Part shown: in pieces, positions 1-32,306 of the stretch | Numbering within the stretch: position 1 is the stretch's first letter | Layout of the letters: each line of letters opens with the position of its first letter | DNA from: an uncultured Archangium sp. | GTDB taxonomy: Bacteria; Myxococcota; Myxococcia; Myxococcales; Myxococcaceae | Assembly (NCBI GenBank): GCA_903905455.1 | Contig: CAIVGN010000214.1 | Coordinates: 1 to 32,306 of the forward strand | Length of the DNA stretch: 32,306 bases | Direction of reading: 5' to 3' | Translations under genes and position numbers: made by a program | The notes under the pieces: generated by a model | What the model was told of the DNA's origin: nothing | The model's database searches: none | What the model saw: only the letters and a program-made list of their open reading frames with translations

Positions 1-102
1 CTCCGGTGCGACGTCGACGGGCTGGTCCCACGAGACGGGCTCGGGCTGCGGCTCCGGTGCGACGTCAACGGGCTGGTCCCAGGAAACGGGCTCGGGCTGA
101 GG
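1..102 (-). repeat. 51-base tandem repeat (two copies, runs off left edge)
   Basis: Bases 1-51 and 52-102 are near-identical units encoding a 17-residue block with the core EPVSWDQPVDVAPEP. A degraded third unit may start at 103. The array continues past the window edge, so its copy number is unknown. It lies inside the Pro/Gln-rich gene and keeps the frame. Confidence 0.8.
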
Positions 103-1902
103 ATCCGGGGCGACCTCGCGGACGGTCTCGGTCACGGTCGCCTGGACGGAAACGGGTTCCAGCGACTGGACCAGCGGGATCGGCGCGGCCTGGGGCAGCG
201 GCGCGACCTCGACGAAGGTCTCCACGACCGAGACGGTCTCGACCGGCTGATCCCACGAAGCTGGTTCCGGCAGGTCGAGCGGGAGGGGCGCGGCCTCAGC
301 CGAAGGGAGCTCCGGCTCCATCCCGACGACGGCCGCCTCGTCCCACGACACCTCCGAGACGGGCAGTTCGACTTCGGGCACCTCGGCCAGCAATGACAGT
401 GGCGCAGGCGCGACCGGCGCAGGCTCGGCCGCCGGCAGGTCGAGCAACGACTCGAAGGTCGCCTCCGTGGGGGCGGCGGGCTCGGCCACGCTCAACGGTT
501 CGAGCTTCGTCTCGATGGGCTCGACTGCGTCGGCCAGCGGGGTCGAGAAGTCTGGCGAGACGGCGACCAGCTCGGGCATCAGCGCCACCGGCGCCGCGGT
601 GGGCTCCGGTTCGCTGATGGTCAGGTCGTCCATCGACGGCAGGAAGTCGGCGGTGTTCGGCGCTGGAGGTTCAGCCTGCGTGCCGCTCGTGAGGTCGTCG
701 AGCGCGGGCATGAACGCCGAGTCGCTGACGCTGAGCAACCCACTGGGGGAGGACCCGGGGCCCACGTCGCCCGAGAGCATCTTGGCCGTCGCGGCGTCGA
801 GCTGGGTGATGGCCGTGTTCGACGAGATGCCCAGCGGGCCGGTGCGTACGACGGGCACCGAGAGGTCCTCATCGAGGAGCGCGCCGTGGAGGTCCTCGAC
901 CGAATCCAGGGACACCGGCGGGAGGGGCGCGGGCGCGGGACGCATCGGGGACGTCGTCGCCGGGGGCGCCGTCACCGGCACCTCGAGCACCTCCTCGTCG
1001 GAGATCTCCATCACGTCGTCGGGCTCGACGGCCGCAGGCGCTTGGACGATCGGCTCGACGCGGGGCTTGAGCGTGGCCGCGGGCGAGACGAAGACCGGCG
1101 CCACGAAGATGGGCGCCTTGAAGGCCGGGGCTGGCGCTACGAAGACGGGCGCGGGCGGCGCGTAGGCGGGTTCCGGGGGCGCGTAGATCGGCTCCGGCGC
1201 ATAGACCGGTTCAGGCTCGGGAGCCGCGACGGGCAGCTCGGGCTCCCAGCTCTGCGCCTGCGGTTCCCACGACTCGGGCTGCGGTTCAGCGGCCGGCTGC
1301 TGCTGGCTGTAGTCCCACTGGGGCTGCTGCAGTTGTTGCTGCGCCGGGTCCCATTGCGGGGGCTGCTGTTGTTGCTGCGCCGGGTCCCACTGCTGGGCGG
1401 GCTGCTGCTGTTGCTGCGCCGGGTCCCATTGCTGGGCGGGCTGCTGCTCTTGCGGGGCCTGTTCCCACTGCTGGGGCGCGGGCTGTTGCTGCTGCTGGTA
1501 CGCCTCGGGCGGGTAATACGCGCCGGTGTTCGGGTCGTAATAGCCCTGCGGTGCGGGGGCGTACTGCGGCGCGTACTGCGGCTGCTGCGGCGGGTAGTAC
1601 GCGCCGGTGTTCGGGTCGTAATACGGCTGCTGCTGCGGCGGCGGGTAGTACGCCTGCTGCTGCTGCTGTTGTTGCCACTGTTGCTGGGCCCACGCGGCGT
1701 TCGCGTCGTAGCCCGGCGGGTACTGGTACCAGAGGCCGTCGGGCCCGTAGTAGCCGGTGGGCTGCTGCCCCGCGGTCAGATCGATGCCCAGCGCGGCTCC
1801 GAGCTCTTGCCAACGCACTTCTTCGGGTGGCGTGAGCCCGTTCATCTTCCGCTTCTCATCGAGAAAGCGGAACTCGCGCATCGCTGCCTGGGTATCCGAC
1901 AT
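1..1902 (-). CDS. Large Pro/Gln-rich repeat protein (partial, runs off left edge)
   Basis: An open frame of exactly 634 codons runs from an ATG at 1902 to the window edge with no stop, so the C-terminus is missing. Residues 1-40 are a charged, probably helical segment (FLDEKRK, then EEVRWQELG). Residues 50-135 are Tyr/Pro-rich and hold two copies of YYDPNTGAYYPP. Residues 140-200 are Gln-rich with four QWD repeats (QWDPAQQQ type). A Pro/Ala/Glu-rich stretch with APEP repeats follows, then an acidic segment (DDVMEISDEEV, about residue 270), and a long low-complexity tail with repeated PVSWDQPV blocks. No catalytic domain is visible. It follows the protease gene by 49 bases on the same strand. 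The N-terminal helix recalls segments that precede PilZ or TPR modules in myxobacterial proteins, but that is an impression. Function unknown; a scaffold or surface protein is possible. Confidence 0.85.
   Translation of the reverse strand, partial: MSDTQAAMREFRFLDEKRKMNGLTPPEEVRWQELGAALGIDLTAGQQPTGYYGPDGLWYQYPPGYDANAAWAQQQWQQQQQQQAYYPPPQQQPYYDPNTGAYYPPQQPQYAPQYAPAPQGYYDPNTGAYYPPEAYQQQQQPAPQQWEQAPQEQQPAQQWDPAQQQQQPAQQWDPAQQQQQPPQWDPAQQQLQQPQWDYSQQQPAAEPQPESWEPQAQSWEPELPVAAPEPEPVYAPEPIYAPPEPAYAPPAPVFVAPAPAFKAPIFVAPVFVSPAATLKPRVEPIVQAPAAVEPDDVMEISDEEVLEVPVTAPPATTSPMRPAPAPLPPVSLDSVEDLHGALLDEDLSVPVVRTGPLGISSNTAITQLDAATAKMLSGDVGPGSSPSGLLSVSDSAFMPALDDLTSGTQAEPPAPNTADFLPSMDDLTISEPEPTAAPVALMPELVAVSPDFSTPLADAVEPIETKLEPLSVAEPAAPTEATFESLLDLPAAEPAPVAPAPLSLLAEVPEVELPVSEVSWDEAAVVGMEPELPSAEAAPLPLDLPEPASWDQPVETVSVVETFVEVAPLPQAAPIPLVQSLEPVSVQATVTETVREVAPDPQPEPVSWDQPVDVAPEPQPEPVSWDQPVDVAPE
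1310..1450 (-). repeat. Gln/Trp-Asp coding repeats
   Basis: Irregular repeats of 36-42 bases encode QWDPAQQQQQP-type units within the Pro/Gln-rich protein. Both CAG and CAA codons are used, so the array is not a pure triplet expansion. Confidence 0.7.
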
Positions 1903-1951
1903 AGGGCCAAGGGAGCCTAACCCGGCTCCGGGGTTGGGGAAATTGTTGTCG

Positions 1952-3304
1952 TCACCGGGACTTCAGGGTGGCCGCGAGTTCTTCGTCGAGGTCTTGCACC
2001 TTCACCCCGAATCGGCGCTCGAGGGCCTGCTCGAAAGGGGCCCCGTGGCCGCACTCGCGCATGAGCTCCAGCAGCTCGCCCATGCCCCGGCGCTCGACCA
2101 GCAGGCGCACCCCGACGGCCGAGACCGCGTAGCTCAGGCCGGGGTTGCGGGTGCCGATGAGGGGGCCCTGGTTCATCTGGGTCAGCCGGGGCAGCTGGTC
2201 CTGCAAGGCGAGCTGCTGCAGGGCCTTGGCGTCGTGGGCGGGCGGGCCGTCGGCGCCCTGGTAGCGCCACTCGACGTACTCGGCGGTGCCCTCGTGCATC
2301 CAGGTGGGGAGCGAGCCCTGGTTGAAGCCCGTCAGCTCGTCCATCACGGCGTGCACGTACTCGTGCACCAGGGTCGCGCGGTTCTGCTCGTTGACCTCGG
2401 CCGAGTCGTTCATGCGGATCGCGTCGGCTGAGTAGAAGCCCGCGATGGCGTGCGCGGCCTGCGGGCCGTGGTGCATCATGAATTCCTGCCGGGAATAGAG
2501 GATGACGTCGAGGGGCTTCTCGCGGGCCACGCCCAGCAACCGCTGCACCGTGACGCGGGCCTCTTCCAGCGCGCCCTGCACCGAGCCCTCGTAGTCGGCG
2601 CGCTGGCCGAAATCGCGCTTGGCGTTGAAGTAGCGAAAGCGGAAGTACTGGTTCTGCCGGGTGCGCCGGCCTTCGTCGTCGACGCTCGACTCGTAGCTGC
2701 GGCTGGTGGCGCGGGGCAGGTCGGGTGAGGCCTGGTCATCGCCACGGGGGACGCGCGGGGCCGGGCCGGGGCCCACCACGGCGACGCGGGCGCCGCCCAC
2801 GGGGGCCCCCGAGTCGCGGGCCACGGCGATGATCAGCCGCTTCGCCTCGCCCGACTCCTTCGACTTCGCGGGCACCCGCGCCAGCATCGCCGCCGCCTCG
2901 CCGGGCTGCCCGTCTTCCTGGAAGAGGCGGCCCAGCTCGAGGGGGAAGCGCCCGTCTTGGGGGAAGCCCGCGAGCCCCTTGCGCAGCGCGTCTTCGGCGG
3001 CGCCTCGCTGCTCGGTGCGCTTGCCGGTCAGCGCGGTGCAGTACAGGCCCTCGGCCGAGGGCTCGAAGGCCACGCTCTTGTCGCCCAGCGAGAAGGCCAT
3101 CACCGCGTCGTCGCCCTGCAGCGCGAGGCAGCCGGCGAGCAGCGCCTTTCCGATCTTCAGCCGGTCTGCCTTCGCCACGCCCTCGGGCGAGGCGGCCGCG
3201 AAGCCGAGGTACAGGTCTTCCCACTGCTTCTGCTTCGCCAGCGTCACGGCCTGGGCGGCCGAGGGCGGCGCCGCGAGCGCCAGGGTGAGCAGCGCCGCGA
3301 GCAT
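1952..3304 (-). CDS. Secreted HExxH metalloprotease, peptidase MA-like
   Basis: 450 residues. The first 19 or so residues are a signal peptide ending near SAAQA, so the protein is exported. Residues 20-160 are helical and TPR-like. The catalytic part contains HEYVH at 314-318, followed 20 residues later by MHEGTAEY with the likely third zinc ligand Glu338; this matches gluzincin-type peptidases of the peptidase MA / DUF1570 kind. The region between (FRFRYFNAKRDF, then LDVILYSRQEF) also fits that family. The ATG at 3304 overlaps the upstream stop as TGATG, so translation is coupled to the cyclic-nucleotide-binding gene. Substrate unknown. The fold assignment is fairly secure; the peptidase activity is inferred from the intact motif. 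Confidence 0.9.
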   Translation of the reverse strand: MLAALLTLALAAPPSAAQAVTLAKQKQWEDLYLGFAAASPEGVAKADRLKIGKALLAGCLALQGDDAVMAFSLGDKSVAFEPSAEGLYCTALTGKRTEQRGAAEDALRKGLAGFPQDGRFPLELGRLFQEDGQPGEAAAMLARVPAKSKESGEAKRLIIAVARDSGAPVGGARVAVVGPGPAPRVPRGDDQASPDLPRATSRSYESSVDDEGRRTRQNQYFRFRYFNAKRDFGQRADYEGSVQGALEEARVTVQRLLGVAREKPLDVILYSRQEFMMHHGPQAAHAIAGFYSADAIRMNDSAEVNEQNRATLVHEYVHAVMDELTGFNQGSLPTWMHEGTAEYVEWRYQGADGPPAHDAKALQQLALQDQLPRLTQMNQGPLIGTRNPGLSYAVSAVGVRLLVERRGMGELLELMRECGHGAPFEQALERRFGVKVQDLDEELAATLKSR

Positions 3305-3813
3305 CAGAATTGCCAGGTGGTGAGGATCCGGCCGAAGTCGGCCAGCTCTTCCTTCTTCTTGCCGCCGCCCGAGGCCGCGACGAGGCGCTCGTTGATCGCC
3401 GCCAGCCGCTTGCTCATCACCTGCGCGAGGTTGGCCACCACCTTGAGCGCGCCCACGTGGTCGGCCTTGAGCATCTTCTGCACCCGCTTGCTGGGCACGG
3501 TGAGCGCCTTGACGTCGGTGAGCGCCATGGCCGTGGCCGAGCGCACCTCGCCCTCGCCGACCAGGCTCATCTCGCCGAGCACCGTGTGCTTGCCCAGCTT
3601 CGCCAGCTCGATGCCCTTGCGGGTGACCGTCACTTCGCCCTCGAGGATCACCAGCAGCGCGTCGCCGGCGTCACCTTCGCGGAACAACGTGGCGCCCTTG
3701 GCGACCGAGGTCTCCACGGCGACCTCGAAGAACTCCGCGGCCTCCGCGATGGTCAGGCCTCCGAAGATGGGGATCTGCACCAGCTTCTTCACCAGCTGCG
3801 TCGAGATGGACAT
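3304..3813 (-). CDS. Stand-alone cyclic nucleotide-binding domain protein
   Basis: 169 residues, essentially one CRP-type beta-barrel. Residues 47-62 (GDAGDALLVILEGEV) and 80-95 (GEMSLVGEGEVRSATA) match the conserved cyclic-nucleotide pocket, with Glu81 and Arg91 in the positions that contact ribose and phosphate in CRP-type proteins. There is no helix-turn-helix, so it is unlikely to bind DNA; the C-terminus is a helix plus a short basic stretch (GGGKKKEE). The start is chosen at 3813 because a perfect AGGAGG lies 7 bases upstream; the frame stays open to 3897, but that extension overlaps the dehydrogenase gene and is not family-like. Probably a cytoplasmic sensor or adaptor. It lies between a dehydrogenase and a protease, and the partner cannot be told from sequence. 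Confidence 0.92.
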   Translation of the reverse strand: MSISTQLVKKLVQIPIFGGLTIAEAAEFFEVAVETSVAKGATLFREGDAGDALLVILEGEVTVTRKGIELAKLGKHTVLGEMSLVGEGEVRSATAMALTDVKALTVPSKRVQKMLKADHVGALKVVANLAQVMSKRLAAINERLVAASGGGKKKEELADFGRILTTWQF

Positions 3814-3820
3814 GCGTGTT

Positions 3821-3826
3821 CCTCCT
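3821..3826 (-). promoter_or_regulatory. Shine-Dalgarno AGGAGG fixing the start at 3813
   Basis: On the minus strand AGGAGG is followed after 7 bases by ATG at 3813. It is a full-consensus site and decides the start of the cyclic-nucleotide-binding gene over the longer open frame. It stands out because many other genes here lack such a site. Confidence 0.85.
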
Positions 3827-3844
3827 GGCAAGGGACGACGAGAT

Positions 3845-5074
3845 TCAGATGCCGCGCAGCACGGTGGCCTTACCCACCCGGCCGATGGCGAGCACATACG
3901 CGCTGGTGCGCAGCGGGAGCTTCCGCGAGCGGCTGATCTGCCCGACCTTCTCGTAGGCCTCGGCCATGACGCGATCGAGCTCGGTGTTCACCCGCTCCTC
4001 GTCCCAGGTCACGTGCTGGAGGTTCTGCACCCACTCGAAGTAGCTCACGGTCACGCCGCCCGCGTTGGCGAGGATGTCGGGCACCACCAGCACGCCGCGC
4101 TCCTCGAAGATCTCGTCGGCGTCGGGGGTGCACGGCGCGTTGGCGCCCTCGAGCACGATGCGCGCGCGCACTTCGCGGGCGATGTGCTGGTCGATCACCC
4201 CGCCCACGGCCGCCGGCACCAGCACGTCGCAGTCGGCGATGAGCACCTCTTCATTGGTGCAGTCGGTGCCGCCGCCGAAGTCCTTCACGCTGCCGGTGCG
4301 GCGCACGTGGTCGAAGAGCGCGGGCACGTCGATGCCCCGGGGGTTCTGCACGCCGCCGTGGAGATCGCTGACCGCCACCAGCACGCCGCCGGCCTCGTGG
4401 AAGAGCCGCGACACGTGGCTGCCGACGTTGCCGAAGCCCTGCACCGCGAAGCGCATGCCCTTCATCGGCAGCCCCACGTCCTGCAGGATCTGCCGGCACA
4501 CCGAGAGCAGCCCGCGCGCGGTCGCCGTCTCGCGACCCCGGCTGCCGTAGAGCTCGACGGGCTTGCCGGTGACCACCGCCGGCGAGTGCCCGTGGTACTT
4601 GGAGTACTGGTCCATGATCCACGCCATGACCTGGGGGTTGGTGCTCATGTCCGGCCCGGGGATGTCGCGGGTCGGCCCGATGATGTCGTGGATCTGATCG
4701 ACGAACTTGCGGGTCAGGCGCTCGAGCTCCTTGAGGGAGAGGTTCGACGGGTCGACGGTGATGCCGCCCTTGGCGCCGCCGAAGGGCAGGTTCACCACCG
4801 CGGTCTTCCACGTCATGAGCGACGCGAGCCCCTCCACCTCTTCGGCGCTGACGCCGGGGTGGTAGCGCAGGCCCCCCTTCATCGGCCCGCGCGAGTTGTC
4901 GTGCTGGCAGCGGTAGCCCGGGAAGGTGCGGATCTCCCCGTTGTCGAGCTCGATGGAGACCTGGACCTTGACCTCGCGCAGGGGCGTGACGAGCAGGGTC
5001 TCGATGCGCTCCCCGACGTCCATGATGCGAGCGGCCTTCTTGAAATAGTAGTGAGCGGCGTCGGCCGAAGTCAT
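3845..5074 (-). CDS. gdhA: Glu/Leu/Phe/Val dehydrogenase (probable glutamate dehydrogenase)
   Basis: 409 residues, the usual length for a hexameric amino-acid dehydrogenase. The substrate-binding part has GPMKGGLRYHP (Lys66), TWKTAV (Lys90) and the catalytic-lysine motif PFGGAKGGI (Lys102). The dinucleotide-binding part has GFGNVG at 213-218. It would interconvert glutamate and 2-oxoglutarate with NAD(P), linking nitrogen and carbon metabolism in the cytoplasm. Overall pattern fits glutamate dehydrogenase better than leucine or phenylalanine dehydrogenase, but specificity and cofactor choice are not settled by motifs alone. The ATG at 5074 has no clear Shine-Dalgarno; a TATCTT box lies 9 bases upstream, suggesting a leaderless start. 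It heads the minus-strand run down to base 1 and is divergent from the Cys-rich lipoprotein gene. Confidence 0.95.
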   Translation of the reverse strand: MTSADAAHYYFKKAARIMDVGERIETLLVTPLREVKVQVSIELDNGEIRTFPGYRCQHDNSRGPMKGGLRYHPGVSAEEVEGLASLMTWKTAVVNLPFGGAKGGITVDPSNLSLKELERLTRKFVDQIHDIIGPTRDIPGPDMSTNPQVMAWIMDQYSKYHGHSPAVVTGKPVELYGSRGRETATARGLLSVCRQILQDVGLPMKGMRFAVQGFGNVGSHVSRLFHEAGGVLVAVSDLHGGVQNPRGIDVPALFDHVRRTGSVKDFGGGTDCTNEEVLIADCDVLVPAAVGGVIDQHIAREVRARIVLEGANAPCTPDADEIFEERGVLVVPDILANAGGVTVSYFEWVQNLQHVTWDEERVNTELDRVMAEAYEKVGQISRSRKLPLRTSAYVLAIGRVGKATVLRGI

Positions 5075-5083
5075 GGTGCGCGG

Positions 5084-5105
5084 AAGATAGGGCTGCGTGT
5101 AGCGT
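5084..5105. promoter_or_regulatory. Divergent -10-like boxes between the dehydrogenase and lipoprotein genes
   Basis: Only 38 bases separate the two start codons. TATCTT on the minus strand (5084-5089) ends 9 bases before the dehydrogenase ATG. TAGCGT on the plus strand (5100-5105) ends 7 bases before the lipoprotein ATG. Both fit TAnnnT -10 elements for messages with almost no leader. The -35 elements are weak or absent. Inference from spacing. Confidence 0.4.
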
Positions 5106-5112
5106 GGCGTCC

Positions 5113-6582
5113 ATGATTCGAGTGACGATGCTGTGCGTGGTGCTGCTCGGCGCGGTGGGCTGCGGCACCCAGCCGGCCGTGAAATGCACCACCTCCAACT
5201 GCTCCGGCTGCTGCACCGAGGCTGGCGACTGCCTGGGGTCCAGCAAGCAGTCCACGCAGGCCTGTGGCGGCGCGGGGGCCGATTGCCGGGTGTGCCTGCC
5301 CGACCAGCTCTGCAACGCCAACAAGTGCGTGCACGACCCCAACTCCACGGTGGTGCTCGACGACGCGGGCGCGGTGGTGGACGCCGGCGTCGCCGACGGC
5401 GGCGTGGCCTGCGGCGGGCGGGGCCAGCCGTGCTGCGCCAACCAGGCCTGCTTCCTCACGTTCACCTGCCAGCGGGGCGGGGTGTGTGACGTCGCGGCCG
5501 TGGTCGACTCGGGCGCTTGCGGCGCGCTGGGCCAGCCCTGCTGCGCCAACCAGACCTGCACCTTCTCCGGGGCGATCTGCGCGAGCGGCACCTGCCTGCA
5601 GTCCTCGACCAACGACGCGGGCGTGGCCGACGCCGGCGCGCCCCCGAAGGCGGCGGGCGAGGCCTGTCTCTTCGATCGCGACTGCCTCGACGGGGCGTGC
5701 CTGAGCAACGGCTTCCAGGGCGGCTACTGCACCAAGGCGTGCACCACCTCGGGCGACTGTCTCGTGGGCAGCCAGTGCGGGTTCAACTCCACGGGCGTGG
5801 GGCCGACGAAGATTTGCCTCAAGCAGTGCGCGATGGCGGGGCAGGCCCCCGGCGGGTGCCGCACCGACTACGTGTGCGAGGCCAACGCCGGCACCTCCGG
5901 GCTCGCGGTGTGCGTGCCGAAGTGCGCCTCGAACATCACCTGCGGGGCGCCCACCTGCGACTCGCGCGGGTTCTGCTGCGGCGCGCCGGGGGCGGTGTGC
6001 TGCGAGGGCGCCACCTGTTCCACCGGCACCTGCCAGGCGGGCAGCTGTGTCGCCGGTGGCACGGGCGGGGGCAGCGGCTCGACGGGCGGCGGGAGTGGTT
6101 CGACGGGCGGCGGCAGCGGCACGACCGGCGGCGGGAGCGGCACGACGGGCGGCGGCACCGGCACCACGGGCGCCGTCGGCGCGGCGTGCACCAACTACCA
6201 GTCTGATTGCGCGCAGGGCAACAACGCCTGCCTCACGGGCGTCTACTCCGGCGGGTACTGCTCGAAGGTCTGCGACAGCGCCGTGTGCCCGGCCGGGTCG
6301 AGCTGTTCGCCGTACGCCAGCGGCAGCGTCAACAAGTACTGCCTGCAGAACTGCACCTGGAACGGTGGCTCTGGCGGGTGCCGCGCGGGCTACGTGTGCG
6401 ATCGCGGCCTCATCCCCGGGAACGCGCAGGAGACCTGCATTCCCAGCTGCCCTGCGAGCGCGTGCGTCACGGGCACCCGCTGCGAGAGCGGGTTCTGCTG
6501 CGGCAAGTCGACCTACCGCTGCTGCGCCTCGGGCACGCCGTGCGCCTCGGGCACCTGCAACGCGAACGGCTACTGCCCGTGA
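5113..6582 (+). CDS. Cys-rich lipoprotein with internal duplication
   Basis: 489 residues from the ATG at 5113; an in-frame GTG at 5104 is possible, but the ATG gives the better signal sequence. Residues 1-17 form a lipoprotein signal ending LLGAVGC, with Cys17 as the lipidated residue. More than 50 cysteines follow. Two short repeats with the core GQPCCANQ lie near 105 and 141, separated by DAG-rich linkers. Two longer homologous Cys-rich blocks (about 185-312 and 359-488) flank a (GGGSGT/S)n linker at 315-353. The cysteines are presumably disulfide-bonded outside the cytoplasm. No enzymatic motif is seen. This architecture is common in myxobacterial outer-membrane lipoproteins of unknown role. 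The stop overlaps the GTG start of the XRE gene (GTGA), so the two are coupled. Confidence 0.9.
   Translation: MIRVTMLCVVLLGAVGCGTQPAVKCTTSNCSGCCTEAGDCLGSSKQSTQACGGAGADCRVCLPDQLCNANKCVHDPNSTVVLDDAGAVVDAGVADGGVACGGRGQPCCANQACFLTFTCQRGGVCDVAAVVDSGACGALGQPCCANQTCTFSGAICASGTCLQSSTNDAGVADAGAPPKAAGEACLFDRDCLDGACLSNGFQGGYCTKACTTSGDCLVGSQCGFNSTGVGPTKICLKQCAMAGQAPGGCRTDYVCEANAGTSGLAVCVPKCASNITCGAPTCDSRGFCCGAPGAVCCEGATCSTGTCQAGSCVAGGTGGGSGSTGGGSGSTGGGSGTTGGGSGTTGGGTGTTGAVGAACTNYQSDCAQGNNACLTGVYSGGYCSKVCDSAVCPAGSSCSPYASGSVNKYCLQNCTWNGGSGGCRAGYVCDRGLIPGNAQETCIPSCPASACVTGTRCESGFCCGKSTYRCCASGTPCASGTCNANGYCP
6055..6171 (+). repeat. (GGGSG-S/T-T)n linker-coding repeat
   Basis: Degenerate 18-base units encode a flexible Gly/Ser/Thr linker between the two Cys-rich halves of the lipoprotein. 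Codon choice varies between units, so this is an old or drifting array, unlike the perfect 18-base array at the right edge of the window. Confidence 0.85.
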
Positions 6583-7061
6583 GCGAGGGCTGGCGCGACG
6601 AGTCCCCGCTGCTGACCCTGGGGGGCCGCGTGCGCCGGCTCCGCGAGGGCCTGCGGCTGACGCAGGAGGAGTTCGCGCGGCGCTGCGGCATCTCGGTGAG
6701 CTTCGCCTCGTTGCTCGAGCGCGGGGAGCGCAGCCCCAGCTACGACACGCTGCTGACCATCGGGCGCGCGCTCGAGGTGCCGGTCTCCGAGCTGTTCCGC
6801 GAAGGGCCGGCGCCCGAGACCAGCGAGCCGTCTCACGCCCGGTTGATCGAGTTCGCCCGGCGCGCGCACCTCTCGCGGCAGCAGCTCGACCGGTGGATCG
6901 CCGTCGGCCACGCCATGTTCGGCATCGAGCCCGCGCGCGAAGGAGGCGATCTCGCCGCGCGCTGCGCCGTGGAGGGCTGCGATCGCCCGGTGCTCGCCCG
7001 CGGCCTGTGCGCGCCGCATTACCACCGCGATCGCCGCGCCCGGTTGCAGCAAGACGGCTGA
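6579..7061 (+). CDS. XRE-family regulator with C-terminal zinc-finger-like motif
   Basis: 160 residues from GTG at 6579, which overlaps the lipoprotein stop as GTGA. Residues 14-73 are a Cro/C1-type helix-turn-helix (LREGLRLTQEEFARRCGIS, then FASLLERGERSPSYDTLLTIGRAL) that should bind DNA. Residues 84-118 are helical. Residues 129-149 hold a CX4C-X9-CX2H motif (Cys129, Cys134, Cys144, His147) with the pattern GC.RPV.ARGLC..HY, resembling the small zinc motif found next to HNH nucleases in actinophages and in other small proteins. No HNH motif is present. Coupling to a lipoprotein gene suggests it regulates envelope genes or its own operon, but nothing in the sequence shows the target. The HTH call is firm; the zinc binding is inferred. 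Confidence 0.88.
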   Translation: MSEGWRDESPLLTLGGRVRRLREGLRLTQEEFARRCGISVSFASLLERGERSPSYDTLLTIGRALEVPVSELFREGPAPETSEPSHARLIEFARRAHLSRQQLDRWIAVGHAMFGIEPAREGGDLAARCAVEGCDRPVLARGLCAPHYHRDRRARLQQDG

Positions 7062-7065
7062 GCCG

Positions 7066-7689
7066 TCAGCGCGCGAGCTTGACGATCAGCTTGCCCAGCT
7101 TGAGCCGCTGCGCCTCGTCGGTCTCGAACTCGAGGCCCATGCCGGGGTGATCTCCGGCCAGGCGCACCCACGCCACCTGGGCCTTCAACTGCAGCGCGGT
7201 CAGGGCCAGCGGTGGGCGCAGCGAGAGCTGCACCTGGGCGCCCACGGGAAGCGGGTTCCAGGTGCGCACGAAGGCGCCGCCGGTCGAGAGGTCGGCCATC
7301 AGCTCGCGGCGCTGGTGCCCGTCGTGCACCAGCCGCACCTGCAGCTCGACCTGCTGGCGCAGCTCGATGCGCGTGGCGTCCGACGAGACCTCTTGCCGCG
7401 CGAAGGCCAGCAGCCGCACGCGGGTGGCGTCGTCCTCGGGCTGGAAGTCGAGGCCGTAGCCGGTGGGCTGGTTGGGGCCTGACTTGTGGCGCACCCAGGC
7501 CAGCTGGCCCTTGACCACGAACTGCCGTGCCGGGCGCCTGACCTCCACGCGCAGCAGGATGAACTCGCCCAGGGCGCCGGGCGCCTTGCCGGGCACGGAC
7601 AGGCCCCCGAGACGACCGTTCGGGTAATAGAGCGCCGCCAGTTCGTCGGGCGACGCGACCTGCAAGCTGGCTTCGATGCGCTCCCCCAA
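7066..7689 (-). CDS. PilZ-type protein, probably two tandem PilZ-like domains
   Basis: 207 residues. Two beta-rich halves repeat the same plan: strand segments ending QLAWVRH...GYGLDFQ (about 62-83) and QVAWVRL...GMGLEFE (about 168-190). The second half has R.ELRQQVELQVRL near 108 and ADLSTGGAFVRT near 132-143, the D.S.GG signature of PilZ domains, which bind cyclic di-GMP when the upstream arginine motif is intact; this motif is only partly recognisable, so binding is uncertain. The TTG at 7689 is taken as start: a GGGGGA sequence lies about 8 bases upstream and no ATG is near the N-terminus. It follows the large lipoprotein gene by 34 bases and may be co-transcribed. Its stop lies 4 bases from the convergent XRE stop. 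Confidence 0.82.
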   Translation of the reverse strand: MGERIEASLQVASPDELAALYYPNGRLGGLSVPGKAPGALGEFILLRVEVRRPARQFVVKGQLAWVRHKSGPNQPTGYGLDFQPEDDATRVRLLAFARQEVSSDATRIELRQQVELQVRLVHDGHQRRELMADLSTGGAFVRTWNPLPVGAQVQLSLRPPLALTALQLKAQVAWVRLAGDHPGMGLEFETDEAQRLKLGKLIVKLAR

Positions 7690-7723
7690 CCGCGTTTCCC
7701 CCGAGGCGTTCGCTGCGGTGACT

Positions 7724-9799
7724 TCAGTTGCCGGGCAGCGATTCGACCATCAGCGAGTTGTCGACCTGGGGCTCGCTCTTGACGAGCTTGGCGTGAATGC
7801 GTGCGTGGCTCGCGTAGAGCTTGCCGTCGCTGAGCACCGCGTCGGCGAAGAAGCCCACGGCGCCCTCGGTGCGCGGGCTGGCCTGCACCGCCCACGACGA
7901 CGTGCGCTTGGCGAGCTTGAGATCGCCCTTCGTCGCGTCCTGGTAGAGCGCCCACACCACGCCCGCGGGCCCGAAGACGATGGCGCTGTCGGTGCCCACC
8001 CAGCCCTGGTTGCCGGGGGCCGCGGGATCGGCGCCGGTGTCGATGGTCTCGATGGTGACGCCGGCCTGGAGCTGCGGCGCGAAGTAGAACTTGAAGGCCT
8101 TGCTGGAGAAGTCCTGGAAGCCGATGCCGATGCCCCTGGTCTGGGGCTCGACCTTCACGTCGGGGAAGTAGCCGGTGTCCCCGCTGCCGTCGATGAGCAC
8201 CGGGGCGCCGATGGTGCCCGAGGCGGCGATGGACACTGCGTAGAGGTCGCCGTCGGCCGCGCCCATCGCGGGCCCCGTGCGGCGCATGTAGGCGATGATC
8301 GCGTCCTTGTCCTTGAAGGCCAGCGAGCTGAAGAGCCCAACGCCCTGCGAGACCTGCTGGAGATCGGAGGGGGTGAAGTTCTTCGCGCACTGGCTGGCGC
8401 CGTTGACGCTGACGCACGACTCGGTGCTGGCGTTGCACGCGGTGCAGCCGGTGCCCGCATTCAGGCAGGCCGGACCGGTGCCGGGGTCGGCGCAGATGCC
8501 GCTGCAGGCGTCACACACCGGGGGCGGGCGCGAGGCGCAGGCCACGGTCTTCACGGCCCAGTCGGAGGCGCTGGCCGGGGTGGCGGTGGTGGCGCGCGCG
8601 AACTTCAGGGCGGTGATGTACTTCACCGCGCCCATGGGCCGCGGGGCCGGGCAGTCCATCACGTTGAACGAGGCGTCGCCGCCGCGCTGGAAGTACGAGA
8701 TGCCGGGCACGCCGTCGGTGTCGAGGGCGATGGAGCTGTAGAGGCCCACGTCGCCCTGGGCGCCATCGACCTTGTGCGTGGCCCACTGGCCGCTGGCGTT
8801 GCGCAGGGCGAGCTTCAGGTCGCCGGAGGTGGCGTCGTAGTAGCTCACGTAGACCCGGCCCTGGCCGACGGCCACGTCGGTGTAGCGGCCCACGTCGGGG
8901 CCCGGCTCGACGATGCCGCCGCGCGCGCCCGAGGGCCCGTACTTCACCGCCGCCGAAGGCACGCCGTCGACGTACTCGGTGGCCAGCTTCTGGCCGTCGA
9001 GGCCGTACTTCACCACAACGAGGTCGCCGTACTGGCCGTCGTAGGCCGAGACGTAGAGCGCGTTGCCCGGGTCCGCGGCGATGGCGGAGAAGCGGCCCAG
9101 GTCATTGGAGCGCAGGCCCGGCAGCTCGGCGCACAGGCAGCCGACGGTGGCGAGGGTGCACGAGTCCCAGATGTTGCGGGGCTCCTTGAAGGTGGCGAGG
9201 AAGCCCGGCGCGCAGGTCATGGGGCACGCGGCCTGCGGGCGGTCGGTGGGCAGGGAGTAGTCCTGGCAGCGGTCGATGGAGGGCACGCAGGCCTTGCCCG
9301 GTTCGCACACGCCGTTGCACGGGAGGTCGGCCATGCACTCGCCCTGGAAGCACGAGAGGCCGTCGGCACACTCCCCGAGCGAGCCGCAGGGCTTGAAGCG
9401 GCAGCGCGACGAGCTGCCGTAGGTGTCGGTGTAGATCTCGCAGAAGCGATCGCCGCGGTCTCCGCACTCGGAGTCCTGCTGGCAGCCGATGAACTTGTCG
9501 AAGCACTTCTTGCGGTCGGCAGGGCACGTCTGGCCGGGGCAGCAGTCGGCCTCCGTGGCGCAGGGCCGGTCGAGGAACACGCAGCACTGCAGCCCCTCGC
9601 GGTCCTTCACCTCTTTGCAGGCGAAGTGATCGCCGCACTCGGTGCTCGAGGCGCAGGTGCTGGTGCGATCGGCCTGCGAGCCGGGCACGCCGAGGCACGG
9701 GTCCTTGTTCACGAGCGGGGGCGTCCCGCAGGTACAGCCGACGGCGACCACGGAAAGCACCGCAAAGGCCAAAAAGCCCCGGGAAGGCGAATGAGACAT
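7724..9799 (-). CDS. Large Cys-rich lipoprotein, likely with beta-propeller-like core
   Basis: 691 residues. The N-terminus is a lipoprotein signal ending VVAVGC (Cys22). Residues 22-240 are packed with cysteines in short disulfide-type modules (for example CCPGQTCPADRKKC and CNGVCEPGKAC). From about 240 there are repeated blade-like segments of the type AIAADPGNALYVSAYDGQ, DVAVGQGRVYVSYYDA, SIALDTDGVPGISYF and SLAFKDKDAIIAY, interrupted near 430-480 by another Cys-rich insert. The repeats suggest a propeller or similar scaffold exposed at the cell surface. No catalytic residues are recognised. The ATG at 9799 has TAGGGT 7 bases upstream and no Shine-Dalgarno. A PilZ-type gene follows. Function unknown. 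Confidence 0.9.
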   Translation of the reverse strand: MSHSPSRGFLAFAVLSVVAVGCTCGTPPLVNKDPCLGVPGSQADRTSTCASSTECGDHFACKEVKDREGLQCCVFLDRPCATEADCCPGQTCPADRKKCFDKFIGCQQDSECGDRGDRFCEIYTDTYGSSSRCRFKPCGSLGECADGLSCFQGECMADLPCNGVCEPGKACVPSIDRCQDYSLPTDRPQAACPMTCAPGFLATFKEPRNIWDSCTLATVGCLCAELPGLRSNDLGRFSAIAADPGNALYVSAYDGQYGDLVVVKYGLDGQKLATEYVDGVPSAAVKYGPSGARGGIVEPGPDVGRYTDVAVGQGRVYVSYYDATSGDLKLALRNASGQWATHKVDGAQGDVGLYSSIALDTDGVPGISYFQRGGDASFNVMDCPAPRPMGAVKYITALKFARATTATPASASDWAVKTVACASRPPPVCDACSGICADPGTGPACLNAGTGCTACNASTESCVSVNGASQCAKNFTPSDLQQVSQGVGLFSSLAFKDKDAIIAYMRRTGPAMGAADGDLYAVSIAASGTIGAPVLIDGSGDTGYFPDVKVEPQTRGIGIGFQDFSSKAFKFYFAPQLQAGVTIETIDTGADPAAPGNQGWVGTDSAIVFGPAGVVWALYQDATKGDLKLAKRTSSWAVQASPRTEGAVGFFADAVLSDGKLYASHARIHAKLVKSEPQVDNSLMVESLPGN

Positions 9800-9806
9800 G
9801 CGCGCG

Positions 9807-9812
9807 ACCCTA
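9807..9812 (-). promoter_or_regulatory. -10-like TAGGGT close to the start of the large lipoprotein gene
   Basis: TAGGGT on the minus strand ends 7 bases before the ATG at 9799, which places a predicted transcription start at or next to the start codon. It matches the pattern seen at 5084-5105, 10548-10553 and 30207-30212. No clear -35 element. Confidence 0.4.
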
Positions 9813-9874
9813 CACCGGTCCCGGCCCTCAGGGGGACGTTGGAGGCGAAATGGATTGACGCTTTGCGGCGATGA

Positions 9875-10489
9875 TCAGCCGGCGTCGGGCGGGCGGATCA
9901 GCAGGTGCTCCTGGCTCGGCACGGCCTGGGGGAGGGCCGGGGCCTGGCAGGCGTCACCCAGCGCGGTGGCGGTCTGGGTCTGCACGAGCAACCCTCCGTC
10001 GGCGCAGCTGAGCACCAGGCTGGGGAAGCGCGCGTCGCAGGTGCGCCCCGTGGGGTGGGTCACCGGGGCGAGGGTCTCCCCGAGGAAGCCGTGCTCGGTG
10101 CGCCGCAGCTCGAGGCGGATGCTCGACGCGGCGAGGGGTTCGGTCCCCGCGTCGGGGCTGGTGCCGGCATCGGGGTTGGTGCCGGCGTCGGCCTCGACCA
10201 GCCCCGCGTCTTCGGCGCCGGCGTCGCGGCGAAAGCGCCGGGGAGAGAAGCCCGCGTCTTCCACGAAGTGCCGGCTCAGCACGAGGGTGAGCGTGCCGCC
10301 GTCGTCTTCGGCGACGTAGCGCCAGCTGGGGTCGGAGGCGTGCACCCAGGGCCCGGCCAGCGAGTCGAGGCAGCCCTCGGGCACCGCGAACTTCGGGGCC
10401 GGCGGCGGGGCGTTCGGGGGCTGGGGCGTGGTGCGGACGCAGGCCGCGAAGCTGATCACCACCAAGAGGACCCGGAGCTGCGAACGCAT
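9875..10489 (-). CDS. Lipoprotein with DAG-repeat linker
   Basis: 204 residues. The signal sequence ends SFAAC with Cys17 as the lipid attachment site. A short Pro-rich spacer follows, then a beta-rich segment (LAGPWVHASDPSWRYVAEDDGGTLTL written here only as its limits, about 43-70), a DAG-rich linker at 90-117 (DAGTNPDAGTSPDAG), and a second beta-rich segment containing two cysteines at the C-terminus. The layout resembles a small lipocalin-like or quality-check module, but no family is recognised. It is divergent from the PEGA gene and upstream of the large lipoprotein gene by 75 bases on the same strand. Confidence 0.85.
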   Translation of the reverse strand: MRSQLRVLLVVISFAACVRTTPQPPNAPPPAPKFAVPEGCLDSLAGPWVHASDPSWRYVAEDDGGTLTLVLSRHFVEDAGFSPRRFRRDAGAEDAGLVEADAGTNPDAGTSPDAGTEPLAASSIRLELRRTEHGFLGETLAPVTHPTGRTCDARFPSLVLSCADGGLLVQTQTATALGDACQAPALPQAVPSQEHLLIRPPDAG

Positions 10490-10526
10490 GCCGCGCCAAA
10501 CTACACGGCGGGGGCCAGCGCGCCAG

Positions 10527-10553
10527 TTGCAACGCGCGGGGCCGTGCTACCTT
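10527..10553 (+). promoter_or_regulatory. Candidate promoter of the PEGA gene
   Basis: TTGCAA at 10527-10532 and TACCTT at 10548-10553 are spaced by 15 bases, slightly short for a housekeeping promoter. The -10 box ends 8 bases before the ATG at 10562, so the message would be almost leaderless. No Shine-Dalgarno fits in that gap. Confidence 0.4.
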
Positions 10554-10561
10554 CGCGCCCC

Positions 10562-11491
10562 ATGATGACGCGCTCGTGGCTCGTGTTCCTCCTGGTGGGG
10601 CTTTCGTCTTTCGCCTTCGCCCAGGACGACGACGATCTCGTTCCACTCGGCCCGTCGCCCGCCGCCAAGCCGAAGGTCAAGCTCAAGCCCAAGGCGAAGG
10701 TGAAGACGCCGGTCGCCAAGCCGAAGCAGAACGTGATGGACGACGATCTCGCCCCGCTGGCACCGATGGCCGCGAAGGGCGACCTGGTGATCAAGCTCGC
10801 GAACAACCTGGCCGGCGCGGTGCTCTCCATCGACGGCAAGGAGGTCGGGACGCTGCCGATGTCGACGCTGCACGTCGCCTCGGGCGAGCACACGGTGACC
10901 GTCAAGCGGCCGGGGTACGCGGCCTTCGTCAAGAAGGTGATGGTGCCCGGCGGCAAGACCGTGGAGCTCGACGCGAAGCTCACGGCCACCGCGGCGGTGC
11001 TCTCGGTGCAGAGCGATCTCCCCGGCGCGCAGGTGTTGCTCAACGGCCGCCTCATCGGCCTCGCGCCGCTCAACGACGTCGAGGTGCCGGCCGGGCCCGC
11101 TGAGGTCGCGGTGATCAAGGAAGGGTTCCGCGAGGAGAGCCAGAAGATCAACTTCGTGGCCGGCAAGGACTACCCGGTGGTGGTGCGCTTCAACGGCACG
11201 GGCGCGGCCGGCAGCGATCGCCCCCTGCAGAGCAACCTCACGCCCGGCAACACCGGGGTGGGCGTCCCCCTGACCGGCGTCTCGGCCGCCAACGAGCCCA
11301 TCACCAGCAAGTGGTACTTCTGGGCGGGCATCGCCGCCGGCGTCGCGGCCATCGCCGTGGGCACCGCGGTCGGGGTGAGCGCGGCGAACACCGCCAAGCC
11401 GCTCACCGAGAACGAGATCTGCGCCGGCCCCTGCGATGCCTGCATCGGGCTGACGTGCAAGGCCGGCTACCGGCCGCTGGGCAGCTTCTAA
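10562..11491 (+). CDS. PEGA-domain envelope protein
   Basis: 309 residues. A signal peptide is cut near AFA|QD (20/21). A Lys/Pro-rich low-complexity stretch (33-58) follows. Two PEGA-type beta-sandwich repeats span about 73-140 and 144-210, shown by GAVLSIDGKEVGTLP...GEHTVTVKRPGY and GAQVLLNGRLIGLAP...GPAEVAVIKEGF. A Gly/Thr spacer and a membrane helix at 253-275 come next, ending in a short tail with four cysteines (287, 291, 294, 299). PEGA modules usually bind surface polymers or support kinases and receptors at the envelope; the role here is unknown. The kinase at 18081-19619 has a related C-terminal module. The stop abuts the stop of the convergent lipoprotein gene with no base between them. 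Confidence 0.9.
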   Translation: MMTRSWLVFLLVGLSSFAFAQDDDDLVPLGPSPAAKPKVKLKPKAKVKTPVAKPKQNVMDDDLAPLAPMAAKGDLVIKLANNLAGAVLSIDGKEVGTLPMSTLHVASGEHTVTVKRPGYAAFVKKVMVPGGKTVELDAKLTATAAVLSVQSDLPGAQVLLNGRLIGLAPLNDVEVPAGPAEVAVIKEGFREESQKINFVAGKDYPVVVRFNGTGAAGSDRPLQSNLTPGNTGVGVPLTGVSAANEPITSKWYFWAGIAAGVAAIAVGTAVGVSAANTAKPLTENEICAGPCDACIGLTCKAGYRPLGSF

Positions 11492-12064
11492 TCAGCGCTC
11501 GCGCAGGTCGTCCGCCCCGGCGCCGTTGCGCGGGGTGATGATCAGGAACACGTCGCTGACCTGGCCCACGCCGCCGATGTCGAGCACCGTGGCGCGCACC
11601 TTGAACCGGCCCTTCTCGGGCACCAGCGAGGCGAGGTTGATCTCGTTCGCCTCGAACTTGAAGGCGCGGCGCCCCATCAGGTCGATCTGGTCTTTGCCCT
11701 CGGCGAGGCCGTTCAAGTAGCCCACCGCGGCGCGGCCCAGGCGCTGGCCGTCTTCCGAGAGCACCTCGAGCAGGATGCAGTTGTCGACGGAGAAGCCCGC
11801 GGTGCCGGCCTCGTCGCCGGCGAGCACCACGTCGGCGCCCTCGGCGGAGAGCAGCGGCGTTTCGCCCACGGCCACGATGTGCGGCGTGCGCTCCTGGTCG
11901 GTGTCGGCCTCGAGGTGCTCGGCGCGGTCCGTGATGCGGGTCGTCTCGCGTTCCGGGGCCAGGGCCAACAACCGCACCGCGCGGCGATCGACGCTCTTGC
12001 TGTCGATGTGCTTGGGGCAGGCGGTCAGCAGCGTGAACGTGAGGAGCAAGGTGAGCTGCTTCAT
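11492..12064 (-). CDS. Small lipoprotein
   Basis: 190 residues. Signal sequence ends LLTAC, with Cys16 lipidated. The mature part is beta-rich with no recognised motif; only one further cysteine (in VDNCILLEV) is seen. ATG at 12064 lies 4 bases after the stop of the cyclodeaminase-like gene, so the two are probably co-transcribed and coupled. It resembles small periplasm-facing lipoproteins of myxobacteria that carry an immunoglobulin-like fold (segments such as RFKVRATVLDIGGVGQVSDVF), but this is an impression. Function unknown. Confidence 0.85.
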   Translation of the reverse strand: MKQLTLLLTFTLLTACPKHIDSKSVDRRAVRLLALAPERETTRITDRAEHLEADTDQERTPHIVAVGETPLLSAEGADVVLAGDEAGTAGFSVDNCILLEVLSEDGQRLGRAAVGYLNGLAEGKDQIDLMGRRAFKFEANEINLASLVPEKGRFKVRATVLDIGGVGQVSDVFLIITPRNGAGADDLRER

Positions 12065-12068
12065 GGCG

Positions 12069-12980
12069 TCAGGCCTCCAGGTCGATGCGGGTCAACGACT
12101 CGTCGTGGCGGGCGCCCTCGTACACGTGCCAGGCGGCGAGGAGATCGAGGTGCGCGGGGCCGACGCTCGCGAAGAGGGTCTGCTCGGTGTCGCTGGTGCG
12201 CCCCGGCTGCGTGCCGGCGAGCACCGCGCCCAGGTCGAGGTCGAAGGGCATCCCCCACTCCAAGCGGGGCTCGGGCGCGTCACAGAAGCGGCGCGCCCCC
12301 TCGAGCGTGGCGAGGGCGACGGGCGAGCCGTCGAACTGCTCGGCCGAGAGCACCGTGACGTGGGTGCCGGGGCGCAGCGCGGCGGCGTCGAGCTTCACCT
12401 GGCCGGTGAGCACCACCAGGTCGGCCTCGGCGACGGCCTCGGCCACCGTGTCGACGGCGTGAATGGCCATCGAGAGCGTCTTCTGCAGCCGGTGGGCGAG
12501 CTCGAAGTTGTCGGCGAGGTTCGGCTCGTGGAACCACACCCGCTCGATGCTCCGCACCAGGCGCAGGGCCTTCAGCGCGCTGCTCGCGGCGGTACCGGCG
12601 CCGAGCACGGCCACGTTCTGGGCCTGGGGCCGGGCGAGCACGTCGGCGGCGAGCGCGCCCACCAGCGACGCGCGCAGGGCAGTCAGGGGCGCGGCGTCCA
12701 TCACCGCGAGCAGCTGGCCCGAGGCCGCGTCATGGAGCTGCAGCACCGAGCGCACGCCCTTCGGCGTCTGCGAGCGCACCGTCACCGCCCACGCGGGAAC
12801 CTGGGCGAGCGTCGCCTGGCGCACCAGGGTCGAGGTGCCCGCGGCGGGGGGGACGAACTCGAGGTCGCGCAGCGAGGCCGCCTTCGCTTGCGCGGTGAAG
12901 GCCTCCCGGAGCTCCCGCAGCAAATGGAGCGCCTGCAGGTGTCGGGACACGTCGGCGCGCGACAGGAAAGCGGTCAACAT
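12069..12980 (-). CDS. Ornithine cyclodeaminase / mu-crystallin family protein, atypical
   Basis: 303 residues, near the family length. A dinucleotide-binding motif VAVLGAGTAASSA is at about 124-136, and LTALRASLVGALAADVLA just before it matches the conserved LTa.RTaA block of the family, keeping its arginine. However, the expected lysine earlier in the substrate pocket is not where I expect it (AVTVRSQTP rather than a VK... pattern), and the third glycine of the nucleotide loop is alanine. Family members include ornithine cyclodeaminase, alanine dehydrogenase, pyrroline-2-carboxylate reductase and ketimine reductases, so the reaction cannot be named. It follows the prolyl-4-hydroxylase-type gene by 34 bases, which could mean a shared amino-acid pathway; that is inference. 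Confidence 0.82.
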   Translation of the reverse strand: MLTAFLSRADVSRHLQALHLLRELREAFTAQAKAASLRDLEFVPPAAGTSTLVRQATLAQVPAWAVTVRSQTPKGVRSVLQLHDAASGQLLAVMDAAPLTALRASLVGALAADVLARPQAQNVAVLGAGTAASSALKALRLVRSIERVWFHEPNLADNFELAHRLQKTLSMAIHAVDTVAEAVAEADLVVLTGQVKLDAAALRPGTHVTVLSAEQFDGSPVALATLEGARRFCDAPEPRLEWGMPFDLDLGAVLAGTQPGRTSDTEQTLFASVGPAHLDLLAAWHVYEGARHDESLTRIDLEA

Positions 12981-13014
12981 CCGCCCAGAGCCGTAGCAGC
13001 CCCGGGCGCGCCCG

Positions 13015-13608
13015 TCACGTGCGAGCGCGCCGGTACATGAGGTCGGAGCGCAGCGCGTACTTGAGTCCGGCCTTCACCTCGGCGCCCTCGTGGAGCAGCA
13101 GGTGGTTGAAGAGGAGCGCCGTCCCCGTGGCGGGGCGCACCGTGAGCCCGAGATCGAGGAAGCCGGTGTCCCCGCCCGCCTCGCACTCGTTGAGGTACAC
13201 GAGGAAGGTCAGCAGGCTGCGCTCGTCGCGGTGGCGCACGTAGGCGCCGTCGAAGTGGGGGCCGAAGTACTGGCCCGGCGCGTAGCGGTAGCAGCGCAGC
13301 CGCTCGTTGGCGCCGCACAGCTCCCACTCGGTCTCGAGGCGCGCCGGCACGTGGGGGCGCACGGCCTCGAAGAGCCGGGCGGCGAGCGCCGCGTCGTCGA
13401 ACATCACCCGGGTGTTGTTGCGCAGGTCGGGCCGCAGCTCGAAGCCCCGCCCGGTGGTGATGGGGGCGACGGTGGGCCCGGCCGCCTCGATGCGGGCGAT
13501 CAGCGCCGCGCATTCCCCGCGAGTCAGCACGTCGGCCACCGTCAGCACCAGCGGGTTGAAGCTGTCGAGCCTGCGGTTCGGGTCGGGGAGGTGGTTCATA
13601 GAGTACAT
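13015..13608 (-). CDS. 2-oxoglutarate/Fe(II) oxygenase, prolyl 4-hydroxylase type
   Basis: 197 residues. The double-stranded beta-helix motif is complete: HFD (His118, Asp120), then His173 in LLLHEG, then Lys183 ten residues later in GLKYALRSD. The Lys at +10 is the spacing of prolyl 4-hydroxylases, where it binds the 2-oxoglutarate carboxylate. The enzyme would use O2 and 2-oxoglutarate to hydroxylate a prolyl or related side chain, or a free amino acid, in the cytoplasm. The start is ambiguous: ATG at 13608 or at 13599 (MNHL...), both inside a perfect dyad at 13597-13619. The gene starts 29 bases after the stop of the zinc-ribbon gene and may begin its own transcription unit with the two genes below it. 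Confidence 0.9.
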   Translation of the reverse strand: MYSMNHLPDPNRRLDSFNPLVLTVADVLTRGECAALIARIEAAGPTVAPITTGRGFELRPDLRNNTRVMFDDAALAARLFEAVRPHVPARLETEWELCGANERLRCYRYAPGQYFGPHFDGAYVRHRDERSLLTFLVYLNECEAGGDTGFLDLGLTVRPATGTALLFNHLLLHEGAEVKAGLKYALRSDLMYRRART

Positions 13609-13619
13609 TCGACTCTATG
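13597..13619 (-). promoter_or_regulatory. Perfect inverted repeat at the oxygenase start
   Basis: CATAGAGT, a 7-base spacer and ACTCTATG form a perfect 8-base dyad. It contains both candidate start codons of the oxygenase gene and a TAGAGT hexamer that could serve as a -10 box. It could be an operator or, in RNA, a hairpin that hides the start. The local sequence is much richer in A and T than its surroundings. Confidence 0.55.
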
Positions 13620-13637
13620 TGGCGACTCCCGGACTGT

Positions 13638-14402
13638 CTAGCGGTTGCGCGACAGGTAGACGCCCACCCACAGGGCGAGCGAGAGCAGGGAGGCCACGAT
13701 GGCCGAGATCCCGGCCGAGACGTTTCCCACCGGGGGCGTGGCCCGCTTGTCGACGCGGGTGAGGGCGAGCACCCCGAGCCCCAGGGTGATGAGCCCGAGG
13801 CCGGGCACCAGCACCGCGAAGAGCGCCAGCCGTGACGCGAGGATCGCCAGCGGGTTGCTGCCCTGGCGATCGAAGTGCTTGCGCAGCTCGGGCCGGGGGA
13901 CGGGCAGACGATAGAAGAGCTTCGAGCGCACGTCGGTCCACGCCGAGGCGGAGACGATGAGCAGCGCGATCGCCAGGGCCAGGCCGCCTGGCATCTCGGA
14001 CATCGTGGCGCCGATGAGCACGGCTCCCACGAGGCTCCCCAGGACCAGCGCGCGGCGGCCGTGACGCCAGCCGGTGAAGAACCCGAGGCAGGCCGCGGCG
14101 TAGGTGACGAAGGCCAGCGCGATGCCGCCCCAGTGCGTCGCCGGCCTCCCGCCCGAGAGGATCAGGAGCCCCACGCACAGCAAGGCGAGGCCGAAGACGC
14201 CCAGGAACCACGCCAGGGCTGAGCGCCGGCCCACGAAGGGCGCGTAGTGCGCCCCGAGCCAGTCGACGTCGGGGCGGGCCCCGCACTCGGCGCAGTAGAC
14301 CTTCCCGTCGAGTTCGAGGCGGTCGGCCGCGCAGAAGAAGCGCCCGCAGCGCTCGCAGGTGCCGAGCGCGGGAGTTCCGGGGTGGGCCGGGCAGTCGGCC
14401 AT
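13638..14402 (-). CDS. B-box-like zinc-ribbon membrane protein
   Basis: 254 residues. Residues 1-42 hold a zinc-type arrangement (Cys4, His7, Cys16, Cys19, Cys24, Asp27, Cys37, Cys40). Four or so membrane helices follow from about 62 to 150, then a conserved-looking C-terminal helix pair at 184-252 resembling the DUF4190 type (LAILASRLALFAVLVPGLG ... LGLGVLALTRV). Likely an inner-membrane protein with its zinc head in the cytoplasm. Its start lies 1 base after the stop of the calcium-motif lipoprotein gene, so it belongs to the kinase-receptor run. The stop is TAG. Function unknown. Confidence 0.85.
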   Translation of the reverse strand: MADCPAHPGTPALGTCERCGRFFCAADRLELDGKVYCAECGARPDVDWLGAHYAPFVGRRSALAWFLGVFGLALLCVGLLILSGGRPATHWGGIALAFVTYAAACLGFFTGWRHGRRALVLGSLVGAVLIGATMSEMPGGLALAIALLIVSASAWTDVRSKLFYRLPVPRPELRKHFDRQGSNPLAILASRLALFAVLVPGLGLITLGLGVLALTRVDKRATPPVGNVSAGISAIVASLLSLALWVGVYLSRNR

Positions 14403-14403
14403 C

Positions 14404-15579
14404 TCAGGGCACCTGCACCACGACGCCCTGGGAGGCGATGACCGGCAGGCCGGAGGCCCCCTCGAGCTCGGGGCTCAGCTCGTTGGGCACGCGCCAGGTC
14501 TGCCCGGTCTGTTGAATCACGGTGAGGGCGTAGCGGCCGGAGGGCACGGTGCGCAGGGGCTGCGGCGAGGCGGGCGTGGAGGCGTCGAAGGCGCGCGGCA
14601 GCAACACCAGCTTGAGGTGCGTCACCGCGGTGGGCGTCACCTTCACGCGGCCCTGGGCGTCGAACAGCAGCGCGGCGTACTCGGTGGGGTCGATGCCGGC
14701 GGCGAGCACCACCACGTCGGGCTTGCCGTCGGCCACGCCGTCCGCGTGCTCGTAGTCCTGTCCTTCGGCGTCGACGAGGCCGTTGCGATCGAGATCGTTC
14801 TCGTCCACCAGCGGGCCCGCGCCGTCAGCCAGCTTGCGCACCACCACGTGGGGCCAGAGGTCGGGCGCGCCGTCGCCGTTGGCGTCGTCGGGGGCTCCAT
14901 CTCCGTCGTCGTCGACGAAGCGCAGGAGGAAGGCCGCCGCGGGCTGGGAGATCACCCCTTCGATGATCGGCAGCGCCTGCAGCTCCACCACCGTCTTCGG
15001 CGCCGCGAGCGTCACCACCTCGGTGACCCCGGCGAACTCGAAGATCGGGCGGTCGAGCGGCACCTTCGCAGTGTCCGAGAAGCTCACCGGCACGTCGAGC
15101 GCCGGCACCGGCTGCCCGGCCTCGTCGAGGGCGACCTCGATCACCCGGGGCGCGCGCGTCACCGGGTCGATGGCCGCGCCGCCCACGTCGCCCTTCGTGG
15201 CGTCGGCCGTCACGCCGTACCAGGGGATGAAGTCGTCGTTGGCGTCGACGAAGCCGCGCACCAGGTAGCGGCCGGGGGCCACGAGGCTGAAGGCGTAGGG
15301 CGCGGTGAAGGGCCCGGCGTCGCCGTCGGCCGCGGTGCCGAACACCGCCTCGCGCGAGACCACGGTGAAGGTCAGCGGCCGGCCGGTGCCCACGGGTGGG
15401 GGCGGGCGCGCGGCGTCGTAGAGGAAGAGCACCAGCTTGCCGCGGGCGGTGCTGCTGACCACCACCTGTCCCTCGATGCGGCCCGAGGAGGTGTTCTGGC
15501 GCTTGTCGGCCCCGGGGAACACCTGGGGCGCCTCGCAGGAGGCGAGCGTGAGCAGCGCGACGAGGACGGTTCGCTTCAT
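14404..15579 (-). CDS. Lipoprotein with Asp-rich calcium-type motifs
   Basis: 391 residues. Signal ends TLASC with Cys15 lipidated. The first half (30-130) is a beta-sandwich of the carboxypeptidase-regulatory kind (GRIEGQVVVSS, then APGRYLVRGFVD). Two Asp-rich stretches near 225-245 (DDDGDGAPDDANGDG) and 258-280 (DENDLDRNGLVDAEG) look like thrombospondin-3 or EF-hand-type calcium sites. The ATG overlaps the TGA of the TonB receptor gene as ATGA, so translation is coupled. The open frame continues far upstream of 15579 in the same frame, but that part is antiparallel shadow of nothing useful and lies inside the receptor gene. Likely a surface lipoprotein partner of the receptor. Confidence 0.88.
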   Translation of the reverse strand: MKRTVLVALLTLASCEAPQVFPGADKRQNTSSGRIEGQVVVSSTARGKLVLFLYDAARPPPPVGTGRPLTFTVVSREAVFGTAADGDAGPFTAPYAFSLVAPGRYLVRGFVDANDDFIPWYGVTADATKGDVGGAAIDPVTRAPRVIEVALDEAGQPVPALDVPVSFSDTAKVPLDRPIFEFAGVTEVVTLAAPKTVVELQALPIIEGVISQPAAAFLLRFVDDDGDGAPDDANGDGAPDLWPHVVVRKLADGAGPLVDENDLDRNGLVDAEGQDYEHADGVADGKPDVVVLAAGIDPTEYAALLFDAQGRVKVTPTAVTHLKLVLLPRAFDASTPASPQPLRTVPSGRYALTVIQQTGQTWRVPNELSPELEGASGLPVIASQGVVVQVP

Positions 15580-18062
15580 GGCTGCACCGTGAGCTGGGCG
15601 AAGACCCGGCGGTTGACGCTGTTGCCGAAGGGGTGTTCCTGGTGGCTGGGCCCCAGCTGCGAGCCCACCACGGCCACCGTGACCCGGTCGTTGAACAGCC
15701 GGTAGGCGACGCGCGCGTTGATCACCGTGTACGCGGCGAGCGGGTTCTGGAGGTTGGCGATCTGCGTGGGGTCGACGGGCGAAGGTTCGCGCTCGATCCA
15801 CGTGGTGCCGGTGACCAGGCTCAGGTCGGCCGAGAGGTCGAGGTTCACCGGCGTGCGGTAGATGAAGCCCGCGTTCACCTTGGCCACCGGGGCCTGGCTG
15901 CAGGGGCCGCACACCTTCGCGCCGGAGTTGGCCACCACCGACTGCAGCGCCGCCGACGCCCGCAGGTCGAGGCCCTTCGTCGCGTTCCACGTCAGCCCCA
16001 GCTCGCCGCCGCGCGCGGTGTACGTCTCGGCGTCGTTGGAGAACTGCGAACTCCCGAGGAGGAACGACTGGCTCACCGCGTCGAAGGCGTCGCCCGGCGC
16101 CACGGGGTTCACCGCCGAGAGCACGATGAGGTCGCTGACGATGTTCCAGTACCCGGTGAGATCGACGGTCAGGCCCAGGCGCGGGAGCTCGCCGCGGTAG
16201 CCCAGCTCGAACGAATAGAGCCGCTCGGGCCTCAGCTCGCGGTTGCCCTGGGTGAGCACCGAGGCGCCGGTCACGCCGGGCACCGGGGTGCGAATGTCCA
16301 TGTAGCTCTCGAGGAAGGTGGGCTGGCGAAACGCGGTGGCGAAGCTCCCGCGCAGCGCGTGGCTCTCGAAGGGACGGAAGACGAGCGAGACGCGGGGGGA
16401 CTGCGCGTAGCCCGGCTGCCCCTTGTCGAGCAGCGGGTGGCGATCGACGCGGTAGCTGGCCACCAGGGTCAGCGGCTTGATGATGCGCCACTCGTCCTGC
16501 ACGAAGGCCGCGGCGTGCAGCTCTTCCTTGCGCGCGCCGATGTAGCCCCAGTTCACGCCCTTGAAGCGCCCCGAGACGCCCAGCGCGATGACGTGCGTGC
16601 CCGCGAGCTGGAACTCCTTCTGGAAGAGCGCCTCGCCGTCGAAGACGTTGGTGTCGACGGTGGTGAGCAGGCTGCGCTGGCCGATGGGCTCGAACTGCGG
16701 CCCGGCGCTGAACTGCGAGTGGTTCCAGAAGAAGCGCACCTTCACCGGGCCGCCGGTGAAGTCGAGCTTGGCGTAGCCCCCCAGGCCGTCGAGGTAGAAG
16801 TTGCGCAACAGGCCCAGGCCGTAGAGCTCGGTGAACAGCCGGTTGATGCCGCCCGAGAGCGCGACCGAGAAGTCCCGGTTGAAGGCGTAGAAGGCGGTGA
16901 GGTTGGCGCGGGCCGAGCGCACGCCGAGGTTCGGGTCGTCGATGTTGGAGGCCACGTCGGCGCGGTTCTGCGCGTAGTCGCGGGTGTACTTGTCCCCCTG
17001 CTGGTAGCCGACCGACGCGCGGAAGCGCAGCTTGTCGCCGCCCGAGGCAACGAAGCTGCCGCCCGCGAGGTGGGCGCTGCCCGCGAAGCCCGAGAACTCG
17101 GCGGCGGGGCCGGTGCCGGGGCTGCGGGTGATGATGTTCACCACGCCCAGCATGGCGTTCGCGCCGTACAGCGCGCTGCCCGGGCCTCGAATGACCTCCA
17201 CGCGCTCGATCTCCTCGAGCCCCACGGGCAGCACCGGCCACAGCGTCACGCCCAGGAAGTCCTGGTACTCGGGGCGGCCGTCGACCAGCACCAGCACCTT
17301 GTTGGCGATGCGCTGGTTGAAGCCGCGGAAGCTGACGTTGGCCGACGAGGTGCCCATGCCCATCACCTCGGCGCCCGGCACGCGGCGGAGGATCTCCGGC
17401 AGCGAGCTGAGCCCCGAGGCGCGGATCTCGTCGCCGGTGATCACCGTGATGGCGTTGGGCGCGTCGAGCGTGGCCTGCGCGCGGCGGCTCGCGGCGACCA
17501 CCGTCTCTTCGTAGGGCACGCCGAAGTCTTCTTCGCTCACCGCGGTTGGGGCCGTGGCCTTCGGCTCGGCGGCGACCGGCTCGGCCACGCGTGCCTCGGC
17601 CTTCTCCACCGCGCGCTCGAGGCGCTCGGCCAGCTCCGTCAGACGCTTCACCGTGGCCTCGTCGACCTGGGGGCCGGCCACGCGCTCAGGCGGCTTCTTC
17701 GGCTCGTCGGGTTCGGGCTTCTTCGCCGGCAGCTGGGCCTCGAGGCGCGCCAGCATCCCGCGGACCTTCTCGGCGTCCGGCGGGCGGGCGTCGAGGTAGC
17801 GCTGGTAATAGGTCGCCGCGTCACCCAGGCGGCCCGCGGCCTCGTAGGCGCGTCCGATGTTGAAGAGCACGTTGGGGTGGGGGCGAATGCCGTAGGCCTC
17901 GAGCAGCTCGGCGATGCCGTCGTCGAGCTTGCCGTCGGCGATGAGCGCCATGCCCGTCTTGAAGTGACGGCGCGCCTCGACGCGGGCGTCGGCGTGGGCG
18001 AGGGCGGGGATCAACACGGCCACGGCGACGAGCGCGCGAAGGCAGGCGGGACGAGGCCACAT
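15576..18062 (-). CDS. TonB-dependent receptor with N-terminal TPR domain
   Basis: 828 residues. Signal peptide ends near HADA (24). Residues 25-105 are two TPR-like units (DDGIAELLEAYGIRPHPNVLFNIGRAYEAAGRL is the clearest, given here by its limits 47-79). A Lys/Glu/Pro-rich helical linker spans 110-178. The plug is at 186-314: EETVVAASRRAQ, then IEVI-type SRVEVIRGPGSALYGANAMLGVVNIITR near 285-313, the usual TonB-receptor signature. The rest is a 22-strand-type barrel. It would import a ligand across the outer membrane using TonB energy; the ligand is unknown. A TPR before the plug is not the usual layout. The run goes kinase, receptor, lipoprotein, zinc-ribbon protein, with 18 bases between kinase stop and receptor start. 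Confidence 0.9.
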   Translation of the reverse strand: MWPRPACLRALVAVAVLIPALAHADARVEARRHFKTGMALIADGKLDDGIAELLEAYGIRPHPNVLFNIGRAYEAAGRLGDAATYYQRYLDARPPDAEKVRGMLARLEAQLPAKKPEPDEPKKPPERVAGPQVDEATVKRLTELAERLERAVEKAEARVAEPVAAEPKATAPTAVSEEDFGVPYEETVVAASRRAQATLDAPNAITVITGDEIRASGLSSLPEILRRVPGAEVMGMGTSSANVSFRGFNQRIANKVLVLVDGRPEYQDFLGVTLWPVLPVGLEEIERVEVIRGPGSALYGANAMLGVVNIITRSPGTGPAAEFSGFAGSAHLAGGSFVASGGDKLRFRASVGYQQGDKYTRDYAQNRADVASNIDDPNLGVRSARANLTAFYAFNRDFSVALSGGINRLFTELYGLGLLRNFYLDGLGGYAKLDFTGGPVKVRFFWNHSQFSAGPQFEPIGQRSLLTTVDTNVFDGEALFQKEFQLAGTHVIALGVSGRFKGVNWGYIGARKEELHAAAFVQDEWRIIKPLTLVASYRVDRHPLLDKGQPGYAQSPRVSLVFRPFESHALRGSFATAFRQPTFLESYMDIRTPVPGVTGASVLTQGNRELRPERLYSFELGYRGELPRLGLTVDLTGYWNIVSDLIVLSAVNPVAPGDAFDAVSQSFLLGSSQFSNDAETYTARGGELGLTWNATKGLDLRASAALQSVVANSGAKVCGPCSQAPVAKVNAGFIYRTPVNLDLSADLSLVTGTTWIEREPSPVDPTQIANLQNPLAAYTVINARVAYRLFNDRVTVAVVGSQLGPSHQEHPFGNSVNRRVFAQLTVQP

Positions 18063-18080
18063 GACAGGGCGCTCCGGTGG

Positions 18081-19619
18081 TCAGTACGGGTCTTCTTTGT
18101 ACCCGTTGGGGTCCGTCTTGGGCTTCTTCACCGGGCGCACGACGGGGCGCGTCGGCTCGGTCTTGCGGTTCAGGCTCTGCACCACCGTCACCACGCCCTC
18201 GAGTCCCTGGGCGACGACGCTGCTCGCCTCGTAGCCCTCGAGGGCGAAGGACAGCTCGAGCTGCACCGGGGTGGTGTCGCGGCGGGGCAGGGTCAGCGAG
18301 AAGGGGGTGACGCCGACCTGCACGCCGTCGCGGGTGACGAGCGCGCCCTGGGGCTGGCTGTCGACCTCGAAGCGCACCTCGGCGGGGGTGATCACCGAGG
18401 GCACCACCACCTCGGCCGGGTCGTCCACCGGGCGGAGCACCGGGGTTACCGTGGGCGGCGCCACCGGCACCGGCACCTGCGTCGCGCGCCAGGCCACGAG
18501 CCCGCCGACGCTCGCGCCGAAGAGCACCACGCTGACCACGGCGATGATCAACGGCAGGCGGCGCTTGCCCTGCGGGTTCATCGCGCTTTCGGAGATCTCC
18601 ACCTCGAGGCTGCGCACGGACTCGGCGCTGGTGAACGCGGGCGTCGCGGTGGCCATCCCCGCCGGCGTCGAGGTGCGAGGCATGAGCCCCGAGGTGGTGC
18701 GCGGATCGGCGAACGCGCCCGAGAGGCCCTGGCCGGACGTCGCCAGGCGCATGGAGTCGAGCAGCTCGTCCATCGACTGGAAGCGGGCGGCGGGTTCCTT
18801 CTCGAGGCACTTCATCACCAGCGCGTTCACGTCTGCGGGCAGCTCCGGGACCATCGTGCTGAGCTCCGGCGGCTTCTCGCGGATGTGCTTCACGATGACG
18901 TCGATGGACTCCTTGCTCACGAACGGAGGCCGGCCGGCCATCGTCTGGAACATGAGCACGCCCAGCGCATAGATGTCGGTGCGCGGGTCGGCCTCGCCGC
19001 GCGCCTGCTCGGGGGCCATGTAGAGCGGTGAGCCCAGCAGCACCCCGGCCTGGGTGAGCCCGGTTTGATCGACCCCGTCGTCGCTGGGCTTCTCGGGCGT
19101 GAACGACTTGACCAGCCCGAAGTCGAGCACCTTGACCGTGTCGCCGCCGGTGCCCTCGGTCATCAACATCACGTTGGCCGGCTTGAGATCGCGGTGCACC
19201 AGGCCCAGCTTGTGCGCCTCGCGCAGCGATCTCGCGACCTGGCCGGCGATGTACAGGGCCCGCGCCCAGGGCAACCGGGTGTTGTCGACGAGCACCTTCT
19301 GGAGCGTCTCGCCCTCGAGGTACTCCATGGCGATGAAGTAGATGCCGTCGTCGGTGCGGCCGTAGTCGTGCACCGTGATGGTGTTGGGGTGCTTCAACTT
19401 CGAGGTCATCGACGCTTCGAGGAAGAAGCGCCGCTCGAAGCCGGGGTCGCGCGAGCCGTCGTAGCGCGGGTTGAGCACCTTGAGCGCCACCTCGCGGCCC
19501 AGCGGTCGCTGCACGGCCTTGTACACGCGGCCCATGCCGCCCACGCCCAGGGGCGCGACGATCTCGAAGCGTCCGCTCAGGACCTGCCCTACGAGCGGAT
19601 CGACCTCCGGCTCAGCCAT
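18081..19619 (-). CDS. Membrane-anchored Ser/Thr protein kinase with PEGA-like tail
   Basis: 512 residues from ATG at 19619 (MAEPEVDP); an open frame to 19718 adds a basic stretch without family support, and GGGGGT precedes the chosen start. All kinase elements are intact: Gly-loop LGVGGMGRVY (24-33), Lys47, Glu68, HRDLKPAN (142-149), DFG (166-168) and APE (202-204). A flexible Thr/Ser-rich linker (290-350) leads to a membrane helix at 355-377, and residues 413-490 form a PEGA-type beta module (FEVDSQPQGALVTRDG) outside the membrane. It should phosphorylate Ser/Thr in the cytoplasm in response to an envelope cue. Heads the run with the TPR-TonB receptor, and is divergent from the potassium transporter. 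Confidence 0.94.
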   Translation of the reverse strand: MAEPEVDPLVGQVLSGRFEIVAPLGVGGMGRVYKAVQRPLGREVALKVLNPRYDGSRDPGFERRFFLEASMTSKLKHPNTITVHDYGRTDDGIYFIAMEYLEGETLQKVLVDNTRLPWARALYIAGQVARSLREAHKLGLVHRDLKPANVMLMTEGTGGDTVKVLDFGLVKSFTPEKPSDDGVDQTGLTQAGVLLGSPLYMAPEQARGEADPRTDIYALGVLMFQTMAGRPPFVSKESIDVIVKHIREKPPELSTMVPELPADVNALVMKCLEKEPAARFQSMDELLDSMRLATSGQGLSGAFADPRTTSGLMPRTSTPAGMATATPAFTSAESVRSLEVEISESAMNPQGKRRLPLIIAVVSVVLFGASVGGLVAWRATQVPVPVAPPTVTPVLRPVDDPAEVVVPSVITPAEVRFEVDSQPQGALVTRDGVQVGVTPFSLTLPRRDTTPVQLELSFALEGYEASSVVAQGLEGVVTVVQSLNRKTEPTRPVVRPVKKPKTDPNGYKEDPY

Positions 19620-19735
19620 GGCACCCCCACGGCGCTCCAGCGCGCCGACAGTGAAGGGTCTTCTACCACGAGCGCGCCGTGCCACCTGCATGTCGTCGTG
19701 CGGTGGAAACACGCCCATGCCGAAAGGGTTGGGCT

Positions 19736-21700
19736 ATGAGCGCGGCAATGAGTGATGCGAACGCGCAGGCCACCCCCGGGGCCGCGCAAAGCGCCGACTC
19801 CCAACCGCCCGCGGCTGGGCATGGGCACGGCAAACTGGTTCCGCTCGCGCTTGGGGCGCTGGGCATCGTGTTTGGCGACATCGGCACCAGCCCCCTGTAC
19901 GCGGTGGCCGAGTGTTTCTCGAAGGATGCCGCCGGCATCACCAAGAGCCACTCGCTGGTGGTCTCGACGGCCAGCGTGATGGGCCTGCTGTCGCTGTTCT
20001 TCTGGTCGCTGACGATGGTGGTGACCGTGAAGTACCTGGCCTTCATCATGAGGGCGAACAACAAGGGCGAGGGCGGCATCTTCGCCCTGCTCGCGCTGGT
20101 GCCCCACAAGGCCACCAGCCGGGTGCGCGGTGGGGTGGTGCTCGCGGCGCTCTTCGGCGCGGCGCTGCTCTACGGCGACGGCATCATCACCCCGGCCATC
20201 TCGGTGCTCTCGGCCGTCGAGGGCCTGAGCGTGGCTACCGACAAGCTCGATCAGAACGTGGTGGTGATGATCACCCTGGTCATCCTCGTGGGGCTGTTCC
20301 TGGTGCAGAAGCGCGGCACCGACAAGATCGGCAAGGCCTTCGGGCCGCTGATGCTGGTGTGGTTCTTCGTCATCGGTGGCCTGGGGGTCGCGGGCATCGT
20401 CCACGCACCGGCGGTGCTGGCGGCGGTCAACCCGCTGTACGCGGTGAAGCTCTTCCAGTTGGACCCTGTGCGCGCCTTCAAGGTGCTGGGCAGCGTGGTG
20501 CTGTGCATCACCGGTGGCGAGGCGCTGTACGCCGACATGGGCCACTTCGGCGCGAAGCCGATTCGCGCGAGCTGGTACGCGCTGGTGCTGCCCGCGCTGA
20601 TGCTCAACTACTTCGGCCAGTGCGCGTACTTGCTCGAGCACGGCTGGGTCGAGAAGCCGTTCTGGGCGCTGGTGCCCAGCGCGATGGTCTACCCCATGGT
20701 GTTCCTCGCCACGGCGGCCACGGTCATCGCCTCGCAGGCGTTGATCTCCGGGGCCTTTTCGCTGACCCGCCAGGCGGTGCAGCTGGGTTACATGCCGCGC
20801 GTCACCATCGTGCACACCTCGGCGGTGAACGAGGGGCAGATCTACATCCCCGAGGTCAACGCGGCGCTGATGGTGAGCTGCCTGTCGCTGGTGCTCGTGT
20901 TCCGCGAGTCGACCGCGCTGGCCGCCGCCTACGGCATCGCCGTCACCGGCACGATGGGCATCACCTCGGTGGTCTACTTCGTGGTGATCATGAAGAACTG
21001 GGGTTGGAGCCTCGCGCGCGCGCTGCCGCTGCTGCTGCTCTTCCTGGCCTTCGACATTCCCTTCTTCCTCGCCAACGCGCTCAAGTTCTTCGAGGGCGGC
21101 TGGTTCCCCATCGTCATTGGCGTCGCGATGTTCGCGCTGATGACCACCTGGAAGCGGGGCCGCGCGGAGCTGGCGGTGCGCTTCAACCAGTCGCTGATGC
21201 CGCTCTCGGCGCTGCTCGAAGATCTCGAGGCCACCAAGCCCCACCGCGTGCGCGGCACGGCGGTCTTCATGTCGGGCAACCCCGACGGCACGCCCCCGGT
21301 GTTGCTGCACCACCTCAAGCACAACCAGGTGCTGCACCGGCAGGTGGTGCTGCTGTCGATCATTCCGCAGGACGTGCCCCTGGTGCCGAAGAACGAGCAG
21401 CTCGAGGTCGAGGTGCTGGGCAACGGCTTCTTCCGGGTGATGTGGCGCACCGGCTTCATGGAGACGCCGAACGTCCCGCAGGTCCTCCTCCGTGCGCGCG
21501 CCCGTGACCTGGTGTGCGAGCCGTCGACCACCAGCTACTTCCTGGGCCGCGAGACGCTGCTGACCAACGGCAAGTCGCCCATGATGCTGTGGCGCAAGCT
21601 GCTGTTCGCCTTCGTCTCGCGCAACGCGCTGTCGGCGACGAGCTACTTCGGCCTGCCTCCCGGGCGCGTGGTCGAGCTGGGCATGCAGGTCGATCTCTGA
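19736..21700 (+). CDS. kup: Kup-family potassium transporter
   Basis: 654 residues from ATG at 19736; a second ATG four codons on is possible. Near the N-terminus is LGIVFGDIGTSPLYA, the hallmark of Kup/HAK/KT transporters, followed by about twelve membrane helices and the family motif GDGIITPAISVLSAVEGL. LTRQAVQLGYMPR and FFEGGWFPI also match. The C-terminal 150 residues are a soluble tail, as in the family. It takes up potassium with protons across the inner membrane. The AAAGGG about 8 bases upstream of the ATG is a reasonable ribosome site. 116 bases separate it from the divergent kinase gene. Confidence 0.96.
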   Translation: MSAAMSDANAQATPGAAQSADSQPPAAGHGHGKLVPLALGALGIVFGDIGTSPLYAVAECFSKDAAGITKSHSLVVSTASVMGLLSLFFWSLTMVVTVKYLAFIMRANNKGEGGIFALLALVPHKATSRVRGGVVLAALFGAALLYGDGIITPAISVLSAVEGLSVATDKLDQNVVVMITLVILVGLFLVQKRGTDKIGKAFGPLMLVWFFVIGGLGVAGIVHAPAVLAAVNPLYAVKLFQLDPVRAFKVLGSVVLCITGGEALYADMGHFGAKPIRASWYALVLPALMLNYFGQCAYLLEHGWVEKPFWALVPSAMVYPMVFLATAATVIASQALISGAFSLTRQAVQLGYMPRVTIVHTSAVNEGQIYIPEVNAALMVSCLSLVLVFRESTALAAAYGIAVTGTMGITSVVYFVVIMKNWGWSLARALPLLLLFLAFDIPFFLANALKFFEGGWFPIVIGVAMFALMTTWKRGRAELAVRFNQSLMPLSALLEDLEATKPHRVRGTAVFMSGNPDGTPPVLLHHLKHNQVLHRQVVLLSIIPQDVPLVPKNEQLEVEVLGNGFFRVMWRTGFMETPNVPQVLLRARARDLVCEPSTTSYFLGRETLLTNGKSPMMLWRKLLFAFVSRNALSATSYFGLPPGRVVELGMQVDL

Positions 21701-21770
21701 GGGCCCACCTGGCGCGATGAATGCCTCGCCCGCGGCTGGGAACGAGCCAGACGGGAAGTGATGTCGAGGT

Positions 21771-22814
21771 GTGGTCGTGCTCAGTCATCGTGCTGTCGTG
21801 GCTTTCGCGTCGCTCGCGTTGTGGGCCTGCGATGATCGAACGCGGCTCGTCGAGGCCTACAGCGTCACCGACACCGTGCTCGTCGCGTGTACCGAGGGTG
21901 ACTTCACCCTCGAGGCCGCGACCCCGGAGGTGATGCTGGTGCTGGATCGATCGGCGTCGATGGCGTCGTCGTTCGGCACCGGCACGCGCTGGTCGACGCT
22001 GGTGGGCGCGCTCGAGGCCACGTTGCCCGCGGTAGACGGCACGCTCGAGCTGGGGCTCTCGGTGTTCCCTGCGGCGAGCACCAGTGGCGTGGAGTGCGGC
22101 GTGCCCGACGCGCCCGTGCTCTGGCCGGCGAAGGGGCAGGTGGCGACGTTGCTCTCGAAAGTGCGGAGCTCGACGCTCGTCGGAGGGACGCCCACGGCGC
22201 TGGCGCTCGACGCGGCGGCGGCAGCGCTCACCTCGACGCAGCCCCGGGCGATGGTGCTGGCGACCGATGGCCTGCCCAACTGCAACGCGGGCCTCAATCC
22301 TTCGACGTGTGCGTGTCCTGCCGGCCAGCAGTGCGGTCTCGCGCAGCGCTGCATCGACGACGCGCGCACCCTCGAGCGGCTCTCGACGCACGCCAACGCT
22401 GGCATCCCCACGTGGATCATCGGCATCGGCAGTGACGTCACCTCGACCTCGCTGCTGGACGCGATGGCGCTGGCGGGCGGGAGGCCCACCACCGGGGCGC
22501 ACCGCTATGCGGCCGTGGCGTCACCGGCTGAGTTGCAGGCTGCGTTCGTCGCCATTCGCGAGGAACTCTCGTCGTGTTCGTTCACCACGACGTCGGTGCC
22601 GGACAGCAGCGGCGCGATGCAGGTGAAGCTCGATGGCGTGGTGGTGCCGCAGGATGCCAGCGGCGTGTCGGGGTGGACGTGGATCGCCCAGGCGCGCGGG
22701 GAGTTGGCGCTGCGGGGCGCGTGGTGTCTCAAGGCGATCGCCGCGGATCACCCGGTCGTGCGCATCAGCGTGAGCTGCGGCGTCGACCAGGTGGAAGCGG
22801 TGGTGCTGCAGTGA
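21771..22814 (+). CDS. VWA-domain lipoprotein
   Basis: 347 residues from GTG at 21771; GTG at 21777 is equally likely because GAGG lies 7 bases before it. A lipoprotein signal ends LALWAC (Cys20). A von Willebrand type A domain follows: MIDAS DRSAS (59-63), threonine in GGTPTAL (about 141), and aspartate in ATDGLPNC (about 162-170). This would bind a divalent metal and a protein ligand at the cell surface. A short insert with four cysteines (CNAGLNPSTCACPAGQQC region, about 170-190) splits the domain. Similar VWA lipoproteins are frequent in myxobacteria. It follows kup by 70 bases on the same strand, and its stop is 4 bases from the convergent GNAT stop. Confidence 0.9.
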   Translation: MVVLSHRAVVAFASLALWACDDRTRLVEAYSVTDTVLVACTEGDFTLEAATPEVMLVLDRSASMASSFGTGTRWSTLVGALEATLPAVDGTLELGLSVFPAASTSGVECGVPDAPVLWPAKGQVATLLSKVRSSTLVGGTPTALALDAAAAALTSTQPRAMVLATDGLPNCNAGLNPSTCACPAGQQCGLAQRCIDDARTLERLSTHANAGIPTWIIGIGSDVTSTSLLDAMALAGGRPTTGAHRYAAVASPAELQAAFVAIREELSSCSFTTTSVPDSSGAMQVKLDGVVVPQDASGVSGWTWIAQARGELALRGAWCLKAIAADHPVVRISVSCGVDQVEAVVLQ

Positions 22815-22818
22815 CGCG

Positions 22819-23286
22819 TCAGAGCCGCTTGCAGAGGATGATCAAGTCATCGCCCGGCTTGTAGAAGTCCCTGAAGCGCGACTCTTCCTTGTACTGCATG
22901 GCCGCATAGAAGCCGCGGGTGGGGCCGTACGCCTCCATGGCCGAGGTCTCGACACGAATGATCCGCCCGTGCCGACGGCGCAGGTCGCCTTCCATGGCCG
23001 ACACCAGCGCCGCGCCGACACCCTGTCCGCGCACCAGCGGGTCCGAGGCGATCCAATAGAGATCGAACGTGCCGGCCGTCATCGGCGTGGGGCCGTAACA
23101 GACGTAGCCCACGACCTTGCCGTCGCGCAGCGCGCAGATGACCTGGTAGTCGGGGTTATTGGGCGTGAGCGCGGCGTCGATGACTTCGAGCGCGCACGAC
23201 TGCTCTTCCAGCGTGAAGGTCTCGATGCGGCTCAACAGCGCGGCGAGGGGCGTCCGGTCTGCTGAGACGAGGGGCCTGATTTCCAT
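22819..23286 (-). CDS. GNAT-family acetyltransferase
   Basis: 155 residues. Acetyl-CoA loop RGQGVGAAL at 87-95, preceded by DLYWIASDPL (strand 4), and the usual last strands. The substrate is unknown. The chosen ATG at 23286 starts a typical N-terminus (MEIRPLVSADR). It lies 131 bases inside the end of the ATP-grasp gene in another frame. The acetyltransferase pattern is strong, so the gene itself is real. A link to an amino-acid ligase suggests modification of an amino acid, dipeptide or cell-wall precursor; this is inference. Confidence 0.9.
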   Translation of the reverse strand: MEIRPLVSADRTPLAALLSRIETFTLEEQSCALEVIDAALTPNNPDYQVICALRDGKVVGYVCYGPTPMTAGTFDLYWIASDPLVRGQGVGAALVSAMEGDLRRRHGRIIRVETSAMEAYGPTRGFYAAMQYKEESRFRDFYKPGDDLIILCKRL

Positions 23287-24277
23287 GTCGACGTTCCCAG
23301 GCGAGCTCCACCAGGTGCAGCGCCAGGTCCGCGTACGAGAGGCCAGCGGCCTCCGCGGCTTTGGCGAACCCCGCCTGCGGGTGGAGATCGCAGTTGGGGT
23401 TGATGTCGATGACGTAGGGCTGGCCGCTGGCGTCGACGCGCAGGTCCACGCGGCCATAGTCGCGGCACTCGAGCGCCTCGAAGGCGGCGATGGCCACCTC
23501 CACGCAGCGCGCGGCGACGTCCTTCGGGAGCACCGCGAGCTCCGAGGGGCTCTCGATGCACTCGGCCGACTCGGTGTCCCACTTCGCCTTGTACGAGACG
23601 ACGTTGGGCTTGCCGATGAAGGCGTTGCCGAAGCGGATCTCGGACAGCGGCAGCGCGCGGCGCGGGGCGTTGCCGAGCAGCGGCACGTACACCTCGCGAC
23701 CTTCGATGAAGCGCTCGACGAGGGCCGGCTGGTGGAACGTGCGCAGCACCTTGCTCACCGCGCGGCCCAGGCCCTGGCGGGTCGTGACCACCGAGTCGAA
23801 GTCGATGCCCATCGACGCGTCTTCGCGCGACGGCTTGACGATCAGCGGGAAGGGGAGATCGACGTCGGCGAGATCTTCGAGGTGCTCCACCACGCAGAAG
23901 TCGGGCGTGGGCACGCCGCGGGCGCGGAGGATCTCCTTCGCCTTGTTCTTGTGCAGCGCCAGGGCGAGCGAGAGCGCGGAGCTGCCGGTGTACGGCACCT
24001 GCATCAGCTCCAGCATCGCGGGCACCAGCATCTCACCGCGCGCGTCGCCAGCCAGGGACTCGCAGAGGTTGAGCACCAGGTCGGGCTTCTCACCGCCCAG
24101 CGCGTCCTGGATACCCAGCAGGTCCTGCTCGACGGGCACCAGGTCGACGGTGTGCTTGCTCTTGCCGAGGGCGACGCGCATCGCGGCAGCGACCCGGACG
24201 ACGTCTTCGCGGGCTTCGCGACCGGGATCTTCTTCCAGCAGCGCGTGGTCGTGGTTGTGGAGGATCGCGATGCGCAT
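23156..24277 (-). CDS. ATP-grasp ligase, D-alanine--D-alanine ligase-like
   Basis: 373 residues. Typical elements: N-terminal MRIAILHNHD, LNLCESLAGDAR (70-80), FPLIVKPSREDASMGI (143-158, the ATP-grasp nucleotide segment) and GRVDLRVDASGQPYVIDINPNCDLHP (275-300, metal-binding Asp/Glu/Asn). It would use ATP to join two amino acids or similar acids; the pattern is that of D-Ala--D-Ala ligase relatives, not clearly the housekeeping ligase. Family-like sequence ends near residue 330 (ELAWERR). Residues 331-373 are Arg/Pro/His-rich and read the start of the GNAT gene in another frame, which looks like a lost original stop. Divergent from the HD gene, 81 bases apart. Confidence 0.88.
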   Translation of the reverse strand: MRIAILHNHDHALLEEDPGREAREDVVRVAAAMRVALGKSKHTVDLVPVEQDLLGIQDALGGEKPDLVLNLCESLAGDARGEMLVPAMLELMQVPYTGSSALSLALALHKNKAKEILRARGVPTPDFCVVEHLEDLADVDLPFPLIVKPSREDASMGIDFDSVVTTRQGLGRAVSKVLRTFHQPALVERFIEGREVYVPLLGNAPRRALPLSEIRFGNAFIGKPNVVSYKAKWDTESAECIESPSELAVLPKDVAARCVEVAIAAFEALECRDYGRVDLRVDASGQPYVIDINPNCDLHPQAGFAKAAEAAGLSYADLALHLVELAWERRHGNQAPRLSRPDAPRRAVEPHRDLHAGRAVVRARSHRRRAHAQ

Positions 24278-24358
24278 GCGGGGCGTCGGCGTGATGTACC
24301 ACGCACCTGCTCCCGATGTGGAGCGAAAGCCTGCCGCGCGTTACACGTCGCCTCGACG

Positions 24359-25645
24359 ATGCGCATTCGAGATCCCATTCACGGCAGCCTCACCGTCTCC
24401 GACGAAGAGACCCGCATCATCGACAGCCGCACGTTCCAGCGGCTACGCCACGTACGCCAACTCGGCTTCGGTGATCTCGCCTTCCCCGGCGCTACCCACA
24501 CCCGGCACGCCCACTCGCTGGGCGCGATGAACGTCGCCTCGCGGCTCTTCGACGCCACCACCGCCCGCTCCGACCTGAGCGCCCCCGCGAGGGAGCGCCT
24601 GCGCGCGGCGGTGCGCCTCGCGGTGCTCTGCCACGACATCGGGCACATGCCGCTCTCGCACGCCTCCGAGTCCATCGCGCCCCTGCGCTCGAAGCTGCGC
24701 CTGCCCTCGTGGATGCCCAGCGCCGAGAACGAGCAGGCGTCGCACGAGGACTACACCGCGATGCTGCTCGTCGACTCCGAGCTGACCCGCATCATCGAGT
24801 CCGCCTACGGCTCCCTCGACATCTCACCGGCCCTCGTCGCCTCGTTGGTAACGGGCATTTTGCCCCCGGGTGTGCGCGGCTTCATGGAAGGTGGCATCGA
24901 CTGGACGCCGGTGCTGCGCGCCATCGTCTCGGGTGAGCTCGACGCCGACCGCATGGACTACCTGCTGCGCGACTCGTTCTACACGGGCGTCAACTACGGC
25001 CGGTACGACCTCGAGTGGATCCTGCAGAACCTCTCGGCGGTGGAGCGTGACGGGAAGGCGGTGCTCGCGTTGTCCAAGGCGGCGGTCTTCGCCTTCGAGG
25101 ACTTCCTGCTCAGCCGCTACCACATGTTCCTCTCGGTCTATTTCCACCACACCTCGGTGAGCTTCGACTGGATGCTCAAGCGCTACTACGAGGAGGCGCC
25201 CGGGGAGTTCGAGATCCCCGCCGACCCCGAGGCCTTCCTCGAGTGCGACGACATGGCGCTGCACCTCACGCTGCGCCGCTCGAAGAACCGCTGGGCCCAG
25301 CGCATCGCGCAGCGGCGTGGCTTCAAGCGCGTGGCCCAGTTCACCGAGCGCGACGACGCCTACGATCTCGCCGAGCTCTCCAAGGCCCTCGACCAGGCCG
25401 GCGTCGAACACTTCACCCTCGAGTCGCGTGGCGTGCTCTCGAAGTACTTCGACGAGGGCGAGAACCCGTCGCTCTTCGTGGTCGATCGCTCGAACGGGCG
25501 GCTGACGGAGATCGCCAAGTACACCCCGCTGTACCAACAGTTCGCTGGCGCGGTGCGGCTCTCGCGCATCTACGTGCGGCCTGATCAGAACGCGGAGGGG
25601 CGCGCGGTGGTGATGCGGCTGACGGGTGGGCCGCACGATGAGTGA
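24359..25645 (+). CDS. HD-domain phosphohydrolase (SAMHD1/dGTPase-like)
   Basis: 428 residues from ATG at 24359 (MRIRDPIHGSL). The metal sites of the HD superfamily are seen: HTRHAHSLG (His52), CHDIGH (His92-Asp93) and DADRMDYL (about 195-202). The N-terminal phrase DPIHG and FPGATHTRH are hallmarks of the SAMHD1/YdhJ branch, whose members hydrolyse dNTPs or related nucleotides. The substrate here is unknown. The stop overlaps the start of the Nudix-MBL gene by 8 bases (ATG at 25638, TGA at 25643), so the two are coupled, consistent with a nucleotide-handling pair. Confidence 0.93.
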   Translation: MRIRDPIHGSLTVSDEETRIIDSRTFQRLRHVRQLGFGDLAFPGATHTRHAHSLGAMNVASRLFDATTARSDLSAPARERLRAAVRLAVLCHDIGHMPLSHASESIAPLRSKLRLPSWMPSAENEQASHEDYTAMLLVDSELTRIIESAYGSLDISPALVASLVTGILPPGVRGFMEGGIDWTPVLRAIVSGELDADRMDYLLRDSFYTGVNYGRYDLEWILQNLSAVERDGKAVLALSKAAVFAFEDFLLSRYHMFLSVYFHHTSVSFDWMLKRYYEEAPGEFEIPADPEAFLECDDMALHLTLRRSKNRWAQRIAQRRGFKRVAQFTERDDAYDLAELSKALDQAGVEHFTLESRGVLSKYFDEGENPSLFVVDRSNGRLTEIAKYTPLYQQFAGAVRLSRIYVRPDQNAEGRAVVMRLTGGPHDE

Positions 25646-27158
25646 GGCGTTGCCGGGCGTACCCGCGCTGCCCCCGGGCCCGCCACCTCGCGACGCGTCG
25701 GCCGTGGTGCTCTTCCGGCACGCGGCCCGGGGCGTAGAGGTGTTCTGGCTGGAGCGCGAGGCGAAGCTGCGTTTCGCCGGCGGTTTCTTCGCGTTCCCCG
25801 GCGGCAAGGTCGACGCCGATGATGCGAGGGTGCCGGTGCAAGGCGCGAGCGGTGAGGGCGCGAAGTTCGTGGTCACCGCGGCGCGCGAGTTGTTCGAAGA
25901 GACGGGCGTGCTCAAGGCGCGCGGAGCCGAGCGGCTGGCCGGCCTCGAACTCGACGAACTGCGCCGCGCGCTGCTGGCCGAACACCTCGCCTTCGCCGAC
26001 CTGCTCGCGCAACGCGGGCTCACGCTGCACGCAGACGACTTCATTCCCGCAGGGCGTTGGGTGACGCCGCCGTACATGCCCCGCGGGTTCGACGCGCGCT
26101 TCTTCCTCGTGGAGTCGGTGCCCTCGCACCACGCGCAGGTGTGGCAGGGAGAGCTCGCGGCCGGCGAGTGGATCGCCCCGGCCGAGGCGCTCTCACGCTG
26201 GGAGCGGGGCGTGGCCTTGCTGCACCCGCCGAACCTCCACGCGCTGCAGGTGATGGCCCGCTTCATCGACGCGCCCAGTGCGGTGACTGCCCTGCGCAAC
26301 CCCCCGCTGTGCACCGACTTCGTGTCGCGGCGCATCGAGTTCCAGCGCGGCGTGCTGCTCTTCCCCGTGCTCACCGCCACGCTGCCCCCGGCCACGCACA
26401 CCAACGTGTACGTGCTCGGCACCGGCGAGTGCCTGGTGATCGACCCCGGCTCGCCCGACGACGAGGAGACCGACCGGCTCGTCGACTTTCTCAAGGCCAT
26501 GGAGTCCGAGGGGCTGCGGCCGAAGGCCATCGTGCTCACCCACCACCACGGAGACCACCTGGGTGGGGTTAAGCACCTCGTGGCGTGCACAGACCTGCCG
26601 GTGTGGGCGCACGCGCAGACGGCGGACCGTTCTCCGGTGCCCGTCTCGCGCCTGTTGCAGGACGGCGAGGTGCTGCACCTCGAGGGGCCGGTGCCGATGA
26701 ACTGGCGCGTGCTTCATACGCCGGGGCACGCGCGCGGGCACATCACGCTGATCGACGAGGCGACGCAGGCGGCGGTGGTGGGCGACATGGTGGCCGGGGT
26801 GGGCACCATCGTCATCGATCCCCCCGAGGGCGACATGGGCGAGTACCTGCGCCAGCTCGCGCGGCTCGAGGCGTTGCCGGTGCGCACCCTCTACCCGTCT
26901 CACGGGCCAGTCATCCCCGACGGGCCGGCGAAGCTGCAGGAGTACGCGATGCACCGCGCGTGGCGCGAGGCGAAGGTCTTCGAGGCCATCGCTTCGTTCT
27001 CCGGCGAGGTCGAGGTCAGCGACGTGGTGCCGGTGGCCTACGACGACGTGGCGGCCTTCGTGTGGCCCATCGCCGAGCGGAACACCGAGGCCATCATCGA
27101 CAAGCTCGCGGCCGAGGGGCGCGTCGTGCGCCAGGGCTCGCGGGTGCAGAAGCGCTGA
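25638..27158 (+). CDS. Nudix hydrolase fused to a metallo-beta-lactamase-fold hydrolase
   Basis: 506 residues. Residues 18-210 are a Nudix domain: FPGGKVD (53-59), then AARELFEETG (81-90), separated by a longer stretch than the standard box; this spacing is typical of NUDT8/NUDT19-like enzymes. Residues 232-430 are a metallo-beta-lactamase fold: THHHGDH (301-307, HxHxDH), TPGHARGH (His364), GDM (Asp383) and SHG (His422). The C-terminal 70 residues form a winged-helix-like segment as in LACTB2-type enzymes. One chain would cleave a nucleoside-diphosphate-linked compound and hydrolyse a second ester, thioester or RNA bond; the substrate is unknown. The ATG overlaps the HD gene stop. Confidence 0.92.
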   Translation: MSEALPGVPALPPGPPPRDASAVVLFRHAARGVEVFWLEREAKLRFAGGFFAFPGGKVDADDARVPVQGASGEGAKFVVTAARELFEETGVLKARGAERLAGLELDELRRALLAEHLAFADLLAQRGLTLHADDFIPAGRWVTPPYMPRGFDARFFLVESVPSHHAQVWQGELAAGEWIAPAEALSRWERGVALLHPPNLHALQVMARFIDAPSAVTALRNPPLCTDFVSRRIEFQRGVLLFPVLTATLPPATHTNVYVLGTGECLVIDPGSPDDEETDRLVDFLKAMESEGLRPKAIVLTHHHGDHLGGVKHLVACTDLPVWAHAQTADRSPVPVSRLLQDGEVLHLEGPVPMNWRVLHTPGHARGHITLIDEATQAAVVGDMVAGVGTIVIDPPEGDMGEYLRQLARLEALPVRTLYPSHGPVIPDGPAKLQEYAMHRAWREAKVFEAIASFSGEVEVSDVVPVAYDDVAAFVWPIAERNTEAIIDKLAAEGRVVRQGSRVQKR

Positions 27159-27324
27159 GCCGCCGGTGACTCAGGTCGAGGAAGGCCCCGCGGGTCCACC
27201 GCTGCAGCACGGCGATGAGGGGCGCGTCGTACGTCAGGGCTCGCGGGTGCAGAGGCGCTGAGCCGCTTGAGACTCAGGTCGAGGCGAGGAACGCCCTGCG
27301 GGTCCACAGCTGAAGCACGGCGAT
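27114..27324. repeat. 103/108-base tandem duplication across two convergent gene ends
   Basis: Unit 1 is 27114-27216, unit 2 is 27217-27324. The two are about 90% identical, with ten or so mismatches and one 5-base indel after GTCGAG. The left half of each unit is the 3' end of the Nudix-MBL gene, with its TGA, and the right half is the 3' end of the minus-strand zinc-ribbon gene. Only the outer copies are in use: the plus gene ends in unit 1 (TGA at 27158), the minus gene ends in unit 2 (27274). The inner parts are relics. Confidence 0.85.
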
Positions 27325-28476
27325 GAGGGCCGCGGCCGCGAGCGCACCCACCAGCGGCACCGGCTGCAGCAGTCCCAGTCCCAGCAGCGCCGCGCCGCGG
27401 ATGAACCGCGTGCCCAGCGAGAGGTGCCACCGCACGTAGCCACCGAGCGCACCGGAAGGCGCCAGCTTGTAGAGGAGCAGCGCGAGCACCAGCCCCAACC
27501 CCGGCACCAGCGCCAACGCGGCGAAGATCGGCATCAGCGCCGCCACCCGCGTGTCCACGTAGCGGACGAAGGCGCGCGCCTCGGTCTCCGACGCGAAGGG
27601 GCGCTGGCCGCAGGACGAACACGGCTCGCGGCCGTCACGGCCGAGGCGCTCGGCGCAGGTGGGGCAGCGCCGCGCGCTCAACAACTGGAGCCGGTGCACC
27701 GCCGCGTCGGGTGGGGCGCCCTCGAGCACGCGGCCCAGCAGCCCCAGCTTCGACGGCGTGCGGGCCACGTGACAGGCGGGGCAGGTGGAGGCGCCCTGGT
27801 GGAGGCTCTTGCCGCAGGCCGCGCACGGCGCCCGCCCTCCCTCGGTCACCCGTCCCAGCAGGAGCACCGCGGCCACGAGCGCGCCGAAGGCGACCGCCGC
27901 CAACACCACGCCCACCCAGGGGAAGGCCACGGCCAGCACCAGGCCCAGCACCGTCCACCCCACCTCGGCGAAGAAGAGGGCGCGACCCAGGCCGCCCATG
28001 TCCGACAGCGGGAGCAGCGAGAAGAGCGATCGCATGCGCACGCGCAACGTCGCGAAGGCCCACGCCACCACGCCTACCAGCAGCAGCGCCCACGCCTCGC
28101 GCGGAAAACCCGCGAGCGCCACGGGGTGCACCGGCGCCGCGCTCACGGCCTCCCAGGCCTTCTTCCCGAGGAGGCCCAGGGCCTGCGCCGCGAAGAGCAC
28201 CGAGAGCAGCGTCACGAGGGCGACCTGCGCCAGGTCCATCCACTCTCGCGCCACCTCGGCGACCTCGTCGACCAGGCGGCGAAGCCAGTGGGCCAGCGCC
28301 TGCACCCCCAGCGAGAGGAAGCCGCCGATGATGGCCAGGAGCACGGCCTCCCAGGTCGCCTCGCGCTGCGCGAGCACGCCCTGCACCGCGAAGAACGTCG
28401 CCAGCAGGCCCACCGCGAGCACGGTGCGCCCCGCGAGGAACGGGATGACACCGAGGCTCAGCGCGAGGGCTTCCAT
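27274..28476 (-). CDS. Zinc-ribbon membrane protein
   Basis: 400 residues. About nine hydrophobic helices: residues 10-33, 45-62, 85-102, 128-145, 165-207 (two), and 310-395 (three). Between them at 215-292 lie two CX2C zinc ribbons (Cys218, 221, 232, 235 and Cys271, 274, 286, 289). The ribbons should face the cytoplasm. No enzymatic motif. It follows the 3-hydroxybutyrate dehydrogenase gene by 31 bases and may be in the same unit. Its last residues lie inside the second copy of the junction duplication. Function unknown; the zinc-ribbon plus helices plan recalls the protein at 13638-14402. Confidence 0.87.
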   Translation of the reverse strand: MEALALSLGVIPFLAGRTVLAVGLLATFFAVQGVLAQREATWEAVLLAIIGGFLSLGVQALAHWLRRLVDEVAEVAREWMDLAQVALVTLLSVLFAAQALGLLGKKAWEAVSAAPVHPVALAGFPREAWALLLVGVVAWAFATLRVRMRSLFSLLPLSDMGGLGRALFFAEVGWTVLGLVLAVAFPWVGVVLAAVAFGALVAAVLLLGRVTEGGRAPCAACGKSLHQGASTCPACHVARTPSKLGLLGRVLEGAPPDAAVHRLQLLSARRCPTCAERLGRDGREPCSSCGQRPFASETEARAFVRYVDTRVAALMPIFAALALVPGLGLVLALLLYKLAPSGALGGYVRWHLSLGTRFIRGAALLGLGLLQPVPLVGALAAAALIAVLQLWTRRAFLAST

Positions 28477-28507
28477 GCTCCGCTCCGTCCGAAGGGACTG
28501 CCGGCGA

Positions 28508-29272
28508 TCAGTGCGCGAGCCAGCCCGCGTCCATCGTCTGCGCGGTGCCGGTGATGCTCCAGGCGCCCTCGCTGCACAGGAAGGTGGCGAGCTGCGCGAC
28601 CTCGTGCGGCTCGATGAGCTTCTTGATGGCGTTCTGGGTGAGCATCACCTTCTCGACGACCTCCGACTCGGCGATGCCGTGGGCCTTCGCCTGGTCGGCG
28701 ATCTGCTTCTCGACGAGCGGGGTGCGCACGTAGCTGGGGCAGATGGCGTTGACGGTGAGGTTGCTGCAGCGGGCGCCGGCCTCGAGGGCCACGGTCTTGG
28801 TGAGACCGAGCACGCCGTGCTTCGCCGACACGTAGGCGCTCTTGAAGGGCGAGGCGATGAGGCCGTGCACCGAGGCCACGTTGATGATCCGCCCCCAGTT
28901 GCGCTCGTACATGCCCGGCAGCGCGGCCTGGATGAGCTGGAACGGCGCGGTGAGCATCACCTGGAGCAACAGGTCCCACTTCGCGGGGTCGAAGGTCTCG
29001 ATGGGGCTGACGTGCTGCAGGCCCGCGTTGTTGACCAGCACGTCGATGGGCCCGGCTTCCACGGCGAGGGCGGAGACGGCGGCCTTCTGCGAGAGATCGG
29101 CGGCGAGGCAGCGCACCGTGGGCATGTCCGCGAAGACCTCGGCGAGCTTCGACGCCGACACGTCGCTGGCGATGACCTGCATGCCCTGCGCGTGGAACTC
29201 CCGAACGATGGCGAGGCCGATGCCCGACGCGGCCCCGGTGACGAGCGCGCGCTTCTTCTCGAGGGTCTTCAT
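28508..29272 (-). CDS. bdhA: 3-hydroxybutyrate dehydrogenase (short-chain dehydrogenase)
   Basis: 254 residues, the usual length. Cofactor loop TGAASGIG (12-19), NNAG (81-84) and the catalytic set Ser134, Tyr147, Lys151. The stretches LQHVSPIETF (85-94) and VASVHGLIASPFKSAYV (132-148) are characteristic of D-3-hydroxybutyrate dehydrogenases. It oxidises 3-hydroxybutyrate to acetoacetate with NAD, as in polyhydroxybutyrate breakdown. The ATG at 29272 overlaps the stop of the alpha/beta hydrolase gene as ATGA. The nearby permease supports this substrate, though the pairing is inferred. Confidence 0.93.
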   Translation of the reverse strand: MKTLEKKRALVTGAASGIGLAIVREFHAQGMQVIASDVSASKLAEVFADMPTVRCLAADLSQKAAVSALAVEAGPIDVLVNNAGLQHVSPIETFDPAKWDLLLQVMLTAPFQLIQAALPGMYERNWGRIINVASVHGLIASPFKSAYVSAKHGVLGLTKTVALEAGARCSNLTVNAICPSYVRTPLVEKQIADQAKAHGIAESEVVEKVMLTQNAIKKLIEPHEVAQLATFLCSEGAWSITGTAQTMDAGWLAH

Positions 29273-30108
29273 GTGAGGTGCTCCTGCACCGCCTTCGCGG
29301 TGTCTGGGTGGTTCATGACGCCGTAGTGGTTGGCGGGAACCTCGATGGCCCTCGCTTGCTTCGCGGCGCGGAGGAAGGCGTCTCGATCCTCCGCGGTGAT
29401 GATGTTGGCGCCGGGGCCGAAGGGGATGGCGGCGCGCACCAGCAACGCCGGCGCGCTCACGTGGGGCCACAGCTGCCGCACGTCGGTCACCGCGGCGTAC
29501 TGGAGATCTTCGACCACGGTGTCCTTGTCCGCGCGTTGCCGCACGCCGCCTTCGGTCTCCACGAGGTCTTCGCGGTAGTGCGCTTCCCAGAAATCTCCCC
29601 AGGGCACGGCGCCCGCGCTCTTCACCAGCGCGAGGAAGGCGTCGACCGAGGGGTACACCGCGCCGAGGCGCTGGGCGGCGGCGAGGATGGGGGGCATCGC
29701 CCGGGGATCGGGCACGCCCACCGCGTCGATGAGCACCAGCCGGCGCACCCGCTGCGGAGCGATGGCCATCAGCGCGAGGCCCACGAAGGCGCCCATGCTG
29801 TGGCCGACGTAGTCGAACTGCGCGGCGCCCTGGGCGTCGGCCACGGCGAGGACGTCACGGGCGTGGGCGGCCCAGCCGTGGGTCCCCGGCAGGCCCGGCG
29901 CGCTGCGGCCACGACCCCGGAGGTCCAGGGCGAGCATCGAGCGGCCCATCGCCGCGACTGCGGGACCCAGCGCGCCGAAGGTGAAGCAGTTGGCCGACAG
30001 CCCCGGCACGCCGATGGTCAGCGGGGTGCCTGCTTCACCGTGCAGCCGCGCGCGCAATACGCCTGAGGGCAGGGTCAGCGAGCGGTCCACTCCGGGGGAA
30101 GGGGTCAC
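29269..30108 (-). CDS. Alpha/beta-fold hydrolase
   Basis: 279 residues from GTG at 30108. Elements: oxyanion loop VPGLSAN (34-40), RGRGRSA (64-70), nucleophile elbow GHSMG (Ser104 at its centre), and a C-terminal His in NHYGVMNHP. The substrate is not visible; given the neighbours, a hydroxybutyrate ester, oligomer or lactone is plausible. A longer open frame reaches 30192 but would read through the palindromic boxes, so GTG is preferred. Coupled to the dehydrogenase by ATGA overlap, and first of the minus-strand unit from this divergent promoter region. Confidence 0.85.
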   Translation of the reverse strand: MTPSPGVDRSLTLPSGVLRARLHGEAGTPLTIGVPGLSANCFTFGALGPAVAAMGRSMLALDLRGRGRSAPGLPGTHGWAAHARDVLAVADAQGAAQFDYVGHSMGAFVGLALMAIAPQRVRRLVLIDAVGVPDPRAMPPILAAAQRLGAVYPSVDAFLALVKSAGAVPWGDFWEAHYREDLVETEGGVRQRADKDTVVEDLQYAAVTDVRQLWPHVSAPALLVRAAIPFGPGANIITAEDRDAFLRAAKQARAIEVPANHYGVMNHPDTAKAVQEHLT

Positions 30109-30131
30109 GCGCGGCGGATAGCAGTGTTCGA

Positions 30132-30146
30132 TGTTGCGGCGCAACA
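30132..30146. promoter_or_regulatory. Palindromic operator-like box 1
   Basis: TGTTGC-GGC-GCAACA, a perfect 6+3+6 dyad, 24 bases upstream of the hydrolase start. It overlaps a possible minus-strand promoter (TTGCGC, 18 bases, TATCCG). See box 2 for the second copy and the finding for the interpretation. Confidence 0.7.
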
Positions 30147-30174
30147 CGACGCTGGGGGCGGAGGCGGCAACGGT

Positions 30175-30193
30175 CGTGTTGCGGTGCAACACG
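30175..30193. promoter_or_regulatory. Palindromic operator-like box 2
   Basis: CGTGTTGC-GGT-GCAACACG, a perfect 8+3+8 dyad, 28 bases upstream of the permease ATG. It shares the core TGTTGC-N3-GCAACA with box 1, and the two centres are 45 bases apart. The region also holds TAGGGT at 30207-30212, ending 9 bases before the ATG, a candidate -10 box. Confidence 0.75.
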
Positions 30194-30206
30194 GAAGGGG
30201 CCCGGG

Positions 30207-30212
30207 TAGGGT
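30207..30212 (+). promoter_or_regulatory. -10-like TAGGGT of the permease gene
   Basis: The hexamer ends 9 bases before the ATG at 30222 and no Shine-Dalgarno fits in between, so the message is probably leaderless. It lies 14 bases downstream of the second palindrome, so a repressor there could block transcription. Confidence 0.4.
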
Positions 30213-30221
30213 GCGCGCCGA

Positions 30222-31613
30222 ATGTCCCTGCTCATCGTCCTCGCGGCGCTCGGGTTCCTGATGTGGGTCGCCTACCGGGGCGCGAGCGTGATCGTCTTCG
30301 CGCCCGTGGCCGCGCTGCTGGCGGTGCTGGTGAGCGCGCCGCTCGAGGTGGCCCCGGCGTTCTCGGCCCTGTTCCTCGAGCGCATGGCGGAGTTCCTCAA
30401 GAGCTACTTCCCGGTGTTCCTGCTCGGCGCGCTCTTCGGCAAGTTGATCGAGCTCTCGGGCTTCGCGCAATCGATCGTCGCCGCGGTGCTCAAGCTGCTG
30501 GGTCGCGAACGCGCCATTCCGGCGGTGGTGCTGGTGTGCGCCCTGCTGACCTACGGGGGCGTCTCGCTCTTCGTGGTGGTGTTCGCGGTCTACCCGTTCG
30601 CCGTCGAGCTCTTCCGCCGCACCGACATTCCGCGCCGGTTGATCCCCGGCACCATCGCGCTGGGTGCCTTCACCTTCACCATGGACTCGTTGCCCGGCAC
30701 CCCGCAGATCCAGAACGTGATCCCCACCACGTTCTTCGGTACCACCACCTGGGCGGCAGCGACGCTGGGCACGGTCGGCGCGGTGTTCATCTTGATCACC
30801 GGGCTGCTCTACCTCGCGCGGCGTCGTCGGCAGGCGGCGGCCGCCGGTGAGGGCTTCGGCGTGTTGCCCCCGGACCTGGCGACCCCGGTGGCCGAGGCCC
30901 CGCGCGTGCACTGGGCCCTCGCGTTGGCGCCGCTGGTGGTGGTGGGCGTGGCCAACCGCCTGCTGACCTCCGCCATCAAGGGGCTCTACGGCGACAAGTT
31001 CGAGTTCACGCCCGCGGGCGCGAGCGCCGCGTTGACGGTGAACGTCACCAAGTGGGCGGCGATCTGGGCGGTGGAGGCCGCGTTGCTCCTGGGCATCCTG
31101 ACGGTGGTGCTCTTCGCCTTCGGTCGCGTGCGGCAGCACTTCACGGCGGGGAGCAAGGCCGCGGTGTCCGGCGCGCTGCTCGCCTCGATGAACACCGCCT
31201 CGGAGTACGGCTTCGGCGCGGTCATCGCGTCGTTGCCCGGGTTCCTGCTCATCTCCGACGCGCTCAAGCGCATTCCTTCACCGCTGGTGGGCGAGGCCGT
31301 CTCAGTCACCACCCTGGCGGGCATCACCGGCTCGGCGTCCGGGGGCATGGGCCTCGCGCTGGGCGCCATGGCCAGCACCTTCATCGAGCAGGCGAAGGCC
31401 GGGCACATCCCGATGGAGGTGCTCCACCGCGTCGCCGCCATGGCCAGCGGAGGCATGGACACGCTGCCGCACAACGGCGCGGTGATCACCCTGCTGGCGG
31501 TCACCGGGCTCACCCACCGCGAGAGCTACCGGGACATCTTCGCCATCACCCTGATCAAGACCGCGGCGGTGTTCGTGGTCATTGCGCTCTACACCGCGAC
31601 CGGCCTCGTCTGA
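30222..31613 (+). CDS. GntP-family permease, probable 3-hydroxybutyrate or related organic-acid transporter
   Basis: 463 residues with about twelve membrane helices. Conserved GntP-type stretches include LLGALFGKLIELSG, LTYGGVSLFVVVF, TMDSLPGTPQIQNVIP, and late GSASGGMGLALG and GGMDTLPHNGAVITLL. GntP members carry gluconate, lactate or hydroxy-acids; here the dehydrogenase and hydrolase suggest 3-hydroxybutyrate. Specificity is inferred from context only. Starts at ATG 30222 under the divergent control region. Confidence 0.9.
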   Translation: MSLLIVLAALGFLMWVAYRGASVIVFAPVAALLAVLVSAPLEVAPAFSALFLERMAEFLKSYFPVFLLGALFGKLIELSGFAQSIVAAVLKLLGRERAIPAVVLVCALLTYGGVSLFVVVFAVYPFAVELFRRTDIPRRLIPGTIALGAFTFTMDSLPGTPQIQNVIPTTFFGTTTWAAATLGTVGAVFILITGLLYLARRRRQAAAAGEGFGVLPPDLATPVAEAPRVHWALALAPLVVVGVANRLLTSAIKGLYGDKFEFTPAGASAALTVNVTKWAAIWAVEAALLLGILTVVLFAFGRVRQHFTAGSKAAVSGALLASMNTASEYGFGAVIASLPGFLLISDALKRIPSPLVGEAVSVTTLAGITGSASGGMGLALGAMASTFIEQAKAGHIPMEVLHRVAAMASGGMDTLPHNGAVITLLAVTGLTHRESYRDIFAITLIKTAAVFVVIALYTATGLV

Positions 31614-32096
31614 CGAAACTCCCTCTCCCTGCGCGAGCGGGGAGAGGGCTGGGGTGAGGGGCCGACCTGGGCACGACCGCCCATTGCCCGCCCGCGCTTC
31701 CAGGACCGGGTCGCAGTGAGTGTCCGAGGGCGCACCTCACTCGGGAAGCGGCGGCCGCCTCGCCGGTCGAAAACCCGAAATGCTGTTCCGTCAGAACCTT
31801 CGCCATCACGCTCGTCGATGCGCGTGTCGACCTCCGCGAGCGACGCCTCAACGCCATCGAGCAGGTCAGGCGCCACCGTCCTTCGGTTGAGGGCCGGGGC
31901 GGAAGACGGGCGGACCCGCGAACCGCTGAACGAAGAGTGTCGTCACTCGTGGTCGGTGGCCGTTGGTGGAGTCGCTCCCCCATGCGCGGGCGCACCCGAG
32001 TTCGACACTGGCGTGGTGTGCAGGCGGGTGAAACACTTAGGCAACGTGCGCTGAGCCTCAGCCACTGTGCGTCCCAACCATCCATCGGTGAAATGA
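31614..32096. other. Non-coding or decayed stretch
   Basis: Starts with the hairpin repeat at 31621-31648. After that I see no open frame with family-like sequence or strong GC3 bias on either strand; the two longer frames across it (31716-32054 plus, 31579-32145 minus) disagree and look like chance. It may be a decayed gene or long leader, but I cannot tell which. Confidence 0.5.
31621..31648 (+). terminator. CCCTCTCCC hairpin repeat after the permease gene
   Basis: CCCTCTCCC at 31621-31629 and GGGAGAGGG at 31640-31648 form a perfect 9-base stem with a 10-base loop, just 7 bases after the permease stop. It is followed by ctggggtgagggg, a sequence seen with this hairpin in many proteobacterial intergenic regions. 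No T tract follows, so it may be a repeat element rather than a classical terminator. Confidence 0.55.
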
Positions 32097-32306
32097 ATGA
32101 GATTTGCCCACAAGTATGTCCTCGCTGCGTTCGTAGCGGTCGCAACCGCCTGCGGTCCGGCCAACCCCGGCACTGACGGCGGCTCGGGTGGCGGCAGTGC
32201 CATCACGGGTGGTGGCGGCGGCACCGCGACGGGCGGCGGCACCGCGACGGGCGGCGGCACCGCGACGGGCGGCGGCACCGCGACGGGCGGCGGCACCGCG
32301 ACGGGC
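32097..32306 (+). CDS. Gly/Thr-rich lipoprotein (partial, right edge)
   Basis: 70 residues before the window ends, no stop. The signal is MRFAHKYVLAAFVAVATAC, with Cys19 lipidated. After a short Gly/Ser spacer it enters a (GGGTAT)n repeat coded by perfect 18-base units. A GGTGA sequence lies upstream of the ATG at 32097. The rest of the protein is outside the window, so its fold is unknown. It has the same plan as the Cys-rich lipoprotein at 5113-6582: lipobox first, then flexible Gly linker. Confidence 0.8.
   Translation, partial: MRFAHKYVLAAFVAVATACGPANPGTDGGSGGGSAITGGGGGTATGGGTATGGGTATGGGTATGGGTATG
32217..32306 (+). repeat. Perfect 18-base tandem repeat (five units, continues off edge)
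   Basis: Five identical copies of an 18-base unit, GGCGGCACCGCGACGGGC, from 32217 to the window edge, encoding Gly-Gly-Thr-Ala-Thr-Gly in frame. Identity is complete, so the array is young or homogenised; it is a candidate variable-number repeat. Confidence 0.95.

Follow-up and report, generated by a model that had tools for sequence, protein, structure and literature searches.

The two TGTTGC-N3-GCAACA palindromes (boxes 1 and 2) located in the intergenic region separating a leftward hydrolase-bdhA operon from a rightward GntP-type permease gene of an uncultured Archangium sp. are, judging from sequence comparisons, very probably operators for the PhaR regulator encoded on contig C29 of the same genome, a prediction that includes repression of both transcription units and their release by polyhydroxybutyrate (PHB). 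The relevant features of the window (i.e. the whole stretch of DNA analysed, 32,306 nucleotides) are as follows:

28508..29272, minus strand: bdhA, 3-hydroxybutyrate dehydrogenase, a short-chain dehydrogenase (TIGR01963, 319.2 bits, cut-off 307.05)
29269..30108, minus strand: alpha/beta hydrolase, first gene of the operon (Abhydrolase_1, 6.6e-15), directly preceding bdhA in orthologous loci
30117..30124, minus strand: GATAGCAG block next to box 1, read as CTGCTATC on the minus strand; nearly invariant in this genome (G000), G142 and G091
30132..30146: box 1, TGTTGC-GGC-GCAACA, predicted PhaR operator before the hydrolase-bdhA operon (exact match; PhaR-profile score 21.9)
30177..30191: box 2, TGTTGC-GGT-GCAACA, predicted PhaR operator before the permease (exact match; PhaR-profile score 23.4, the highest in the window)
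30222..31613, plus strand: GntP-type permease, sharing ~66% identity with proteins that carry the annotation 'GntP family permease'

As an earlier, sequence-only reading had described, both boxes are exact copies of the motif with centres (30139 and 30184) 45 bp apart, corresponding to 4.3 turns and out of phase, and box 2 possesses 8-base arms (CGTGTTGC-GGT-GCAACACG, 30175-30193). The 28 bases given there to the permease start (ATG 30222) hold when counted from the extended box 2 (30 from the 15-bp box), while the likely hydrolase start (GTG 30108) is 23 bases from box 1, not 24. A pattern scan of the 8.6-Mb genome returned three exact copies of the motif, two of which are those in the window, and no exact copies of a reversed control pattern; thus, the motif is not spread at random throughout coding DNA, an outcome against which the same reading had cautioned. 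Allowing up to two mismatches added a single match in the window, which is intragenic.

The start of bdhA overlaps the hydrolase stop. The hydrolase displayed a weak match to the intracellular PHA depolymerase model (1.3e-6, far below the cut-off of that model) and probably hydrolyses hydroxybutyrate esters or oligomers inside the cell, its specific activity and substrate being putative. No match to the permease was obtained among Pfam and NCBIfam models, and a literature search for GntP-type hydroxybutyrate permeases turned up nothing useful. Its relatives in G116 and G065 adjoin bdhA-type and CoA-transferase genes, an arrangement supporting involvement of the permease in hydroxybutyrate use, and its neighbours indicate hydroxybutyrate or a related acid as the likely substrate. 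In the hydrolase-permease gap, no match to a sigma-70 consensus promoter was found; the GATAGCAG/CTGCTATC block may belong to an extended -10 element in the hydrolase promoter.

No regulator gene adjoins the boxes, in line with the earlier reading, and the candidate regulator is located on a contig other than that of the window. The genome encodes two PHB_acc_N proteins, on contigs C29 (G000:C29:181572) and C157. The PhaR-type C29 protein scored 94.1 bits against PHB_acc_N (PF07879, cut-off 25) and 102.7 bits against the equivalog TIGR01848, slightly below its cut-off of 109.45; by sequence, it is a PHB_acc_N protein near this curated equivalog and formally outside it. Since no separate PHB-binding domain was detected in this protein using Pfam and the TIGR01848 score lies below the cut-off, polymer sensing is presumed on the basis of homology. 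The C29 phaR gene lies beside an SDR gene and a small phasin-like gene, the latter named from its own sequence because it matched no Pfam or NCBIfam model; a class III phaC is found ~7.6 kb away. No solved PhaR structure was found, and two matches to AI-designed TIM barrels were rejected as spurious. Among 117 scanned genomes of the order, the C157-type protein (core paralogue) is present in nearly all, and the second type (PhaR proper, like C29) in 17, according to our reading of the scan. No PhaR-like boxes were observed near the C157 gene (L072 9430-10062).

To relate the boxes to PhaR, TGC-N3-GCA dyads near the gene were listed for 16 second-type loci, yielding 36 sites. At least one dyad was present at 15 of the 16 loci, typically one directly upstream of phaR and one right after its stop, and the seventeenth locus (L076) carries a site with one mismatch; the dyad adjoins the PhaR gene in at least 15 of the 17 genomes of the order carrying that gene. 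The 36 sites gave the consensus TKKTGC-RNY-GCAMMA, in which the RNY spacer arose unselected. In the present genome, the site upstream of phaR reads TGTTGC-ATT-GCACAC and the one separating phaR from the phasin-like gene reads TTGTGC-AGT-GCACAA, suggesting that PhaR probably also governs itself and the phasin. Both window boxes contain the same type of dyad (TGC-GGC-GCA and TGC-GGT-GCA, each with an RNY spacer), in a genome with a phaR gene that has a like dyad at its own locus.

A 15-bp profile (maximum 25.1) was trained solely on the PhaR loci of 15 genomes and included no bdhA locus. When applied to the window, it assigned 23.4 to box 2 and 21.9 to box 1, with the next best place at 13.2. 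None of 110,358 positions in 31 control loci, mostly of the core paralogue, reached 13, and in a simulated 6 Mb of window composition one position reached 19 and none reached 21.5, a value exceeded by both window boxes. Furthermore, the exact motif with an RNY spacer was found in 6 of the 17 PhaR genomes vs 2 of the 100 others (Fisher 9e-5, a descriptive value, as the cross-genome statistics treat related genomes as independent samples). The profile allows PhaR regulons to be read across Myxococcota.

The Myxococcales motif agrees with footprinted or shifted PhaR/PhbF sites of other phyla. PhbF of Herbaspirillum seropedicae was footprinted on the motif TG[N]TGC[N]3GCAA (PMC3206438); the half-sites (TGnTGC and GCAA), the 3-bp spacer, the type of regulator and a box before the regulator's own gene are common to both systems, whereas the phylum differs and the window boxes are also placed between hydrolase-bdhA and the permease. 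The PhaR site of Bradyrhizobium diazoefficiens, TGCRNYGCASMA (PMC6201568), shares the TGC-RNY-GCA core, which was derived independently here, and the phasin and depolymerase genes among its targets, together with the paired boxes of phaP1, represent a further likeness; in contrast, the outer arms are TKK/MMA here and both window boxes are fully palindromic. In Sinorhizobium meliloti, AniA/PhaR senses PHB and the phaP1 and phaP2 promoters carry two copies each of a palindrome (PMC12542648), which, like the present one, has two GC steps flanking an RNY-type centre; the text of that paper names neither bdhA nor hydroxybutyrate dehydrogenase. Published work describes PhaR as a PHB-binding repressor of phasin and depolymerase genes that acts in a PHB-dependent manner (PMC12542648, PMC6201568). 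No account of PhaR in myxobacteria was found in literature searches; in Myxococcota, a hydroxybutyrate permease and bdhA under the control of PhaR would apparently represent a known type of switch acting on new genes.

The hydrolase and bdhA orthologues occur together in G142 (same genus), G091, G162, G149, G157 and the MAG contigs L146 and L147. In all seven of these closest orthologous loci, boxes are located no more than 250 bp upstream of the hydrolase, with a site of at least 22 bits in each, so that the absence of conservation which the earlier reading had held out as a counter-indication was not observed. In G142, the permease is retained (86% identical) divergently to hydrolase-bdhA, and both boxes are present: box 1 is identical to that of the window at 15/15 positions and box 2 at 12/15 (with the TGC-N3-GCA core retained), compared with 11/30 for the 30-bp spacer between them. 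In G091, the outer box has a score of just 12.4, and the divergent position is taken by a Ser/Thr kinase gene instead of a permease gene. Two PHB_acc_N proteins, one of them of the second type, are encoded by each of G142, G091, G162 and G157, while no PHB_acc_N match was found in G149, a 78%-complete genome. Boxes were absent from two more distant loci (L148 and L230) and, according to the PhaR profile, from the loci in G116 and G065 that carry permease relatives. With this profile, no site above 11 bits was found at any of 25 Myxococcus-type bdhA genes, and those of their genomes included in the PHB_acc_N scan encode solely the core protein.

The arrangement of the boxes bears on whether two PhaR oligomers hold a DNA loop (looping had been raised as a possibility in the sequence-only reading) or bind cooperatively in a geometry fixed by the 45-bp spacing. 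Exactly 45 bp is kept in G000, G142 and G091, and distances of 45 and 46 bp separate two boxes near phaR at L087 and L088. In the more distant orthologues, however, the spacing ranges from 32 to 80 bp (54 and 32, 77 and 76, and 80 and 70 bp), and G162 has a single box; moreover, a distance of 4.3 turns is out of phase and short for a loop, and in S. meliloti either of the two boxes is sufficient by itself for binding (PMC12542648). Because the spacing is not kept beyond near relatives, looping is considered unlikely, as is a fixed cooperative geometry.

The pattern with an RNY spacer was adopted because all 14 of the zero-mismatch TKKTGC...GCAMMA matches that were checked lie inside predicted genes. 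The relaxed motif with this spacer yielded 23 sites vs 5 for the reversed control, and 9 of the 23, including both window boxes, were judged intergenic (binomial 2e-4, assuming that intergenic sequence makes up 10% of the DNA). A scan allowing two mismatches was uninformative (502 matches vs 409 for the reversed control) and was set aside. The candidate sites outside the window, among which the murJ-like gene was named by its own sequence only, are:

C29: phaR-phasin site, intergenic relaxed RNY match
C187 (L257 3902-3916 and 3960-3974): pair of boxes 58 bp from each other, preceded by a CoA-transferase gene and followed by an SDR-thiolase operon
C171 (L259 3601-3615): TGCTGC-AAT-GCAGCA, with a TetR-type gene on one side and a gene for an extracellular short-chain PHA depolymerase on the other
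C174 (L261 3678-3692): TGTTGC-ACT-GCAGCA, directly upstream of ackA-pta
Before a murJ-like gene: intergenic relaxed RNY match
C197:81783-81797 (L001 1501-1515): third exact copy in the genome, preceded by an acyl-CoA dehydrogenase gene and located upstream of etfBA

By sequence, the sites at the SDR-thiolase operon, the PHA depolymerase gene, phaR-phasin, the murJ-like gene and ackA-pta are likely further regulon members, and the last would tie acetate metabolism to PhaR. Among the sites outside the window and the phaR locus, conservation across genomes was checked for the etfB site alone. No such box was found upstream of etfB in any of the 21 further PhaR genomes whose upstream sequence was readable, and the site was dropped as a third regulon member, being either lineage-specific or a chance occurrence.

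The TetR-type gene adjoining the C171 site raises the question of whether the protein at the boxes is a different dimeric regulator, such as one of the TetR type, or the C157 PHB_acc_N protein, which has the same DNA-binding domain as PhaR. Either case is quite improbable: the motif tracks the locus of PhaR proper, the control loci are dominated by core paralogues lacking a site, the core paralogue occurs in nearly all Myxococcales scanned, the majority of which lack the motif, and the exact RNY-spacer motif is concentrated in PhaR genomes, with the caveat of relatedness given above. The box-associated PhaR is now set apart from the second PHB_acc_N protein, which is box-free in nearly all Myxococcales scanned. 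The notion that the dyads are coding sequence of an N-terminally extended hydrolase, or RNA hairpins, is hardly credible, as the longest hydrolase-frame ORF (from GTG 30192) indeed reads both boxes, as LHRN and LRRN, but hydrolase homology begins near the conserved GTG 30108, the open frame of G142 begins at box 1 and excludes box 2, the spacer bases in G142 are unconserved while the boxes are conserved, like dyads occur at phaR and phasin, and the gap contains no terminator-like site.

PhaR as the regulator of both units, a type of regulator already guessed in the sequence-only reading, is thus supported by the PhaR-type gene in the genome, the dyad at phaR loci and the boxes at hydrolase-bdhA orthologues. 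From the position of the boxes alone, we infer that the regulator would shut both operons. A PhaR oligomer may occupy each box, over the hydrolase-bdhA promoter at box 1 and over that of the permease at box 2, and would thereby repress both transcription units. Once PHB is made, PhaR would be drawn onto the granules and both units released, upon which hydroxybutyrate or its oligomers would be imported, hydrolysed and oxidised to acetoacetate. By analogy with known PhaR proteins, the ligand is more likely the polymer than free hydroxybutyrate. A locus for hydroxybutyrate uptake and degradation would accordingly gain a predicted regulator and operator sequence, in bacteria for which no PhaR regulation was found described.

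It is further conceivable, though less likely than not, that a lineage-wide PhaR regulon of Myxococcota directly links PHB storage to hydroxybutyrate uptake and oxidation, acetate activation (ackA-pta) and an extracellular PHA depolymerase, with electron transfer flavoprotein added in this species. If so, the polymer would report broadly on carbon status, carbon obtained from prey or neighbours included.

Two further elements were observed. Inverted CCCTCTCCC/GGGAGAGGG elements, which look like a dispersed repeat, are located after the permease (window 31620-31660) and, in G142, between box 2 and the permease (L226 9562-9610). Finally, the region at 32180-32306 of the window comprises a short tandem repeat (GGCGGCGGCACCGCGACG) within a lipoprotein-like reading frame that is ended by the contig edge.
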